DNA from: Dolomitihabitans soli
Lineage (GTDB): Bacteria; Actinomycetota; Actinomycetes; Streptosporangiales; Streptosporangiaceae
Assembly (NCBI RefSeq): GCF_022213955.1
Contig: NZ_JAKNTW010000003.1
Coordinates: 186,001 to 250,000, forward strand
Direction: 5' to 3'
DNA length: 64,000 bases
Part shown: piece after piece, positions 1 through 64,000 of the stretch
How positions within the stretch are numbered: the first letter of the stretch is position 1
Layout of the letters: each line of letters starts with the position of its first letter
Notes under the pieces: model-generated
Seen by the model: only the letters and a program-made list of their open reading frames with translations
Databases searched by the model: none
What the model was told of the DNA's origin: nothing
Translations under genes and position numbers: made by a program

Positions 1-224
1 GGTAACAGGAATCAGCGGCTCCGAACCGCGGGAGAACCCGTGCCGCAGCGTCACGGGCATTCCGGCTTTTCTTGTGCCGCTGAGGGCGTTATTGCTGAGT
101 CTTCACCCGTGGAAGGGCGTTCGCCCAGGTCACCGACCGGGCATTCTCCGGACATTCACCGGGCGAATCCGTGACCCTTGCCGCCCGGCGTCTTCGATTC
201 ACGCCGCCACCGGTTGCTGACGGC

Positions 225-389
225 TCAGGTGTCGCCCGCCCGCGCGGCGTGGCCGAGGCGGAGGGCCGAGATGAGGAAGAAGATGCCGCCCGGGATGGCG
301 TAGCTAGCCGCGTTGAACAGCGTCGGGCTCTGCGCGGAGGCGCCGGCGATGAAGGACACGCCGGCGAGCGCTAGCCCCGTTCTCCGCAT
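225..389 (-). pseudogene. C-terminal remnant of a DUF308/HdeD-like membrane protein
   Basis: The last ~54 codons of this frame closely match the C-terminus of the intact membrane protein at 63184-63807. Both contain a ...GAS(A/S)xSPTL segment followed by SYAIPGGIFFLISALRLG here and GYAIPGGIFFLISAFRLG there. The upstream part of the protein, including the other membrane helices, is missing: before the match the frame runs into low-complexity sequence. It lies inverted relative to the intact copy, about 63 kb away. I read it as a dead fragment left by duplication or rearrangement. Confidence 0.7.
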
Positions 390-568
390 GATTGTTTTCG
401 CTGGCCGCGTCATAGTTGGCGGGTTGGTCCGTGGGATGAGGCATGGGTGGTCTTTCGGGCCGGCCTCGTCATCGGTCGCGCCGGGGGCGGGCGGAGATTG
501 TGTCGGAGTTCGTGCTGCAGCGGCGACCGGTGAGTGGCCGGAGGGACACCTGTCGTACCATTCCGGCC

Positions 569-796
569 ATGCCCCATCGTGTTGCCGTTCTGGCCCTTGA
601 CGGAGTCGATCCGAATGTGCTGTTCGTCGACAACGGGCGCATCCTGACCTCCGCCGGCGGGGCCGCGGGCATCGACCTGTGCCTTCACCTGGTTCGCCTC
701 GACCACGGAGCGGCCGTCGCGGCCGCCGCCGCACGCCGGTGCGTCTCGGCGCCGTAGCGCGAGGGCGGTCAGGCCCAGTTCATCGGACACTCGTGA
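569..796 (+). pseudogene. GlxA/AraC-type transcriptional regulator remnant (internal deletion, amber stop)
   Basis: The frame opens with MPHRVAVLALDGV, the usual start of the DJ-1/PfpI-like domain of GlxA-type AraC regulators. It then jumps directly to VDPNVLFVD...LTSAGGAAGIDLCLHLVRLDHG, which is the end of that domain. An in-frame TAG follows near 755. The same frame continues as REGGQAQFI, the usual linker before the AraC DNA-binding domain, and then stops. About 100 internal residues and the whole DNA-binding domain are therefore missing, so this cannot be a working regulator. Confidence 0.75.
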
Positions 797-885
797 CGCG
801 ACTGGCCATGCTGGAAGGCGTGGCCACGGGCCGGGAGCTCGAGGCTCGGAACCCCCTCAGGCCCACTCCGGCCGCCTGAGCGCGC

Positions 886-1480
886 GAGAGGCTCTCACGC
901 CGCCTGGGTGCGGAGGCGGAGCACCTCAACCAAGACGGATCGCTGATCGACTATGCCCGGCGCCGCGCACTGTTCGCCAACCAGGGAGAATTCATCACTC
1001 TCCACCACTGGTCATCGCTCCGAACGCGCCGACGAAGCGATTTCGCCCAGACGCACATCCACGCACAGCGATGGCTCTATGAGGCTGACCGGCAGTCCCG
1101 CCGAAATCGCTCCCAGCCAGATCGCCGCCAACGACTGCCGCAGCCGCACCGCCTACAGCACCTTCCGCATGCGCCTGCTGCCCTCCGAGACCAAGCTGCT
1201 CCAGAAGGCCGGCGCCGAACTGCTCCACAGCAACGGCATCGACGAGCCACTGACCTGGCAACCTACCTTCCGATTCTCCCCAGACCAGCTTGCCGCTCTG
1301 CCCCGACGAGACCCCGACGCTATCGACATCACCGCCGTCCATCAGGCATTCCTCCAGGACAGCTATCCGAGCGCCAAGCAGATCGCCACAGCGTGCGAAA
1401 CCACGAGCGAGTTCGTTCGCTACATCCTCGACGCACACCCTGTCGACAGACCAATCCTGACCATCGGTCCCCGCAGCTGA
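886..1480 (+). pseudogene. Frameshifted accessory protein remnant (TniQ-like flavour, unconfirmed)
   Basis: Two adjoining frames make one apparent protein. Frame 1 (886 to ~1083) reads ERLSRRLGAEAEHL...DYARRRALF...AQRWLYE. Frame 2 (from ~1081) reads RLTGSPAEIAPS...FRMRLLPSETKLL and runs to a stop at 1480. A single frameshift near 1080 would restore WLYERLTGSP. I have seen similar YxRRR...WLYERLTGS patterns in actinomycete accessory proteins next to TniQ or transposon genes, but I cannot name the family. There is no clean start codon. The call as a broken gene is better supported than any function. Confidence 0.45.
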
Positions 1481-2613
1481 GGAAACCGCCATGCCGGTGA
1501 GACTGACCTTGCGCCAAGCGCATGAGACAGTTCGAGAAACCGCAGGTCACACAAGATCAAGATGTCACGAAGACTGAGACCCTACGAGTTGCAGGGTCTC
1601 AAATTTCGCTGCACAGTCTCGCTGCACAGTCTCGCTGCGCCTATGAAGCGTCTGTGAGACACCACGGGTCAGCGGCCTGCCGAGCCGAGCGTCGTCTCAG
1701 TTCACCGCGAGGAAGTGGAACGGGAACTGAGGTAGACCTCAGTGAATCGGCGAGAGACGGCCAGAAAATGCGCAGGTCGCAGCGCGGTCAGCCACACATC
1801 AGGCCTTGTCGTCGTCGCAGTGGTAGCGCTCTCGCAGCAGTTGCTGCTCGCGCTCCGACAACCCCGACACGGCCAGAAACCCCCCGGACTCGTCCGCGCC
1901 CGTCCAAGGCTGTGCCGCCAGGCGTACCTGGCCAGGTCAGCACGCCGAACGAGCTCGTCCTTATCGCCCGCTGGCGCCACACGCTCGGTCACATGGTCAC
2001 CATAGCGGTGGCGACGGCGTGCCGACAGCATGAAGGCGGCATAGCCGTGCCCCGGGACGCATGGGACAGAGGCGAACCCGGGGCTTATGCCACCCACGCT
2101 AGCAGCCAAGACCTGGCTTGAGGATGAAGGAGACCATCTCGGTCCGGACGACGCGGAACAATGACAGGGCAGACGCGGACCTATGACAGCGGGCGACGCA
2201 GATCTTTGACCATACGGGGCCCTGCGACGCGTTCCATGCTTCCAGTCGGCAAGGGTCAGATGATCTCTCACACGGCTCATCACCTCCTCACGGGTACGCC
2301 GGTGAGCACCGCAGGTCGCAGCCTTGCCGGTCAGGGCGGGGAGCCATCAACGCTCGCATCGCCTCCCAGACGCGATCAGACCAAAGGCCGACCGGAATCC
2401 GCTGTTCTCAGCACCCCCGGGACGAAGCAGGCCAACCAGAGACTTGGGGTCCCGTCTACGGCTTCGCTCGCGGGGTTCGTCGTAAATGTTGCCAAAATCC
2501 TTGGCGAATCCAGCGGAACGCCGTCACCGTCATAGATCTGCGCCTCTGGGTGTTGTCGCGCAGCGCTCAAAATGGCAGGTCAACCGCCATATGCATGGCT
2601 CTCACTGTCATAG
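1481..2613. other. 1.1-kb stretch without a recognisable gene
   Basis: No frame here resembles a known family. A minus-strand segment ending at 1799 contains LSEREQQLLRERYHCDDDKA before a stop and may be the tail of a lost gene. Tandem copies of gctgcacagtctc lie at about 1608-1640. Isolated copies of a (C/G)GCAGGTC motif at ~1540, ~1770, ~2308 and ~2570 resemble part of the repeat array at 3.4-3.9 kb. Codon-phase structure is weak throughout, which fits degraded DNA. Confidence 0.4.
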
Positions 2614-3063
2614 GGCCGCGTCGTTCGTTGCCGAAGGTCTGCGTTTCCGCTGTCAACGGGCCTGCGCGTCACAACCATCGCCATCCCGCGCGGCAGCCAT
2701 CCGCTGACCGACCCGGTGGCCGCCTGCCGTGACTGGCTGCACGCCCTCGACCAGGCCGGACACGCCACCGGACGACTACTGCGGCGGGTCGACCGGCACG
2801 GCACCATCGGCCCCTCGCTCGGCGCCGACGCAGTCAACGTCATCGTCCGCGACCTGGCCGTCCGCGCCGGCGTGCCCTCCGCCGACACGGTCACCGCGCA
2901 CAGCCTGCGTGCCGGCGGCGCCACCGTCGCCTACGCGGCCGGCGTCCCGGTCGCGGTCATCGCCAAACACGGCCGCTGGGCCCCCGCCTCACCCGTCGTG
3001 CTCCGCTACATCCGCGCCGTCGACCGCTGGCGCGACAACGCCATGCGCAACGTCGGTCTTTGA
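2614..3063 (+). pseudogene. Tyrosine recombinase (phage integrase family), C-terminal half only
   Basis: This frame is open from 2614, right after an in-frame TAG, with no suitable start. It encodes only the catalytic end of a tyrosine recombinase. HSLRAGGAT supplies the HxxR pair. HGRWAPAS gives the downstream His/Trp block, and VVLRYIRAVDRW supplies the presumed nucleophilic Tyr. The N-terminal SAM-like domain and the first catalytic Arg are missing. A separate recombinase N-terminal scrap lies at 17.7 kb. I infer a truncated, inactive integrase from a former mobile element. Confidence 0.75.
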
Positions 3064-3378
3064 ACCCTCAAGGTCGAACCGTCGAGGAAGGGATCTACTG
3101 ACATCTCGATGACCAGAGCACTGAAACCTAGTGACGAAGACGCTGGTCGGACTGCAAGTGGTCAACACGATTACAGTCGAAATAGTCACGAGATGTCAGT
3201 CAGCGAGACGGCTCGAACCGGCGAAGGGAGTACCCCCAGAGCGACATGCGGGCGTGTATCAGGACCCTGCGTGACGGTGGGCCTGGCATATGGGTACGAG
3301 CAGGCGAACCCGCGAGCGAAATCGCCCATAACGACTGTTTTGTCATGGCGTGGGCCTGAGTAATCCACTGAAAGGTCA

Positions 3379-3909
3379 GTGGCAAAGTCGCAGGTCAACT
3401 AAGTGACCAGCCTCAGGTAGGTCTCGCTCGCTGATCTGGCCGGACATCCCGTGACCAACGTCGGACACCAGTGACCAAACCGCAGGTCAGCGAAATGACC
3501 AATCGCAGCACGTAAGCAGAGGCGCTCCCCGGGGGCTTTGCCGCCACGAGCAAGCCAGACCTGAGACCGACTCGAAGCGCTGACATCTCATGGCATTGCT
3601 TGCTGACATGCTGTGGCAAAACAGCAGGTCATCTTCCGTACCGGGGTTGTCAGCACACGGCACATTGCCGTGGCCTGTCAGTGGGATTGGCGGGGGATTC
3701 GTGCACGGATACAGGGTCGAAGGTTGAAGAGCACCGAGGTCATCGCCCCGCACGCCCCCCGCAAAAGGACGCTGATCCGGCTGGACGCATACCGTGACTC
3801 CAGCTCGCGATCGTGCTGTGACCTGTGTAAATAGCCGTCAGACGACGGAGCACCTCGTGGCACACCCGCTGACACCTTGTGGCAAAAGCCCAGGACAACT
3901 TGGTGGCAA
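3379..3909. repeat. Degenerate array of GTGRCMA half-sites spaced 20-24 bp
   Basis: GTGGCA or GTGACC hexamers recur in the same orientation at 3379, 3403, 3451, 3471, 3495 (as ATGACC), 3613, 3857, 3879 and 3903. Neighbouring copies start 20-24 bp apart, about two helical turns. The spacer often carries GCAGGTCA or CCAGGACA followed by AACTT-like bases. Two short frames overlap the area but show no protein signature. Multiple direct sites at an element's end are known for IS21- and Mu-like transposase ends and for iterons; which of these applies cannot be decided here. This array fills most of the gene-free gap at 3064-4020. Confidence 0.6.
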
Positions 3910-4020
3910 TCCGCACGCACACCCCAAGCACGCACTCCGGGCCGACAGTAACTTGCGGGAATTGACATTCTCGTGAGTTGCACGCCTCGTTGTGGCGCGC
4001 AATGAATCAGATTTTTTGAA

Positions 4021-4042
4021 TTTGATTTTCTGGAAAATCAAA
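4021..4042. promoter_or_regulatory. Perfect 22-bp palindrome upstream of the coiled-coil gene
   Basis: TTTGATTTTC and GAAAATCAAA form perfect 10-bp arms around a 2-bp centre, in a strikingly AT-rich patch of otherwise GC-rich DNA. It ends 17 bp before the GTG start at 4060. KfrA-type proteins are known to bind operators in their own promoters, so autoregulation is a reasonable inference. Confidence 0.65.
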
Positions 4043-4059
4043 AATGCTACCCTTCGGGG

Positions 4060-5202
4060 GTGCAGACAGAGACGACGGTGAGGCCCTGCAAGCACTGCGG
4101 GACGGAGATCGAGCAGCGGCGGGGGAGGGGACGGCCCAGGGTCTACTGCCCCGAAGGTGAATGCCAGGCGGCGGCGAAGAAGGACCGGGAGTTGCGGCGG
4201 GCGACGCCAGGGCTGGAGGGTTCGCTGGCCAGGACCGAAGAGCTCTATGAGCGCATGGAGAAAGGGCTGGCCGCGGCGATCGCTCCGCTGGCGCAGGTGC
4301 TGGCCGAGGAACTGAGCCCCGCGGGGGTGGAGGCCAGGCTCAGCGCCGTACAGGCGGAGGCGCACACGCGGGTGGCCATCGCGCGCACTGAGCGGGAACA
4401 GGCGTTCGAGCAGGTACGGCTCGCACGTGAGGCCGCCGAACACGCCCGGCGCGAGCGCGATGAGACACATGAGCGCATGCGTGAGGCCGGGGCGGAGCGG
4501 GACGCGGCGCTGAATGACGCGGAGACCGCCCGCGAGCAGGCGCTGGCGGCGCTACGTGAGGCCGCGAGCACCGAACGGCTGGCACGCCAGGCCGAGAAGG
4601 AGGCGATACGGCGGGCGGAGGTGGCCGAACGGAACCGCGACACGGCGGTGCGGGAACTGGCGGAGCGGATGGAACAGGCGGCCGACGAGACCCGGGCGGC
4701 TGTGGCGCGTGCCGTACAGGCGGAAGGAGAGGCACGTTCGGCTCGTCAGGAGCGGGACGGCGCGCAGAGCGCGGCGGAGGAGGCACGGCAGGCGACACGG
4801 CAGGCCGAGCAGGCCGCAGCGGCGGCGCAGGCGAGCGCGGCGGCGGCCGGGGCCGAACGGGAGCGGGCGATCGCGCGGGCCGAACGCGCCGATCAGACCC
4901 ATGCCGCCGCGATGGCCGAGGCCGCCCAGGCTCGTGCGAGCGCGATGGCCGAGGCCGCTGAGACGAGGGCGCAGGCCGTACAGGCTCAGGAGCGGGCGGC
5001 GCGGGCCGAGGAGCAGGCCGCGGCGGCCGAGTCGGAGTTGCGCACGGCCGTCGTCCAGCGGGAACGGCTGATCGGGGAGTTGGCGCTGGAGCGGGCTCGC
5101 GCCGGCGACCTGCGCGCGGAGATGGCGGCGTTGCGCGCGGAGGCAGCCGATCTTCGCGAGCGGGCGGTCACCGCAGAGATCCGTGCCGGGGAGGGTGGTT
5201 GA
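4060..5202 (+). CDS. Zinc-finger / long coiled-coil protein, KfrA-like
   Basis: The product is 380 residues from a GTG start. The first ~40 residues hold a CxxC...CxxxxC pattern (CKHCGTE ... YCPEGEC) that looks like a small zinc-binding fold next to a basic GRGRPR patch. Residues ~55-375 are almost pure Ala/Glu/Arg/Gln heptads and should form a very long coiled coil. Plasmid KfrA proteins combine an N-terminal DNA-binding part with such a coiled coil, but no KfrA helix-turn-helix is evident, so the name is by analogy. No clear ribosome-binding site precedes the start; a palindrome sits just upstream. The setting of recombinase scraps and repeats suggests an origin in a plasmid or integrative element. 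Confidence 0.65.
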   Translation: MQTETTVRPCKHCGTEIEQRRGRGRPRVYCPEGECQAAAKKDRELRRATPGLEGSLARTEELYERMEKGLAAAIAPLAQVLAEELSPAGVEARLSAVQAEAHTRVAIARTEREQAFEQVRLAREAAEHARRERDETHERMREAGAERDAALNDAETAREQALAALREAASTERLARQAEKEAIRRAEVAERNRDTAVRELAERMEQAADETRAAVARAVQAEGEARSARQERDGAQSAAEEARQATRQAEQAAAAAQASAAAAGAERERAIARAERADQTHAAAMAEAAQARASAMAEAAETRAQAVQAQERAARAEEQAAAAESELRTAVVQRERLIGELALERARAGDLRAEMAALRAEAADLRERAVTAEIRAGEGG

Positions 5203-5454
5203 CGCACCGCTGGCCGTCCTCGGCAGTCCCCGAAGTCGTGGGGGTAGCCCAGCCCGCCCGAGCCTGAAGGGCTCATCCCGGCCCGGTCGTCAACAGAGGC
5301 TCTGCCGGGTACGGCTGCACCGACACGCCGATACGATCAGTAGTTTAGCTGTTACTGAGAGTGCATGATCGGGATATCGCAACGGCGGAACTCCGCCTCG
5401 TCTCGAACAGGGAGCCCATCATGCGACGTAGCGTCCACATACTCACCACTCTCA

Positions 5455-5580
5455 CCGCGGCAGCACTACCGCTACTACAACCCCACCGCGGTCGCCCGGC
5501 TCCAGCGGATCCTGCTCATGCGCCGGCTCGGCATGGGCCTGCCGGCCATCGCCGAGGTGTGGTCCGCAGAAATGACCAGT
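5455..5580 (+). pseudogene. MerR-family regulator fragment
   Basis: About 37 residues, HYRYYNPTAVARLQRILLMR followed by RLGMGLPAIAEVW, match the second half of a MerR winged-helix domain, where the RYY...L..I..LR.LG..L..I pattern is typical. Nothing before or after in the same frame continues the family. The N-terminal helix-turn-helix start and any effector domain are gone. It is an isolated scrap between the coiled-coil gene and the ECF sigma operon. Confidence 0.65.
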
Positions 5581-5836
5581 TCTGCGAGAGCTGATCTTCG
5601 TTCTCAGAGCCTCTCGCAAAACATGTTTGGCGGTCGCAACGGGTGTGGTGCAAGCAGGTGCGGTCCCAGGCGTCCTGACATCCGGTGAGGACGCTGGACA
5701 TCGGCGACGAACCGGCCACCCGCGTGACTGACCGCTCATGCCGAAGACAGCGCTGTCCGAACCGGCCACGCCGCTAAGGAACTCGGTCGGCCCGGGACGA
5801 CTTGCACATGCACGGGCCGACCCTGACGACACCGGC

Positions 5837-6712
5837 TCAGGCCGGGGCGGGCAGATGGATCGAGGCGAGTTTGGCCGGGTCGACGACGATGTGGATGCCG
5901 GTGATCCGGCCTTCGGTGACGGTGAAGGCGATGACGGAGAGAGGGGTTCCGTCGGGGCGCCAGGACATGTGGCCGGGGATGCCGTTGACCAGCACGGGTC
6001 GTTGGCGGGCTATCTCGCCGGAGAACATGCGGGCGCCGGCGGCGACCTCGGTGGCGCCGAGGGTGACGACCATGCCGTCGGGGGTGTCGACGGTCAGCTT
6101 CACATTCGGGTCGAGGACACGCAGGAGCGCTTCGAAGTCGCCGCTGAGGGCGGCGGCGCGGAATGCCTGGACGACCTCTCGGTGCGCGCGGCCGGGGCCC
6201 GCCGGCCGGTCCGTTGCTTGGACCTTGCGGCGGGCGCGGCTGGCGATCATCTTGGTGGCGTCGGCGGATTTGCCCAGGATCTGGCCGATTTCGTGGAACG
6301 GGACCGCGAACATGTCGTGCAGGACGAACGCCAGGCGCTCGCTCGGGGTGAGCGAGTCGAGCACGACGAGCAGGGCGAGGCCGACCGAATCGGCCAGCGC
6401 CACCTGCTCGTCCGGCGCGGGGTCGTCGGCGGGCGTCACCACGAGGTCCGCATACTCGTGCCCGTAGGCGGTTTCGGGGTGGGCTCGGCGGGATCTCAGG
6501 AGGTCCAGGCTGATTCGGCCGACCACGGTGGTCAGCCAGCCCGCCAGGTTGCCGATGGTCGCCGCGTCCTGGCGGACGAGGCGCATCCAGGCTTCCTGGA
6601 CCACGTCCTCGGCGTCGGCGTGCGAGCCCAGCACGCGGTACGCGAGGGCGCGCAGCCGATCGCGCTGGGCTTCGAACGCCTCGGTCACGAGGCCGGACGG
6701 ATGGGTGGTCAC
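5837..6712 (-). CDS. ECF RNA polymerase sigma factor with C-terminal SnoaL-like domain (SigJ/ECF41 type)
   Basis: The protein has 291 residues. Sigma-70 region 2 spans about residues 15-80 (AYRVLGSHADAEDVVQEAWM). Region 4 spans about 115-170, with LTPSERLAFVLHDMF and the FHEIGQILGKS recognition helix. Residues ~180-285 form a SnoaL/NTF2-like domain ending in a DGTPLSVIAF-type stretch. That layout fits the SigJ/ECF41 class, where the C-terminal domain rather than an anti-sigma factor controls activity. The start overlaps the stop of the upstream VOC gene by ATGA, so the two are translationally coupled. ECF41 genes usually sit beside a decarboxylase or oxidoreductase; a VOC partner is less common. 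Confidence 0.9.
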   Translation of the reverse strand: MTTHPSGLVTEAFEAQRDRLRALAYRVLGSHADAEDVVQEAWMRLVRQDAATIGNLAGWLTTVVGRISLDLLRSRRAHPETAYGHEYADLVVTPADDPAPDEQVALADSVGLALLVVLDSLTPSERLAFVLHDMFAVPFHEIGQILGKSADATKMIASRARRKVQATDRPAGPGRAHREVVQAFRAAALSGDFEALLRVLDPNVKLTVDTPDGMVVTLGATEVAAGARMFSGEIARQRPVLVNGIPGHMSWRPDGTPLSVIAFTVTEGRITGIHIVVDPAKLASIHLPAPA

Positions 6713-7101
6713 GGCTTGCGCTGCTGACGGAGCGAGACCCGGTTGCCGTCCGGGTCCACCGCCTCGATGCGGACCCCGAACGGATAGTCCACGGGTTCGG
6801 ACTCTTCGAAGGTGACGCCGCGCTGGCGCAGGATCTCGAAATCCTTACGCAAATCATCGGATTCGAGGATCAGCGGCCCGGGCGCGGCATGCTGGCCCAC
6901 GTCGCCCGGCTGTCCCGCGGCCTCCGCATGCGACCACAGGAGGATCTGCACCGGGCTATCGGGAACGCCGACGGTGAGGAACCGTCCGTCGGGCCCCGAG
7001 AAGTCGATCCGCTTTTCCAGGCCGAGTCCCTCGGCGTAGAACTCCAGCGCGCGGTCCTGATCGGTGACGTAGATCGTCACGTACATGATGTTGGTCAGCA
7101 T
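6709..7101 (-). CDS. VOC-superfamily (glyoxalase/bleomycin-resistance-like) protein
   Basis: This 130-residue protein has the paired beta-alpha-beta-beta-beta VOC fold signature. It starts YVTIYVTDQDRALEFYAEGLG, with GxLxL-type strands in the middle, and ends FGVRIEAVDPDGNRVSL. It is a single-module member and probably dimerises. The start has a GAGGACAGG-like ribosome-binding site. It is the first gene of a two-gene operon with the ECF sigma factor (4-bp overlap), with a perfect 13-bp inverted repeat just upstream. The substrate is unknown. Being coupled to the sigma factor, it may act in the same stress response. Confidence 0.85.
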   Translation of the reverse strand: MLTNIMYVTIYVTDQDRALEFYAEGLGLEKRIDFSGPDGRFLTVGVPDSPVQILLWSHAEAAGQPGDVGQHAAPGPLILESDDLRKDFEILRQRGVTFEESEPVDYPFGVRIEAVDPDGNRVSLRQQRKP

Positions 7102-7122
7102 CCTGTCCTCGATTCACTCGTT

Positions 7123-7156
7123 GGTGCGACGACCGTTCGTATTCGGTCGTCGCACC
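7123..7156. promoter_or_regulatory. Perfect 13-bp inverted repeat upstream of the VOC-sigma operon
   Basis: GGTGCGACGACCG at 7123 is repeated in perfect inverse at 7144-7156 around an 8-bp centre. It sits 22 bp upstream of the VOC start codon. It could be a repressor operator overlapping the promoter or a hairpin in the leader RNA. No repressor gene is adjacent on this strand, so its binder is unknown. Confidence 0.6.
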
Positions 7157-7387
7157 TATGACGAGCGCCGACGGGAGAAGGTAACAGGACCGGTCCGCCG
7201 GAGCGGTTACCGGGCGCATGTTCTTGCCTCGGGTGCGGGCGGACTCGTGGCCTTCGAGGGGCGGTCGCGGATGTACTCGCGTTCCATGCCGGACAGGGCG
7301 GCCGGCATCCGCACGTGCCGGGCCGGTTTCGGTGCCGGCGGTCGAGGGGCGGGGCAGTTCGGCGCCCCGAATCACCCACTGGCATGG

Positions 7388-7741
7388 TCAGGCGGGTTGC
7401 GCGGCGTCCTTCACGCTCACCTGATGGCCGACGTCCTCATCCTCGGCCGCGGCCAGCACGGCCTGCAGCAGGCCGGGGAAGCGGGCCTGGAGCTCTTGCC
7501 GCCGCAGGATCACGAAGCAGCGGGTGCCCTCCTGGCGGGTGCGGGTCAGCCCGGCATCACGCAGCACCCGCAGATGGTGGCTGAGGGTGGACTTGGCCAC
7601 CGGCGCCTGCAGTTCGCCCCAGCCGCGTTCACGGCCGTCGGCCAGTACCCGCACCAGCCCGACCCGGATCGGATCGCCGAGGGCGGCCATCACCCCGGTC
7701 AGCGCGATCTCGCCCATATTGGGGTGATGTGCCCGTCTCAT
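7388..7741 (-). CDS. ArsR/SmtB-family winged-helix repressor
   Basis: The product is 117 residues from the ATG at 7741; an alternative start is the MGEIALTG ATG at 7717. The ArsR winged helix covers residues ~10-90: ALGDPIRVGLVRVLADG, then the recognition helix VAKSTLSHHLRVLRDAGL and a wing ending EGTRCFVILR. No cysteine cluster for metal sensing is evident, so it probably senses an organic or redox signal. It is divergent from the SDR gene, with a perfect 9-bp inverted repeat between them, the usual layout for a repressor and its target. Confidence 0.88.
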   Translation of the reverse strand: MRRAHHPNMGEIALTGVMAALGDPIRVGLVRVLADGRERGWGELQAPVAKSTLSHHLRVLRDAGLTRTRQEGTRCFVILRRQELQARFPGLLQAVLAAAEDEDVGHQVSVKDAAQPA

Positions 7742-7758
7742 CTGCCCATGGTAGCTTG

Positions 7759-7781
7759 TTCGATGTTTCACGAACATCGAA
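7759..7781. promoter_or_regulatory. Palindromic operator between ArsR gene and SDR gene
   Basis: TTCGATGTT and AACATCGAA are perfect 9-bp arms with a 5-bp centre. The site lies 16 bp before the SDR start and 17 bp beyond the ArsR start, so one bound ArsR dimer could silence both promoters. Confidence 0.75.
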
Positions 7782-7796
7782 CGAGAGGGTTGTGCC

Positions 7797-8561
7797 ATGA
7801 CCGCCCCGCCCAGCAGCCGACTGCAAGACCAGGTCGTGATCGTGACCGGAGCCGGATCCGGCATCGGCCGCGCCACCGCGCTCGCCTTCGCCCATGCCGG
7901 AGCGCACGTGCTCGCCGTGGGCAGGCGCGCCGAGGCCCTGCACCAGACCGCCGCCCAGCATCCCGGCATCGCCGTCCTGCCGGCCGACATCACCGGCGAC
8001 GGCACCCCGCAGGTGGTGATCGACGCGGCGGCCGACCGCTGGGGGCACCTGGACGTCCTGGTCAACAACGCCGGAGCCACCGCCGCCATGCCGCTGGCCG
8101 ACACCGACGCCCAACGCGTCACCGACCTCTTCGCGCTCAACGTCACCGCACCCACCCTGCTCGCCCAAGCCGCGCTGCCGCACCTGCGCGCCGGCCGCGG
8201 CGCGATCGTGAACGTCTCCAGCACCTACGGCCACCGCCCCCTGCCCGGCGCCGCCCACTACGCCGCCTCCAAAGCCGCCCTGGAACAGCTGACCCGCAGC
8301 TGGGCGCTGGAGCTTGCCGCCGACGGCATCCGCGTCAACGCCCTGGCCCCCGGCCCCACCGAAAGCGAGGCCCTGACCGCCGCCGGCCTGCCCGACGCCG
8401 TCGTCGAGCAGATCAAGCAAGACGAGACCGCGCGCATCCCCCTGAGCCGCCGCGGCACCCCCGAGGAGGTGGCCGCCTGGATCGTCCACCTCGCCGATCC
8501 GGCCGCCACCTGGATCACCGGCCAGGTCCTCACCATCGACGGCGGCCTGGAACTCACCTGA
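7797..8561 (+). CDS. Short-chain dehydrogenase/reductase (SDR)
   Basis: The protein is 254 residues, normal for a classical SDR. It has the nucleotide-binding TGAGSGIG loop near residue 18, NNAG near residue 98, the catalytic Ser in NVSSTYG, and YAASK holding the catalytic Tyr and Lys. The C-terminus ends WITGQVLTIDGG, typical of FabG-like members. It should reduce or oxidise a carbonyl or alcohol with NAD(P)H in the cytoplasm; the substrate is not visible. An AGAGGG-type ribosome-binding site precedes the ATG. The palindrome and ArsR gene upstream suggest control by that repressor. Confidence 0.92.
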   Translation: MTAPPSSRLQDQVVIVTGAGSGIGRATALAFAHAGAHVLAVGRRAEALHQTAAQHPGIAVLPADITGDGTPQVVIDAAADRWGHLDVLVNNAGATAAMPLADTDAQRVTDLFALNVTAPTLLAQAALPHLRAGRGAIVNVSSTYGHRPLPGAAHYAASKAALEQLTRSWALELAADGIRVNALAPGPTESEALTAAGLPDAVVEQIKQDETARIPLSRRGTPEEVAAWIVHLADPAATWITGQVLTIDGGLELT

Positions 8562-8661
8562 AGCGACGCCCAGGCCCCAACGGACGGATCTCCTTCAAGC
8601 CGAACCGCCCCACGCTTCACGGGATGTGTAGTTTGTGGCTGACCCGATTGTCAGGAGAAGC

Positions 8662-9540
8662 ATGTCTTCCGGCCGGTCCAGAGTCCTGTTCGTCACCGAC
8701 CTCGCCTACCAGGCTCGGGGGCGGCGCTACTGTGACGAGGACATCTTCCTGTCCTCCCGGCTCCGGGAGGACTTCGACATCGCCCTGTGCCACCCGCTGG
8801 ACGCGGCCGCGCTGATGGATGCCTTCGACGCGGTCGTGGTACGCAACAGCGGCCCCGTCCTGTACTACCGGGACCGGTACGAGGCCTTCCTCGAGCAGGC
8901 CGCCCAGCGCGGCACCCGCGTCTACAACCCCCTGACCGGCCGCGGCGACATGGCCGGCAAGCAGTACCTACTGGATCTGACCGCGGCCGGACACCCGGTC
9001 ATCCCCACCGTCGACCGGCCCCAGGACCTCGGCCTCCTGCCCGAGGCGGACCAGTACGCGGTCAAGCCCAAGGCCGGAGCCGACTCCATCGGCCTGGAGT
9101 TCGTCACTCGTGACCGGCTCACCGACCTCACCCACGCCTCCAACGGCGACCTCCTGGTCCAGCCGCGCATCGACTTCCGCCACGAGGTGTCGTTCTACTA
9201 CGTCGACGACACCTTCCAGTACGCCCTGTACGCTCCCCGTCCCGACCAGCGGTGGGCCCTGGAGCCGTACGAGCCCACCGAGGCCGATCTCGACTTCGCC
9301 CGGAGCTTCGTCGACTGGAACACCATCGACCACGGCATCCAGCGCGTCGACGCCTGCCGTACCCAGGACGACACCCTCCTCCTGGTCGAGCTGGAGGACC
9401 TCAACCCCTACCTGTCCCTGGACCTCGTCCCCGACCAGACCCGCGACGCCTTCGTCACCAGCATGAAGGCGTCCCTTCGCCGATTCCTCGACACTCCGGC
9501 CGGGCACGGGCAAGACGGAAGCGGGCTCGACCCTTCATAA
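8662..9540 (+). CDS. ATP-grasp domain protein (RimK-like carboxylate-amine ligase)
   Basis: I place the start at the ATG at 8662, which has AGGAG six bases upstream, giving 292 residues. A start 27 bases earlier is possible but lacks a ribosome-binding site. Residues ~5-95 look like a pre-ATP-grasp domain (RVLFVTDLAYQARGRRYCDE). The ATP-binding lysine loop is QYAVKPKAGADSIG. LVQPRIDFRHEVSFY and VELEDLNPYLSLDL supply the metal-binding Glu and Asn. Such enzymes join an amine to an acyl phosphate, for example in peptide tailoring or glutathione-like compounds. No precursor peptide is evident nearby, so the substrate is open. Confidence 0.8.
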   Translation: MSSGRSRVLFVTDLAYQARGRRYCDEDIFLSSRLREDFDIALCHPLDAAALMDAFDAVVVRNSGPVLYYRDRYEAFLEQAAQRGTRVYNPLTGRGDMAGKQYLLDLTAAGHPVIPTVDRPQDLGLLPEADQYAVKPKAGADSIGLEFVTRDRLTDLTHASNGDLLVQPRIDFRHEVSFYYVDDTFQYALYAPRPDQRWALEPYEPTEADLDFARSFVDWNTIDHGIQRVDACRTQDDTLLLVELEDLNPYLSLDLVPDQTRDAFVTSMKASLRRFLDTPAGHGQDGSGLDPS

Positions 9541-9746
9541 GAACAATTCGGCAACTACGCCGCCGCGGCTACGCGACCAACCTGGGTGAGAGCGAACGTG
9601 GCATCGCCGCGGTCGCCGCATGCGTGCGGTCGCCACCGCGCGCGGGTACCCGACCTCGCCGCCGCGGTCATCGTCGCCACCCACCGCCGGCCGCACGCTC
9701 CACTCAATCTGACCAAGACCAGGCGATCTCTCCGAAGTAGAGGATG

Positions 9747-10232
9747 CTACCCCGGGCAGTTTCGGGGGCCGACGCTCTGCCCTGCACCGACGACGGTGAC
9801 CTGAGCAGGGCTCTCCGGCCCGGTGACGGCGGCGGCGGTGCACACGATCTGCTCGACGGCCAGTGCGGACAGTTCGCCGACCGGAATGGACAGGGTCACC
9901 ACCAGGGGGTGGTCCGGCTCGGTGGTCACCGAGAACGGGCCGGCTTCGAACGGGACGTCGGTGGTGAATCCGTCCGCCTGTTCCCTTGCGGTGGGTCCGT
10001 CTGCCAGCAGCGCGAGCCTGTCCGTTAGCAACAGTCGACCGCCGGGCCGCGTAACCGCGCTGACTCGGCCGTTCTTGACCAGGTAGAAGGTGATCGTTGG
10101 GGTTGATTCAACGCGTCCGCTGGGCGGGTCGCCGACGGGGATGACGTCGCTGGGTCGCACGCCGCAGCCGGCCACGGCGACGAGCGATACGAGGCCCGCG
10201 GCGAGCACGCGGCGGGCGAGCCCGGTCCTCAT
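9747..10232 (-). CDS. Lipoprotein partner of the AfsQ-type two-component system
   Basis: The 161-residue product starts [14 protein letters not shown] and has the lipobox VAGC around residue 23, so it should be a membrane-anchored lipoprotein on the outer face. The mature part ([20 protein letters not shown] ... LLADGPT) resembles a GerMN-like domain. It is the third gene of the operon, overlapping the kinase stop by ATGA. In Streptomyces coelicolor, as I recall, afsQ1-afsQ2 is followed by a lipoprotein gene (afsQ3). By analogy this protein may tune signal reception by the kinase. Confidence 0.8.
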
Positions 10233-11743
10233 TCGGGGCCTCCCGTGTTGATCTGCCCGTCCGGATCGGGTGCCCGGCGTGGCAGGCGCAGCGTAAACGT
10301 GGCGCCGCCGTCCGGGGCGTTGGTTACGGTGAGGTCGCCTCGGTGCAGGCGCGCGTTCTCCCGTGCGATGGCGAGGCCGAGGCCGCTGCCCTCGGACCTG
10401 GCCCTGGCCGCGTTGGCCTTGTAGAACCGGTCGAACACGTGCGGCAGCACCGCTTCGTCCAGCCCCGGTCCGTGGTCGCGGACCTCGAGAGCGATCCAGT
10501 GCGGGTCGGTGGAAAGCCGTACCGACACCGGTGGCTCGCCGTGCCGCAGGGCGTTGCCGACCAGGTTCGCGAGGATGACGTCCACTCGGCGCGGGTCCAG
10601 CCGCGCCATCACCCCGGGGGCAAGCTCGGCGTCCACCGACTCCGACCAGCCCCGAACGCGCAAGGTCGCGCGCACCAGCTCGGCCACGTCGACCTCGTTC
10701 AGCGTGAGGGCCGCGACGCCGGAGTCGAACCTGCTGATCTCGATGAGGTCGTTCACCAGAGCGGTGAGGTTGAGCGTCTCCTGGCTGACCAGACTGGCGG
10801 CCCTGCCGGCGGGCTCGGGCAGGCCGGCCGCCTCCTCCTCCAGGACGTCGGCGACCGCGGCGAGCGCGGCCAGCGGGGTGCGCAGCTCGTGGGACACATC
10901 GGCCACGAACCGGCGGGCGTCGGCCTCCATCTCGCGCAGCTGCTCGACATGCCGTTCCAGCTCCGCGGCGGTGTTGTTGAACGTACGCGCCACATCGGCC
11001 AGCTCATCGGAGCCGCGGACCGCGATCCTGGTCCGCAGCTCGCCCTCGCCCAGCAGGCGTGCCGCCCGACCGAGCTCGCGCACCGGGCCCAGCACGCCAC
11101 GGGTGGCCAGCAACGCCAGGACGACCGCGAACGCCAGGGCTGCCCCGCCGGTGAGCCAGGCGCGCGCGGCGAGCTCGTCGACGCTGCGCTTTTCGGCAGC
11201 CAGGCTGCGCGCGACGTAGACCTCGATGCCGGACACCCGCGTCGGCCGACCCTGCTCGACGATCAGCAACGGCGTGCCGACGATCAGCCAGGGCCCGTCC
11301 TGCAACACCACACGTTGCCACGCGGTACGGCCGCCGGCCACCTCCCGTCGCAACTCCGGTGAAATCGCCCCGAGATCCACGACCGGCGGCCTCCCCTCCG
11401 GCCCCCAGCGCCCTGGCGGCCCGGGGACCGGCGGCCCGGTGACCGGCGAGTGCATCTCGCGGTAGAAGGCGAACCCACAGCAGTCCTGGTCGGTCGCGGC
11501 GGCGGCGATCTCGTCGAGCTGGGTCTGGTCCGGTGTCGCACTTTGCAACGGGTAGAGCGCCTCCAGGCGGCTTGTCATCGCCAGCACCGCGGCATCCTGG
11601 GCCCGCTGCAAGATGGCGTTGCGGGCCTGGACATAGCTCCCGCCGGCCACCGCCGCCGCGGTGACCACACACAGCAGTGCGAACGCGAACAACAGCCGGG
11701 CACGCAGCCCCGGGCTCGGCCGAGGTGTCACCCGGCGGCTCAC
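10229..11743 (-). CDS. afsQ2: Sensor histidine kinase, AfsQ2-like
   Basis: The product is 504 residues from the GTG at 11743, which overlaps the response-regulator stop as GTGA. A first membrane helix lies at ~14-36, an extracellular sensor region at ~37-190 with an unusual DQDCCGF motif, and a second helix at ~193-215. A HAMP domain follows, then the H-box [13 protein letters not shown] near residue 285, the N-box [10 protein letters not shown], the G-boxes DHGPGLDE and GSGLGLAI, and a C-terminal catalytic domain. Gene order (regulator-kinase-lipoprotein) and the partner's sequence point to the AfsQ family. The vanY-like gene opposite and the ddl operon suggest it watches the cell envelope. 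Confidence 0.85.
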
Positions 11744-12414
11744 ACCGGCCCGAACCGGTACCCGAACCCACGCACCGTCTGCACGTAGACGGGCGCCGCC
11801 GAGTCGTCCTCGATCTTCGCGCGCAACCGCTGCACGCACGCGTCCACGAGACGCGAGTCGCCGAAGTACCCGTGCTCCCACACCGACTCCAGCAGCTGCT
11901 GGCGGCTGTGCACCCGGCCCGGCGTGCCGGAGAGCTCGAGCAGCAGGCGCAGCTCGGTCGGGGGGAGGCCGACCGGCACGCCGCGCTTGGCGACCACCAG
12001 CCCGGCCCGATCGATGGTCAGGTCCCCGTGCCGCTCCAGCTCCGCCTGGTCCCGGCCGATCCGCCGGAGCACCGCGCGAATGCGCGCCTCGAGCACCCTG
12101 GGCTGCACCGGCTTGACCACGTAGTCGTCGGCGCCCGCCTCCAACCCGGCCACCACGTCGATGTCGTCGCCGCGCGCGGTCAGCATGATGATCGGTACCT
12201 CGCCGGCGGCCCGGATACGGCGGCAGACCTCGAACCCGTCCATGCCAGGCAACATCAGATCGAGCACGACGACGTCGGGAAGGTCCGTACGCAGCCGGTC
12301 CAGCCCCTGCTCGCCGGACTCCACCGCGCGCACCCGGTGCCCATGCCGGGTCAGGGCCAGCTCAAGGCCCTCCCGCACGGCCGGGTCATCCTCGATCAAC
12401 AACACTCGCGACAC
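11740..12414 (-). CDS. afsQ1: OmpR/PhoB-family response regulator, AfsQ1-like
   Basis: The product is 224 residues from the GTG at 12414; an in-frame GTG at 12435 is less likely. The receiver domain has the acidic pair in LLIEDD, the phospho-acceptor Asp in VVLDLMLPGMDGFEVCRRI, and the conserved Lys in YVVKP. The C-terminal winged helix includes PTELRLLLELSGTPG and GDSRLVDACVQRLRAK, stretches I recall as nearly the same in S. coelicolor AfsQ1. That regulator binds GTnAC-N6-GTnAC boxes. A matching box lies ~90 bp upstream of this gene and again upstream of ddl, so autoregulation and control of the ddl operon are inferred. Confidence 0.88.
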   Translation of the reverse strand: MSRVLLIEDDPAVREGLELALTRHGHRVRAVESGEQGLDRLRTDLPDVVVLDLMLPGMDGFEVCRRIRAAGEVPIIMLTARGDDIDVVAGLEAGADDYVVKPVQPRVLEARIRAVLRRIGRDQAELERHGDLTIDRAGLVVAKRGVPVGLPPTELRLLLELSGTPGRVHSRQQLLESVWEHGYFGDSRLVDACVQRLRAKIEDDSAAPVYVQTVRGFGYRFGPV

Positions 12415-12450
12415 GCCGCCGAGTATCAACAGCACGCTCCATAACTCGCC

Positions 12451-12534
12451 CGCCGGTCTACCCCATCCACTGTCGACCGGTCGTGTCCCCGCCTCGTCCG
12501 CGCCGTGTCATGGTTGTGTCACGGCCGCGCCGAC
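12451..12534. promoter_or_regulatory. 84-bp control block, copy 1, with AfsQ1-type box (afsQ1/vanY intergenic)
   Basis: This block aligns without gaps to 16716-16799 with 76 of 84 bases the same by my count. It contains GTCAT at 12507 and GTCAC at 12518, separated by exactly six bases (GGTTGT), matching the GTnAC-N6-GTnAC form described for AfsQ1 except for the last base of the first half. It sits between the divergent afsQ1 and vanY-like genes, about 70-95 bp from each start. Confidence 0.8.
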
Positions 12535-12606
12535 GGTGGCCGCCGTCGACAAACGGTGACATGCGGCGGACAACGCGCGCACATCCGGCGCCAATCGTAG
12601 TTCGTC

Positions 12607-13179
12607 ATGAACGAACCACGCACCATCCCATCTCGGCCCCGAGACCGGCTGTACGCCGCGGTCACGCTGGTGCTCGCCCTGCTCCTGCTGCCCGCGGCCA
12701 TCGTTCGCCATCCCGGCCGCGCTCGCGAACTGGCCTGCCGCTGGGCGTTACGGATGCGATTCCCCGCCGAGGACCTCACCGGCCTCACCGACGGCGCCAT
12801 GGCGGCGTTCACCGCGGCGCGCACCGAGGCGCTCTGGCGTCACGGCCAGCTCATCGGCCTCACCTCGGGATACCGCGATCCCCTTGTCCAGCAACGGATG
12901 TTCGACGAGGAGGTGCACCGCTCCGGCTCCCCGGCCATGGCACGCATGCTGGTGCTACCACCGGCGGAATCCAACCACGTCAAGGGCATCGCGCTGGACG
13001 TGCGCCCCCACGAAGGCGCGCGCTGGCTCGAGGAACACGGCGCCCGCTACGACCTCTACCGCATCTACGACAACGAGTGGTGGCACTTCGAGCACCGCCC
13101 GGACAGCGGCGGCACGCCACCACGACGACGACCCCACCCCGGCGTGGGCTACGTAAGCGAGCACAGGGACCAGTCATAA
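12607..13179 (+). CDS. vanY: VanY-like D-alanyl-D-alanine carboxypeptidase (peptidase M15)
   Basis: The protein has 190 residues. An N-terminal membrane anchor (TLVLALLLLPAAIV, ~18-36) follows a short basic cytoplasmic tail. The zinc site is complete: SNHVKGIALDV gives the SxHxxGxAxD motif (His and Asp ligands), and EWWHFE gives the catalytic Glu and third ligand His. A GYRDP motif before it is also typical. Such enzymes remove the terminal D-Ala from peptidoglycan stem peptides outside the membrane, which lowers glycopeptide binding; Nonomuraea VanYn is a known example. It diverges from afsQ1 with the shared control block between them. No good ribosome-binding site is seen, so the mRNA may be leaderless. 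Confidence 0.88.
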   Translation: MNEPRTIPSRPRDRLYAAVTLVLALLLLPAAIVRHPGRARELACRWALRMRFPAEDLTGLTDGAMAAFTAARTEALWRHGQLIGLTSGYRDPLVQQRMFDEEVHRSGSPAMARMLVLPPAESNHVKGIALDVRPHEGARWLEEHGARYDLYRIYDNEWWHFEHRPDSGGTPPRRRPHPGVGYVSEHRDQS

Positions 13180-13306
13180 CCCAGGTCCGAGTCCACCCAT
13201 GTGTGGGATCTGGGGACGTTGACGGGCTTGCGCGCGAAACCGAACCGACAATCCGACCAGCGCGCCCAAGGGTCCGGCCCGGGCGTTCGGAGAGGGGGTC
13301 AGGGGT

Positions 13307-13500
13307 ATGCCATCGGGGAGCAACAACGAGTCCGGATTGCTGGGATGGCGCCTGCAAGCAGCGCGCGAGATGGCGTTTTGCGGGGCGGGAGGAAGAGCTC
13401 GCGGTTTCAACGCGGCGTTGTACGGCGGCGGCTGGAGCGTTCTGTACGTGCACGGTCCCGGCGGTATCGGGACACCTGAGCCGCCACATCGTGCCGCGAC
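13307..13500 (+). pseudogene. N-terminal scrap of an AAA/NB-ARC-type ATPase regulator (multiple frameshifts)
   Basis: Three reading frames must be joined: LLGWRLQAAREMAF, then FAGREEELA in another frame, then FNAALYGGGWSVLYVHGPGGIGT. Together they match the start of large actinomycete LuxR/AAA regulators, where RLRAARExxFVGREEELxxF...VLYVHGPGGIGKTTLLR is typical. The Walker A lysine is lost and the sequence dissolves right after it. A clear dead remnant between the vanY-like gene and the racemase gene. Confidence 0.65.
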
Positions 13501-13510
13501 CGAGGGTATG

Positions 13511-14203
13511 TCAGTCGGCCAGCGCGAAGTCGGCCGCTGCCTCCGCGTGCAGCCGGGCGCTCGGCAGCACCGGGATGGCGGTGTCCTTCTCACTGATCAG
13601 GAGCTCGATCTCCGTGCAGCCGAGGATGACGCCTTCGGCGCCGTCGTCCGCGAGATCGGCGACTATCCGGGCGTACGCGTCCCTGGACGATTCCCGGATC
13701 ACCCCGCGCACCAGCTCGTCGAAGATCACGCGATGGGCCAGTTCCCGCTGCTCACGCCGCGGGACGACCACGTCGAAGCCGTGGGCGGCCAGCCGATCCC
13801 GGTAGAAGGGCTGCTCCATGGTGAAGCGAGTGCCCAGCAGACCGACCTTGCGCATCCCCCTGGCGCGGACCTCTGCGCTCACGGCGTCGGCGATGTGCAG
13901 CACGGGCACGCTCGCGGCCCGCGCCACGTCGTCGCTCACCCGGCTGAAGGTGTTGCTGCAGATGAGCAGGACCTCGGCGCCGAGGTCCTCCAGTTTCCTG
14001 CCCGCACCAGTCAGCAACGTACTCACCTCGTCCCAACGGTCGGCGAAGATGAGGTCCTCGACGGTCGTGTAGTCGACCGACCAGATGAGACTGTTGGCGG
14101 AATGGCTGCCGCCGAGTCGCTCGCGTACCCGCTGGTTGATGATCTGGTAGTAGATCACCGTTGATTCCCAGCTCAACCCGCCGATGAGACCGATAGCGCG
14201 CAT
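13511..14203 (-). CDS. Aspartate/glutamate racemase family protein
   Basis: The product is 230 residues from the ATG at 14203, preceded by GGAG. It starts MRAIGLIGGLSWESTVIYYQ, typical of aspartate racemases. Both catalytic cysteines are present: LICSNTFSRV and LGCTEIELL. It should interconvert L- and D-aspartate or glutamate in the cytoplasm without cofactor. It lies 121 bp downstream of murF on the same strand, so it may belong to the ddl-murF operon and feed a D-amino acid to wall synthesis. A fragment of an ABC transporter gene fills the gap and may interrupt the operon. D-Asp rather than D-Glu is only my guess. Confidence 0.85.
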   Translation of the reverse strand: MRAIGLIGGLSWESTVIYYQIINQRVRERLGGSHSANSLIWSVDYTTVEDLIFADRWDEVSTLLTGAGRKLEDLGAEVLLICSNTFSRVSDDVARAASVPVLHIADAVSAEVRARGMRKVGLLGTRFTMEQPFYRDRLAAHGFDVVVPRREQRELAHRVIFDELVRGVIRESSRDAYARIVADLADDGAEGVILGCTEIELLISEKDTAIPVLPSARLHAEAAADFALAD

Positions 14204-14217
14204 GGAACTCCGTTTCG

Positions 14218-14328
14218 CTAGCTTGTGCCGGCCACGGTGACGGTGCCGCCACTGGTCTGGTCGAGTCCGGCCAGGCAGTGCATCAGCATGGACTTGCCCG
14301 ATCCGATCGGCGATGCGCCGACGGTCAG
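14218..14328 (-). pseudogene. Walker A fragment of an ABC transporter ATPase
   Basis: Reading from the murF stop, the minus strand gives LTVGASPIGSGKSMLMHCLA followed by GLDQTSGGTVTVAGTS and a stop. This matches the Walker A region of MacB/LolD-type ATPases (MGPSGSGKSTLMHCLAGLD). Only ~36 residues remain. It abuts the end of murF exactly, which suggests a deletion join between murF and a former transporter gene. Confidence 0.7.
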
Positions 14329-15704
14329 GCACCGGCCAGCGCACGGGCGCAGGCACCGAGCCCGATCTCGCTGGAAGCCTTGACGAACACCACGTCTCCC
14401 GGTTCGAGAAGCGCGGTGGCCAGCCTGAGGGCCCCGGCCACGTCCTCGACGGCATGGACGGCCACGCCCTGGTTCGAGGACTCCGCCGCCTCCGCCATCG
14501 CGAGCGGATCCCCTGCTCCGACCGCGATCAGCACGTCGAAGCGGAGGTCGGCGACGAGCCGGCCCATCTCCGCGTGCCGGGCGCGGGAGGCGTCCGCCTG
14601 CTGCCCCATCGCACCGAGCACGGCGACCGTACGACGGGTGCCGGCCAGGGCCTTCACCGCCCGCAGCCCGGCCCGCATGGATTCGGGGTTGGCGTTGTAG
14701 GCGTCGTTGACGATGGTGATGCCGTCAGGTCGTTCGACGATCTCCAGCCGGCCCGCGGAGCGCCGCCGTGCGGCGTTCAGCCCATCGGCGATCTCGGCGA
14801 CGCCCAGGCCGAGTGCGGTGGCGACGGCGGCGGCGGCCAGGGCGTTGCTCACCTGGTGCTCGCCTATGAGGTCGAGCTCGACCGGGGCGCGGCCGGAGGG
14901 CGTCACCAGCTCGAACGCGGCTCGCGCGCGGTCGGCCATCCGCGCATCTTCGGCTCGCACCTGCGCCTCCGCCGACCCGCCGTACAACAGGATCTGGGCC
15001 CTGGTGCGGCCGGCCATGCCCATGACGTACGGGTCGTCGGCGTTGAGCAGGGCGAAGCCGTCCGCCGGAAGTGCTTCGACCAGCTCGCCTTTGGCCTCGG
15101 CCACGTCGGCCGGCCCGACTCCCATACGCTCCACATGTGCGGTGCCGACATTGAGCACCACCCCGATCTGGGGCGGTGCGAGCCCGGTCAGGTACGTCAG
15201 GTCGCCCTTCCGGCCCGCACCCATTTCCAGCACCAGGTATCGGGTGGTGGCATCGGCACGCAGCACGGTGAGCGGCAGCCCGAGCTCGTTGTTGAACGAC
15301 CTGTCGGTGGCGACCGTCGCGGCGTGCCGTTCGAGCACCTGGGCCAGCAGGTCCTTGGTCGTGGTCTTGCCCACGGAGCCGGTCAGGCCGATCACGGTCG
15401 GGCTGATGTGTTCGAGCAGGTGCCTGGCCAGCAGGCCGATCGCGAGCTGGACGTCCTCGACCACGAGGGCGGGCACGCCGACGGGCCTCGAGGCCAGCAC
15501 GGCGACGGCGCCGCCGGCGATGGCACCGGCCGCGTAGTCGTGACCGTCAACGCGGCCGCCGACCGTCGCGGCGAACAGGCCGCCAGGCACCAACTCGCGG
15601 GAGTCGACCGCTGAGGGCGCCGTCACCAGCGCCTCCGGGTCGCGCACGTCATACAGGCTTGCGCCGACGACCTGCGCGATCTCGCTCAGCGTCATGGGGA
15701 TCAT
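14325..15704 (-). CDS. murF: UDP-N-acetylmuramoyl-tripeptide--D-alanyl-D-alanine ligase MurF
   Basis: The protein has 459 residues, normal for MurF. An N-terminal Mur domain (~25-95) is followed by the ATP-binding loop GLTGSVGKTTTKDLL, the central-domain signature NNELGLPLTVL, EMGAGRKGDL, and the C-terminal NDAYNANPESMRAGL motif. It adds the dipeptide made by Ddl to the UDP-MurNAc-tripeptide in the cytoplasm. Its ATG overlaps the ddl stop by 4 bp (ATGA), so ligase and MurF are made together. This accessory copy beside vanY and ddl recalls the extra murF genes in glycopeptide-related clusters. Whether a housekeeping murF exists elsewhere cannot be seen. Confidence 0.93.
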   Translation of the reverse strand: MIPMTLSEIAQVVGASLYDVRDPEALVTAPSAVDSRELVPGGLFAATVGGRVDGHDYAAGAIAGGAVAVLASRPVGVPALVVEDVQLAIGLLARHLLEHISPTVIGLTGSVGKTTTKDLLAQVLERHAATVATDRSFNNELGLPLTVLRADATTRYLVLEMGAGRKGDLTYLTGLAPPQIGVVLNVGTAHVERMGVGPADVAEAKGELVEALPADGFALLNADDPYVMGMAGRTRAQILLYGGSAEAQVRAEDARMADRARAAFELVTPSGRAPVELDLIGEHQVSNALAAAAVATALGLGVAEIADGLNAARRRSAGRLEIVERPDGITIVNDAYNANPESMRAGLRAVKALAGTRRTVAVLGAMGQQADASRARHAEMGRLVADLRFDVLIAVGAGDPLAMAEAAESSNQGVAVHAVEDVAGALRLATALLEPGDVVFVKASSEIGLGACARALAGA

Positions 15705-16657
15705 GAGCCGCTCCTGGCGAACGCGAGGTCGATGAGGCGGCGCAGCAGGTCCGGGTACGGGACACCGCTTGCGGCCCAGGCCCTGGCGTAGACGGAACGG
15801 GAGGTGAAGCCCGGCATGGTGTTGATCTCCAGCACGTACAGGCGTCCCGTGTCCTCCTCATAGAGGAAGTCGACACGGGCCAGGCCGTAGCCACCGATCG
15901 CCCGGAAGGTGCGCAGGGCCAGCTCACGCACGTCCTCGGCCACCCGTTCCGGCAGCACGGAAGGGATGATGGCGATCTCGGCCTGGCTGAGGTACTTGGC
16001 CTCGTAGTCGAGCCAGTCGCCGGGCACGATGAGCTCGCCGGGCACCGAAGCATCCGGAGTGTCATAGCCGCCGAGCACGCCGCAGATGACCTCGCGCGCG
16101 GTCACGCCCTGCTCGACGATGACCACCCGGTCGTAGGCCAGCGCCAGATCTACGCCCGCGCGCAGCTCCTCCATGGAGGTGACACGTGAGATGCCGATGG
16201 AGGAGCCCATGTTGGCCGGCTTGACATACATCGGCCAGTCGAGCGACTTCACCAGACCCCAGTGGTCGGTGGTGGTGCTCCATTCGTGCTTGGTGAACCA
16301 CACATGTGGGGTGGCCGGAATGTCCTCCGCCAGGAACGTGCGCCGCATCGCGACCTTGTTCATGGCCACGGCAGAGGCCATGACGCCGCAGCCCACGTAC
16401 GGGATGCCCAGCGTTTCCAGGTGGCCCTGGACGACGCCGTCCTCGCCGAACGGCCCGTGCAGCACGGGGAAGACCACGTCCGCCAGATCGCGTCGCAGCT
16501 CCACCGGCCACCTGCCCTGCCGGTCGATGATGACGGCGACGGGCTCGTACAGATCCCTCGGCAGAGCATCGAGCACAGCCTGCGCCGACTGCAGTGACAC
16601 CTCGTGCTCGGCGGACGGCCCACCTGCCAGCACAGCCACGCGCATGCGTTCAGTCAC
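15701..16657 (-). CDS. ddl: D-alanine--D-alanine ligase (Ddl family)
   Basis: I choose the GTG at 16657 (318 residues); GAGGAAGG lies about ten bases upstream, and TTG at 16663 or ATG at 16645 are alternatives. The ATP-grasp ligase layout is complete: GGPSAEHEVSL (first D-Ala site Glu), HGPFGEDG, MGSSIGIS, and EINTMPGFTSRS (metal site). The omega loop reads YEAKYLS, the Lys-Tyr pair of ordinary D-Ala:D-Ala ligases, and not the HQE-type loop of D-Ala:D-Lac (VanA) ligases. So a D-Ala-D-Ala product is the best prediction, with D-Ser not excluded. It heads the ddl-murF operon behind the second 84-bp control block. Confidence 0.92.
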   Translation of the reverse strand: MTERMRVAVLAGGPSAEHEVSLQSAQAVLDALPRDLYEPVAVIIDRQGRWPVELRRDLADVVFPVLHGPFGEDGVVQGHLETLGIPYVGCGVMASAVAMNKVAMRRTFLAEDIPATPHVWFTKHEWSTTTDHWGLVKSLDWPMYVKPANMGSSIGISRVTSMEELRAGVDLALAYDRVVIVEQGVTAREVICGVLGGYDTPDASVPGELIVPGDWLDYEAKYLSQAEIAIIPSVLPERVAEDVRELALRTFRAIGGYGLARVDFLYEEDTGRLYVLEINTMPGFTSRSVYARAWAASGVPYPDLLRRLIDLAFARSGS

Positions 16658-16715
16658 GATCAATCAGCCTTCCTCAGTGGCGCGGAGACAGCCGGACCCA
16701 CCGCTGGGGAACAGG

Positions 16716-16799
16716 CGCCGGTCAACCCCGTCCACTGTCGGCCGACCGTGTCCCCGCCTCGTCAGCGTCGTGTCATGGTTGTGTCACGGTCGCGCCGAC
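16716..16799. promoter_or_regulatory. 84-bp control block, copy 2, with AfsQ1-type box (upstream of ddl)
   Basis: Second copy of the block at 12451-12534, in the same orientation and ungapped. GTCAT at 16772 and GTCAC at 16783 are again six bases apart. It ends ~60 bp before the ddl start on the minus strand, matching the placement of copy 1 relative to afsQ1. On the other side lies the VOC gene at 16856. Confidence 0.8.
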
Positions 16800-16855
16800 C
16801 TCCGATGGTGCGTGGGTTCATCCTGGTTAATCCGTTGGGGAATAGGGTTGGCGGC

Positions 16856-17590
16856 ATGGCGCTGCGACTTGTTCAGGTGAATTTCAAAGCCCGGGACGAC
16901 TCGGCGCTCGGCCGGTTCTGGGCGGAGGCGCTCGGCTGGGGCGTTTCCAGCGAGGGACCCGGCGTGACCAACGTTGAACCCGTGGGTTTCGTGTGGCCGG
17001 ACCCCGCCGCCGTCTGCGTCGATGTCGTCACCGTCCCGGACCCCGAAACGGTGAAGTACCGCGTGCACATCGATCTCGCCACCACCTCTGCGGCCCATCA
17101 CGCGGAGTTGGTCGCGCGCCTGAAGGAGCTCGGCGCGACGCCCGCCGATGTGGGCCAGGGCGACGTCCCGTGGACGGTTATGGCCGACCCGGAGGGCAAC
17201 GTGTTCTGCGTCCTGGAGCCTCGGGAGATCTACCGGGACACCGGGCCGATCGCCGCGGTGGTGGTCGACTGCGCGGACCCGCGGGCCATGGCCCGGTTCT
17301 GGGGCGAGGCGATGGACTGGACCCTGCACGAGGTGACCGACGATCACGCGATGCTGCGCTCCGCCAAGGGGGTCGGGCCGTATCTTGAGTTCCTCCGCAC
17401 GCCCGACGTGACCGTGTGGAACCGCGTCCATCTCGACCTGCTGCCGTACCGCGGCGAGGATCAAGCGGCGGAGGTGGCCCGGCTGCAGGCCCTCGGCGCG
17501 ACGCTCGCTGACGTGGGCCAGGGCGACGTTCCGTGGAAGGTTCTGGCCGACCCGGAAGGCAACGAGTTCTGCGTCCTCGGCCCGGCCTGA
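16856..17590 (+). CDS. Double-module VOC-family protein
   Basis: The product is 244 residues from the ATG at 16856. It consists of two homologous halves, each a glyoxalase_6-like module: VQVNFKARDDSALGRFWAEAL at the start of the first and AVVVDCADPRAMARFWGEAM at the start of the second. Both halves end ADPEGN(V/E)FCVL and repeat GATxADVGQGDVPW. A fused pair of this kind folds as an internal pseudo-dimer. No catalytic metal ligands could be assigned by eye, so enzyme versus binding protein is open. It is divergent from ddl and shares the control-block region. Confidence 0.85.
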   Translation: MALRLVQVNFKARDDSALGRFWAEALGWGVSSEGPGVTNVEPVGFVWPDPAAVCVDVVTVPDPETVKYRVHIDLATTSAAHHAELVARLKELGATPADVGQGDVPWTVMADPEGNVFCVLEPREIYRDTGPIAAVVVDCADPRAMARFWGEAMDWTLHEVTDDHAMLRSAKGVGPYLEFLRTPDVTVWNRVHLDLLPYRGEDQAAEVARLQALGATLADVGQGDVPWKVLADPEGNEFCVLGPA

Positions 17591-17670
17591 CGCGGAGCAT
17601 CCCCGCCTGCGGGCCGGACAGCGGCAAGCCCCTCGACGTAGTACTTGTTTCAGACGCTGAGAGTGATCCC

Positions 17671-17906
17671 GTGATCGCCGAGCAACTCGGCCGCGAGCAC
17701 CCACTCGCCCGCCACCTGGACGACTTTCTCACCGACCAGAAGAACGCCAACGCCTACTCCCACAGCGTGCGCGCCCACTGCGGCGACCTCCTCCAGTCCA
17801 CGCCCACTGCGACGGCGAACTCGCCGACCTCACCGCCGACCCGGTCCGCGCAGTCCTCGCCGACATCAGCGAGCTGTCGGCGGCGACCCGCAAGTGCTTT
17901 TCTTAA
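17671..17906 (+). pseudogene. Tyrosine recombinase N-terminal scrap (frameshifted)
   Basis: One frame gives PLARHLDDFLTDQKNANAYS and another continues GELADLTADPVRAVLADISELSAATRK before a stop. Together they match the SAM-like N-terminal domain of tyrosine recombinases (DFLxxKxNxxT...DLTAxxIRxxLAD...SAATRKRK). A frameshift near 17800 and truncation at 17906 make it non-functional. The C-terminal scrap at 2614-3063 could be from a related but not the same gene. Confidence 0.55.
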
Positions 17907-17921
17907 TTCGCGAAATTTCAT
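17903..17921. promoter_or_regulatory. AT-rich operator-like site upstream of the first MarR/GbsR-like gene
   Basis: TTAATTCGCGAAATTTCAT is a near-palindrome in an AT-rich patch 60 bp upstream of the regulator at 17981. It resembles the site AAATTCACGAATTTCAT at 20988, upstream of the paralogous regulator and the ABC operon. Shared recognition by the two paralogues is inferred. Confidence 0.55.
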
Positions 17922-17980
17922 AACTATATAGACTGTGTAAACTCGGCCGGACCAGGCGGAGGCGACGCGGAGAGGCATGG

Positions 17981-18478
17981 ATGGCGGAGACACTCGACAC
18001 CGGCGGCGATCAGGAGACCGCAGCCACGCGGTTCCTGGAGCGCTTCGCCATGATCATGTCCGATTCCGGCTATCCCCGGATGGCGGCCCGCGTGTTCGCT
18101 GCGATCCTGGTCTCCGAGGAGGGCAGGCGCACCGCCGCCGAGCTCGCCGAACAACTACGGGTCGGGCCTCCAGCGATCTCCGGGGCGGTGAAGTACCTGA
18201 TGCAGGTCGGGATGATCACCCGCGAGCGGGATCCGGGTCAGCGCCGCGACCACTACCGCGTCGACCAGGCCGCCTGGTACAAGGCGGCCCTGTCGAGCGG
18301 TGAGGTCTACCGCCGCTTCGAAGAAGGCGCGCAGGAAGGGCTGACGGTGTTCAGCCCTGAAACGCCGGCCGGCGCACGGCTGGAGGAGATCCAGCGCTTC
18401 TTCGCCTTCCTGCGCAGCGAGGTTCCGAGGCTGATGCAGAGGTGGCAGGAGCTGAACACGGGCTCGAAGAACGGCTGA
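17981..18478 (+). CDS. MarR/GbsR-like winged-helix regulator, paralogue 1
   Basis: The protein has 165 residues. The winged helix (~25-100) includes AARVFAAILVSEEGRRTAAE, the recognition helix GPPAISGAVKYLMQVGMI and the wing RERDPGQRRDHYRV. A helical C-terminal part (~105-160, YRRFEEGAQEGL ... RLEEIQRFFAFLRSEV) should dimerise. By eye it is about two-thirds or more the same as the regulator at 21042. It converges on the ABC permease gene, whose stop abuts its own at 18478/18479. I infer it controls the ABC exporter; a duplicated regulator on each side of one transporter is unusual. Confidence 0.85.
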   Translation: MAETLDTGGDQETAATRFLERFAMIMSDSGYPRMAARVFAAILVSEEGRRTAAELAEQLRVGPPAISGAVKYLMQVGMITRERDPGQRRDHYRVDQAAWYKAALSSGEVYRRFEEGAQEGLTVFSPETPAGARLEEIQRFFAFLRSEVPRLMQRWQELNTGSKNG

Positions 18479-20068
18479 TCACACGAGGTCGCGCCTGCGC
18501 AGCCCGACGACGCCGAGCGCGGTCAGGACGGCCGCGACGACGGTCAGCCCCGCCAGTGGAGCCGTCGACATCTGCCCGAGCACGGCCCAGGGCACGTGCA
18601 CGAACGGGATGATGTTCAACACCGTCTCGTCGATCTGCCCGAGCATGCCGAACACGTCGAGCAGGATGAAGGCGATCCAGACGCCCCAACTGGCCGTCGC
18701 GAGCCGGGGAAGCAGCCCGACCAGAGCCACCGCGATCCCGGTCATCACCCACACCGCGGGCAGGTAGGCCAGGGCTCCCCCGAGCACCTGAGGGAGCCTG
18801 CCCAGATCGCCGGTGCTCAAGCCGTACCCGAGACCGGTGGCAGTGCCGAGTGCGACCAGGACGACCGCGGGACCCGCGGCGGCGATGACCAGGTGGCTGA
18901 GCGCCCAGCGGACGCGGCTCACCTGGGTCGCGAGCACGAGGTCGGCGCGCCCGGCCGACTCCTCCGATCGCAGCCGCAGCGCCGACAGCATGCCGTACGC
19001 CGCGACGATCCAGGCCAGCATGGACAGCAGGTAGTTGACGAAGAAGTCGACGGGCCTGGCGTCCTCGCCGCCCACTCTGGCGATCATCTCCATGATCTGC
19101 GGAGCGTCGATCTGGCCTTCCAGGCCGCCGGAGACGGCGCCACCGAGCGCGAGGCCGCCCACGGCGAAGCCCACGGACCACGCCACGACCTGACCGCGGT
19201 GCAACCGCCAGGCCAGGGCCAGCGGGCTGCGCAGGCCGGGCACCGCCGTGGCGGGTCCGAGCCGCGGCGGCAGCAGGCCGGCGGCGAGGTCGCGGCGGGC
19301 CGACAGCGCGCGAGCAGCGGCGACCAGCAGGGCGACGAGGCAGAGCAGCAGTGCCAGCACCCACCACTGTTCCCCCGCGAAGGGCCGCACGTGCAGCGTC
19401 CAGCCCAGCGGCGACAGCCATGACAGCCAATCCACCCCGCCCGCGTCGCCGACCGCGCGGATCAGGAAGAAGACACTGAAGACGGCCACGCCGAGACCTC
19501 TGGCGGCGACGGCGCTCTCGGTCATCTGCCCGACCGCGGCGCCGACCGCGGCGAACGTCCATCCCGCGGCGGCCAGCGAGAGGCCGAGCGCGATCGAACC
19601 TGCCGCAGGCAGCCCGCCGCTCATCAGCAGCGCCGACATCAGGACGGCGATCAGCAGGTCGGCGGCGAACACCACACCCAGCACCGCGGCCAGAGGCGCG
19701 TGCCTGCCGACCACGCCGGCGCCGAGGAGTTCGCGGCGACCCGACTCCTCCTCCACGCGGGTGTGCCGGATGACGAGCAGCATGCTCACCAAGCCCAGCA
19801 GCATCGCGCCGGAGGAGCCCACGGTCCACGCGGTCAACCCGCCGACGCTCGCATCGAAGACGAGGCCGCGGGTGGCCAGCTGCGCGGGATTGGCCATTGC
19901 CTCCTCGGCCACCGACCGCAGGGACTCGGCGGTCGGGTACAGCGCGACGGTGCTGTTGGCGATGCTCGTCGGGAAGACGGCGGCCAGCAGACCCCAGACG
20001 GGCAGGATCAGGCGGTCGCGGCGGACGATGAGGCGGGCGAGAGTGCCCGCTCCGGTCAGCGCGCTCAT
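18479..20068 (-). CDS. ABC-2-type exporter permease, double-length
   Basis: The product is 529 residues from the ATG at 20068, which overlaps the ATPase stop as ATGA. It has about twelve predicted membrane helices in two similar halves, starting [20 protein letters not shown] and, after a central cytoplasmic loop, [20 protein letters not shown]. This matches the fused two-module ABC-2 permeases common in actinomycetes for drug or antibiotic export (TipA/anthracycline-type exporters). It would work with the ATPase encoded just upstream. The substrate is unknown. Confidence 0.87.
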
Positions 20069-20970
20069 CGGGCCACCTCGTGCTGCGGCGCCGTACGGTA
20101 GTGGCGCATGAAGAGGTCCTCGAGCGTGGGCGGGGCGGCGGTCACGTTGCGCAGACCCAGTGCGGCCAGACGGCCGAACAACTCGTCGAGGTGCGCGGGC
20201 TCGACCTGGCAGCTCACCCGGTTGCCCTCGACGCGCAGGTCGTGGATGCCGGGCAGGCCGGTGAGCCCGTCCGGCTCGTGGGCCAGCTCCGCTGTGACCG
20301 AGGTGCGGGTGAGGTGGCGGAGCTCGACCAGGGTGCCGGTCTCGACGACGCTGCCGCCGCGGATGATGCTCACCCGGTCGCACAGGGCCTCCACCTCGGA
20401 CAGGATGTGGCTCGACAGCAGCACGGTGCGGCCACGCGCCTTCTCCTCGGCCACGCAGTCCCTGAACACCGCCTCCATCAGCGGGTCCAGGCCGGAGGTC
20501 GGCTCGTCGAGGATGAGCAGCTCCACATCCGAGGCGAGCGCCGCGACCAGGGCGACCTTCTGCCGGTTGCCCTTGGAGTAGGCGCGGCCCTTCTTGCGCG
20601 GGTCGAGCTCGAACCGCTCGAGCAGGCTCGACCTGCGCTGCGCGTCGATCCCGCCGCGCAGCCGTCCCAGCAGGTCGATCACCTCGCCGCCGGACAGGTT
20701 GGGCCACAGCGTCACGTCGCCGGGCACGTAGGCCAGGCGGCGGTGCAAGTCGGTGGCGTCGTCCCAGGGGTCGCCGCCCAGGAGGCTCGCCTTGCCGGAG
20801 TCCGCACGCATCAGGCCGAGCAGGATTCGGATGGTCGTGGATTTCCCGGCGCCGTTCGGGCCGAGGAAGCCGTGCACCTCGCCGGTGCCGACGGTTAAGT
20901 CGAGACCGTCGAGCGCACGTGTCCGGCCGAACGTCTTGACCAGGCCGGACACGGAAATCGCGTTCGTCAT
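20065..20970 (-). CDS. ABC transporter ATP-binding protein (ABC-2/drug exporter type)
   Basis: The product is 301 residues from the ATG at 20970 (a TTG nine bases upstream is possible). Walker A is [16 protein letters not shown], the signature motif is [14 protein letters not shown], Walker B is [12 protein letters not shown], and the H-loop is LLSSHIL. A C-terminal extension of ~80 residues ([20 protein letters not shown]) is typical of DrrA-like exporters. The signature starts SKGN rather than LSGGQ, as is usual in this subgroup. It forms an operon with the permease and is divergent from the second regulator, with an AAATTC-N2-GAATTT palindrome between them. Confidence 0.92.
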
Positions 20971-20987
20971 GAGTCTCAAGCTACACT

Positions 20988-21001
20988 AAATTCACGAATT
21001 T
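20988..21001. promoter_or_regulatory. Palindromic operator between ABC operon and regulator 2
   Basis: AAATTC and GAATTT are perfect 6-bp arms around two bases. The site is 18 bp from the ATPase start and 41 bp from the regulator start. A related AT-rich site lies at 17903, before the paralogous regulator. Confidence 0.65.
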
Positions 21002-21041
21002 CATGAAGTCTCAGAATTGAATGCGGCCTGGGAGGCGAAGA

Positions 21042-21506
21042 ATGACGACAGACGAGCGGTGGTTCCTGGAGCATTTCGCCATGATCATGTCGGGATCGGG
21101 TTACCCTCGGATGGCCGCGCGCGTGTTCTCCGCGATCTTGCTTTCCGAGGAGGGACGGCGTACGGCCGGCGAACTCGCCGAGGTGCTCGACGCGGGCCCG
21201 CCGGCCATCTCGGGCGCGGTGAAGTACCTCACCCAGGTGGGCATGGTCATCCGCGAGCGAGCTCCAGGACAGCGGCGCGATCATTACCGAATCCACGAGT
21301 CGGCGTGGTACGGCGCGCTGGGACCGGCCAACGAGGTCTTCCGCCGCTTCGAGGAGGGAGCCCGCGAGGGCGTGGCGGTGTTCGGCGCCGACACCCCGAT
21401 CGGCGCCCGGCTGGAGGAGACCCGGAGCTTCTTCGCCTACCTCGGCGCAGAGGTCCCCAGGATGCTGCGCACATGGAGTGAGATGCCGGCCGGCCTCGAG
21501 TCCTGA
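21042..21506 (+). CDS. MarR/GbsR-like winged-helix regulator, paralogue 2
   Basis: The product is 154 residues from the ATG at 21042, preceded by GGGAGG. It shares long exact stretches with the regulator at 17981, such as SGYPRMAARVF, GPPAISGAVKYL and PGQRRDHYR. The same winged helix and C-terminal dimerisation helices are present. It is divergent from the ABC operon across a palindrome, the normal position for its repressor. The recognition helices of the two paralogues are virtually unchanged, so they may compete for, or heterodimerise at, the same operators. Confidence 0.87.
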   Translation: MTTDERWFLEHFAMIMSGSGYPRMAARVFSAILLSEEGRRTAGELAEVLDAGPPAISGAVKYLTQVGMVIRERAPGQRRDHYRIHESAWYGALGPANEVFRRFEEGAREGVAVFGADTPIGARLEETRSFFAYLGAEVPRMLRTWSEMPAGLES

Positions 21507-21573
21507 CATCGCGAGTGCCGACGCACCCCGCTACCGTCGAGCAGTCCCGTCGGGCAACCAGGGGTGCTCGGGA

Positions 21574-22446
21574 TCAGGTGCGGCGTGCGGCCCATACGGC
21601 GCGCACTGTGCGCACCGCCAGGTCGTCGCGGCGCAGGATGCTGCGCGGGCTACCGGTTTCCAGGAGCTGGTCGAGCGCGGTGAGGTCCTCGGGGGAGAGC
21701 TCGGTGGCGGCGGCGTTGCGGATGCGTTGCAGGCCGACGAGGGCGTAGCGGCCGATCGCTTCGCTGCGGGAGCCCTCGATGTTCACGGCGATGGTGCGTT
21801 CACTCTCGACCGTAAAGCCGGCGGCGGTCAGCATCGGGCCCCAGTCGGCGCCGCGGTGGGGCATGTTCTCGGCGTGGACGCGGTCGGTCACGGCATGGCA
21901 GCGCTCTTCCAGGCCGGGCCGGTCCTCGGGGGCGCTCTCGGGCAGGAAGCGGGGGAAGCCGGCCAGCTCGACGACGGCGAACAGGCCGTCGGGGGCGAGC
22001 ACTTCATGGACGTTGCGCAGTGCGCGATCGGGGTGGGCCATGTGATGCATCGAGGCCGATGCCCACACCAGGTCCGGTGAGCCGAGGTCGGGCCAGGCGG
22101 GGTCGTCGAGGTCGGCCTGCACGGTGCGAACGCGCTCCTCCACGCCACGGGCGCATGCCTTGGCGCGCAGACGCTGAAGGTGTCCGGCGGATGTGTCGAC
22201 GGCGGTGACGTGCGCGTCGGGGAAGCGGTCGAGGAGGGCGAAGGTGCCCGCGCCCGTGCCGCAGCCCAGATCCACGATCTGACGCGGGCTTGTCTTCAGT
22301 GGCAGCCATGCGGTGATGGAGGCTATGTGTTCGGCGAGGACCTCGGCGTCCAGGTCGAGGATTTCCGCCTGGACGTCGGCGTCGTGCTCCTGGTGGCGTT
22401 CGTGCTGAACGCCGTGGTGGTGGGTGTGCGGGTGCGTCTGGTTCAT
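21574..22446 (-). CDS. Class I SAM-dependent methyltransferase with His-rich N-terminus
   Basis: The protein has 290 residues. Motif I is VDLGCGTGAGTFALL, motif II VTAVDTSAGHL, motif post-II VQADLDDP, and motif IV DLVWASASMHHM, so S-adenosylmethionine binding is clear. The first 20 residues (MNQTHPHTHHHGVQHERHQ) are very His-rich and may bind metal. A clear GGAGG precedes the ATG. The motif CGTATGC(GG)CATGA 24 bp upstream recurs at the start of the neighbouring XRE-cupin gene, suggesting shared control. The substrate is unknown. Confidence 0.88.
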   Translation of the reverse strand: MNQTHPHTHHHGVQHERHQEHDADVQAEILDLDAEVLAEHIASITAWLPLKTSPRQIVDLGCGTGAGTFALLDRFPDAHVTAVDTSAGHLQRLRAKACARGVEERVRTVQADLDDPAWPDLGSPDLVWASASMHHMAHPDRALRNVHEVLAPDGLFAVVELAGFPRFLPESAPEDRPGLEERCHAVTDRVHAENMPHRGADWGPMLTAAGFTVESERTIAVNIEGSRSEAIGRYALVGLQRIRNAAATELSPEDLTALDQLLETGSPRSILRRDDLAVRTVRAVWAARRT

Positions 22447-22552
22447 GCCTCCACAGTAGGACCGTCATGCGTATGCGGCATGAAGATTTGCTGTTAAAGC
22501 AAGGCAATGGCCGGATGCGCTGCCCTTCGCGCAAGATGTCCGGCCCGCGCAG

Positions 22553-23155
22553 TCATTCACGGGTGCCCTGCGCGTCGTAGTCGCTGCCCTCTCGCTGGTG
22601 GCCGCGGCGGGCGTCGCGGTCGAAGATGCCCAGGATCTCGCAGGGTCTACCCTCGGCGCCGATCGCGTGCGGCATCATCGTGGGGAACTCGGCGGCCTGG
22701 TTGGTCTCGATGCGGAAGCGGCGGTGACCGAGCATGAGGACCGCGGTGCCGGACAGGACGACGAGCCATTCGCGTCCGGGGTGGGCGCGCATGCGCGCGG
22801 AATTCTCGGGCGGCGGTTCGGTCATGCGCTGGCGCACCACGCTCATGCCGGGATCGCCCTTTATGGGCCAGCGCATCAGGCTGCGGGCGCCATCGATCAT
22901 CGGGCTGGTGACAATGTCGTCGGCGGCGGTCTCCACGAGCTGATCCAGCGTGGTGTCCAGGGCCCGGGCGAGGGTGACCAGCTGATCCAGGGCGAGGCGG
23001 CGCTGACCGTTCTCGATGCGGCTCAGCGAGGACTGGCTGAGGTGGGCGCGGGTGGCCAGCTCTTCCAGGGACCAGCCCTGCGCCACCCGCAGGGCGCGGA
23101 TGCGTATACGTACAAGGCTGTCCAGCTCATCATCTTCTTGCGTCATGAGCAACAT
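22553..23155 (-). CDS. XRE-family regulator with C-terminal cupin domain
   Basis: The product is ~200 residues; I take the ATG at 23155, with 23146 (MTQEDD) equally possible. The helix-turn-helix at ~15-70 (LRVAQGWSLEEL ... LSQSSLSRIENGQRRLALDQL) is followed by a cupin barrel at ~105-185 (HPGREWLVVLSGTAVLMLGH). Such HTH-cupin proteins sense small molecules and often repress their own promoter. No ribosome-binding site is visible and the shared CGTATGC-CATGA motif ends at the start codon, so autoregulation through a leaderless promoter is possible. The methyltransferase downstream on the same strand carries the same motif. Confidence 0.87.
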   Translation of the reverse strand: MLLMTQEDDELDSLVRIRIRALRVAQGWSLEELATRAHLSQSSLSRIENGQRRLALDQLVTLARALDTTLDQLVETAADDIVTSPMIDGARSLMRWPIKGDPGMSVVRQRMTEPPPENSARMRAHPGREWLVVLSGTAVLMLGHRRFRIETNQAAEFPTMMPHAIGAEGRPCEILGIFDRDARRGHQREGSDYDAQGTRE

Positions 23156-23395
23156 CGTATGCCCATGATGCAAGGCGGGGGGTTAGCGTCCTGGATGATC
23201 GAGAGTGTGTCGTACCGCCGACCCTCGCGCCGGGGCCGGCTCCGAGCATCACGCAGTGCTGCATGTCCGTTCGCCGTGGCTGTACGAGAACAGGGCCGAA
23301 CGCGCGAGCCCGCCAGTAGATCGGACCACCACGATCGGGATCATTGGTTAAGGAAGTACTTGACTATAAATGTGTGCCGACTCATAGTTAAGAAC

Positions 23396-23746
23396 ATGCC
23401 TAACTATGGCGGGTCGCTGGACCGGGTGTTCCAGGCGCTGGCGGATAGAACGCGCCGGGCGATGGTGCAGCGCCTGATCCGCGGGCCGGTGCCGGTCAGC
23501 GAACTGGCCAGGCCACTGGAGATGTCGCTACCGGCGGTCATGCAGCACATCCAGGTGCTGGAAGCGTGCGGGCTGGTCAGATCCGAGAAGATCGGCCGCG
23601 TCCGCACCTGCCGCATCGAGCCGGACGTACTGCGGACGGCCGAGGACTGGCTTGCCGAGCAGCGCACGTCCTGGGAACGGCGCCTGGACCAGCTCGGCGA
23701 CTACCTGCTCGATGATCCCGGCACACCGGAGCAAGGGAGCTTGTGA
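23396..23746 (+). CDS. ArsR-family regulator (SRPBCC-linked)
   Basis: The protein has 116 residues. The winged helix reads VFQALADRTRRAMVQRLIRG, then recognition helix MSLPAVMQHIQVLEACGLV and wing SEKIGRVRTCRI. The tail LAEQRTSWERRLDQLGDYL is typical of ArsR regulators paired with AHSA1/SRPBCC proteins. The stop (TGA) overlaps the next gene's ATG by one base (TGATG). An AT-rich stretch with the half-sites CTTGACTATAA and CATAGTTAAG just upstream looks like the promoter/operator. It probably represses the whole 23.4-25.4 kb operon. Confidence 0.9.
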   Translation: MPNYGGSLDRVFQALADRTRRAMVQRLIRGPVPVSELARPLEMSLPAVMQHIQVLEACGLVRSEKIGRVRTCRIEPDVLRTAEDWLAEQRTSWERRLDQLGDYLLDDPGTPEQGSL

Positions 23747-24201
23747 TGATCGACCGTTCTGTCACGCACGCCACGTTCGCCCTCGAACGCCTCTACCCGG
23801 CCACGGCGGCCCGGGTGTTCGCGGCATGGGCCAACCCGAAGGCGAAGGCCCGCTGGTTCTCCACCCCCGATGCGGACCATGAACTGGACTTCCGGGTCGG
23901 GGGTCGGGAGGTCAACCGCAGCCACCTGGACAGCGGCCTGTCGATGACGTTTGAGTCGTTGTACCGCGACATCGTCCAGGACGAGCGCATCGTCTACACC
24001 TCCATGTTGCACGTGGGAGACGACCTGGCGACGGCGTCGCTGACGACCGTGGCGTTCTGCCCGGCCGATGGGGGCACGCAGCTGGTCCTCACCGAGCAGG
24101 GCGCCTTCCTCGATGGCCGGGAGGAGCCCTCCTGGCGGAAGCACGGCACCGGCGACTGGCTTGACGCGCTGGGCGTCGAGCTGGGTGCGGGAGGGGCATG
24201 A
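23746..24201 (+). CDS. SRPBCC/AHSA1-domain protein
   Basis: The product is 151 residues from the ATG at 23746, with AGGGAG seven bases upstream (a GTG three bases earlier is possible). It has the START/AHSA1 pattern: LERLYPATAARVFAAWANP, KARWFSTPDADHELDFRVGG, and a C-terminal helix RKHGTGDWLDALGVEL. Proteins of this family bind hydrophobic ligands in a deep pocket. It is coupled to the ArsR gene and followed at once by a broken transporter gene, so it probably belongs to a ligand response or export operon. Confidence 0.88.
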   Translation: MIDRSVTHATFALERLYPATAARVFAAWANPKAKARWFSTPDADHELDFRVGGREVNRSHLDSGLSMTFESLYRDIVQDERIVYTSMLHVGDDLATASLTTVAFCPADGGTQLVLTEQGAFLDGREEPSWRKHGTGDWLDALGVELGAGGA

Positions 24202-24902
24202 GTGAGCCCGCGGGCGGCCGCCTTGAGGTGGCGGGTGCTGGTGTTGCTGGGCACGGCGTTCTTCATGACCATCCTGGACGGGACCAGCTTGCTCACCGCC
24301 CTGCCGGCCATCGAGCGGGAGTTTCGGGCGCACGGCACCGCCGTCCAGTGGGCGGTCACGGCCTACGCGCTGGCCTTTGCGGGCCTGCTGCTGCTGTGCG
24401 GCCGCGCCGCGGATCTGCTCGGCCGCCGCAGGGTCTTCCTGGCCGGAATGTCGCTGCGCGTGTTGGCCTCGTTGGGATGCGGGTTCGCCCCGACGGTCGA
24501 AGCCCTGGTCGCGGCCCGCGCTTTGCAGGGTGTGTCGGCCGCCATCATCGCCCCCGCAGCCTTGTCCATGGTGATGAACGCCTTCGCCGAAGGCAGCGAG
24601 CGGAACAGGGCACTGGGAATCTGGGGTGGGATCGGAGGGTTCGGTGCCACCGCCGGGCTGCTGCTGGGCGGCCTGACGCCGCGCATGCACCCACGCCTGG
24701 GATCGCCGCGCCGCAGACGCTGCTTCCGGGTCATCAGGCCGCGTTCGGCGTGGTCGGCCTCGTCGCGGCACTGGGCCTGGTCATCGCTCTGGCCATGCTC
24801 GGCAAGCGATCGGCACCGGTCACCAAAGAGACCGCGGCGCCTCCCGTTGACCAGACCGCATTCCCGCCTGACCCATTGAGGAGCTTCCATGTCCGACTGT
24901 GA
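24202..24902 (+). pseudogene. MFS transporter, internal deletion and frameshift
   Basis: The GTG at 24202 directly follows the SRPBCC stop. The first ~155 codons encode a normal MFS N-terminal half (ALRWRVLVLLGTAFFMTILD ... CGRAADLLGRRRVF ... SERNRALGIWGGIGGFGA). After LLLGGLTP the frame breaks. Another frame then gives LLPGHQAAFGVVGLVAALGL and VIALAMLGKRSAPV, the last helix and tail of the same type of transporter. About 250 codons are therefore missing. The remnant still lies between intact operon genes, and its tail overlaps the start of the PPOX gene. Confidence 0.75.
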
Positions 24903-25407
24903 CCCGGTCGCCGAGATCGGCCCCTTCAGCGACTCCGGCGCCGACGTGATCCCCTGGCCGATCGCACTGCGTGAGCTGGAGCAGGCGCGACTGTTCTGGC
25001 TGTCCACCGTCCGCCCCGACGGCCGACCCCACGTGACACCGTTGCTGGCCATCTGGACCGGCGGCGCCCTGTACTTCGCTACCGGCGACCAAGAGCGCAA
25101 GACGCGTAACCTCCACTCCAACGACCACTGCGTCATGACGACCGGCACGAACGTCCTCGACGGTATCGACATCACCATCGAGGGACGTGCCGAGTTGGTG
25201 TGCGACCCGGCTGAACGCAGCACCACCGCCGACGCCTACGAGAGCAAGTACGGCGACCTCCTGACCAGCTCGGACGGCACCTGGCATGGCCTCGGTGACA
25301 CCATCCGCTCCGGCAAGGTTCTGCTGTACCGCATCGATCCGGAGGTCGGATTCGCTTTCGGCAAGGGCGAGACGTACAGCCAGATCCGCTACCGCTTCCA
25401 GCGCTGA
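24889..25407 (+). CDS. Pyridoxamine 5'-phosphate oxidase-like split-barrel protein
   Basis: The protein has 172 residues. The split-barrel core reads ARLFWLSTVRPDGRPHVTPL followed by LAIWTGGALYFATGDQERKTRNL, then CVMTTGTNVLDGIDITIEGR. This matches FMN- or F420-binding pyridoxamine-oxidase-like proteins. The ATG is preceded by GAGGAGC and lies inside the tail of the broken MFS gene, so it was the last gene of the ArsR-SRPBCC-MFS operon. The cofactor and substrate cannot be told from the sequence alone. Confidence 0.87.
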   Translation: MSDCDPVAEIGPFSDSGADVIPWPIALRELEQARLFWLSTVRPDGRPHVTPLLAIWTGGALYFATGDQERKTRNLHSNDHCVMTTGTNVLDGIDITIEGRAELVCDPAERSTTADAYESKYGDLLTSSDGTWHGLGDTIRSGKVLLYRIDPEVGFAFGKGETYSQIRYRFQR

Positions 25408-25704
25408 CCGTTGATTCCGCGGCCGCGTGTCAGGCGGCCGAGCACCGGCCACCGTCGCAGAATGAGGATGTCGGGCTCGCTCTCGCGCATCCAGCACGAC
25501 GTGCACAGACCGCTCTGAGTTCCCAGCGGATCGGACGGGTCAGCGCCGGGGTCAGCTGCGGGTAGGCGTCCCGGGCAGCGGAGCGAACGGCACCCGCGGC
25601 TCCAGATCGAGGCGGGTGGAGGGCTGGTCGGGGCGGGGTGAGCGCAGAGCGCGGGGGATAGGTCCGAGAAGGATCGTCTGCAACAAAACCATCTGCTAAG
25701 GTCG
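25408..25704. other. Intergenic stretch without a gene
   Basis: No frame with a family signature was found between the PPOX stop and the promoter of the EmrB-type exporter. The last 50 bases are less GC-rich (gcaacaaaaccatctgctaa) and probably hold the exporter's promoter. Confidence 0.5.
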
Positions 25705-25727
25705 CTCCTGTTCCTCTTGGACAGGAG
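25705..25727 (+). promoter_or_regulatory. Hairpin that would sequester the exporter's ribosome-binding site
   Basis: CTCCTGT and ACAGGAG are perfect 7-bp arms around a 9-base loop. The second arm contains the AGGAG ribosome-binding site of the MFS exporter, whose ATG is at 25734. The repeat could act in RNA by hiding the site, or in DNA as an operator. Confidence 0.5.
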
Positions 25728-25733
25728 ATGGTC

Positions 25734-27197
25734 ATGTCGCATATCGCACCTTCCCTCGCCGGCACACCCCGATCGCGCTGGCTGGCACTCACCGTGCTGT
25801 CGGCCGCGATGCTGATGACGATCCTGGACGGCAGCATCGTGACCGTGGCGATGCCCGCCATCCAGCGGGATCTGGGTTTCTCGCCCGCTGAGCTCAGCTG
25901 GACCGTCAACGCCTACCTGATCGCCTTCGGCGGACTGCTCCTGCTGGCCGGCCGACTGGGCGACCTCATCGGCAGGAAGACCATGTTCCTGGCAGGGAAC
26001 ACGGTCTTCACCGCGGCGTCGTTGCTGGCCGGCATGGCGACCCAGCCCGGCCTGCTGATCGCCGCCCGGTTCCTGCAGGGCGTCGGCAGCGCCATGGCCG
26101 CCGCGGTCGTGCTGGGCATCCTGGTGACGTTGTTCCCCGGGGCCAAGGAGCGGGCGAAGGCGATCGGCATCTTCAGCTTCACCGGTGCCGCCGGAGCCTC
26201 GATCGGTCAGGTCCTGGGCGGGGTGCTCACCGACGCGCTCAGCTGGCACTGGATCTTCTTCATCAACCTGCCGATCGGGCTGGCCACGATCGCGCTGGCG
26301 ATCTGGACACTGCCGGGCGAGCGCGGAGCCGGGCTCGCCGCCGGGGCCGACGCCATCGGCGCCGTGCTGGTCACCAGCGGCCTGATGCTGGCCATCTACA
26401 CGGTCGTCAAGATCGAGCAGTACGGCTGGGTCGCCGCGCACACCCTCGGCCTCGGCGCGCTGTCGCTGGCTCTGCTGGCCGGGTTCGTCGTCCGGCAGGC
26501 GACAGCCAGGACCCCGCTGATGCCGCTGCGGATCTTTCGCTCGCGCAACGTCTCGGGCGCCAACCTGGTCCAGATCCTGACGCTGTCGGCCATGTTCGCC
26601 TTCCAGATCCTTGTCGCGCTCTACATGCAGAAGGTCCTCGGCTATGGCGCGCTCGACACCGGCCTGGCGATGCTTCCCGCTGCGGTGGCCATCGGAGCGG
26701 TGTCCCTGTTCGTCTCCGCTCGGCTCAACACCCGCTTCGGCGAGCGTCCCGTCCTGCTCGCGGGCCTGGTACTCCTGCTGGGCGCGATGGGCTGGCTCAC
26801 CCGCGTTCCGGTGAACGCGGACTACGTCACCGACCTGCTCCCGGTCATGCTGCTCATCGCGGGTGGCGGCTTGGTGCTCCCCGCACTGACCACGCTCGGC
26901 ATGTCCGGCGCCAAGGCCGACGACGCGGGCCTGGCTTCCGGGCTGTTCAACACCACCCAGCAGGTCGGCATGGCCGTCGGTGTGGCAGTGCTGTCCACGC
27001 TGGCCGCCTCGCACACCGAGCAGCTGCTGTCCGCCGGCCAGAGCCAGGCGGCCGCGCTGACCGGCGGCTACCACGTGGCCTTCGCCATCGCCGCCGCGCT
27101 GCTGGTGGCCGCCTTCATCGTCGCGCTCCTCGTGCTGCGGCAGCCCCGTCCAGACACCGCCGCCCGGGACACGGCCGTGCTCGGCACGGCTGCCTGA
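25734..27197 (+). CDS. MFS drug exporter, 14-helix DHA2 (EmrB/QacA) type
   Basis: The product is 487 residues from the ATG at 25734, six bases after AGGAG (an ATG at 25728 overlaps that site). About 14 membrane helices are visible. Motif A is GRLGDLIGRK after helix 2, the DHA2 start motif is AAMLMTILDGSIVTVAMPAI, and motif C-like GAAGASIGQVLGGVLTD is present. These proteins pump drugs or toxic metabolites out by proton antiport. The broken MFS gene at 24.2 kb belongs to the same type, so this may be its functional replacement. A 7-bp-arm hairpin over the ribosome-binding site may limit translation. Confidence 0.92.
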   Translation: MSHIAPSLAGTPRSRWLALTVLSAAMLMTILDGSIVTVAMPAIQRDLGFSPAELSWTVNAYLIAFGGLLLLAGRLGDLIGRKTMFLAGNTVFTAASLLAGMATQPGLLIAARFLQGVGSAMAAAVVLGILVTLFPGAKERAKAIGIFSFTGAAGASIGQVLGGVLTDALSWHWIFFINLPIGLATIALAIWTLPGERGAGLAAGADAIGAVLVTSGLMLAIYTVVKIEQYGWVAAHTLGLGALSLALLAGFVVRQATARTPLMPLRIFRSRNVSGANLVQILTLSAMFAFQILVALYMQKVLGYGALDTGLAMLPAAVAIGAVSLFVSARLNTRFGERPVLLAGLVLLLGAMGWLTRVPVNADYVTDLLPVMLLIAGGGLVLPALTTLGMSGAKADDAGLASGLFNTTQQVGMAVGVAVLSTLAASHTEQLLSAGQSQAAALTGGYHVAFAIAAALLVAAFIVALLVLRQPRPDTAARDTAVLGTAA

Positions 27198-27246
27198 GCC
27201 CGCCCCAACCGTCCGACCACACACAGTGCAGACAGGGTGTATTCAG

Positions 27247-27744
27247 ATGACCGAGATCACCACCGTGAACGACAACGAGCCGGTCTCCGGCCCTGCTCCG
27301 CGGACCCTCACCGACGAAGAGCTGACCAGCCTGCTCAGCGAACAGCAGTTCGGCGTACTGGCGACCGTCAAGCGCAGCGGCCACCCTCACCTGTCGACCG
27401 TCCTCTACCACTGGGATCCTGACGAGCGGGTCGTACGGATCTCCACGACGGTCGACCGTCTCAAGACACGTCAGGTACGCAACGACCCCCGCCTCGCCCT
27501 GCACGTGAGCGGGCCGGACGTCTGGTCGTTCGCCGTCGCCGAGGGCGATGCGGAGGTGTCGCAGGTGACGACCACGCCTGGAGACGCGACCGGCCGGGAA
27601 CTCCTGGCCCTCACCCCGGGCTTTGAGGACCCGGCGCAGGAAACCGCGTTCCTCATCCAGGCGGTCCGGGAACGCCGCGTGGTGATCAGACTGCGAGTAT
27701 CCCGTCTGTACGGCACAGCCCTGGACTTCCCCGCCGAAGACTGA
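27247..27744 (+). CDS. PPOX-class probable F420-dependent enzyme
   Basis: The product is 165 residues from the ATG at 27247. A split-barrel fold is indicated by LLSEQQFGVLATVKRSGHPH, LSTVLYHWDPDERVVRISTT and KTRQVRNDPRLALHVSGPDV. The RxxDRLKTRxVRNDPR pattern is the hallmark of actinobacterial F420-binding members rather than of true pyridoxamine oxidases. It probably reduces a small molecule with F420H2 in the cytoplasm. It follows the exporter by 50 bp and is likely cotranscribed. Confidence 0.87.
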   Translation: MTEITTVNDNEPVSGPAPRTLTDEELTSLLSEQQFGVLATVKRSGHPHLSTVLYHWDPDERVVRISTTVDRLKTRQVRNDPRLALHVSGPDVWSFAVAEGDAEVSQVTTTPGDATGRELLALTPGFEDPAQETAFLIQAVRERRVVIRLRVSRLYGTALDFPAED

Positions 27745-27933
27745 CCAAGAAGCTCCCCGTTTGAGGCGATGGCCAGATTGGCCCGTACTCGGTATTTCAG
27801 GTTGATCAGGCGTTTCACAGGCCTGTCCGCTTCAGGAGACGCCCCGTGGACAGGCGCCTGACCATGCGGGCCCTTCGACAGCGCCACCTGATCCCGTGCT
27901 CAGCAGGGGGAAGCGGCTCACGGGTGTTGCAGC

Positions 27934-29034
27934 TCAGAGGGGAGACGCGGCGATCTCTATGCCGTGGCTGTCGTCGTCGGAGAGGAACGATGCCAGCGCC
28001 CGCCCCTGCTCGGCTACGGTGGTGCGGTCTGCCCGGGAGAAGCTGCGCAACGGGGTGACGATCACGGTGCCGGCCTTGACGTTCCAGGTCGCGGATACCC
28101 GGCCGTCGACCAGGACAACGCGCGCGCCCTCGACCGACAGGCCGCGGTGGGCGTCGTCGATGATCCGGCTGCGGTCGTGGTATCCGAGGATCGCGTTGTC
28201 GAACGCCGGCAGGAACCGCACCGGGGCGGGTGTGTCGGGGTCGGGGCGCGGCGCGTCGGGGAGGTCCAGCAGTTCCCGGCCTCGCTCGTCGCGGAAGGTG
28301 ACCAGCTCCTCGCGTATCGCGGCCACCGCGGCCGGCAGCCCGGCGAGGCCGCACCAGGCGCGCAGGTCGGCCGTGGCGGCAGGGCCGAACGCGGCCAGAT
28401 AGCGCCGTACCAGCGCTTCGCCGACCGGATCGGAGCCCGTCGGGGCGGGCGGGTCGATCTCGCGCCCCAGCCAGGAGGAGAGCAGGACGTTGCGTACTCC
28501 CGCCTTCTTGCGCCACAGCCCGCGCGGCGGTAGCTGCACCACCGGGAGGAGGGCGGCGATCAGCATTTCGCCGAGCGCCCGTGGTCCCGCCGCCGGCCAG
28601 CGCTCAGCCAGCGCCCGCGCGAGCTCGGCCATCGAGCGGGGCTCGTCGTCGGCCATCACCGCCCGGCCTGCCGTCGTGAGTTCATCGAGGTCCACCCCGG
28701 CGAGCTCGCGGCGGTAGGTCCCGAGCACCCGTTGGCGCAGCATGGTGTCGTGGCGGGCCCGCCAGGCCAGGGCGTCGTCGGCGGTGATGAGGTGGACGGT
28801 GCGGCGCATGAGGTGGGTCCGCACCACGTTCCGCCGGATCAGCAGGTCCGAGAGCGCCGCCGGGTCGAACGCGCGCAGCCGCGACCAGAGCCCGACGAAC
28901 GGTTCCTGCGGTTCCTGCGCTTGCAGGCCGCACAGGTGCGCGACCGCGTCGAGGGCCGGCACGTCGGCGTGATCGAGTAGCAACTGCCGGGCGAGCATCG
29001 CGCGGTTGAGCGCCCGGGTGTCGAGAACGGTCAT
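27934..29034 (-). CDS. Winged-helix DNA-binding protein of the AlkZ/YcaQ (HTH_42) family
   Basis: The product is 366 residues from the ATG at 29034. It starts TRALNRAMLARQLLLDHADV and has HLCGLQAQEPQEPFVGLWSR, where the QAQ matches the QxQ/QxD catalytic motif of AlkZ/AlkX-type DNA glycosylases. Three winged-helix-like segments fill the middle, and the C-terminus has FLPAFDNAILGYHDRSRII, also typical. Family members unhook DNA crosslinks or excise alkylated bases; many actinomycete members guard against self-made genotoxins. The start overlaps the stop of an aldo/keto reductase remnant by ATGA. Confidence 0.85.
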   Translation of the reverse strand: MTVLDTRALNRAMLARQLLLDHADVPALDAVAHLCGLQAQEPQEPFVGLWSRLRAFDPAALSDLLIRRNVVRTHLMRRTVHLITADDALAWRARHDTMLRQRVLGTYRRELAGVDLDELTTAGRAVMADDEPRSMAELARALAERWPAAGPRALGEMLIAALLPVVQLPPRGLWRKKAGVRNVLLSSWLGREIDPPAPTGSDPVGEALVRRYLAAFGPAATADLRAWCGLAGLPAAVAAIREELVTFRDERGRELLDLPDAPRPDPDTPAPVRFLPAFDNAILGYHDRSRIIDDAHRGLSVEGARVVLVDGRVSATWNVKAGTVIVTPLRSFSRADRTTVAEQGRALASFLSDDDSHGIEIAASPL

Positions 29035-29339
29035 CGACTCATCCGCTCCTCGGGCCGGCCCTTGCGGTAACGGCCGGTGGGCAGGCCCGTCGCCGGCGGA
29101 CTCCACACCAGCCTGCCCACGCCGTAGCGCTCACAGGTGGGCAGGACCTCGCGCTCGATGCCGCGGTTGACGATCGAGTGCGGGGGCTGCTCGGTGCGGA
29201 ACCGCTGCGGACCGCGCCGGTCGGCGGCCCACCGCGCCTCGACGATCTCCGGGGCCGGGGCGTTGGCCACCCGGCCGACCATCATGGTGCCCCGGCGGTT
29301 GGGGCTGACCTGACTACCGGTCCGCCCCAATTCGCGCAT
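29031..29339 (-). pseudogene. Aldo/keto reductase, in-frame internal deletion
   Basis: About 102 codons remain from the ATG at 29339. The N-terminus MRELGRTGSQVSP is the normal start of this family. After GTMMVGR it jumps past the catalytic Asp-Tyr-Lys-His region to EIVEARWAADRRGPQRFRTE and then YGVGRLVWSPPATGLPTGRY. The enzyme normally has ~320 residues, so catalysis is lost. The reading frame itself is intact and ends in an ATGA overlap with the AlkZ-like gene, so translation of this relic may still drive the downstream gene. Confidence 0.7.
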
Positions 29340-29436
29340 CTTCACGGTGACGCCGTTCCTTTCGATTTCATGCGGGACCACTCTCGGCCCGGGATCCACT
29401 GGGTCCGGTGAGTGACACCGGCAGGGCCGTCACCGT

Positions 29437-30018
29437 TCAGGTCGCCTTCTGCCCGTCGAGTGTCTCGCGCAGGATGTCGGCGTGCCCGGCGTGCTGGGCG
29501 GTCTCGGCGATGACGTGCATCAGCACCCGGCGCACGCTGCGCACCGCTCCCGGCTCGTGCCAGGGCGCCTCCGGCAACGGGTACGTCACCGACAGGTCGG
29601 GGACGGCGGCGACGATCTCCGCGCTGCGGGCGGCGACCCGCTCATAACGCGCGAGGATCCCGGCCGACGTCTCGCCGGGCAGCATCTGGAAGTCGTTCTG
29701 GTGGTCGATCGCCCACTGCGGGAACTCGCGTGCGGTGCCGGCCGCGAGGTCGGCCCAGGTGACACCGTCGGGCAGGTCGTAGCGCATCGCCGACGGGCCC
29801 TCGACCGCGAAGCGCATCCATCCTTGCTCCATGGACGCGACGTGCTTGATCAGCCCGCCCAGGCACAGCGCGCTGACCGTCGGGCGCTCGCCGAGTTGCT
29901 CGTCGCTGAGCCCGCGGATGGCGTTGGTCAGGGCGGATCGCGCGGTCGCGAGAGCACCGAGCAGGTCGGCCCGCTCGGCGTCGAGGGTCGAGGGCGGCGG
30001 GGTGGTGGTGGTGGTCAC
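29437..30018 (-). CDS. DinB-family protein (DUF664-like)
   Basis: The product is 193 residues from the GTG at 30018 (a TTG at 30063 is possible). The N-terminus has a run of five Thr and three Pro encoded by a GGTGGT repeat. The four-helix DinB bundle reads LTNAIRGLSDEQLGERPTVS, LGGLIKHVASMEQGWMRFAV and MHVIAETAQHAGHADILRE. The three His positions (IKHV, IAET..HAGH) can form the family's metal site. These proteins are often thiol-dependent metalloenzymes, such as mycothiol S-transferases. It is divergent from the WYL regulator gene. Confidence 0.87.
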   Translation of the reverse strand: MTTTTTPPPSTLDAERADLLGALATARSALTNAIRGLSDEQLGERPTVSALCLGGLIKHVASMEQGWMRFAVEGPSAMRYDLPDGVTWADLAAGTAREFPQWAIDHQNDFQMLPGETSAGILARYERVAARSAEIVAAVPDLSVTYPLPEAPWHEPGAVRSVRRVLMHVIAETAQHAGHADILRETLDGQKAT

Positions 30019-30072
30019 GGCGTTCGGGCCCTTCAGGTGGTCGTCGTTGACTGGCACGGACAACAGTCGCAG

Positions 30073-30101
30073 GAGAAGCGGCCAGGGAGTGACCGCTTCT
30101 C
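30073..30101. promoter_or_regulatory. 9-bp-arm inverted repeat upstream of the WYL regulator
   Basis: GAGAAGCGG at 30073 and CCGCTTCTC at 30093 are perfect arms with an 11-bp centre. The repeat ends 16 bp before the regulator's ATG at 30118 and 55 bp from the DinB gene start, so the WYL protein may use it to control both genes. Confidence 0.6.
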
Positions 30102-30117
30102 AGGGCAATATGGGATC

Positions 30118-31134
30118 ATGCCGAAGACTTCCGCGCGACTGCTGTCGTTGCTCTCGCTGCTCCAGGCGCGCCGGGACTGGCCGGGGGCGCTGCTGGCCGA
30201 GCGGCTGGACATCAGCCCGCGCACCGTGCGCCGTGACGTCGACCGCCTGCGCGAACTCGGCTATCCCATAGTGGCCTTCAAGGGGCCCGACGGTGGGTAC
30301 CGGCTCGACGCCGGTACGGAGTTGCCCCCGTTGCTGTTCGACGACGAGCAGGCCGTCGCGCTGGCCATCGCTCTCCAGATCGCCACCACCACAGGTGCCG
30401 GCATCGAGGAAGCCGCGGCGCGCGCGCTGAACACCGTCCGGCAGGTCATGCCCGCACGGCTGCGCCGCCGGATCGACACCCTCCAGGTCACCGCCGTCGA
30501 GCGGTCCGCGAACCTACCGGACCCACAGGTCGACAGCAGCGTGCTCATGGCGCTCAGCGCCGCCGTCCACGCCCGCGAGGTGTTGCGCTTCGACTACACC
30601 CCCGCGTCCCCACCAGCGGAAGACGACAACGGCGTGCAGACCCCGCCGCGCCGGGTGCAGCCCCATCACCTCGTCACCTGGGGCGGGCGCTGGTACCTCG
30701 TCGCCTGGGACCTCGACCGCGAGGACTGGCGCACCTTCCGTGCCGATCGGATCATCCCGCGCACCCCTACAGGGCCCCGCTTCACCCCGCGTGAGCTGCC
30801 CGGAGGTGAGGTGGCCGCCTTCGTGGCCAGCAGGTTCCGGGGCTCCGACGGCTCTGGCGACTGGCCCTGCCGCGGCGAGGTGATCCTCGACCTGCCCGCC
30901 GCCGCCGTGTCCCGCTACACCCGCTACGGAGTCGTCGAGGAACTCGGCCCGGACCGCTGCCGGCTCGTCCTGGGCTCGTGGTCGTGGCCTGGACTGGCCG
31001 CCACCATCGGCAGGTTCGACGCCGACTTCGAGGTCGTCGGCCCGGCCGAGCTCAAGGACGCCTTCGCGCACCTGGCCCGCCGCTACGCCAACGCCGCAAC
31101 CGACAGACCCGCCACACCGCCCTCGATCCCATGA
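30118..31134 (+). CDS. WYL-domain transcriptional regulator (HTH_11 type)
   Basis: The protein has 338 residues. An N-terminal winged helix (LLSLLSLLQARRDWPGALLA ... ISPRTVRRDVDRLRELGYPI) is followed by the WYL domain around ~140-230 (VLRFDYTP ... RRVQPHHLVTWGGRWYLVAW). The C-terminal WCX part covers ~240-325. These regulators often sense oligonucleotides or DNA damage, or act locally on a neighbour gene. The divergent DinB gene across a 9-bp-arm repeat is the likely target. Confidence 0.92.
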   Translation: MPKTSARLLSLLSLLQARRDWPGALLAERLDISPRTVRRDVDRLRELGYPIVAFKGPDGGYRLDAGTELPPLLFDDEQAVALAIALQIATTTGAGIEEAAARALNTVRQVMPARLRRRIDTLQVTAVERSANLPDPQVDSSVLMALSAAVHAREVLRFDYTPASPPAEDDNGVQTPPRRVQPHHLVTWGGRWYLVAWDLDREDWRTFRADRIIPRTPTGPRFTPRELPGGEVAAFVASRFRGSDGSGDWPCRGEVILDLPAAAVSRYTRYGVVEELGPDRCRLVLGSWSWPGLAATIGRFDADFEVVGPAELKDAFAHLARRYANAATDRPATPPSIP

Positions 31135-31485
31135 GCTGAGCCATCCCCCTTCGAAGTGACCTGTCCATGTGACGGGCCGAGTGCAGCGCTGATCATTACG
31201 CTCCCACGTGGAAGGGCGAATTAAATCAAGCACTTGACTTAAAATGGCCACCCGGGTTAACTGGCCGCTGCGGCAGTTCAGACCGGAGGAGGTCGTGGTG
31301 AACCGAAGGGCTGACCGGCAGGTGCTGAGCTGCCGGATTCCGATTGAGCCGGCTGCGGAGTGGGCGTGGGTCCGGCGGTGCCCCGTGGCCCGGGTGAAGC
31401 CGGCCGGCGGAGATGCGGAGGAGCTGCGTCCCCTTGACGGGCCGGCCGCCGGCGGGCTCCGCGACGTCCCGGTGCGGTGGTGAGC
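31135..31485. other. Regulatory gap with an uncertain short open frame
   Basis: The gap holds an AT-rich palindrome at 31222. A 79-codon frame (31244-31483) starts just after that palindrome and ends three bases before the TetR start. Its product (VNRRADRQVLSCRIPIEPAA) shows no family signature, and codon use does not settle whether it is translated. I treat it as leader sequence. Confidence 0.4.
31222..31241. promoter_or_regulatory. Near-perfect palindrome upstream of the TetR-P450 operon
   Basis: TAAATCAAG and CTTGACTTA match in 8 of 9 positions around two bases. The AT-rich site lies 245 bp upstream of the TetR start and is a plausible TetR operator overlapping the operon promoter. Confidence 0.55.
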
Positions 31486-32136
31486 ATGGCCGTCCGGGCT
31501 GAGCGGGTCAACGCGACGCGAGAGCAGATCTTGGCGGCGGCGGAGCGGTTGTTCGCCGAGCACGGGGTGTTCGCGGTGTCCAACCGGCAGGTCAGCGAAG
31601 CCGCCGGGCAGGGCAACAACGCGGCTGTCGGCTACCACTTCGGCACGAAAGCGGACCTGGTGCGGGCGATCGCGCGCAAGAACGGCGAGCGGATCGAGGG
31701 GATACGCCGGCGGATGCTGGCCGAGGTCGGCGGCTCCACCGAGGTGCGGGACTGGGTGGCCTGCCTGGTGCGCCCGGTCACCGAGCATCTGGCGGCCATG
31801 GGGAACCCCACCTGGTTCGCCCGGTTCGGCGCCCAGGTGATGACCGATCCCGGACTGCGAGACATCATGATCGACGAGGCGCTCACCTCGCCCACGCTCG
31901 TGCAGATCCTGGATGGTCTGAACCGTTTCCTTCCCGCGCTGCCGGCCGAGGTACGGGCCGAGCGCAGTGCAATGGCCAGTCACCTGATGGTGCACATGTG
32001 CGCCGAATACGAACGCGCGCTGGCTGACGGCAGGCCGACCCCTCGTTCCAGCTGGCACTGCGTCGCGACCGGGCTGATCGACGCGATCGCCGGGCTGTGG
32101 GCGGCGCCCGTCACGCCGGATGATCACACCACCTGA
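31486..32136 (+). CDS. TetR-family regulator
   Basis: The product is 216 residues from the ATG at 31486; GTG codons 6 and 9 bases upstream are alternatives. The N-terminal helix-turn-helix reads ATREQILAAAERLFAEHGVF ... GNNAAVGYHFGTKADLVRAI, where a Gly-Asn-Asn-rich turn replaces the more usual TxxxxYYHF. The ligand domain fills the rest. It precedes the P450 gene by 23 bp on the same strand and should control the P450-ferredoxin operon, perhaps in response to the P450 substrate. Confidence 0.9.
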   Translation: MAVRAERVNATREQILAAAERLFAEHGVFAVSNRQVSEAAGQGNNAAVGYHFGTKADLVRAIARKNGERIEGIRRRMLAEVGGSTEVRDWVACLVRPVTEHLAAMGNPTWFARFGAQVMTDPGLRDIMIDEALTSPTLVQILDGLNRFLPALPAEVRAERSAMASHLMVHMCAEYERALADGRPTPRSSWHCVATGLIDAIAGLWAAPVTPDDHTT

Positions 32137-32159
32137 GCAGGTTCGAAAGGAATCAAGCG

Positions 32160-33368
32160 ATGACAGAAACGCTGAACCCGGCCGGGATTCCGGCGTTCCC
32201 GGGCACCAGGGCGGCGGGCTGCCCGTTCGATCCGCCGCCGGCGCTGCAGGGTCTGCAGGAACACGGCCCGCTGGTGAAGGTCAAGCTGTGGGACGACAGC
32301 ACGCCATGGCTGGTGACCCGGTACGCCGAGCAGCGGACCCTGCTGGCCGACCCGAGGGTCAGCGCCGACATCACCCGCCCTGGTTACCCGAGCCAGGCCC
32401 CGTACAACGGCGGTTCCCTGAGCTTCATCCTGATGGACGATCCCGAACACGCCCGGCTGCGGCGGATGGTGACGGCGCCGTTCACCATCAAGCGGGTGGA
32501 GGCCATGCGCCCGGTCGTGCAGAAGATCGTGGACGACCTCATCGACGACCTGCTGGCCGGTCCCAAGCCCGTCGACCTGGTCGAGGCGTTCGCCCTGCCG
32601 GTGCCCTCGCTGGTGATCTGCGAGCTGCTCGGCGTGCCGTACACCGACCACGACTTCTTCCAGGACAACAGCAAGACCATCATCAAGCGCAGTGCGACGC
32701 CCGAGCAGCGGGCCGCCGCCGGTGGCCGGCTGGCGGCGTATCTGGACGAACTGGTGGGCCGCAAACTGGACGATCCCCAAGACGACCTGCTTTCCCAGCT
32801 GGCCGTACGGGTCAAGGCCGGCGAGATGTCCCGGCAGGAAGCCGCCCAGATGGGTGTGCTCCTGCTCATCGCCGGGCACGAGACCACCGCGAACATGATC
32901 GCCCTCGGCACGCTGGCTCTGCTGCGGCACCCCGGTCAGCTGGCCCTCCTGCGCGAGAGTGACGATCCGAAGCTGGTCGCCGGAGCGGTGGAGGAGCTGC
33001 TCCGCTACCTCAACATCACCCACAGCGGGCGCCGCCGGGTCGCACTGGCGGACATCGAGATCGCCGGCCAGGTCATCCGGGCGGGCGACGGGCTGATCAT
33101 GCCCAACGACATCGCCAACCGTGATGCCACGGCCTTCGCCGACCCCGACGAACTGAACATCCGCCGCGACGCCCGCCGCCACGTGGCCTTCGGGTTCGGA
33201 GTGCACCAGTGCCTGGGCCAGCCGCTGGCCCGGATGGAGCTACAGGTCGTCTACAGCACCCTTTACCGGCGCATCCCCACATTGCGTCTGGCGACGGATC
33301 TGGACCAGATCTCGTTCAAACACGACGGGCAGGTCTACGGCGTCTACGAGCTCCCGCTGACCTGGTGA
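32160..33368 (+). CDS. Cytochrome P450 (bacterial CYP105-like)
   Basis: The protein has 402 residues. The I-helix is LLLIAGHETTANM, with the oxygen-activating acid replaced by Glu-Thr-Thr as usual. The ExxR region is around AVEELLRYL. The heme loop is HVAFGFGVHQCLG, with the cysteine ligand near residue 351. The N-terminal FILMDDPEHARLRRMVTAPF is typical of Streptomyces-type P450s. It should hydroxylate a small organic substrate with electrons from the [3Fe-4S] ferredoxin gene 50 bp downstream. No reductase gene is adjacent. Confidence 0.95.
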   Translation: MTETLNPAGIPAFPGTRAAGCPFDPPPALQGLQEHGPLVKVKLWDDSTPWLVTRYAEQRTLLADPRVSADITRPGYPSQAPYNGGSLSFILMDDPEHARLRRMVTAPFTIKRVEAMRPVVQKIVDDLIDDLLAGPKPVDLVEAFALPVPSLVICELLGVPYTDHDFFQDNSKTIIKRSATPEQRAAAGGRLAAYLDELVGRKLDDPQDDLLSQLAVRVKAGEMSRQEAAQMGVLLLIAGHETTANMIALGTLALLRHPGQLALLRESDDPKLVAGAVEELLRYLNITHSGRRRVALADIEIAGQVIRAGDGLIMPNDIANRDATAFADPDELNIRRDARRHVAFGFGVHQCLGQPLARMELQVVYSTLYRRIPTLRLATDLDQISFKHDGQVYGVYELPLTW

Positions 33369-33418
33369 CGTCGCCGCCAGTCGCCGCCATCCGTATCGAC
33401 AGCGTTCAAGAGGGACTC

Positions 33419-33613
33419 ATGAAGATAACCATCGACCAGGACAAGTGCGTCTCTTCCGGGCAGTGCGTGACGGCCGCCATGGACGTGTTCGACCAGCGCG
33501 ATGAGGACGGCATCGTGCTGCTCCTCAACCCCGCCCCACCCGCCGAGCTCGCCGACGACGTCCGGCAGGCAGCGGCCGTATGCCCGGCGCTGGCCATCCA
33601 CGTCACGGAATAA
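33419..33613 (+). CDS. [3Fe-4S] ferredoxin
   Basis: The product is 64 residues, the usual size for P450-partner ferredoxins. Cluster ligands are Cys10 and Cys16 (CVSSGQC, where the second cysteine of a 4Fe site is missing) and the CP motif at Cys54 (AAAVCPALAI). Three cysteines imply a 3Fe-4S centre. It lies directly behind the P450 gene and should be its electron donor. Confidence 0.93.
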   Translation: MKITIDQDKCVSSGQCVTAAMDVFDQRDEDGIVLLLNPAPPAELADDVRQAAAVCPALAIHVTE

Positions 33614-33704
33614 CGAACCAGCACGATCCACCGCTTCGCACACCGCGCGTCACCCTCAGGCCCTTCATCGCTTCACCATTGGGAGCCCTCGACCCCGCGA
33701 CGCG

Positions 33705-34982
33705 TCACGACGCCTCCTGAACCGCCGGCCGCGTCGCCGGCCGTCCGAACGACCGGCGGTGGTAGACCACCAGCGCGAGCGCCGCCGTCATGCACGCCAG
33801 CGCGACTGCGGCCATCACCCAGCCGTATCCCACGACCTGGGCCAGGGCGATCGCACCGAGAGGGGCCAGCGCCTTGTCGGCGACCGAGAACATCGCGATG
33901 CGGCCGGACAGGGTGGCGTAGGCGACGGTGCCGTACCGCTCCGCCAGCAGGTGCGGCAAGGTGATGGTGGCGACGCCGAAGCCGATCCCGAACAACAGCA
34001 CACAACCGACCGCGCCCGCCGCCGTCTCACCGATCACCGGGAGCAGCAACGCGCCGGCGCTCTGCAGGGCGAAGATCGCCGCCGCGACGGGAGCGGCGGC
34101 CCACCGGCGGCGCAGCCCGGTGGTGACCAGGCGGCCGGTGACCGACAGCACGCCGAGCAGTCCGGCGACGGTGGCGGCGAAGATCGGCGGATGGCCGAGG
34201 TGCACCAGATACGTCACCAGCAGGACGGCGATCGTGGCCACCGCGCCGCTGTGCGCGGTGAAGGCGGCGGCCAGTATCCAGAACGGCCGCGCCCGCACGG
34301 CCGTCTTGACCAGGTCGGTGCGCCGGGCCGACCCGGCCGAGGCGGCGGCCGTCGTGATGGTGGGCCGGGGACGTCGCAGCGCCAGGGCGTGCAGCGGGAT
34401 CGCCGCCGCGCCGTACCCCAGTCCCAGGATGATCAGGGCCTGGCGCCAGCCGTACTGCTGGAGGAGCAGGCCGCTCAGCGGCAGGAAGATCGAGGAGGCG
34501 AAGCCGGCGACGATGGTGACCGCCAGCAGCGCGTTCGCCCGCCCCCGATCGTGCCCGTCGAACCAGCCGACGATGACGGCGAAGGCGGGTTCGTACAGCA
34601 CCATCGCCGAGGCGACGCCGATGGCCAGGAACACCGCGTACAGCTGGGGCAGGCTGGTGACCCGGGACCAGCCGAGTACGGCCAGCGTGCCCAGGACCGA
34701 CCCGGCGGTCATCAGCCCGCGGCCACCGTGGGCGTCCAGCAGGCGGCCGACCAGCGGTGCGCACAGCGCGGTGGTCAGCACCGCCAGTGTGAGCGCGGCG
34801 GCCACCTGCGGTCCGCTCGCGTCCAGGTTGTGTCGCATGGGGGAGAGGAAGACGGAGAAGGCGTAGTAGAGCACGCCGTAGCCGATGGTCTGGGTGAGAC
34901 CGAGGGCGGCGACGACCCGCCGTCCGTGACCGCGGCCCTCGGCACCGACGGCGGAGCTCACGAGGCGGCCCCCGTCACTCAT
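33705..34982 (-). CDS. MFS transporter (12-helix)
   Basis: The protein has 425 residues. Twelve membrane helices are visible, beginning VVAALGLTQTIGYGVLYYAF. Motif A-like LVGRLLDAHGGRGLM lies after helix 2 and a central basic loop at ~205-225. The first helix pattern and the AxxxYEPAFAVI segment of helix 4 resemble oxalate/formate-antiporter-like and CynX-type MFS members in actinomycetes. The substrate cannot be predicted. It stands alone, divergent from nothing and tail-to-tail with the ferredoxin gene. Confidence 0.9.
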   Translation of the reverse strand: MSDGGRLVSSAVGAEGRGHGRRVVAALGLTQTIGYGVLYYAFSVFLSPMRHNLDASGPQVAAALTLAVLTTALCAPLVGRLLDAHGGRGLMTAGSVLGTLAVLGWSRVTSLPQLYAVFLAIGVASAMVLYEPAFAVIVGWFDGHDRGRANALLAVTIVAGFASSIFLPLSGLLLQQYGWRQALIILGLGYGAAAIPLHALALRRPRPTITTAAASAGSARRTDLVKTAVRARPFWILAAAFTAHSGAVATIAVLLVTYLVHLGHPPIFAATVAGLLGVLSVTGRLVTTGLRRRWAAAPVAAAIFALQSAGALLLPVIGETAAGAVGCVLLFGIGFGVATITLPHLLAERYGTVAYATLSGRIAMFSVADKALAPLGAIALAQVVGYGWVMAAVALACMTAALALVVYHRRSFGRPATRPAVQEAS

Positions 34983-35186
34983 GGCTCACTTCTCCTCACA
35001 GGCCTGGCAGTCGGCGATCATCAATTGGTTAGGTACCCATTTGATGAGGCCCTTGCGGCAATGCGGATATTTCCCGTATTTGCGCCTGTTTGGCCTGCGA
35101 AGACGCACCGGGGGGTCTGTGCCTTGGGATCCCGCGTTCCGTCCCAGCCACGAGCGGGTCCGCGACGATCGGCCGAGAGCGGTGCG

Positions 35187-35849
35187 TCAGGCGAGGCCCG
35201 CGTCGTGTGCGAGCAGGGCGATCTGGGTCCGGTTGTCGAGGCCGAGTTTGCCGAGGATATGGGAGACGTGGGCCTTCACCGTGGCCACGGTCATGAAGAG
35301 CTCCGCGGCGATCTCGGCATTGGTCCGGCCCTGGGCCACGGCGACGACCACCTCGTTCTCCCGCGGGCTGAGGATGGCCAGCGCGGCGCGGGACTGCTGG
35401 TACGCGCCGGCCTGGACGGCCGCGCGGTCCATCAGCCGCCGGGTGATGCGGGGGGACAGAATCGGGTCGCCGGCGGCGACCTGGCGGACCGCGTCGACGA
35501 TCCGCGCCGGCGGGGTGTCCTTGAGCAGGAAGCCGCTGGCGCCGGCACGCAGGGCATGCAGAATGTTCTCGTCGGTGTCGAAGGTGGTCAGCACGATGAC
35601 CTCCGGCGGATTTCGCCGGTCCCGCAGCCTGCGGGTGGCGGTGATGCCGTCCACCCGTGGCATCCGAAGATCCATGAGCACGACGTCGGGGGCGTGCGCG
35701 TCGGCGGCCGCGGGCACCTCGTCGCCGTCGGCGGCCTCGCCCACCACGGCGATGCCGTGGATCCCGTCGAGCATCATGGACAGTCCGGCGCGAACCAGGG
35801 CGTCGTCGTCGACCAGGAGCACGCGCAGCGGACGGTTCACGCCGGCCAT
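35187..35849 (-). CDS. NarL/LuxR-family response regulator
   Basis: The protein has 220 residues. The receiver has LLVDDDALVRAGL, the phospho-acceptor Asp in VVLMDLRMPRVDGI, Thr in VLTTFDTDE and Lys in GFLLKDTPP. The C-terminal LuxR helix-turn-helix reads LSPRENEVVVAVAQGRTNAE ... MTVATVKAHVSHILGKLGL. It overlaps the end of the kinase gene by 13 bp, so the pair is cotranscribed. The targets are unknown; the divergent DUF6069-like membrane gene upstream of the kinase is the nearest candidate. Confidence 0.93.
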   Translation of the reverse strand: MAGVNRPLRVLLVDDDALVRAGLSMMLDGIHGIAVVGEAADGDEVPAAADAHAPDVVLMDLRMPRVDGITATRRLRDRRNPPEVIVLTTFDTDENILHALRAGASGFLLKDTPPARIVDAVRQVAAGDPILSPRITRRLMDRAAVQAGAYQQSRAALAILSPRENEVVVAVAQGRTNAEIAAELFMTVATVKAHVSHILGKLGLDNRTQIALLAHDAGLA

Positions 35850-37018
35850 GGTATCCAGGCGTGCAGACGGAACCCGGCGGCGGTCACCTCATGGTCGAGC
35901 CGTCCGCCGGCGAGTTGCACCCGTTCGGTCAGCCCGGCCAGGCCGGTACCGGAGCCGGGCGTGATCGGCGAGGAGGCCCGATCCGTGGGCAGCGGATTGC
36001 GGATGTCGATCACGAGCCGGGCACCGGGACGGCCCTCCAGCACCACCTGGACCGGCTGGCCCGCGGCGTGCTTCCGGGCGTTGGTCAGTCCCTCCTGTAC
36101 GACGCGGTAGACGGTACGACCGGCGGCGGCGGGCAGGGCGGCCGGATCGATCACCTCGTCCCGCAACCGCACCTGCCCTCCCGCGTCGCGTGACTCGTCG
36201 ACCAGCCGGGAGAGGTCGGCCAGTACGGGCTGCGGCCATCCGTCGGAATCGGCGTCGTCCTCGTCGCGCAACAGGGTGATCACTTCGCGGAGTTCGTCGA
36301 GCGCCTGGTGCACGCCGGCGCGGATCACACCGGCGGCGCGGGAGAGCTGCTCGGGCGGGGAGTCGGGGCGATACTCCAGCGCACCCGCGTACGTCGCCAG
36401 CAGGGACAGCCGATGGGCCAGCACGTCGTGCATCTCCCGGGCTATCCGCGTGCGTTCCAGGATCCGCGCTTCGGCCACCCGCCGCCCCTGTTCGGCCTCG
36501 GCACGCCGGGCGCGTTCGCGCAGCGAGGTGACGAGCGCGCGGCGTGCCTGGGACAGCGCCCCCCAGCCGACCAGCGCGCCGTACCCGGCGGTGATCAGGG
36601 CCAGCCACCAGCCGAAGGCGATCCCTCCGTTGGGCCGCCATCCGGCCTGCACCGCGTGCGCCGCGATCCCCGCCACGGCCACCGCGACCGCGACCGGAAA
36701 CCCCCGCACCTGAGCGACCCGCAGGGCGCCCAGGGTCGCCGGCGGGGTGGCCGCCGGGGACACCACCGCCAGTACGGCGAGCGCCAGCCCGCCGATGACC
36801 GGCCACCGCAGCAGAGCAGGCGCCACGGCGCATCCCAGCACCCCGACGGCGATGTCAAGGGCCAGCAGCCCGCCCGCCTGGCCCCCGTCGGACCAGCCCC
36901 AGATCGTCAACGTGACCAGGGCGCCCATCCCGAGGATCAGGCCGGCCACGCCGAGCGCCCGGTGGCCACTCCGGCGCCCGGGTGTCTCCTCCGCGTCGCA
37001 GTAGATCTCGCCGTTCAC
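35837..37018 (-). CDS. Sensor histidine kinase (HisKA_3, NarX/DesK-like)
   Basis: The product is 393 residues from the GTG at 37018. Five or six membrane helices occupy residues ~22-155. The dimerisation and phospho-acceptor helix reads ILERTRIAREMHDVLAHRLS, with His near residue 192. The ATPase domain has RTVYRVVQEGLTNARKHA and GSGTGLAGLTERVQLAGG. With little outside the membrane, it probably senses a membrane-related signal. It overlaps the downstream response-regulator gene. Confidence 0.92.
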   Translation of the reverse strand: MNGEIYCDAEETPGRRSGHRALGVAGLILGMGALVTLTIWGWSDGGQAGGLLALDIAVGVLGCAVAPALLRWPVIGGLALAVLAVVSPAATPPATLGALRVAQVRGFPVAVAVAVAGIAAHAVQAGWRPNGGIAFGWWLALITAGYGALVGWGALSQARRALVTSLRERARRAEAEQGRRVAEARILERTRIAREMHDVLAHRLSLLATYAGALEYRPDSPPEQLSRAAGVIRAGVHQALDELREVITLLRDEDDADSDGWPQPVLADLSRLVDESRDAGGQVRLRDEVIDPAALPAAAGRTVYRVVQEGLTNARKHAAGQPVQVVLEGRPGARLVIDIRNPLPTDRASSPITPGSGTGLAGLTERVQLAGGRLDHEVTAAGFRLHAWIPWPA

Positions 37019-37205
37019 CGGCCAAGAGTAGCTCCGGGCTGAGCAGCGCGGACACCTACCAAAGTCGGTGCCCGGCCCCACCACGGTCGAACTCGCGGCG
37101 GCCACGCGCCCGATGCGGCGGCAGCGGTTCTGGGGCGAGGCTGCTGAGCGTGAACGAGACGGGGATTCGGCAGATCTGCCCCGTCCGCCGATGAGAGGGG
37201 AACAC

Positions 37206-37655
37206 ATGTCCAGCGGAACCACTCCCACCCGTGCGGTGTCGGGGCGCGTCCGCCCAGCCGTCACCCGGCGGGCGCTGGCGGTGGCCGGTGCGGCGGCTGC
37301 GGCTCTCGCCCTTTGGGCGCTGGCCGGTCCGGTGGCCGGAATCGACCTGACCGTACGAACCGGCGGAGCGGTTCAGGTGGTCGGTCCCGGTGCGGTCGCC
37401 GCGGCGAGCCTGGTCGCCGGGCTGGCGGGGTGGGCGCTGCTCGCCGTACTGGAACGGTTCCTCAAACGCCCGGGACGGACCTGGACGATCATCGCGGTCA
37501 TCGTGGCGGCACTGTCCGTGCTCGGGCCGCTCGGCGGCGCCGTCGGCACTCCGGGCATGATGACACTGGCCGGTCTGCACCTGATCGTCGCGGTGGTGCT
37601 CATCCCCGGCCTGGGACGTTCGACGCGCATGCCTCCACCCGCGGCCGCGGTCTGA
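37206..37655 (+). CDS. Small four-helix membrane protein (DUF6069-like)
   Basis: The product is 149 residues from an ATG with GAGAGGGG upstream. Four membrane helices are expected: RRALAVAGAAAAALALWALA, VVGPGAVAAASLVAGLAGWA, WTIIAVIVAALSVLGPLGGA and LAGLHLIVAVVLIPGL. The first outer loop carries GIDLTVRTGG, a pattern I associate with DUF6069 membrane proteins of actinomycetes. The function is unknown. It diverges from the NarL-type two-component genes and may be their target. Confidence 0.8.
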   Translation: MSSGTTPTRAVSGRVRPAVTRRALAVAGAAAAALALWALAGPVAGIDLTVRTGGAVQVVGPGAVAAASLVAGLAGWALLAVLERFLKRPGRTWTIIAVIVAALSVLGPLGGAVGTPGMMTLAGLHLIVAVVLIPGLGRSTRMPPPAAAV

Positions 37656-37772
37656 TCACCGCCCCGACGCCCACCATGTCAGGACGCCGCTGCGCGCCTG
37701 CGGAAGCGCCGGCTCCGCGAGGTCGTACCCGCCGATTTGACAAAGCTGATTGCCGGAACGGCAAGATGGCGG

Positions 37773-38363
37773 ATGGATGATGACGACGTCGCAAGCGTGC
37801 TGACCGGGGTGGGTGCGCGGCTACGGGCGCTGCGGCGGCAACAGGGCACCACGCTGTCCCAGCTGAGCGAGACGACCGGGATCTCGCTCAGCACCCTGTC
37901 ACGCCTGGAGTCGGGACTGCGCAAACCGACCCTGGAGCTCCTGCTGCCGCTGTCCAGAGTCTTCAACGTGCCACTCGACGAGCTGGTCGGCGCACCGGTC
38001 ACCGGCGACCCGCGCATCCATCCGCGTCCCTTCATCCGAGACGGGCGGACCTTCGTGCCGCTGACCCGCCACCTCGGTGGCCTGCGCGCCTACAAGCAGA
38101 TCATTCCGCCCAGCAAGCCGACGGGTGCACGACTCGAGCAGCGAACGCACGAGGGGTACGAGTGGCTCTACATCCTGTCCGGCCGGCTGCTGCTCGCCCT
38201 GGGCGAGAACGACCTGATCCTCACCGCCGGCGAGGCCGCCGAATTCGACACCCACGTCCCGCACGGCATCGCCAACCCCGGCCCGCATCCCACCGAACTG
38301 CTCGTCCTGTACGGCCCGCAGGGCGAACGAATGCATGTGCGCGCCCGGCCCACCGGCAGGTGA
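37773..38363 (+). CDS. XRE-family regulator with cupin domain
   Basis: The product is 196 residues from the ATG at 37773 (a start 36 bases upstream is open but lacks a ribosome-binding site). The helix-turn-helix is LRALRRQQGTTLSQLSETTG ... LSTLSRLESGLRKPTLELL. The cupin barrel follows at ~100-185 (EGYEWLYILSGRLLLALGEN ... HVPHGIANPGPHPTELLVLY). This is the second HTH-cupin regulator of the window and it is not closely similar to the one at 22.6 kb. The gene after it is a broken DinB gene. Confidence 0.9.
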   Translation: MDDDDVASVLTGVGARLRALRRQQGTTLSQLSETTGISLSTLSRLESGLRKPTLELLLPLSRVFNVPLDELVGAPVTGDPRIHPRPFIRDGRTFVPLTRHLGGLRAYKQIIPPSKPTGARLEQRTHEGYEWLYILSGRLLLALGENDLILTAGEAAEFDTHVPHGIANPGPHPTELLVLYGPQGERMHVRARPTGR

Positions 38364-38456
38364 CCCCGCCCTGGCCCGGGTTTGCCGGACCACGTCCACA
38401 GCAGGAGGGCCGAAATCCAGTGGTAGGGCCGGCGGAGGCGATGGCACACTCCACGG

Positions 38457-39007
38457 ATGACTGCAACCCGCGTTGATCTGTTGAACCGCCAGCTCGACAT
38501 CGCCTGGGCGCTGTTCGAGTACCACCTGAAAGACCTCGACGATTCCGAGTGTCTGTGGGAACCGGCACCGAACTGCTGGACCGTACGGCAGGACGGCCTC
38601 GGCCGCTGGATCGCCGACTGGGAGGTGCCGGAGCCGGATCCGGTGCCGACTCTCTCGATCGGCTGGCTGACCTGGCACATCGGCTTCTGGTGGACGACCA
38701 CGCTCGAACACTGCTTCGGGGAGGCCGGAGCACCTCCGCGCGAAGAGATCACTTGGCCGGGCACCGCCGCGGGCGCGGCGGAATGGCTGCGCGGGCTGAA
38801 GGACGACTGGCGGGCGAGGCTGCTGAACTTCAGCGATGCCGACCTCGACTCCGCCGACCGGACCGCCGGTTGTGGGGACAGGACGAAACACTGGTGAACG
38901 TGGCGGGCTGGGTCAACGTCGAGCTGACCAAGAACGTCGCCGAGATCGGCATCGTGCGCCACCTGTACGCGGCGCGGAGGAGTGAGCCCGGCGATACTTC
39001 GTCGTGA
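38457..39007 (+). pseudogene. DinB-superfamily gene with a frameshift
   Basis: Codons from 38457 encode a normal DinB start: LNRQLDIAWALFEYHLKDLD ... CLWEPAPNCWTVRQDG ... IGWLTWHIGFWWTTTLEHCF. Near 38866 the frame shifts. The remaining C-terminus appears in another frame as WGQDETLVNVAGWVNVELTK and NVAEIGIVRHLYAARR, including the last metal-site His. One base lost around ADRTAG is enough to explain it. The break is either a real mutation or a sequencing error; the two halves are otherwise well preserved, so it is recent. Confidence 0.75.
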
Positions 39008-39080
39008 GCACGTGACACGCCCAGATGCTGAAGCAGGCCGCTTCAGGTACCGTTCGCGGTCGCCCGGCCGGACCCGCTCG

Positions 39081-39121
39081 CCGGTGTGGACGTACCCGGT
39101 TCTCGGGTGCGTCCACACCGG
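39081..39121. terminator. Long hairpin between convergent genes
   Basis: CCGGTGTGGACG at 39081 and its exact inverse at 39110-39121 enclose 17 bases that contain a second short stem (ACCCG/CGGGT). It lies between the DinB relic and the convergent asparaginase gene, so it is likely a bidirectional transcription terminator, though no U-run is present. Confidence 0.6.
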
Positions 39122-39220
39122 TGCAGTTCCGGCTGTGCATCCCAGGTGCGGAGAGCCGGTGCACGCCGTAGAAGGCCATCGGGCTCGCTCACTCCCGGCT
39201 GCCGGCTCACGCCGGGCAGG

Positions 39221-40198
39221 TCAGAGCTTGCTGAACCACTGCCGGGCGCCCTCGGCGTCGCCGGCGCCGAGGGCGACCATCAGGGCGATCCGGGCCTTGG
39301 CGGCCGCGAGGCCGCCCGCGCCGATGGCGCCGACGCCGGCGGCGAGGCCGTCGGTACCGGACCGCACTTCCTGCAGGGGCACGTCGCGGGTGCGGCATCG
39401 GGAGGCGATGACCACGGGAATGCCCCACTCGGTGAGGTCGCTGATCGCCGTGAAGAGGCTGACCGGCACATTGGCCATGCCGGTGCCCTCCAGCACGACA
39501 CCGCGGGCGCCGGCGTCCACCACGGCCGTGAGCAGGGTGGCGTCGATGCCGGGATAGGTCTTGATCAACGCGACGTCGGACTCGGGTTCGCCGAGGGGCT
39601 CGGGCGGGCGGGGCGGTGCCGTACCCAGCGTCTCCACCCGCCCGGCCACGACCCTGCCGATGGCGGGAAACGGGGCCGAGGAGAACGCGGCGACGCCGGT
39701 GGCGTCGACCTTGGTGACCCAGCGGGAGGCGTGCAGCTCGTCGTTGACGCACACCACGGTCCCCATCTGGCGCAACCGCGGATCGGTCGCGGCGGCGATG
39801 GCGGAGGCCAGGTTGCGGGGGCCGTCGGGGGACAGCTCGTCCGGGCGTCGCATGGCGCCGGTGAACACGATCCCGCCCCGCGAAGCCGCCGGGCCGGCGA
39901 GCAGGTCCGTCAGGAAGGCGGTCTCCTCGATGGTGTCGGTTCCATGGGTGACCACGACCCCGTCGAATCCCTCGTCCAGGATCGCCGAGCGCACCCGCCG
40001 GGCCAGGGCCAGCATGGTCGCCGGGGACATGTCCCAGCTCGGCTCCGCGGTGACGTCCTCGACCGTCACGTCCGCGACGAGCTGCTCCTGGGGGAGCAGG
40101 GCCAGGAGATCGGCACCGGAGAGGACCACCGGCCGGCCGTCGCGGTGGGCGTAGGCGATGGTGTCCTTGGTCGCGAGCAGCAGCACGCGTGAGACCAC
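39221..40198 (-). CDS. L-asparaginase family protein
   Basis: The product is 325 residues from the GTG at 40198, preceded by GAAGGAAA. The first catalytic threonine is in ATKDTIAY (Thr12), where the family usually has GGTIA. The second active-site block HGTDTIEETAFL at ~84-95 is intact, and VFTGAMRRPDELSPDGPRNL gives the lysine-containing loop. It should hydrolyse asparagine to aspartate and ammonia in the cytoplasm, since no signal peptide is present. The TKD in place of GG at the first block is unusual and may alter activity. It is the last gene behind the RHH-ClpN gene and a small membrane protein. Confidence 0.88.
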   Translation of the reverse strand: MVSRVLLLATKDTIAYAHRDGRPVVLSGADLLALLPQEQLVADVTVEDVTAEPSWDMSPATMLALARRVRSAILDEGFDGVVVTHGTDTIEETAFLTDLLAGPAASRGGIVFTGAMRRPDELSPDGPRNLASAIAAATDPRLRQMGTVVCVNDELHASRWVTKVDATGVAAFSSAPFPAIGRVVAGRVETLGTAPPRPPEPLGEPESDVALIKTYPGIDATLLTAVVDAGARGVVLEGTGMANVPVSLFTAISDLTEWGIPVVIASRCRTRDVPLQEVRSGTDGLAAGVGAIGAGGLAAAKARIALMVALGAGDAEGARQWFSKL

Positions 40199-40232
40199 GG
40201 TGTTTTCCTTCGGATCGGCAGGTGGGGGAGGA

Positions 40233-40433
40233 TCAGCGCACGTCGAGAAGCAGCGGCAGCAGGAGCAGCCAGAAGAGCGCCACGGCAAGAAGACCGGCCG
40301 CTTCGCGACGAACACGTACGGCGGTGGCCGACATGCGCCGCCGCGCGAGCGTGCGGTTCGGCGGCACCGGCGCGCTTTCGGTGCCGCCGCGGGTGCTCGG
40401 CGGGCGCACGGTGGTGTTCATGGTGGTGTTCAA
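40233..40433 (-). CDS. Small single-helix membrane protein
   Basis: The product is ~62-66 residues. A TTG at 40433 overlaps the ClpN-protein stop (TTGA); an ATG at 40421 is the alternative. The first 40 residues are Thr/Pro/Arg-rich, and residues ~44-62 (AAGLLAVALFWLLLLPLLL) form one membrane helix near the C-terminus. The frame fits tightly between its neighbours on the same strand. No family is recognised. It may be a tail-anchored partner of the ClpN-domain protein. Confidence 0.5.
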   Translation of the reverse strand: MNTTMNTTVRPPSTRGGTESAPVPPNRTLARRRMSATAVRVRREAAGLLAVALFWLLLLPLLLDVR

Positions 40434-41185
40434 CGGGCTTCGTCGATGGAGTCGGAGCGCTGCTCCAGCCGTTCGATCCGCGCGATGAGCGGCTGGAGTT
40501 GCTGATGCACCGCCGCCGCCAGCGCCTGCGCGGGATCCGCTGTCGCGCTGGTGGACATCTGGCCGCGCAGGTGGACGTAGCCCGCCAGGGCCGCCGTCAC
40601 AGCCCGGCGCGTCAGCCGGGGTTCGGCGCCCAGCGCCCGCAGCACCTGCCCGGCGATACCGTCGGGCTCCGTGACCAGCCCGAGCAGCAGATGCTCGCAG
40701 CCCACGTAATTGTGCCCCAGCGATACCGCCTCGGTCGCGGTGAGTTCGAGCGCGCCGGTGGCGGGACCGCTGAAGTGCTGCGACGAGTTCCCACCGGCCC
40801 CGCCCGCCTCGGCGTCCGCCCGTCGCGCGAGGTCACGCTGGATCTGGGCGGGATCGATCTCGGCAGCCCGAAGCACGTGCAGCGCCAGGTTGTCGCCCTC
40901 GGCCACCATGCCCGCGAGCAGGTGACCGGTTCCGACGTTCGGTGCGGCGTCGGCACGCGCCCGGTCGATCGCCAGCTTGACGACGGCGCGGGCGCGGGGA
41001 GTGAACAACGGCAGCTGTTCGCTCAGATCCTCGGCTGTCAGCTCGTTCAGGGCGGTCTGGCGGATGGCGGTGACCCGGCGCACCGCCTGTTCCAAAGCTC
41101 GTTGGCAGATCGCGGACACGGGGACTCCGGTGTCCTTGACCGCCTCCGCCAGCTCGTCCGGCAGATAGACGTTGATCTTCGGCAT
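40430..41185 (-). CDS. Ribbon-helix-helix protein with Clp N-terminal repeats
   Basis: The protein has 251 residues. The first ~40 (MPKINVYLPDELAEAVKDTG ... VSAICQRALEQAV) form a ribbon-helix-helix DNA-binding domain. Residues ~60-215 contain two ClpA/ClpC N-domain repeats (LFTPRARAVVKLAIDRARAD ... GTGHLLAGMV and LELTATEAVSLGHNYVGCEH ... LLLGLV). No AAA+ module follows. A coiled tail (LQPLIARIERLEQRSDSI) ends it. The fusion could tether substrates or arginine-phosphate signals to DNA. Palindromes directly upstream suggest autoregulation by the RHH domain. Confidence 0.87.
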   Translation of the reverse strand: MPKINVYLPDELAEAVKDTGVPVSAICQRALEQAVRRVTAIRQTALNELTAEDLSEQLPLFTPRARAVVKLAIDRARADAAPNVGTGHLLAGMVAEGDNLALHVLRAAEIDPAQIQRDLARRADAEAGGAGGNSSQHFSGPATGALELTATEAVSLGHNYVGCEHLLLGLVTEPDGIAGQVLRALGAEPRLTRRAVTAALAGYVHLRGQMSTSATADPAQALAAAVHQQLQPLIARIERLEQRSDSIDEAR

Positions 41186-41203
41186 GCCGTCGCGCCCTCT
41201 CTT

Positions 41204-41272
41204 GGGGTTATCAGGGGGTTACTAGATACTTATACCCCCAGAGGGGGTAGGTTCGCTAGGTCTGATAACCCC
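41204..41272. promoter_or_regulatory. Nested inverted repeats upstream of the RHH-ClpN gene
   Basis: GGGGTTATCAG at 41204 is mirrored exactly by CTGATAACCCC at 41262-41272. Between them TACCCCC and GGGGGTA (41233-41249) form a second palindrome around three bases. The gene starts at 41185. Two sites of different sequence suggest two binders, for example the RHH protein itself and a CsoR-like regulator that favours C/G tracts; the latter is a guess. Confidence 0.65.
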
Positions 41273-41376
41273 ACCGGTGCCCGGAAGTGTCCGGCCCACC
41301 CCGCGCTGCGGGCGCGGGTTGCCGCGGCGACCAACAAGGTCGAGTGAGGACGGCGAGGGCGCGGCGGTTGTCGTCG

Positions 41377-42468
41377 TCATCGGTGATCCTTGATGAGGGT
41401 GAGGAAGAAGGTCCGGACGTCCTCGGCAAGCAGCTCCGGCACCTCCATCGCGGCGAAGTGGCCACCGCGCTCGAACTCCGACCAGTGCTTGATGTCGTAC
41501 AGCCGCTCGGCCAGCGGTCGCACCGACTGCGTGATGTCGTGCGCGAACACCGCCACGCCAACCGGTACCGGGCACGGCTCGATCCGCCGCGGAGCATCGT
41601 GGTGCAGCCGCGCCGAGGAAGCCGCGGTGGCGGTCAGCCAGTACAGCGAGATGTCGGTGAGCATCCGCTCGTCACTGATCTGCGAGCGAGGGTCGGTCCA
41701 CTGTGCGAAGCGCTCGGCGATCCAGACCAGCTGGCCGACCGGCGAGTCGGTCAGCGCGTAGCCGATGGTCTGCGGAGTGAGGGCCTGCAGGGCCTGGAAC
41801 GGCGGACGATTCGCCATCAGCTGCCTGACCTTGTCCAGCCGAGCTTCATCCGTTGCGGACAGTTCAAGGCCGGCGTCCGGGACCGGCCGGGTCGGCAGGT
41901 AGTTGACGTGCACCCCGACGACCTGCTCGGGTGCCACCGCGCCGAGCGCCGTTGAGATACCCGAGCCGAAGTCGCCGCCCTGCGCGCCATAGCGCTCGTA
42001 TCCGAGACGGCGCATCAGCTCAGCCCAGGCCCGCGCGATCCGGATGATGTCCCAGCCGCGCTCGTGGGTCGGCCCGGAGAAGCCGTAACCCGGGATGGAC
42101 GGAATCACCAGGTGGAAGTCGCGCGACAGCGGCTCGATCACGTCGAGGAACTCCAGGAACGAGCCGGGCCAGCCGTGGGTGAGGATCAGCGCGAGCGCGT
42201 CCGGTTTCGAAGACCGGACGTGGACGAAGTGGATGTTCTGGCCGTCGATCTCGGTGGTGAAGTGCGGAAGCTCGTTGAGCTTGGCCTCGTGCTCGCGCCA
42301 GTTGTAGCCGGTGCGCCAGTATTCGGCCAGTTCCTTGAGTCGCGCCAGCGGGAAACCGTAGTCCCACCCGGCGTCGGCGACTTCGTTGGGCCAGCGGGTG
42401 CGGGAGAGCCGGTCGGCCAGGTCGTCGAGGTCGGCCTGGGGGATGTCGATGCGGAACGGCTTGATCAT
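41377..42468 (-). CDS. Epoxide hydrolase (alpha/beta hydrolase, EHN domain)
   Basis: The product is 363 residues from the ATG at 42468, with GGAG upstream. The N-terminal EHN domain reads FRIDIPQADLDDLADRLSRT RW. The oxyanion motif is HGWPGSFLEF, the nucleophilic Asp lies in AQGGDFGSGI, and the catalytic His in FERGGHFAAMEVPELLAED. It should open epoxides to diols in the cytoplasm. It diverges from the double-MarR regulator across a region with 11-bp direct repeats, so that regulator is its likely controller. Confidence 0.93.
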   Translation of the reverse strand: MIKPFRIDIPQADLDDLADRLSRTRWPNEVADAGWDYGFPLARLKELAEYWRTGYNWREHEAKLNELPHFTTEIDGQNIHFVHVRSSKPDALALILTHGWPGSFLEFLDVIEPLSRDFHLVIPSIPGYGFSGPTHERGWDIIRIARAWAELMRRLGYERYGAQGGDFGSGISTALGAVAPEQVVGVHVNYLPTRPVPDAGLELSATDEARLDKVRQLMANRPPFQALQALTPQTIGYALTDSPVGQLVWIAERFAQWTDPRSQISDERMLTDISLYWLTATAASSARLHHDAPRRIEPCPVPVGVAVFAHDITQSVRPLAERLYDIKHWSEFERGGHFAAMEVPELLAEDVRTFFLTLIKDHR

Positions 42469-42649
42469 GGTCTTAACTCCAGGGGATTCATTCGGCGTCC
42501 GTTCGGACGACAAGCTGCGCGGTGAGCCTCGACGTGGATCTGCACGCGGCCCGGGTGATCTGCGCATGATCGTTACGTCCTTCGATGGGTTGTATGTCGG
42601 GATTCTAGATCTGCACGAGCACAACCGTCAACATTCCAACTAATTCTGA

Positions 42650-42675
42650 GGCAACCATCATCGGGGCAACTATCA
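42650..42675. promoter_or_regulatory. Direct repeats GGCAAC(C/T)ATCA between epoxide hydrolase and MarR genes
   Basis: GGCAACCATCA at 42650 and GGCAACTATCA at 42665 differ in one base and start 15 bp apart. They sit 33 bp upstream of the MarR start. MarR proteins normally bind inverted repeats; a tandem site could suit the fused double-domain regulator. Confidence 0.45.
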
Positions 42676-42707
42676 GACTGCTAGCATCACGCCAGGAGGT
42701 GAGGCTC

Positions 42708-43562
42708 GTGCCCGAACAGGTAGGGAACGTCGTCGACGATGAGTCCGGCCCGTTGCATGCGACCACCGGCCACCTGCTGCGCCGCGTGTTCGCCGCTGTC
42801 ACCGCCCATGCCGTGCAGGATGGGTCACAGTCGCGCGAGTTCGTGGTGCTCGACGTCCTCGCCGACGAGGACGCCCCCTCACAGCAGGATCTCGCCCACC
42901 GGCTCGGCATCAACCGTACGATCATGGTCAGGTTGCTGGATCGGCTCCAGGCGGCGGGCCATGTCATCCGCACCCGCAACCCGGCCAACCGCCGCACCTA
43001 CGTGCTGTCGCTGACCGAGGCGGGCCGTACCGCACTGGACGGCATGCGCCACGCCGTCGCCGACCGCGACGCCCGGCTCACCAACGCCCTGACCACACCC
43101 GAACGGCGGCGCCTCACCGCGCTGCTGACCAAGCTCGTCGCCGACGACGGGCCATCCGCCATCCACAGCATCGAGCACCTGATCGCCCAAGCCCACTACC
43201 GGCTGCGCCGCCTCGGGGATCACCAGCTCGCACCATATGACCTGCGCACCCGCCACTTCGCCTTGCTGCCCGCCCTGGACAGGCTCGCCCCCTGCCCGCA
43301 AGAGCAACTGGCCCGATACCTGCACCTCACCGAACCGGCCACCGCGTCACTCATCGAAGAACTGGTGACGGCCGGCATCGTGTCCCGCGGCCAGGATCCG
43401 CACGACCGACGCCGCTACGCCCTACAGCTCACCGACCTCGGCCGCGCCCGCATCCCGGCGGTGCGTGAAGCCCTGGAGAGCATCGAGCGCGACGTCGACG
43501 ACATCCTCGGCCGGGACGGCGCGCAAGAACTTCGCACCCTTCTCACCAAGCTCCTGCCGTAG
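42708..43562 (+). CDS. Fused double MarR-family regulator
   Basis: The product is 284 residues from the GTG at 42708, eight bases after GGAGG. It contains two complete MarR modules in one chain. Module 1 (~15-140) has SQQDLAHRLGINRTIMVRLL and RNPANRRTYVLSLTEAGRTA. Module 2 (~150-284) has CPQEQLARYLHLTEPATASL and QDPHDRRRYALQLTDLGRAR. Usual MarR proteins have ~150 residues and dimerise; this one is a covalent pseudo-dimer. The two recognition helices differ, so it may read an asymmetric site. It is divergent from the epoxide hydrolase gene. Confidence 0.9.
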   Translation: MPEQVGNVVDDESGPLHATTGHLLRRVFAAVTAHAVQDGSQSREFVVLDVLADEDAPSQQDLAHRLGINRTIMVRLLDRLQAAGHVIRTRNPANRRTYVLSLTEAGRTALDGMRHAVADRDARLTNALTTPERRRLTALLTKLVADDGPSAIHSIEHLIAQAHYRLRRLGDHQLAPYDLRTRHFALLPALDRLAPCPQEQLARYLHLTEPATASLIEELVTAGIVSRGQDPHDRRRYALQLTDLGRARIPAVREALESIERDVDDILGRDGAQELRTLLTKLLP

Positions 43563-43761
43563 GACGGATCGGCACGCCCGCCATATCTTCCACCGACAGG
43601 GCCGGCGCCTCTGCCGTCAGCACGAAGTCAATCGGCGGACCGCGGTAGCTCGTCGCCCGCTCCGCCGAGGCGGCGTCGGCCTTGGCGTGGGACTCACGCG
43701 CCGAAACCGCCTGGCTGGGAATCCCTGGAGGACTCGTAGGGGGCCCTTTCGCGCAGGTCAA
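43543..43761 (-). pseudogene. Possible C-terminal gene scrap, unidentified
   Basis: A minus-strand frame reads SHAKADAASAERATSYRGPP, IDFVLTAEAPALSVEDMAGV and then stops inside the end of the double-MarR gene. The composition looks protein-like, but I do not recognise the family. It may be the tail of a gene displaced by the insertion or rearrangement marked by the 22-bp inverted repeat next to it. Confidence 0.3.
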
Positions 43762-43799
43762 GCGCCGGTGTCGTGACGGTGACCCTGCGACAGCTGTTG

Positions 43800-43862
43800 C
43801 GCAAGGGACCGCGTTGACTCATCAAAGGTGCCCGCGTAGGTGAGTCAACGCGGTCCCTTGCG
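43800..43862. repeat. Perfect 22-bp inverted repeat with 19-bp spacer
   Basis: The arms at 43800-43821 and 43841-43862 are exact inverse copies, containing GGGACCGCGTTGACTCA and its complement. Such long, perfect arms are rare outside insertion-sequence ends, MITEs, terminators and phage or plasmid sites. No U-run follows, so a plain terminator is not obvious. It marks the border between the double-MarR gene and a patchwork of foreign scraps. Confidence 0.8.
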
Positions 43863-43953
43863 GGCATGACGCGACACCACATATCGTGCCGATGTATCAA
43901 GTCGATATATCGGGCCGACGGTTTGCCGTAGCCCGGCTCACCCGGGAGCTGTG

Positions 43954-44712
43954 ATGAGGCGGATCGACTACGACACGGAGCAGTACCAGGACTACGCGCG
44001 TGGCCGTGCGCTCACCGAGCAGCAGTCGCAGGCATGGATCAGCGCCTTCGGAGCGGTGCTGCCCGAGCGGCGTCCGCTGGCGGGGCTGGACGTCGGCTCA
44101 GGGACCGGCAGGTTCACCCCCGCGCTGGCGCGAGCGTTCGGGCCGGTCACCGGCGTCGAGCCATCGGTTCGCATGCGCGAGATAGCGCAGGCGCAGTCCC
44201 GGCATCCCGATGTGCGGTATCTGGCAGGCTCCGCCGAGGACATGCCGGTGCCGTCCGGCAGCGCCGACTACGCTCTCATGTTCTTGTCCTGGCACCACGT
44301 CCAGGACAAGCCGCGGGCGGCCCGGGAGTTGGCCAGGGTGCTCAGGCCCGGCGGGCGGCTGCTACTGCGCGCGAATTTCAGCGACCACCATCCCAGGCCG
44401 TGGTGGCTGGAGCACTTCCCCCGCGGCTTCGAGGCGGACGCCTCGCTGTTTCAGCCGCTGCACGAGGTCATCGCGATGTTCACGTCGGACGGCTGGCGCG
44501 TCGCCGGCTTCGGCACGGTTGCCCAGCCGTCCTCCGGCACCTGCGGTGACATGCTCGAACAGCTGCGCCTGCGCACCCTTTCGTTCTTCGCTCAGCTCGG
44601 TCCCGACGAGCTGGAGGCCGGGTTCCGCCGCCTGGAGCAGGCTGTCGCCGCGGATCCCGGGGCGCCGGCGCCTGTCTTTTCTGAGCCGCTGCTCACGCTC
44701 GAACGGCGCTAG
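43954..44712 (+). CDS. Class I SAM-dependent methyltransferase (UbiE/methyltransf_11 type)
   Basis: The product is 252 residues from the ATG at 43954 (GTG at 43951 also possible), behind GGGAG. Motif I is LDVGSGTGRFTPALA, motif II GPVTGVEPSVRM, motif III SAEDMPVPSGSADYALMFLS, and GRLLLRANFSDHH follows. The start YDTEQYQDYARGRALT is common in small-molecule methyltransferases of this group. The substrate is unknown. A TATCAAGTCGATATATCG-like AT patch upstream probably holds the promoter. Confidence 0.9.
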   Translation: MRRIDYDTEQYQDYARGRALTEQQSQAWISAFGAVLPERRPLAGLDVGSGTGRFTPALARAFGPVTGVEPSVRMREIAQAQSRHPDVRYLAGSAEDMPVPSGSADYALMFLSWHHVQDKPRAARELARVLRPGGRLLLRANFSDHHPRPWWLEHFPRGFEADASLFQPLHEVIAMFTSDGWRVAGFGTVAQPSSGTCGDMLEQLRLRTLSFFAQLGPDELEAGFRRLEQAVAADPGAPAPVFSEPLLTLERR

Positions 44713-44721
44713 CGATGCCAA

Positions 44722-44916
44722 CGGCGCCTCAAAGGCGAATACAGCCGCGCGGAGTTGCAGAAGATCATCCGCGATGAGAGCGCGAACGCCGCACGGCGTG
44801 AGGCCACCGGGCACAAGCCCGCCGCCAAGATGCACCAGAACACGGCCGACGAGGCGCGCGAGATGCTGCGAAACGGCCACTACGGGCGTAACTCGCACAA
44901 GCACGTCTGGCGGTAG
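44722..44916 (+). pseudogene. Phage/ICE-type small gene remnant without start
   Basis: Immediately after the methyltransferase stop and in the same frame, a start-less stretch reads RRLKGEYSRAELQKIIRDES and ends AREMLRNGHYGRNSHKHVWR before TAG. It is charged and looks protein-like, similar in feel to small phage or integrative-element proteins, but I cannot name it. The small gene at 44922 follows by 5 bp, as in a phage operon. Confidence 0.4.
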
Positions 44917-44921
44917 GGGGC

Positions 44922-45116
44922 GTGGCTGAGCTGGGGGCCTTGACCGTGCGTCTGGTGGGCGGCCCGCTGGACGGCATGACCCTGCCCAACCAGCCCCGTA
45001 CCGACGACCCCGGCGCGTACATGATCGTGCCGGGCCAGAGCTATCGGGCGATCTACGAGCCGGACCCCGACCCGGCCGACCCAGCGATCTGGCGCTACCG
45101 GGGCGACATCGGCTGA
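44922..45116 (+). CDS. Small phage-like hypothetical protein
   Basis: The product is 64 residues from the GTG at 44922, with AGGGGG upstream. It reads [20 protein letters not shown] ... [17 protein letters not shown] ... WRYRGDIG. The [11 protein letters not shown] start is common in tiny actinophage and integrative-element proteins of unknown role. A strong hairpin follows at 45140. Probably a leftover of a mobile element that is still intact as a reading frame. Confidence 0.55.
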
Positions 45117-45139
45117 CCCGTCGACACCCCGGCACCACG

Positions 45140-45171
45140 GAGCCCCAGGCCGATCCCCTGGCCTGGGGCTC
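45140..45171 (+). terminator. Strong 12-bp-stem hairpin terminator
   Basis: GAGCCCCAGGCC and GGCCTGGGGCTC are perfect arms around eight bases, 23 bp after the small phage-like gene. It is followed by CTGCG rather than a U-run, as is usual for actinomycete terminators. Confidence 0.8.
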
Positions 45172-45186
45172 CTGCGCGTCCACCAG

Positions 45187-45360
45187 GAGGCGGGGTCACT
45201 GCAGCGCGAGAACGCCCACTTCACCACCCACGCCGGCGAAGCCTTCGGCCTGCCGTCGATCTGGCAGGCGATCCAGTGGTGTGGCGCCGGCCGGCTCGGC
45301 CACGGCGTCCGGATCATCGACGGCATCGCCTTCTCCTCCGGCGGCGAGGCCGAACGCTGA
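45187..45360 (+). pseudogene. Adenosine deaminase fragment
   Basis: This start-less frame reads [19 protein letters not shown] and [20 protein letters not shown], matching the central HAGE...RxGHGxR block of adenosine deaminases. The metal-binding N-terminus (HxH) and the downstream SDDP motif are missing. The fragment ends in a TGA before the secreted-protein gene on the other strand. Confidence 0.75.
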
Positions 45361-45371
45361 AAGCCTGAGCG

Positions 45372-45818
45372 TCAGGCGCCCCGGCGTACGTACTGGTTGT
45401 ATTGGTGCGCGCTGAAAGCGAAAGACTGCGTCCCGACCTGCAGATGCAGGTAGACCAGCCTTATGTGCTTGCGGTCGGTGCGGGTGAGGTTTCCGAAGTT
45501 GGTGCCGTGGGAGCCGCAGCCGTTGGTGTCCGACCTCCAGGCGCTGGACCCGTCGGTTGAGTCGGTGTACACCCAGACAAACCGGGCCCTCACCGGAGCG
45601 TTGTCGCCGGGACAAATGTCGCGCACCGTGAAGTTCCGAACGACGACCCTCGTCCGGCTGGTGAAGTCGACGGTCGCCCGGACGGACCCGCCACCGAGGT
45701 CGCGGTAGGGGGGCACGCTGGCGGAGGCCACTCCGTCTCTCGCCTGCGCCGGGCTTGCCACCAGCAGCCCGCTCAATACTGCGATGCCCATCACGGCGCC
45801 CAGAATGCGTGTCTTCAA
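45372..45818 (-). CDS. Secreted protein of unknown function (1)
   Basis: The protein has 148 residues. A signal peptide (MKTRILGAVMGIAVLSGLLV ... SPAQA) is cleaved after about residue 26. The mature part is a beta-rich 12-kDa domain with two cysteines (DICPGDN and NGCGSHG) that can form a disulphide. No family is recognised. It is the last of three secreted-protein genes in a row on this strand, with an octamer repeat just upstream of its start. The product should be exported by Sec. Confidence 0.8.
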   Translation of the reverse strand: MKTRILGAVMGIAVLSGLLVASPAQARDGVASASVPPYRDLGGGSVRATVDFTSRTRVVVRNFTVRDICPGDNAPVRARFVWVYTDSTDGSSAWRSDTNGCGSHGTNFGNLTRTDRKHIRLVYLHLQVGTQSFAFSAHQYNQYVRRGA

Positions 45819-45868
45819 CAGTCCTCCTGCAAGAGATGTTGCGGTTGGTTCGGTTGGCCGTGGAGCGT

Positions 45869-45924
45869 GCGCTTCAGCGCTTCAGCGCTTCAGCGCTTCA
45901 GCGCTTCAGCGCTTCAGCGCTTCC
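45869..45924. repeat. Tandem octamer repeat, 7 units
   Basis: GCGCTTCA occurs six times head to tail from 45869 to 45916, followed by one GCGCTTCC. Each unit joined to the next contains the palindrome AGCGCT. It lies 50 bp upstream of secreted gene 1, so copy-number change by slippage could alter its expression. Confidence 0.9.
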
Positions 45925-46018
45925 GCGTGGCCGGCGGGGGGATGTGCGAGGTATCGCCTCGTGGCGGATCGCGACGAAGAACGGCGATCGATGGTGCGGG
46001 GACCGCCCTGCCTGAGCG

Positions 46019-46387
46019 TCAGGTCTCGAAGGTGAACGTCCCGCGCAGGACGGTGCCTCGCCCGCTCCAGTAGCTCTCGTAAGCGGCCCGGTAGGTGACG
46101 TTGTCGAAGCCGGGGAGCACCGCACAGGTGGCGCCGGGGTGCCGGATGTTGTCGTCTCTGATGACGATGGGCTTTCCGATCACACCCGGGCGGGTCAGGG
46201 TCACCTCCACCCAGGCTGTCCCTGTGGTGTCATCCGCCCGGACGCACAGCTCGTTCGTGGGATCGGCGTAGCGGACGATCCCGTCTCCGACATCCCGGTG
46301 AAAACTCGCCGCCAAGGCCGGTTGCGCGAGAATGACGCTCGCCACCGCGACAGCGACGCCGACGGTGACCGTTTTGATCGGGTTCAT
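46019..46387 (-). CDS. Secreted protein of unknown function (2)
   Basis: The protein has 122 residues. The signal peptide (MNPIKTVTVGVAVAVASVIL ... QPALA) ends near residue 26. The mature part is a ~95-residue beta-rich domain with two cysteines (NELCVRADD and GATCAVLPG). It shares with its neighbour the layout, not the sequence: signal peptide, one disulphide, VxVTLTRPGVIG-type strands. No family is recognised. Confidence 0.8.
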   Translation of the reverse strand: MNPIKTVTVGVAVAVASVILAQPALAASFHRDVGDGIVRYADPTNELCVRADDTTGTAWVEVTLTRPGVIGKPIVIRDDNIRHPGATCAVLPGFDNVTYRAAYESYWSGRGTVLRGTFTFET

Positions 46388-46471
46388 CGTTCTTCCTTTT
46401 CTCTCACGGAGATCAGCCCTCCGGAGCGCCTGGCGCCAGGGGGTGGAATACGGCCTCCAACGAGGCTTCGT

Positions 46472-46729
46472 CTAGTCACTGCGGTTGGTGCGCAGAAGCT
46501 TCACGTTGGTGACCTTGACCTGGTAGCTGCCGCCACCGGCGACGTCGGTGATCTTCGCCCGCGCTCGGAAGGTGTCGGCGGTCTGGTCCCACACGACGGT
46601 GGCGCAGCGTTTGACCTGGGTGCCGTAGCACTTTCAAACCCAATCGCTTGTTGCGGACGCGGGCGACGGGGTGATGAGGATCGACGCGCCAAGCGCCGCG
46701 GCGACCAACGCGCCGGTGGTGCGGAACAT
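46472..46729 (-). pseudogene. Secreted protein gene (3) with in-frame TGA
   Basis: From the ATG at 46729 the frame encodes a signal peptide (MFRTTGALVAAALGASILIT PSPASA), then ATSDWV, then TGA at codon 32 (46634-46636). The same frame continues as KCYGTQVKRCATVVWDQTAD and VAGGGSYQVKVTNVKLLRTN to a TAG at 46472. The part after the TGA has two cysteines and normal codon use. A single base change explains the stop. Readthrough cannot be excluded, but no recoding signal is evident. Confidence 0.75.
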
Positions 46730-47047
46730 GTGACTCTTCTTTCTCTGGCCTCGCCCACAGACCTTAAGATCGTCGCGGGCTTCGGACTTTGTCATTCATG
46801 CAGAGAAATTTGTCAGTAGTGCACCGCCACACGTTGACTCCGCATCAGGCGAGCGCCCTGCGTGTGCCCGTCGAAGCCGTAAGGAGCTTCTGCGCCCCGC
46901 ATAGCCACTCGTCGAGGACCTCTTCGACGGGAATGTCCTCGGGCCGCCAACGGGTGCATCACGAAATCTCCGGCATAGACAAGATCGGCCCGCAAGCAGC
47001 CAGGCAGCACACCACCAGTCTGCTCACCGAGCCGACCGCTGGATGAC
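46730..47047. other. Gene-free stretch between secreted-gene relic and Tn3 relic
   Basis: Neither strand shows a recognisable domain. A minus-strand stretch reading RWRPEDIPVEEVLDEWLCGA looks protein-like but has no start and stops soon. The region probably derives from the same element that left the Tn3 transposase N-terminus. Confidence 0.4.
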
Positions 47048-47340
47048 CTACGTGCCTAACATGCCTGACTGAGCATCAACCCGCTGACCAGCCTGAATGC
47101 TCAACAACCCAAGATAACGGCGGACGTCGAGGCCGGGGTTGAGGAACCTGGGAACAGCCGTTGGCAGGGCGACACCGAGCTGGACGGCGAAGCCGAGCCT
47201 GTTGTGATCTCTGCGCTTGCTCTCGATCGCCTCTCGGTCCGCGTCATCGAGGAAGAAGTACTTCTCCAGCTGCGTGTGGGCGCCCCCGGAAACGAAGCGA
47301 ACCCAGCAGCCTGCTCATCCGACAAGAACTCGACCGGCAC
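47048..47340 (-). pseudogene. Tn3-family transposase, N-terminal fragment
   Basis: The start MPVEFLSDEQAAGFASFPGA is the usual N-terminus (DUF4158) of Tn3-family transposases. After ~22 codons the frame shifts and continues as KYFFLDDADREAIESKRRDH and NRLGFAVQLGVALPTAVPRF, then runs to a TAG at 47048. A full transposase has ~1000 residues; the catalytic DDE part is missing. No 38-bp Tn3 terminal repeat was recognised nearby. Confidence 0.75.
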
Positions 47341-47534
47341 CGCGAACCTCCACCAGGTCTATGACAAGACCTCCGAAGGTTCTGGCAACGATCACTGACC
47401 GGTCAAACCAGGAATCACCAGGACAAACGCTTAGCGCACGATCCGGTTCCGATGTTCCTCAGACCCCCTGCCCGTGCTGGGTCGACGGGCAGGTACGCGC
47501 TCATCGCGGCATGTGCGATCGTGCGGGTCAATGG

Positions 47535-48179
47535 TCATCGTCTCCAGAACAGGAGATGAGTGACTCCGCTGGGACTCGGTACTGTCTCAAGGTGGAAGCG
47601 GTCGAGCAGATCGGTGTGGCTCTCCCACAGCCGTTCGCCTCGACCGAGGTCGACGGGCGCGACGGCGATGTGCATCGTGTCGACCAGGCCGGCCTCGATG
47701 AACTCGCGGACGGTGGCGACTCCGCCGCCGAGGCGCACGTCCCGGCCGTCGGCGGCCCGCTTCGCGCGTGCCAGCGCCTCGGCTGGTGTCGCGTCGAGGA
47801 AATGGAAGGTGGTGTCGGCCAGGGTGAAGGACGGGCGTTCGTGGTGGGTGAGCACGAAGACCGGTGTGTGGAACGGCGGGGTGTCTCCCCACCATCCCTG
47901 CCACTCGTGGTTCTCCCAAGGGCCACGCTGGGGGCCGAATTTGTTACGCCCCATGATCTCCGCTCCTATGTTGCGGGTGTGGTCGCGGGTCAAGTAGTCG
48001 TCCAGGCCGCGAGTGCCGCCGGGTTCGGTGCGGGTCACCCAACTGGCGGTCGCGCCCGCCCAGGACCACAGGGGGGTGGGGTCTGCGTGGCCGAAGGGCC
48101 GGTCCAAGCTCTGCCCCTCACCGGCACCGAACCCGTCCCGCGACACGTTGAAACACTGCACCCTCAACAGCTGCGACAT
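47535..48179 (-). CDS. RibD C-terminal/dihydrofolate-reductase-like protein
   Basis: The product is 214 residues from the ATG at 48179, with a strong AAAGGAGG upstream. It contains LDDYLTRDHTRNIGAEIMGR, VFVLTHHERPSFTLADTTFH, ADGRDVRLGGGVATVREFIE and VDTMHIAVAPVDLGRGERLW, the pattern of the YwjB/RibD-C reductase group. These bind NADPH, but the physiological substrate of this subgroup is unknown. It stands alone, divergent from the PaiB-like gene. Confidence 0.9.
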   Translation of the reverse strand: MSQLLRVQCFNVSRDGFGAGEGQSLDRPFGHADPTPLWSWAGATASWVTRTEPGGTRGLDDYLTRDHTRNIGAEIMGRNKFGPQRGPWENHEWQGWWGDTPPFHTPVFVLTHHERPSFTLADTTFHFLDATPAEALARAKRAADGRDVRLGGGVATVREFIEAGLVDTMHIAVAPVDLGRGERLWESHTDLLDRFHLETVPSPSGVTHLLFWRR

Positions 48180-48447
48180 GCATCCTCCTTTGGGAGCTGA
48201 CAAGCGACTTCTAACGGAACGCTCAGGCCAGGCGCCCCTTCGGGGAGGTAGTCGGAACAGCGGGGAGATTCTTGCGGCCCGGTACCGCAAGGATGCGCCA
48301 CCGGCGCCTCCCGGCTCGCATTCCACCAGGTAGTAGCCGCTTGAGTGCTCCTCGGGTTCAGCCCGTACCTCGCTCGTCGCGCTGCTGCCGGACGCCGCCA
48401 CCGGCCTAATGACCGACCACTCGACCAACCGATCAAGGAGGCACAGC

Positions 48448-49095
48448 ATGCTGGTTCAGCCGTGGGACGCGAGCCTGGACGAAGCCGAATGGCAGGCCTG
48501 GATCGCCGAAGGCCACGATTTCGGCCAGCTGGCCGTCAACGGCCTGCCCGGCCACCCGCCCATGGTCGTGCCGACCCACTTCGCCTGCGACGGACGCGAC
48601 CTGCTCATCCACCTCGCCCGGCCCAACCCGGTATGGGCGGCGATCGAACACGACCCAAACGTGATCTTCACCGTGATCGGCGACTACGCCTTCATCCCCG
48701 GCCCCTGGCGCGCCAAGGCCGGCACCCCGCCCAACGATGGCGTCCCCACCAGCTACTACGCGGCCGTCCAATTCACCTGCCGCGCGAGCATCATCGACGG
48801 CCCCGAGGCCAAAGCCGATCTGCTGCGCCGCCAGCTCGCCCACTTTCAGCCCGACGGCGACCATGCCGCCGTCGTGGTCGACGAACCTCCCTACGGCCGG
48901 TTGCTCCCCGGCATCCGCGGCCTGCGCCTGGAAGTAACCGACGTCCTGGCCAAGTTCAAATACGACGACCACAAGCCCATCGAGCACCGCGCCGCCGTCG
49001 CCGACCACCTCGCCGAACGCGCCCAGGGCCTCGACCTGCCCACCGCCCGCCAGCAGCGGCGGCGCACCGACCGCATCGGCCCCTGGACACCCTGA
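48448..49095 (+). CDS. PaiB-family FMN-binding negative transcriptional regulator
   Basis: The product is 215 residues from the ATG at 48448, behind AAGGAGG. It starts MLVQPWDASLDEAEWQAWI and includes VVPTHFACDGRDLLIHLARP and YYAAVQFTCRASIIDGPEAK. This is the FMN-binding split barrel of PaiB-type proteins, named after the Bacillus sporulation regulator. The C-terminus AKFKYDDHKPIEHR is also typical. Direct DNA binding by the family is uncertain; some members act on haem or flavins. The B3/B4 gene follows 38 bp downstream. Confidence 0.9.
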   Translation: MLVQPWDASLDEAEWQAWIAEGHDFGQLAVNGLPGHPPMVVPTHFACDGRDLLIHLARPNPVWAAIEHDPNVIFTVIGDYAFIPGPWRAKAGTPPNDGVPTSYYAAVQFTCRASIIDGPEAKADLLRRQLAHFQPDGDHAAVVVDEPPYGRLLPGIRGLRLEVTDVLAKFKYDDHKPIEHRAAVADHLAERAQGLDLPTARQQRRRTDRIGPWTP

Positions 49096-49133
49096 CCACC
49101 TGCCAGCCCGCACGCACGAAACGGAGTCCTGCC

Positions 49134-49841
49134 ATGACCGTCTTCCGCCTCGCCGACGCTGTCGCCGACGCCTTCCCCGACACTCTCATCGCCCTGATCA
49201 CCGCCACCGGCTTGCGCGGCCACGAGCCCTGGCCCGACACCCTGGCCGTCCTGGAGGAACTGGAGCAGCAACTCGCCGGCGGCGCCTGGCAGCCCGCCGA
49301 CGAGACCGACCCCCGCATCGAGGCCTGGCACACCGCCTACCGATCCTTCGGCACCAACCCCCGCCGCATCCGGCCCAGCGTCGACGCGCTCGGCCGCCGC
49401 CTGGCCAAGAAGGGCACCCTGCCGCGCATCAACCCCGCCGTCGACTCCTACAACGCCGTCTCCGTCCGCCACGGTCTGCCCGCCGGCGCCTTCGACCTCG
49501 ACCACGTCACCGGCGACGTCCTCATTCGCCACGCCGACGGTACCGAGGCCTTCACCCCGCTTGGCGAACCCGACACCGTCGAGAACCCCAAGCCGGGCGA
49601 GATCATCTACGCCGACGGCGCCGGTGTCCTGACCCGCCACTGGAACCACCGCGACGCCCACCGCACCCGCGTCACCGAGGACTCCACCCACGTCACGTTC
49701 GCCCTGGAAACCCTCCACGCCACCCGCGACGGCCACCTCCTCAAAACCGCCGCCGAGGAACTCCAGAGCCTGCTCACCGGGCACACCGAACAGACCGCCG
49801 TCCACTACCTCAGCCCGGCACAACCCGAGGCCACCACCTGA
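49134..49841 (+). CDS. B3/B4 domain protein (PheRS-beta-like editing domain)
   Basis: The protein has 235 residues. The B3/B4 core reads WHTAYRSFGTNPRRIRPSVD, ALGRRLAKKGTLPRINPAVD and SYNAVSVRHGLPAGAFDLDH, which is the family hallmark. In phenylalanyl-tRNA synthetase this domain edits mischarged tRNA; free-standing copies may do likewise or deacylate D-Tyr-like products. It is likely cotranscribed with the PaiB-like gene. The cellular role is unproven. Confidence 0.9.
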   Translation: MTVFRLADAVADAFPDTLIALITATGLRGHEPWPDTLAVLEELEQQLAGGAWQPADETDPRIEAWHTAYRSFGTNPRRIRPSVDALGRRLAKKGTLPRINPAVDSYNAVSVRHGLPAGAFDLDHVTGDVLIRHADGTEAFTPLGEPDTVENPKPGEIIYADGAGVLTRHWNHRDAHRTRVTEDSTHVTFALETLHATRDGHLLKTAAEELQSLLTGHTEQTAVHYLSPAQPEATT

Positions 49842-49926
49842 GACCCAGAGGCCTGACCGGCATCGGAGCGATATTCGCCCGGCTGAGGAGGCGGGCACGT
49901 CAAAGCGCCTGCGCCGGGCCTGGGTC

Positions 49927-50070
49927 TGGTCACGCTATGGGGGGTCAACGCACAGACCTCATGCCCCTCAGGATCGGCCATGACGACCCGGCTGACCCCG
50001 CGCCGGCCGATGTCGATTCGACTTGCTCCGCCGCGGGTGAAGCGCCGAAGTACCTGTCCGGCCTCCGCCG
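49927..50070 (-). pseudogene. VOC-family protein fragment
   Basis: The minus strand reads GASRIDIGRRGVSRVVMADP followed by EGHEVCAL, the C-terminal block of a glyoxalase_6 module (compare ADVGQGDVPW...ADPEGNEFCVL in the intact gene at 16.9 kb). The N-terminal half is absent. The frame runs on for ~80 unrelated codons. Confidence 0.65.
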
Positions 50071-50133
50071 TTCCGAGCCGCGAGCGCGGTCGCGCGTTCC
50101 ATATCACTCCAAGGGTAGTAGTTGACTTGTAGT

Positions 50134-50147
50134 ACTCTATATAGAGT
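50134..50147. promoter_or_regulatory. Perfect 14-bp palindrome upstream of a TetR gene
   Basis: ACTCTATATAGAGT lies in an AT-rich patch 27 bp before the GTG start at 50175. A TTGACT at 50122 may be the -35 element. This is the likely autoregulatory operator. Confidence 0.65.
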
Positions 50148-50174
50148 GGTATAAATGGCGACCCAGGAGAGACA

Positions 50175-50765
50175 GTGATCCGACAGAACCCCGCACGACG
50201 GGCGGCGCTCCTCGACGCGGCCATCGAGGTCCTGGCCCGCGACGGCGCGCGTGGACTGACCTTCCGCGCCGTCGACGTCGAGGCTCGGGTGCCCAACGGC
50301 ACGGCCTCCAACTACTTCAGCAACCGCGACGACCTGCTCACCCAGGTGGGCCATCGTTTCTATGAGCGGCTGGAGCCGGAGCCGGGCGTGATGGCCGCCG
50401 TGCTGGAGGGTCCACGCGATCGCGACAGGGTCACCGAACTCATGCACGAGCTGGTGGCCCGTGTCAGCCACTTCCGCTCCGGATACCTGGCGCTGCTCGA
50501 ACTGCGACTGGAGGCCACCCGCCGTCCGGAACTACGCCGCCTGCTCACCGAGCGCATCCGCGCCGACGTCGACACCAACATCAGCAACCACATGGCGTCC
50601 GGCCTGCCCGGCGACGCGACCACCGTGGTCCTGCTCTACCTGGCGCTGAACTGGCTCATCCTGGAGCGCCTCACCCTGCCCGACATCTTTCCCGAAGACC
50701 AGATCAACGATCTGGTCACCGACGTGGTCGAACGCATCCTGCCCGGTCCCGGGCGCTCGGCCTGA
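50175..50765 (+). CDS. TetR-family regulator
   Basis: The product is 196 residues from a GTG with GGAGAGA upstream. The helix-turn-helix reads RRAALLDAAIEVLARDGARG and VDVEARVPNGTASNYFSNRD. The ligand-binding domain follows, with SHFRSGYLALLELRLEATRR. The nearest gene in the same direction is only an SDR remnant, which may have been its target. A 14-bp palindrome just upstream suggests autoregulation. Confidence 0.92.
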   Translation: MIRQNPARRAALLDAAIEVLARDGARGLTFRAVDVEARVPNGTASNYFSNRDDLLTQVGHRFYERLEPEPGVMAAVLEGPRDRDRVTELMHELVARVSHFRSGYLALLELRLEATRRPELRRLLTERIRADVDTNISNHMASGLPGDATTVVLLYLALNWLILERLTLPDIFPEDQINDLVTDVVERILPGPGRSA

Positions 50766-50804
50766 CGCCGCCTCGCCCGGACGGCTTCCCGGAGGTCGTG
50801 CCGA

Positions 50805-50957
50805 ATGTCCCGAGGTCAAGGCTCAGATCCTCGACGCGATGGGCAGGATCGGGATCTCGCCGGCCGCGGTGGCCAACGCCATTGCCTTCGCCATCCAGCA
50901 ACCCGGACGGTGTCGACGTGGGTGACATCGTCGTCCGTCCCACCGCACAGGCTTGAG
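50805..50957 (+). pseudogene. SDR oxidoreductase C-terminal remnant
   Basis: The frame EVKAQILDAMGRIGISPAAV ANAIAFAIQQP, then after a frameshift DGVDVGDIVVRPTAQA and stop, matches the end of classical SDR enzymes (AIAFAIEQPxDVDVGEIVVRPTAQ). The nucleotide-binding and catalytic parts are gone. It lies right behind the TetR gene that may once have controlled it. Confidence 0.7.
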
Positions 50958-50972
50958 ATCCGTTCGCCGTGA

Positions 50973-51428
50973 CTAAGCCCGGAGGGGGAGAGCGGCGAGC
51001 GCGGCGACCAGGGGGGCGAGTTCCGGCTGCTCCTCCACCTGCCGCAGGGCGCGGGCCAGCGAGTCGTCGTGGGTTGGCCGCGCCCGTCGCAGCGCGGCCC
51101 GGCCGTCGGCGGTGAGCTCGGTGTAGATGCCTCGGCGATCGTCGGGACACAGGTACCGCTGCAGCAGTCCGCGCTGTTCGAGTCGGGTCACCAGCCGGGT
51201 GGTGGCCGACCGGCTCAGCACCACGGCTCCCGACAGCTGGTTCATCCGCAGGTAGAAACCGTCCTGCCGGGACAGCACGTCGAGCACGCCGTACTCGCTC
51301 ACCGACAGGTCGTGCTCACGCTGCAGCGCCCGTTCGAGCGCGTCCTCGATCCGCGCGTGCAGCGCGGCCAGCGTGCGCCAGCCCTGCGCGCGGGCCTCGG
51401 CGGCGTCGTCATCGATCTCCACGGGCAC
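50973..51428 (-). CDS. MarR-family regulator
   Basis: The product is ~151 residues from the GTG at 51428 (51422 is an alternative). The winged helix covers residues ~30-120: HDLSVSEYGVLDVLSRQDGF, MNQLSGAVVLSRSATTRLVT and the wing PDDRRGIYTELTADGRAALR. The long helices at both ends should dimerise. Upstream lie short inverted TTGCGCATGC-like sequences that could be its operator. It is divergent from the aminotransferase IV gene. Confidence 0.9.
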   Translation of the reverse strand: MPVEIDDDAAEARAQGWRTLAALHARIEDALERALQREHDLSVSEYGVLDVLSRQDGFYLRMNQLSGAVVLSRSATTRLVTRLEQRGLLQRYLCPDDRRGIYTELTADGRAALRRARPTHDDSLARALRQVEEQPELAPLVAALAALPLRA

Positions 51429-51609
51429 ACCACATCTCGTTTGCGAACAACCCCCAGCATGGGGCACTATTGCCCATGCAACATGACGCGTATGCAACTA
51501 TCGCGGACGCTGCTTATTGCGCATGCTTCAGATCAGTCTACCGGGGAGGGCACTTGACCATAGCCGTGTTCACCGGCGGTCAACGCCTTCCCGCAGCCGG
51601 AGGTGGCAC

Positions 51610-52479
51610 ATGTCAACGAGCTTGACTTCGAGTGCGGAGCGGCCGGGGGACGACGCCTTGGGGGCGCCCGGGTCCCGGGTCTCTTTTGTCGTTCAGCGTG
51701 ACGGCCGGGCGGCGACCGCCGAGGAGTTGGCGCCGCTCTCCTTCGCGGGCTACGCCCATTTCACCGCCATGCAGGTGCGTGGAGGCCAGGTCCGGGGCCT
51801 CGATCTCCATCTGGAGCGGCTGAGGTCCGCTTCGGTGGAGTTGTTCGGCCGGGCCTTGCCCGACGATCGCGTGCGGTCCTATCTGCGGGCGGCGCTGAAG
51901 GCCGGTCCGGCCGACCTCTCGCTGACGGCCACGATGTACTCTCCGGCGGGCGAGTTCACCGTGGCCGGGGCCGAGGTGGAGCCCGAGGTGCTGATCCGTA
52001 CCGGACCGGCCGCGTCCGGCCCGGAGGGCCCGCTGGCGCTGGCGACGGTGGAGTACGAACGGGTCCTCCCCGCCGTGAAGCATGTCGGCGAGGTGGCCAA
52101 GACGTATTTCCTCCGTCAGGCCACCGACCAAGGCTTCGACGACGCCGCCTTCGTCGACCGCCGAGGTCGGCTCAGCGAGGCGTCGATCTGGAATCTGGCC
52201 TTCTGGGACGGCACCGCGGTGGTGTGGCCCGTGGCCGAGATGCTGACCGGGACCACGATGGGCATCGTCCGCCGGCGGCTGGATCGCCTTGGCGTCCCCC
52301 AGCGCGTCCAGGAGATCACGCTCGCCGATCTGCCCGCATTGGCCGGAGGTGTGGTCATGAACTCATGGACGCCGGGGGTCGCGGTCCATCGCATCGGCTC
52401 CGTGCCCTTGCCTGCCGCACCGTCGTTCGTGGAGTTGCTTCACCGGGCCTACCAGGCCGAACCGCTCACCTCGCCGTGA
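51610..52479 (+). CDS. Aminotransferase class IV family protein
   Basis: The product is 289 residues from an ATG behind GGAGG. The fold-type IV PLP enzyme pattern includes AGYAHFTAMQVRGGQVRGLD, HLERLRSASVELFGRALPDD, the probable PLP lysine in AVKHVGEVAKTYFLRQ, and DDAAFVDRRGRLSEASIWNL with the conserved Glu. Members include branched-chain, D-amino-acid and aminodeoxychorismate lyase types. The substrate is not evident. It is divergent from the MarR gene and may be regulated by it. Confidence 0.9.
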   Translation: MSTSLTSSAERPGDDALGAPGSRVSFVVQRDGRAATAEELAPLSFAGYAHFTAMQVRGGQVRGLDLHLERLRSASVELFGRALPDDRVRSYLRAALKAGPADLSLTATMYSPAGEFTVAGAEVEPEVLIRTGPAASGPEGPLALATVEYERVLPAVKHVGEVAKTYFLRQATDQGFDDAAFVDRRGRLSEASIWNLAFWDGTAVVWPVAEMLTGTTMGIVRRRLDRLGVPQRVQEITLADLPALAGGVVMNSWTPGVAVHRIGSVPLPAAPSFVELLHRAYQAEPLTSP

Positions 52480-52635
52480 GAAGGTCCCGGCAGGCCGAGA
52501 CCCTGAACGCGCCGGCTCACGCCGTCCGTCGTGAACGGGTCGGCGCCGTCTCGCGACACGATCCGCGGCCCCGGTCGGCGCTCCGGGGTCGGCGGCGTTC
52601 TAGCATGCACGGAGAGTCGAGTACGGAGGCCGTCG

Positions 52636-53115
52636 ATGTCGGACGAGGGTGAGCTGCGGCATTTGCGGCGCTGTGTGGAGCTTGCGGCCGAGGCCCTGGA
52701 GAAGGGTGACGAGCCGTTCGGATCGGTGCTCGTCGGCGCGGACGGGACCGTCCTCGCCGAGGACCACAACCGCGTGGCCGCGGGTGACCGTACCCGGCAC
52801 CCGGAGTTCGAGCTGGCGCGGTGGGCCGCGGCGAACATGACCCCGGCGGAACGCGCGGCGGCGACCGTCTTCACCTCGGGCGAGCACTGCCCGATGTGCG
52901 CCGCCGCGCACGGGTGGGTCGGGCTGGGCCGCATCGTCTACGTGAGCTCGTCCGAGCAGTTGTCGGGGTGGCTCGCCGAGCTGGGGGTTCCCGCGCCGCC
53001 GGTGCGGACGTTGCCGATCCGCGAGGTCGCGCCGTACGTCGTGGTCGAGGGTCCGGTCCCCGGCCTCGCGGAGCGGGTGCGCGATCTGCACCGCCGCTTC
53101 CACGGCTCATCGTGA
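52636..53115 (+). CDS. Nucleoside/CMP deaminase-family protein
   Basis: The protein has 159 residues. The zinc site is complete: RHPEFELARWAA in place of the usual HAE (His ligand and catalytic Glu) and GEHCPMCAAAHGWVGL giving PCxxC-type ligands. The start LAAEALEKGDEPFGSVLVGA is typical of guanine-deaminase/TadA-like cytoplasmic deaminases. It should deaminate a free base or nucleoside. HPE in place of HAE is a common variant in this subgroup. Confidence 0.9.
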   Translation: MSDEGELRHLRRCVELAAEALEKGDEPFGSVLVGADGTVLAEDHNRVAAGDRTRHPEFELARWAAANMTPAERAAATVFTSGEHCPMCAAAHGWVGLGRIVYVSSSEQLSGWLAELGVPAPPVRTLPIREVAPYVVVEGPVPGLAERVRDLHRRFHGSS

Positions 53116-53260
53116 GGCGGACGGTCATGCGGAAGCGGGCCGCCCGCAGCGTTCGGGTTGCTCGCGATGAACCCGCGCCAACCCTCGCCGCCTGAAGTAG
53201 TGACGTGTACGAACCGGGTGGTGTAACTTTCTGGGCCCTCCCCGAACAAAGGAGTTCGAC

Positions 53261-53668
53261 GTGCCCGCAACCCCACAGGAGATCTTCGAACGTTACATCT
53301 GGGCCGGGAGCATGACCCGTGACTCCGCGGCGCTGGCCGAGATGTTCACCGCGGACGGCGTCTTCGAGGCGCCGCTCGTCCCGGCGGGACACCCCCTGGC
53401 GAGGCGGATGGAAGGGCGGGAGGAGATCCGCAGGGGAATGGCCGCCTACTACGAGTGCGCGACGGGCGACGATCGCCAGGTGGTCGTGGAGAAGTCCAGG
53501 TACGTCCTGCACGTCACCGCCGACCCCGACGTGTTCGTCGCCGAGATCGACACCGTGTTCGACGGGCGCGGGGAGGACACGACCATGTCGCTGGTGCAGA
53601 TCTTCCGGCTCCGCGACGGGAAGATCGCCCTGCTGCGCGACTACTTCGCGCCGGAGCGGGCGATCTGA
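53261..53668 (+). CDS. SnoaL-like/NTF2-fold protein
   Basis: The product is 135 residues from a GTG behind AAAGGAG. The NTF2 fold is indicated by IFERYIWAGSMTRDSAALAE, MFTADGVFEAPLVP, GREEIRRGMAAYYECA and IFRLRDGKIALLRDYFAPER. Such proteins act as small isomerases, hydroxylases or dehydratases in secondary metabolism, or only as folds. Its role here is unknown. No partner gene is evident. Confidence 0.85.
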   Translation: MPATPQEIFERYIWAGSMTRDSAALAEMFTADGVFEAPLVPAGHPLARRMEGREEIRRGMAAYYECATGDDRQVVVEKSRYVLHVTADPDVFVAEIDTVFDGRGEDTTMSLVQIFRLRDGKIALLRDYFAPERAI

Positions 53669-53769
53669 GCGGACTCTGACGACGGCCCTACGGCGGTTGG
53701 CCCTGTGCGACCAGGGCAGCGGCAGAATGAGGTGTCGGCGGGTCACGGCGTGGCGGACCTGCTCTGGGG

Positions 53770-54828
53770 TCATCGCCCGTGGGAGGCCGAGGCGCCGGCC
53801 GCGGGCGCGGATCCGGGTGCAATGGTCCACGGGATCTCTTGGTTGTTCGGTTGGCCGGAGTCGAGTGCTACCTGCGCGCAGCGGCGACCTTGGTCTCGTA
53901 GAGGGTTCGTGACGGACGTGATGCCGAGCCGTTGGCCGGCTGGTGATGCATCCCAACCGAGGTAGGCAGCCTCCGGGTGAGTCTCCCGAAGGGCCTGGTG
54001 AGCTCCCAGGGCGAGTTCGTCGCTCATGGCGATGATGAGCGCATTGGGGGAGAGCTGGGGTGCGAGTTCTCGCGCTGCCGCGACGCCGTCTCGCTGAGTG
54101 TTGCGAGCCACGACAGCGATCGGTGTACTCGTCCAGCTGAGCCCGGCCTGTTCGATGGCGGTGCGGTAGCCACGCAGACGGGCGTCGGTGACGGGAAACG
54201 GTGCGCGTGGCGGCAGATGGGCGCCGATCGTCGACATGTGCTCGCGGTTGCGATCGAGGGGGAATGAGATCACTACGGGTGTCCGGCCTTCGCGGAGTCC
54301 CTGGGAGGCGACCGCGAGGGCGGCCCGGTAGTCGTCCTGGGTGACACACGCGATCCCCTGGCGGGGTGGACCGCCCTGGATGACAGCGGGGCGGGGGTCG
54401 CCGTCGACTGCCGCCAGCACCGGATCATCCTCTGCGGTGGTCCACAACACGAAGCCGTCGACCGCCGCGGACAGCACACGACCGGCATCGGCGGTGTCGC
54501 CCCGCGTGGGGATGAACGTGAGGCCCCGGCCTTCCTCGACGCAGACCTCTGCGACCCCGGCCAGGAACTGTGCCGCTTGGGGATCGTCGAAGGCGTATGT
54601 GAGGTGCTCGCTGAAGACCACCCCGATCTGTTGCGTTCGACCGGATTTCAGCGCCCGGCCCACGGCATCGGGGCGGTACCCCAGCTCGCTGGCCGCGCGG
54701 TGCACGCGATCGCGAGTGGCAGCCGCGACCCGGGCAGGCCGGTTGAAGGCGTAGGAGGCGGTCATGGGTGACACCCCCGCACGAGCCGCCACATCCTTCA
54801 GCGTCACGCGTCTGCGGTTAGTCGGCAT
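53770..54828 (-). CDS. LacI-family repressor
   Basis: The protein has 352 residues. The helix-turn-helix reads VTLKDVAARAGVSPMTASYA FNRPARV, the hinge helix RPDAVGRALKSGRT, and the periplasmic-binding-like effector domain fills the rest (IGVVFSEHL ... GFVLWTTAEDD ... LIIAMSDELALGAHQAL). It is divergent from the MFS gene. A 16-bp palindrome with the classic LacI-family TAACGTTA centre lies between them, so it should repress both genes until a small ligand, perhaps the MFS substrate, binds. Confidence 0.94.
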   Translation of the reverse strand: MPTNRRRVTLKDVAARAGVSPMTASYAFNRPARVAAATRDRVHRAASELGYRPDAVGRALKSGRTQQIGVVFSEHLTYAFDDPQAAQFLAGVAEVCVEEGRGLTFIPTRGDTADAGRVLSAAVDGFVLWTTAEDDPVLAAVDGDPRPAVIQGGPPRQGIACVTQDDYRAALAVASQGLREGRTPVVISFPLDRNREHMSTIGAHLPPRAPFPVTDARLRGYRTAIEQAGLSWTSTPIAVVARNTQRDGVAAARELAPQLSPNALIIAMSDELALGAHQALRETHPEAAYLGWDASPAGQRLGITSVTNPLRDQGRRCAQVALDSGQPNNQEIPWTIAPGSAPAAGASASHGR

Positions 54829-54842
54829 AGGACCATCCTATT

Positions 54843-54858
54843 TGTGTAACGTTACACA
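54843..54858. promoter_or_regulatory. 16-bp perfect LacI-type operator
   Basis: TGTGTAACGTTACACA is a perfect palindrome with a central CG, the classic LacI/GalR operator form. It lies 14 bp before the LacI start and ends one base before the MFS ATG at 54860. Binding would block both genes. For the MFS gene it covers the leader, so that mRNA may be leaderless or start elsewhere. Confidence 0.88.
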
Positions 54859-54859
54859 T

Positions 54860-56086
54860 ATGTCGACTGTGATCGCTCGCCCGGCCGGAGTGTTCCGTGC
54901 GGCACCATTCCTCGGCTTCGCGGGATTCGGTGCCTTCTGGGGGGTATGGGGTGCCACCCTTCCCCTGCTGCGAGCCCAAGCCGGTGTGAGCGATGCGCAG
55001 TTCGGCGTCGCACTGCTCCTCGTGGGCGCCGGAGCTCTGCCCACCATGCTGCTGACCGGGCGGCTCGTCGACGCGCTCGGGCTGCGGGTCGCCGGAGTAC
55101 TGCTCGCACTGCTGGGCGTCATGGGCGTCGTGCTCTCCGTCGCCTCGGTGAGCTATGCCGCGTTGTGCGTCGGTTTCCTCGCGGTGGGAGCCAGTTCGGG
55201 AGCGGCTGATGTGGCGATCAACACGCTGGCGGCGACGGTCGAAAAGTGGACTGGACGCCCCGTCGTGGCCCGTTCGCACGCGGCGTTCTCCGCCACGGTC
55301 GCGGTCTCAAGCCTGGGCACCGGCGCGCTTGTCGCAATGACGGACAGCCTGCTGGTGGCCTTCGCCGTGGCCGCCGCAGTCGTCGTGGCTCTCGGTCTGG
55401 CCGTCGTCGCCGCGACGCGCTCGGCCCCCGCTCGGGACGCTGTCGCACCAGGGAGCCGGGATGCGCCGACGCACGCCGGTCGCGTGTCCTGGCGGATCGC
55501 CCTGCTCGCGATCGGTGCGATCGGCGCGCTGGCATTCGCGTCGGAGAACGCCTACCAGACCTGGGCTGCCGTCCTGCTGACCGACGCGTTCACCGCCTCG
55601 CCGGCGCTGGCCGCCGTCGCGCCGGCCGCGTTCGCCACCACGGCCGCACTGACCCGTCTCACCACCGCCACGATCACGTTACGCCGCCCGATCGCCACGC
55701 TGGTCGCGGCAAGCATGATCGCCACGACCGGAGGCGTCATAACGGCGTTCGCATCCACGCTGCCGCTCGCGCTGGTGGGCATCATCGCTGCCGCCGTAGG
55801 CACCTCGGCGCTCTTTCCCACTCTGCTGTCCTACGGGCTTCGACCCGTCCCCGACGAGTCACGGGGACGAGCCACGTCCGCCATCTCCACGGTCGCCTAT
55901 CTCGGCTACCTCGCCGGCCCGGCATGTTTCGGCCTGCTCGCTGACGCCACCGGGGTGCAGAAGGCGTTTCTCGGCATCGCTGCCCTGACCGCCGTGCTCC
56001 TGGCAACGATCCCGGCACTGTCGGCACTCAAGCGAGCAGGGACCGTCCGCTCCCTCGACGACACGCCGTACTCGATCCGCACCTGA
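54860..56086 (+). CDS. MFS transporter (YbjJ/FucP-like)
   Basis: The product is 408 residues with twelve membrane helices. It starts FLGFAGFGAFWGVWGATLPL and has motif A-like LTGRLVDALGLRVAGV, then AVGASSGAADVAINTLAATV EKWTGR in helix 4-5, a pattern of YbjJ-like sugar or drug transporters. The ATG follows the LacI operator by one base and no ribosome-binding site is present, so translation is probably from a leaderless mRNA. The LacI partner suggests a sugar-like substrate, but that is inference. Confidence 0.9.
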   Translation: MSTVIARPAGVFRAAPFLGFAGFGAFWGVWGATLPLLRAQAGVSDAQFGVALLLVGAGALPTMLLTGRLVDALGLRVAGVLLALLGVMGVVLSVASVSYAALCVGFLAVGASSGAADVAINTLAATVEKWTGRPVVARSHAAFSATVAVSSLGTGALVAMTDSLLVAFAVAAAVVVALGLAVVAATRSAPARDAVAPGSRDAPTHAGRVSWRIALLAIGAIGALAFASENAYQTWAAVLLTDAFTASPALAAVAPAAFATTAALTRLTTATITLRRPIATLVAASMIATTGGVITAFASTLPLALVGIIAAAVGTSALFPTLLSYGLRPVPDESRGRATSAISTVAYLGYLAGPACFGLLADATGVQKAFLGIAALTAVLLATIPALSALKRAGTVRSLDDTPYSIRT

Positions 56087-56277
56087 CCGGCCCGGACACG
56101 CTGCGATCGTCACCGGAGCCGACGGCGGGCTCGGAGACACCATCGGCTGGGACCCGGTAGACGCCGGCCGGCGAAGGGGGGCGGCCCTTTTCTTGCCGGC
56201 CGGTCAGCGGCTCCAGTTGGATGTCGGCCTGCGCAGCTCTTCGGCGATGGTCAGCAGTTCGCGGTGGAAACGCCTCG

Positions 56278-58302
56278 TCACCCCCCCCTGGGCGCCGCCA
56301 CCACCGAGCGGTAGAAGTCGCGGGCCTGCTCCAGGACCGCGTGGTGGTCGGCGAGGTCGGCGGTACGGGTGGCCGGATCGAAACGGCCGTGCCGGGCCAC
56401 GAACTCCTCCAGTGTGTCGAGGAAGTCCAGGCACCAGCGGGCGTCAGCCGTACGGGCGACGCGCCGGCCGGCGACGTCGACGTACACCGGTGAGGTGTGG
56501 GCCAGCACCGACTGGTCGAGCGTGTTGGGGTGTCCCGGGCCGCGTGCCACGGCCGCGATCCAGGTCGGGCCGTTCCGCAGCTCCGTCGAGAAGCGCAACT
56601 CCGACACCGCGTGGAGCTCGGCGATGACCCCGTCCGGCCCGGTGACCGTCAGGTGGTCGGCGCCCGGCCCCTGCAAACGTGCGCGGATGTCGAGTTGCTC
56701 GCCCGCCGCCAGATCGAGGACGGCGCCGGGCCCCTGCCCGTTCACCTCCAGCGTGAGCCACGGCCCGTTGGTGACGGTCGTCCGGCCACCGCGGATCGCC
56801 TCCTTGAACGCCGCCACCGACAGTGGCTGATCGTCCAGATGGGCGTAGACGCGACCCCAGCCCGGCGGGTTGGACGCCGTGTCCAGGCGCGAGAACGACA
56901 GGAAGGTGTCGGTGCCGGCGGTGGCGGCGAGACGGAGCCCGCACGACAGCAGGCGATGGTAGAGGAACACCGCGCCCTCGTCGTCGAAGGGAGAGATGAG
57001 ATCGACGGAGTCGACCAGCCCAAGCGCGGCGTCCGCGACCAGCTCACGGGCCTCCACCGAGCGCGGGCTCGTGAAGAAGCGGCCGGTGGAACCGTCGGCG
57101 GGGAACTCGGTGAACGCGGGATGGGCGTAACCGACCGTGGCGCCCAGTCCGCGGAGTTCCTGGCATGCGACGCTGTTCGGCGGCCAGTCATGCGGGTGGT
57201 CGGAGCGTTCGTGGCCGGTGTGGTACCGGGTCGGGGGTGCGCTCGGGCCCAGGGCGTGCACGTGTCCCAGCAGATCGTTGCGGTACTCCACGCCCATCTG
57301 GGCCACCGCCTCGCCGGTCGACCACGGCAGGTCGACGCCGGCGAACCCTTCGAGCATCTCCCGGTCGTAGATGAGCGAGGTCTGGCTGTTCGCGGCCACC
57401 AGGTTGACCAGGTGCAGCCCTTCACCGAGCTGCATCCGGGCGGCGTCGGCCGGGGTGCAGACGAGGTCGCCGCTGTAGTTCATGTGGACGTGCAGGTCAC
57501 CGCCGTACCAGCCGTCGGCGGCGGGGTCGTGGACCCTGGCGGGGTCGCACCGCACGACGTGCGTCTCACCCGCGTCGGGACGCACGTCCATCTCGGCCCG
57601 CTCGAACTCGATGCCACGGGTGCACGCGACGTTCAACGGCCCGGCCGGCACCGCGAGCGTCAGGTCGTGGCCGTGGAAGAAGGGCCGGTGGTGGGCGTCC
57701 CACTTCGCCGGCACGCCTTCGGGGAACCAGGCCCCGCCACTGGGGTCGGTGACCGACCAGCGCGCGCAGCGGGGTGAGGACAGCTGGAGCCGGGCCCCGG
57801 GCGAGGTCTGGATCGCGCCCTCGACGCTGATGCTCTGGTCACCGTGGGTAATCGTGAACACGGGGGCGGCGCCGTCGAGCCGGACCGTCTCGACCTGGGC
57901 GCCGCGCGGTGGCACACGTACCTCGGCGCCGGCGACGGTGAGGGAGACGGCGGTGTCCAGCTCCGACTCGATGACGACGTCGATGTCGATCCCGTGGCCC
58001 GCGATCGCGGTCCTGGCGGGGCCGACGTCGGCGCGCGGTGTCCCGCCCTCGTCCACCCGGACCATGACGATGCCCGCCGGGACGTCGTCGCCGATCACCG
58101 CGCGGACGGCCTTCGGCCAGTTTCCGGTGGCCGCGAAGGCATCGTAGATCGGCCCGAAGAGTGAGAAACGAATCCATTTGAAGAGATCGATCTGGTCGTC
58201 GCCCCAGTCCCACCCGCGCTCGTCGCGGAGCCGCCGATAGTGGGCCAACGACTCGATCACCTCAGGGGGCAAACCCAGGGTCTCGGTCTCCTCGCAACAC
58301 AT
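56278..58302 (-). CDS. CehA/McbA-family metallohydrolase (PHP-like domain)
   Basis: The protein has 674 residues. The N-terminal ~260 residues look like a beta-sandwich/carbohydrate-binding region. The metal-binding PHP-like domain starts GWYGGDLHVHMNYSGDLVCT near residue 265 and continues GATVGYAHPAFTEFP and LAATAGTDTFLSFSRL, giving the expected His and Asp ligands. Family members hydrolyse carbamates and phosphoesters; CehA and McbA degrade carbaryl-type insecticides. No signal peptide is visible. It is a single gene; substrate unknown. Confidence 0.88.
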   Translation of the reverse strand: MCCEETETLGLPPEVIESLAHYRRLRDERGWDWGDDQIDLFKWIRFSLFGPIYDAFAATGNWPKAVRAVIGDDVPAGIVMVRVDEGGTPRADVGPARTAIAGHGIDIDVVIESELDTAVSLTVAGAEVRVPPRGAQVETVRLDGAAPVFTITHGDQSISVEGAIQTSPGARLQLSSPRCARWSVTDPSGGAWFPEGVPAKWDAHHRPFFHGHDLTLAVPAGPLNVACTRGIEFERAEMDVRPDAGETHVVRCDPARVHDPAADGWYGGDLHVHMNYSGDLVCTPADAARMQLGEGLHLVNLVAANSQTSLIYDREMLEGFAGVDLPWSTGEAVAQMGVEYRNDLLGHVHALGPSAPPTRYHTGHERSDHPHDWPPNSVACQELRGLGATVGYAHPAFTEFPADGSTGRFFTSPRSVEARELVADAALGLVDSVDLISPFDDEGAVFLYHRLLSCGLRLAATAGTDTFLSFSRLDTASNPPGWGRVYAHLDDQPLSVAAFKEAIRGGRTTVTNGPWLTLEVNGQGPGAVLDLAAGEQLDIRARLQGPGADHLTVTGPDGVIAELHAVSELRFSTELRNGPTWIAAVARGPGHPNTLDQSVLAHTSPVYVDVAGRRVARTADARWCLDFLDTLEEFVARHGRFDPATRTADLADHHAVLEQARDFYRSVVAAPRGG

Positions 58303-58406
58303 GCTTCGAGCTTTTCACACGCTCCTGCCTCCCCCTTGGCGGCGTCCCGGGTTGCACACAGAGTGACGGGGTACGAAATCGAGTGAATCGTTCAGGGGGG
58401 AACGAA

Positions 58407-58703
58407 ATGATCAAAATGCTTCACAAGATGGGCGTGCGATCGAATCTGATGTACATGGCGGGGGTCGCCTCCATCGGGTTGTCGGCCGCAGCCTGGATGG
58501 TTTCCAGGACCGGGGAGAACGCGGGAATCGACCGGGCCGACCGGTGGGGGATCTTCGTGGGGCAGTGGGCGCCCACGTTCTTCGCCATGGGGGTGGCGCT
58601 ACGGATCGAGGAGACGCGCGCCGAGGTGCGCTCCGAGGAGGAGGAGAGCATGGACGGCTACCGCCGCGAAGCCACCAGGATGCCCTCCCGCGCCGGGGTC
58701 TGA
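58407..58703 (+). CDS. Small membrane protein of unknown function
   Basis: The product is 98 residues from the ATG at 58407, with AGGGGGG upstream (a GTG at 58383 is possible). Two hydrophobic helices are expected: NLMYMAGVASIGLSAAAWMV and GIFVGQWAPTFFAMGVAL, followed by an acidic tail (RIEETRAEVRSEEEESMDGY). Similar short proteins are common in Streptosporangiales and have no known role. The gene is unusual in being single. Confidence 0.75.
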   Translation: MIKMLHKMGVRSNLMYMAGVASIGLSAAAWMVSRTGENAGIDRADRWGIFVGQWAPTFFAMGVALRIEETRAEVRSEEEESMDGYRREATRMPSRAGV

Positions 58704-58787
58704 GCCCGACCTTGGCCAATCGGTCCGCTGCCGGCCAGTCCTGCGGCGGACCTCCCATGTGCGAGACACCGAGCCGGATGGATGGCT

Positions 58788-59585
58788 CTAGTCGTGGGGC
58801 TTGGTGAAGCGTGCCTGGCGGGCGGCCTTGACGGGTTCGGAAAGCATACGGTTGATCAGGACGCTGCGTTTGGTGGCGCGGTCGCCTCCGACGACGTGAT
58901 CCTTGCCCGCCATGAGGGCGTCGAAGCCCTGCCGTGCGACTTCGGCACGGCTGTTCTTCTTGGCTTCGGGGCCGAGCGCTGTGTTGTCCATGCCAGCGCG
59001 GGAGTGGAATTCGCTGTCGGTGGCGCCGGGCAGGAGGGCGGTGACGCTGACGCCGTGGTCCTTGAGTTCGTGGCGGAGGGTCTCAGCGAACATGAAGGTG
59101 AAGGCCCGCGAAGGGCCGTAGACGGTCTCGTAGGGAGTGGGCGTCGTGGCGGAGATCGATGAGGTGATCAGGATGCGGCCGCGGCGACGGTCGGCCATGT
59201 GGCGGGCCACGCGCTTGGCCAGGTGGACGACGGAGGTGACGTTGAGCGACAGGATGCTGAGTTCTTCGTCGAGGTCGGTGTCGAGGAAGGCTCCGCCCAG
59301 GCTGCGACCGGCGTTCAGGACGGCCGCCTCCACCGGCCGGCCGGTCCCTTCGGCTGCCTGCCAGACGTCCTCCACTCCCTCGTAATCGGCGAGGTCGGCC
59401 TGGACCGCGACAACGTGGGCGCCGTGCTGTTCGAAGTCGGCCATCACGCTATGGATCTTGTCACTGCGGCCGGTGGCCACAAGGTCGTAGCCGTTGCGGG
59501 CGAACAGCAGGGCCAGTTCGTAGCCGATCCCGGACGAGGCGCCGGTCACCAGCGCCAGTGGGCGACGGGAAGAGGCAGTGCTCAT
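58788..59585 (-). CDS. Short-chain dehydrogenase (extended-substrate SDR)
   Basis: The product is 265 residues from the ATG at 59585, behind AAAGGAG. Nucleotide-binding TGASSGIG lies near residue 15, NAGRSLGG near ~95, the catalytic Ser in ITSSISATTP and YGPSRAF in place of the usual YxxxK (Tyr then Ser-Arg). The catalytic Lys is therefore replaced by Arg in this copy, as in some other members. A FAETLRHELKDHGVSVTALLPG helix follows. The start overlaps the stop of an XRE scrap by ATGA. Confidence 0.9.
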   Translation of the reverse strand: MSTASSRRPLALVTGASSGIGYELALLFARNGYDLVATGRSDKIHSVMADFEQHGAHVVAVQADLADYEGVEDVWQAAEGTGRPVEAAVLNAGRSLGGAFLDTDLDEELSILSLNVTSVVHLAKRVARHMADRRRGRILITSSISATTPTPYETVYGPSRAFTFMFAETLRHELKDHGVSVTALLPGATDSEFHSRAGMDNTALGPEAKKNSRAEVARQGFDALMAGKDHVVGGDRATKRSVLINRMLSEPVKAARQARFTKPHD

Positions 59586-59728
59586 GGTGTACTCCTTTGG
59601 GCGATTTCCTCCCGTCGCAGCTCCGGCACCCGCCGGTACGTGCCACGCTCGGGCACCTCGGCCGAATCGAGGGCGACGGCGGCGCACCGTCTGCGCAGAA
59701 ACTCGCTCAGATCCTCATTTCGGGCCAT
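59582..59728 (-). pseudogene. XRE-family regulator, N-terminal fragment
   Basis: MARNEDLSEFLRRRCAAVAL followed by RGTYRRVPELRREEIAQ is the start of the MmyB-like XRE regulators (LRRRRAAVSP...RRRVPGLRREEVAQLAGVS). The frame ends just where the recognition helix would begin. Its stop overlaps the SDR start, so translation may still be coupled. In actinomycetes such regulators often sit beside SDR genes, which fits a truncated regulator-target pair. Confidence 0.7.
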
Positions 59729-59872
59729 GTCTTTGACCCTGCCTGTCCCACCCCGCTGCCGCACAGGCCGGTAGAAGGGTCGCTTCGTTCGGGGAATTCG
59801 CTACCCATGCAGGTCAGCGCCATGCATCCGGCATAGGGTCGTGATCCTCTTGATCATCGTCTGGGCGCCGTG

Positions 59873-60010
59873 TCAGGCGGTGACGAGGTGTTCGGGCCGG
59901 TCGCGGCGGGTGTGGAGGTCCCAGTAGATCTGCGCGATGTCGTCCGGGGCGGCGTGCGGGACGCCTTCGGGGGCGGTCGCGCCGATGAAGAGGTTGATGG
60001 CGGGCGAAGG
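59873..60010 (-). pseudogene. SDR oxidoreductase C-terminal fragment
   Basis: The stretch PSPAINLFIGATAPEGVPHA followed by APDDIAQIYWDLHTRRDRPE HLVTA and stop is the usual tail of small NAD(P)-dependent oxidoreductases of this group. Nothing upstream in the frame continues the family. The rest of 60011-60264 holds no recognisable gene. Confidence 0.65.
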
Positions 60011-60264
60011 CAGCACGGCCGCGGCGACCGGCGACCGACCCCGACCTGGCGCATATTCGCCAAGGCCCGCATGCACGCCATCCACGTCACCAAGCTGCTG
60101 CGCGCCCTGCATCCCGGCCGAACGCCTGCAAGGGCCCGTTGCCCCCCGCCCAGGCGGCAGGGAAGCGTGGGCGATCGTTTGCCGGGGCTTTGGAGTGGCT
60201 TCACCTGGTGGACGGGCGTAACGCGAAGGATCTGACTCGCAATTACCGACAATAGGAGCATTGC

Positions 60265-62058
60265 GTGCGATTCCCCCTTCGCGGCGCGGTCGTCGCCGCG
60301 GCTATCGCCGTTCTCGGCGGCACCCAGGCGGTCGCCCAGGCCACGGCCGAGCCGACCCCCGCACAGCCGGATGGCGCGCAGACCGCAGGCCGTCACCGTG
60401 ACGCCGTTGACGTACAGCTGCTGTCCATCACCGACTTCCACGGCTACATCCGCCCCCACACCGACGCCGCCAACGGCACCATCAAGGACGCCCAGGGCAA
60501 CAGCATCGTGGTGGGCGGCGCGCCGTACATCTCGGCTCATCTCATGAACTTGCGTCAGGGCCGGCGCAACACCGTCACCTTCACCACAGGAGACAGTTTC
60601 AGCGGCTGGCCGCCGGAGGTGGCCAGACTGGCCGACGAGCCGACGATCGAGTTCCTGAACAAGATCGGTGTCGAGTTCTCCGCGGTGGGCAACCATGAGC
60701 TGGACATCTCGCTGGAGTTCCTGCGCGACCACATGGGCAAGGGCATCTGTTTCGGCACGCGCGGCCTGGACAGTTGCTTCCCCGATTCCGACGGGCGCCG
60801 TTTCAGGGGCGCGAAGTTCGACTTCTCGGCGGCCAACGTCACCCGCAAGGGCAGCACGCGGCCGGCGCTCAAGCCTTATGTGATCAAGTACTTCCAAGGC
60901 GTGCCGGTCGGGTTCATCAACCTGACGACCACGACGACGGTGGAGGGCTCGACGTCGTTCCAGCCGTCGCTGGACAACCTGCCGCTGGTGGAGACGGCCG
61001 ACAAGTATGTGGCCGAGCTCAAGCGCCGCGGCGTCGAGGCGATCGTGGCGAACGTCCACGAGGGCGGTACGGCCGGCGACGTCTACGACCGGTGCAACGC
61101 CGACCCCACCGGCCCTGTGATCGACTTCGCCCGACAGGCCTCGGCCGAGATCGACGCGATCGTGACGGGGCACTGGCACGCGCCGTTCAACTGCGCGATC
61201 CCCGACCCGGAGGGCAACCCGCGCCCGGTCGTCGAGGCCGCCTTCCACGGCAAGCTGATCAACGAGCTCAATTTGAAGATCGACCGCGGCACCCGGGAGG
61301 TGATCAGGGAGGCGACGGTCTCCACGAACCATCCCGTCACCAGGGACGTGACCCCGGACCCCGCGATGGTCAAGCTGGTGGACCACTGGGTGGCGGCGGA
61401 GAAGCGCATCTCGGCCCGCCAGGTCGGCACGATCACCGACGACCTGACCAGGACGCGCGACGCCGACGGCGAGAGCACGCTCGGCAACCTGATCGCCGAC
61501 GCCGAGCGCGCCGACAGCGCCGACGCCGACCTGGCCATGGTGGCGGTGGCCCCGGTGAAGGGCTCCAACTCCCTGCGCGGCGACCTGCGCTTCGCCAAGG
61601 GTGCCGACGCGGCGGACAGCGACGGCGCGGTGCTGTTCGGCGAGGCGTGGAACGCCTGGGGCTATGCCAACCCAGTGGTCACAGTGAGCGTGAAGGGCAG
61701 CCAGATCGAGCAGGCGCTGGAGCAGCAGTGGCAGACGCAGCCGAACGGGACCGTCCGGTTCGCCCCACTGGCCGTATCGAGCAATATCCGCTTCTCCTAT
61801 GACACGAGCAAGCCGGTTGGCGACCGGATCGCGCCCGAGAACGTGCTCATAGACGGCAAGCCCCTCGACCCTGGCGCCACCTACCGCCTGGCCGCCCTCG
61901 CCTACACGCTGCTCGGCTCCGACGGCTACACCGCCTTCGCCGGCTACACCGACGCGGTCCGCGGCAGCCGGGACTACGAGGCATTCCGCGCCTACTTCGC
62001 CAAGGGCCCCGTTTCCCCGCCCGCCCTGGATCGCGCCGCCGCCCTGACCACCCCCTGA
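60265..62058 (+). CDS. Secreted 5'-nucleotidase/bifunctional metallophosphatase (UshA family)
   Basis: The product is 597 residues from a GTG. A signal peptide (MRFPLRGAVVAAAIAVLGGT ... AVAQA) ends near residue 27. The metallophosphatase domain (~50-345) has the DxH motif in SITDFHGYIRP, GDSF, GNHELD and GHWHAPF. The C-terminal 5'-nucleotidase domain (~375-575) binds the nucleoside. It should release phosphate from nucleotides outside the cell. GTG start follows an AATAGGAGCATT ribosome-binding site. No phosphate-regulon box was recognised. A strong terminator follows at 62183. Confidence 0.94.
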   Translation: MRFPLRGAVVAAAIAVLGGTQAVAQATAEPTPAQPDGAQTAGRHRDAVDVQLLSITDFHGYIRPHTDAANGTIKDAQGNSIVVGGAPYISAHLMNLRQGRRNTVTFTTGDSFSGWPPEVARLADEPTIEFLNKIGVEFSAVGNHELDISLEFLRDHMGKGICFGTRGLDSCFPDSDGRRFRGAKFDFSAANVTRKGSTRPALKPYVIKYFQGVPVGFINLTTTTTVEGSTSFQPSLDNLPLVETADKYVAELKRRGVEAIVANVHEGGTAGDVYDRCNADPTGPVIDFARQASAEIDAIVTGHWHAPFNCAIPDPEGNPRPVVEAAFHGKLINELNLKIDRGTREVIREATVSTNHPVTRDVTPDPAMVKLVDHWVAAEKRISARQVGTITDDLTRTRDADGESTLGNLIADAERADSADADLAMVAVAPVKGSNSLRGDLRFAKGADAADSDGAVLFGEAWNAWGYANPVVTVSVKGSQIEQALEQQWQTQPNGTVRFAPLAVSSNIRFSYDTSKPVGDRIAPENVLIDGKPLDPGATYRLAALAYTLLGSDGYTAFAGYTDAVRGSRDYEAFRAYFAKGPVSPPALDRAAALTTP

Positions 62059-62182
62059 GCCCGACTCAGACGCTTGATCGCGCCCAAGGCCACGCCTTTG
62101 GCGCGGGCTTGGGCGCGGGCTTGGGCGACGACGGCCCGGACTTCGGGAGTGACCAACGGCTGTCAGCTCGTTCTTCAACCCC

Positions 62183-62210
62183 GGGGACCGCGGGTTCGCC
62201 CGCGGTCCCC
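62183..62210 (+). terminator. 12-bp stem with UUCG tetraloop
   Basis: GGGGACCGCGGG-TTCG-CCCGCGGTCCCC is a perfect hairpin with the highly stable UUCG loop, 125 bp after the nucleotidase gene and 78 bp before the convergent TetR gene. It should end transcription of the nucleotidase. Between gene and hairpin a minus-strand stretch repeats GCGCGGGCTTGG and reads AQARAQARAKG, a possible gene scrap. Confidence 0.85.
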
Positions 62211-62287
62211 TCGTGGTGAGATCCACTCCAGTGGGATCCGGCCGGCAGGGGCTCGACCGCTTCATTCCTGAGCGTAGGCCCGCGGCT

Positions 62288-62896
62288 TCAGGCGCCCGCC
62301 GGCCCGCTGTAGTCGGTGGCGGCATAAACCTGCAGGAGCCTCTCGACTCCGCGCAGGAAGGTCTCGCAGATCAGCACCGGGTCGAACAGGCAGCCGGCGG
62401 CCATGGCGCCGTCGCGCATCATCACGAAGTGGCGGGCGGCGGGCTCGGCGCCGGTCTCCTGGATCTTGGCCAGCAGTTCCGTGACGGTTTTCAGGAACCA
62501 TTGGCGGTGGGCGAGCACGGCCTTGCGCACCGGGGACTCGGGGTCGGGATACTCGGCGGCAGCGTTGAGGAAGGCACATCCCCGGAAGCCGGGAGACTGG
62601 ATGCCCTGGGCGATGGACGTGCTGAGGGCCCCGATGGTGTCGGCGGCCGGTAGTCCGGCGGCGACGGCCTCGTCCGCCTGACCCCGCATGGCTCGGTCGA
62701 CCTCGTTCAGATAGGCGAGGACAAGGTCTTCCTTGCCGGGGAAGTGCCGGTAGAGGGTGGCCCGCGTCACCTGCGCTTCGGCGACGATGCGATCGATGCC
62801 GACGGCGTGGATGCCCTCCGCGTAGAAAAGCCGGGTGGCCGTGTTGAGCAGCCGAGACCGCGCTTCGGACGGCCGGCCTTCGGATTGGCTGGGCAT
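62288..62896 (-). CDS. TetR-family regulator (AcrR-like)
   Basis: The protein has 202 residues. The helix-turn-helix reads SRLLNTATRLFYAEGIHAVG, IDRIVAEAQVTRATLYRHFP GKEDL, a strong match to the family. The ligand domain includes FRGCAFLNAAAEYPDPESPV, a pattern of regulators that sense quinones or electrophiles. Two copies of the AGAACGTTCGGTCT operator lie upstream, between it and the divergent DUF308-type gene, so it should repress that gene and itself. Confidence 0.93.
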   Translation of the reverse strand: MPSQSEGRPSEARSRLLNTATRLFYAEGIHAVGIDRIVAEAQVTRATLYRHFPGKEDLVLAYLNEVDRAMRGQADEAVAAGLPAADTIGALSTSIAQGIQSPGFRGCAFLNAAAEYPDPESPVRKAVLAHRQWFLKTVTELLAKIQETGAEPAARHFVMMRDGAMAAGCLFDPVLICETFLRGVERLLQVYAATDYSGPAGA

Positions 62897-62914
62897 ACCG
62901 CCATCCTAGGGGAT

Positions 62915-62981
62915 AGAACGTTCGGTCTTGACAGTCTGCGTTGCGGGTTGCCATGCTGTGCCGAGACAGAACGTTCGGTCT
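62915..62981. promoter_or_regulatory. Twin TetR operators, 53 bp apart
   Basis: AGAACGTTCGGTCT occurs at 62915-62928 and 62968-62981, the same in all 14 bases and orientation. Each is a near-palindrome. They start 53 bp apart, about five helical turns, so two dimers would bind on the same DNA face. The first copy is 19 bp from the TetR start. Confidence 0.85.
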
Positions 62982-63183
62982 AGCGATTTCTCTTGTGCAC
63001 GTACGCACCAGGGGCGTCGCGCAGCGCCATCCGTCGGCACGAGCGAGGCGGCAGACCATCCCGTCCTGGTGCCTGGTCAGCAGGCAGGATCAGGCCATCG
63101 CTGGTCGCCCACCTGATCGAGAAGGCCGACCGCGGGACGCGCTGAACCGCTCTCCTCGTCACTCATCCACTGAAAGGATCATC

Positions 63184-63807
63184 GTGAGCACTATCGCTGC
63201 TTCGCCCGGTATTTCCGAGACCGCGTCCGCATTGCGGCGGCTGTACTTCGTCCGGTTCGCGTTCGCCATCGTCTGGGCCCTCGTGATGTTCACGACCGCC
63301 TCGAAACTGGGTCCGTTCGCAGTCACTCTGCTCGTGCTCTACCCGCTGTTCGACGTGGCCGCCGCCATCATCGACGCCCGCGCGTCGCGCACCACCGGAT
63401 CACCTGCCCTGCTGTACGTGAACATCGCGGTCAGTCTGATCACCGCCATCGGCGTGGCCATCGCCTGCGCGTCCGGTATCCCGGCGGTGCTGCGCGTGTG
63501 GGGCGCCTGGGCGGTCGTGGCCGGGCTGGTCCAGCTGATCGTGGGTGTCACTCGCCGCAAGATGGGCGGCCAGTGGCCGATGATCATCAGCGGCGGCATC
63601 TCCGTACTCGCCGGTGCGTCGTTCATCGTTGGCGCCTCCGCTGACAGCCCGACGCTGATCAACGTGGCCGGCTACGCCATCCCCGGCGGCATCTTCTTTC
63701 TCATCTCGGCCTTCCGTCTCGGCCGCGCCGCGAAGGGAAACGCCTCTATCCCCGATGGGAGGCCGAGCGGCCCTGACCAGAAAAGCGGGGCACCATTTGT
63801 TAATTGA
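63184..63807 (+). CDS. DUF308/HdeD-like membrane protein
   Basis: The product is 207 residues from a GTG behind GAAAGGA. Six membrane helices are expected, including LYFVRFAFAIVWALVMFTTA, SALLYVNIAVSLITAIGVAI-like and YAIPGGIFFLISAFRLGRAA. The repeated short helix pairs fit the DUF308/HdeD-type fold. Its C-terminus matches the scrap at 225-389, so the window holds two copies, one broken. It lies behind twin TetR operators and should be induced with the signal sensed by that regulator. The function is unknown. Confidence 0.85.
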   Translation: MSTIAASPGISETASALRRLYFVRFAFAIVWALVMFTTASKLGPFAVTLLVLYPLFDVAAAIIDARASRTTGSPALLYVNIAVSLITAIGVAIACASGIPAVLRVWGAWAVVAGLVQLIVGVTRRKMGGQWPMIISGGISVLAGASFIVGASADSPTLINVAGYAIPGGIFFLISAFRLGRAAKGNASIPDGRPSGPDQKSGAPFVN

Positions 63808-64000
63808 CGGCAATCATGGTCTCGCCGTACATGGTTCAGGTGGCCGACTCATTCTCGTGACGGTCACAGGCCAAGGCCGGCATGGATGGGGAAGGCGGCA
63901 CGGAAATACGGACTTCGAGGGCGGGTCTCTCTCTTTCTTTGCCCTCCACGCCAGGGAATGATGTCAGTGATGCACCAAAGGGCTGGCGTCCGGCGGCCGG

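Follow-up and report, generated by a model that had tools for sequence, protein, structure and literature searches.

A mixed repeat array upstream of a conserved coiled-coil gene in Dolomitihabitans soli: probable remains of Tn7-like transposon ends at a preferred site

The window analysed here comprises 64,000 nucleotides of Dolomitihabitans soli (contig NZ_JAKNTW010000003.1, positions 186,001 to 250,000), belongs to a contig of 259 kb in a genome of 10.8 Mb, and raises the question of what kind of element leaves a dense run of short direct repeats between a recombinase and a coiled-coil gene. The first-pass annotation had described the run as an array of GTGGCA/GTGACC hexamers, suggested transposase end sites or iterons, and held that the array should be abandoned if its units were no more frequent than in shuffled sequence. 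That comparison leaves the array standing. Nine directly oriented hexamers lie in 3379-3909, starting on the + strand at 3379, 3403, 3451, 3471, 3613, 3818, 3857, 3879 and 3903, with none on the - strand of this region; dinucleotide shuffles of the region contain 0.63 on average and at most 5, and none of 1000 reaches nine. No other 531-bp stretch of the window has a higher hexamer density. The sequence GTGGCAAANNNGCAGGTCA, allowing up to three mismatches, occurs at eight places in the window against 0.39 expected, four of them inside the array region. A regular spacing of 20-24 bp, as first reported, holds within sub-clusters (24, 20, 22 and 24 bp) but not across the remaining gaps (48, 142, 205 and 39 bp). 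The array is better described by a bipartite unit, (TGACA/GGACA/GGTCA)-N4-6-(TGGCA/TGACC/TGACA), eight of which occur in the array region compared with 0.05 per shuffle and a maximum of one in any shuffle. The outlying copies reported nearby proved to be partial matches (CCGCAGGTCA at about 1.54 kb and GGCAGGTCA at about 2.57 kb), the GGCAAA half being absent at the right distance. No second cluster of at least four units was seen in 250 of the 259 kb of the home contig. Three bipartite units stand in a row at 16749-16785 of the window, on the - strand.

A 28-bp inverted repeat (IR, 3951-3978) follows the array, which occupies the interval from 572 to 35 bp before it. Its position between recombinase and coiled-coil genes is as first described, but the recombinase gene is only a C-terminal remnant of a tyrosine recombinase, here int-A (residues 238-369 of 369), whose PF00589 match falls under the Pfam cut-off. 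Arrays directly upstream of the IR in related loci differ in their letters but have a common plan. The end types named in this analysis are T1 (TGACA-N5-TGGCA), T2 (GGACA...TGACC), T3 (TGTCA...CTGCG, reversed), T4 (TGACA...TGCAG), T5 (TGACA...TGACG/TGACC) and T6 (CGCCA...GAGAC). The features of the window are as follows.

953..1480, + strand: remnant of a TniQ-family target-selector gene (homology over 1082-1453; tblastn matches actinobacterial proteins at 31-37% identity, several of them annotated as TniQ)
2151..2673, - strand: T3 miniature element with inverted multi-site ends (523 bp; 67% identical to a 566-bp module of locus L029)
2665..3063, + strand: int-A remnant, tyrosine recombinase C-terminus (92% identity to the L029 frame of 369 aa, over its residues 238-369)
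3379..3508, + strand: array cluster of GTGACC/GGACA units, T2/T5-like (units at 3393, 3442, 3463 and 3485)
3578..3690, + strand: T1 left cluster (direct TGACA-N5-TGGCA units, then inverted half-sites)
3855..3915, + strand: T1 right cluster (terminus ATCCGCA, 35 bp before the IR)
3951..3978: IR, ACTTGCGGGAA-N6-TTCTCGTGAGT, 28 bp, putative attachment or recognition site
4024..4039: AT-rich palindrome GATTTTCTGGAAAATC, promoter region of the coiled-coil gene
4060..5202, + strand: conserved coiled-coil gene (by eye, a coiled coil and a Cys-rich N-terminus; no Pfam family)

We propose, with a probability of about 0.68, that the array consists of the accreted remains, mostly miniature, of Tn7-like transposon ends at a preferred attachment site. 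Tn7-like transposons with a TnsA/TnsB transposase and a TniQ-type selector, together with their miniature derivatives, would recognise a conserved site that includes the IR and insert in a single orientation, a few tens of bp before it. Each end would carry several bipartite, putative transposase-binding sites of 20-24 bp. Newer insertions would hit beside or inside older ends while the cargo decays, so that successive ends pile up into a mixed array, in an order of accretion that we infer. The T1, T2, T4 and T5 ends would thus be used by TnsA/TnsB-type enzymes, and the IR is the likely sequence read by the target selector.

The coiled-coil gene has 85 relatives in actinobacteria, 80 loci of which were kept, in genera that we take to belong to the Streptosporangiaceae (our assumption for all but Nonomuraea). 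The encoded protein is widely conserved and has a Cys-rich N-terminus (CKHCG...YC..GEC). The IR precedes the gene in 64 of 82 loci (the home locus counted; one in a shortened form), and a stretch resembling GATTTTCTGGAAAATC appears in most of the upstream regions inspected by eye. In the home genome the IR is single-copy at up to three mismatches. A related site was found in 38 of 200 family genomes, in one copy in 32 and at two places in 6, and a reversed-pattern control gave 0. Among 30 inspected loci with the IR pattern, 26 have the coiled-coil gene and four do not. Second copies of the palindrome ACTTGCGGGAA-N6-TTCCCG..AGT lie at the centres of loci L122, L123, L124 and L127, with the coiled-coil gene absent nearby, and this palindrome may be a regulator's operator instead of an attachment site. 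In Herbidospora and Acrocarpospora (L058, L062, L079 and L091) another palindrome, CATAACGAGGATTATG, takes the place of the IR, about 110 bp before the coiled-coil gene. No widely shared ORF flanks the coiled-coil gene on either side, so variability is not limited to the upstream side; ORFs with homologues at five or more other loci number 8 among 275 upstream and none among 251 downstream, which provides no contrast as a test for a hotspot.

At this site the T1, T2, T4 and T5 ends share a preferred position and one orientation. Of 75 distinct IR-bearing loci, 30 have a terminal unit of one of these types no more than 150 bp upstream of the IR, and 0 of 1500 shuffled segments do, the consensus units having been derived from the same loci on which they were counted. 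These 75 loci are what remains of 110 after removal of 17 duplicates and 18 loci that lack the IR, with orientation taken from the coiled-coil gene. No unit of these types faces the opposite way near the IR in any of the 75. Measured to the IR, the nearest unit stands at 35-45 bp in 19 of the 30 loci, nine of these at 35-38 bp, within a full range of 21-95 bp; T4 is the tightest, at 35-38 bp in six of eight loci (32 and 50 bp in the other two). Types are stacked within single loci in L035, L042 and L104. Another explanation, that the coiled-coil protein binds the array as an operator or partition site, draws on the binding of repeats by plasmid coiled-coil DNA-binding proteins and on the arrays lying immediately before the coiled-coil gene. 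We regard it as very improbable: array sequences vary among species with clearly related coiled-coil proteins, and a T1, T2, T4 or T5 unit is absent from this place in 45 of the 75 IR-bearing loci.

The chief rival to the Tn7-like reading takes the arrays as accessory (arm-type) sites of int-A and the IR as its core site; together they would be a module for integrase attachment or for resolution, in which the coiled-coil protein acts as helper. This reading fits the 11-6/7-11 geometry of the IR. It also fits the finding that 11 loci out of 81 have an int-A gene or remnant upstream (in one case on the opposite strand, in another a fragment of 22 aa), and that the window shares with L104, L105, L047 and L080 the succession of int, left cluster, right cluster and IR. 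Because int-A adjoins several arrays the idea keeps some weight, but we consider it rather unlikely. Homology between T1 loci in BLAST comparisons mostly ends within 2 bp of the ...CCGCA terminus, beyond which the flanks differ (in four pairs it runs 5-13 bp further). DNA homology therefore mostly breaks at the array terminus, tens of bp upstream of the IR, instead of at the core site, which favours transposon termini over integrase attachment sites. Moreover, int-A proteins that are about 90% identical accompany differing array types, most loci have no int within 4 kb, most genomes with the IR pattern carry it only once (32/38), and T6 ends belong to tnsA elements.

With the mismatch limits applied, four of 180 family genomes contained T1, each time at the coiled-coil locus (assigned by gene in fetched loci), two of 47 genomes contained T2, again each at this locus (by coordinates), and eight of 29 contained T3 DNA, with all ten places at the locus (by coordinates). 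Against strict exclusiveness counts the first unit of the window, GTGGCAAAGTCGCAGGTCA, which has an exact copy in another genome at a locus without the coiled-coil gene (L092) and a related unit in L093. The L092 copy lies at about 1500 on the reverse strand; by eye, it is one of two such sites that face each other next to a recombinase-like frame, while the L093 unit, at the locus centre, stands singly next to a radC-like frame. The T6 terminal motif is weak on its own (8 of 74 loci against 33 of 1480 shuffles, with two reverse matches besides). Plasmid BLAST returned no match to T1 array DNA and four weak, short matches to T3 DNA. A multi-copy mobile element of the home genome was also considered as the source of the array and rejected, the T1 end occurring there only once.

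Some arrays retain both ends of a short module. In the T2 modules of L037 and L053, and in the T3 modules of the window and L029, the left and right clusters align as inverted repeats with scores equalled in 0 of 500 shuffles, and the modules measure 0.5-0.6 kb. The right end of the window's T3 module cuts into the recombinase gene. No gene was recognised inside this module (2151..2673), and the modules in general are presumed to be gene-free. MITEs are miniature inverted-repeat elements, and the T2 and T3 modules resemble them in size and in their inverted ends; they differ in occurring at one locus only among the genomes searched. Inverted T1 ends were detected in L042 (1 of 500 shuffles as high). 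The T1 cluster in the window has a direct partner and no significant inverted one, no inverted T1 cluster was found in 250 kb of the home contig, and T5 clusters likewise gave a strong direct alignment and no inverted one. Judged from their arrangement, the direct units that lie beyond the inverted left end may be what remains of an earlier end that a newer element entered.

What links the locus to Tn7-like elements is a set of gene remnants and, in relatives, T6 ends beside tnsA. A TniQ/TnsD-type target selector survives at 953-1480 as a remnant whose relatives on actinobacterial plasmids accompany tnsA and a Mu-type transposase or AAA ATPase. A Pfam scan of the remnant ORF was empty and the TniQ model misses 953-1480; the only match to this model in the home genome lies at a contig edge (C20:52-393, L192), above the Pfam cut-off. 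A tnsA remnant lies 10.8 kb upstream of the coiled-coil gene in the home genome (C43:179289-179792) and shares 56-57% identity with the tnsA of an annotated locus on a plasmid. The best match to the window array, and to its 3379..3508 cluster, in the 16.6 kb upstream abuts this remnant (score 46 against a shuffle maximum of 35, n = 40); the array beside the remnant has the same orientation as that of the window, whereas plain inverted ends would predict the opposite. A second remnant of an int-A-family recombinase, on the reverse strand, adjoins the tnsA remnant (C43:178362-179051; L096, 6362-7051). L017 has T6 ends immediately before the IR and a tnsA gene next to them. In L084 a tnsA remnant adjoins one to two degenerate T6 units, here just upstream of a different palindrome, and in L172, L173 and L174 multi-unit T6 ends precede tnsA. 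The T6 terminus upstream of tnsA in L172 is doubled in tandem (TGTCCTGTCTCACGAGACC twice), stacked ends again.

Intact elements with the window's ends are a different matter. No TnsB match was obtained in the home genome at E 1e-15, and the window is therefore classed as probable remnants instead of an intact Tn7-like member. A TnsB fragment was found in L017 only, and at the coiled-coil locus none of the T1-T5 ends was seen to have tnsA directly next to it. The T1, T2, T4 and T5 patterns were absent from 20 TnsB loci (which include about 1.5 kb of flank), and no intact element with such ends was found. The lack of an adjoining tnsA would suit an origin of the ends from the IS21 family (IstA/IstB) or from other elements of Mu type that have no TnsA, and IS21-type ends also have multiple sites and a terminal CA. 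We think this quite improbable, given that what remains in the home genome is TniQ and tnsA remnants, and that a preferred site and orientation are a habit of Tn7. Of the options first offered for the array, iterons find no support; multi-site ends of the Mu-type (TnsB) kind are the best match, and the TniQ and tnsA remnants, the preferred site and orientation, and the T6 ends beside tnsA point to Tn7-like elements. A TniA/TniB element beside a related recombinase on a Nocardia plasmid was rejected as a source, as TniA/TniB homologues are absent from the loci (E 1e-3) and no such array was seen on that plasmid.

The finding is a new site and a remnant set of an already known kind of element. 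Passages of PMC8649781 present arrays of putative TnsB sites as a general mark of Tn7-like elements and describe an Actinobacteria-dominated TnsB clade. Our loci share with that clade the end arrays of putative TnsB sites, the tnsA and TniQ homologues and the neighbouring elements that yield multiple ends. They differ from its members, as those passages portray them, in being mostly remnants, in the site upstream of a coiled-coil gene, and in that an intact element with the window's end type was not found. The same passages of this 2021 survey give the actinobacterial group as not experimentally characterised, and the literature searched contained nothing joining 'Tn7-like' with Streptosporangiaceae or with Nonomuraea. 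If the proposal is true, actinobacterial Tn7-like elements would have an attachment site shared across a whole family, and the diverged end arrays would make up a natural series that could inform on TnsB specificity and on the choice of target.

For Tn6022 and Tsy, parts of PMC10293859 describe a target selector, TnsF, derived from a tyrosine recombinase. Common to those elements and to the present locus is Tn7-type insertion linked to a tyrosine-recombinase protein. Unlike TnsF as described there, int-A retains catalytic-looking residues (by eye) and has a selector role only by proposal; comM, the target in that system, is not the target at the coiled-coil locus. It is conceivable, if unlikely, that int-A, alone or with TniQ, serves as target selector, and that an actinobacterial Tn7-like lineage and its miniatures revisit one recombinase-core-like site across the family.

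The chromosomal dif site was rejected as an identity for the IR. Compared with the actinobacterial dif sequence given in a portion of PMC3025954, a dif-like match with two mismatches lies at C44:77893 and not at the IR; C44:77893-77916 (L099) is likely the dif site of the home genome. Another Tn7-like group, with ends starting TGTAGG, was observed in L163-L166 and L181, lying in L163-L166 just after the apparent 3' end of a dnaB-like gene. Genome G202 carries two tnsA copies about 6.7 kb apart.
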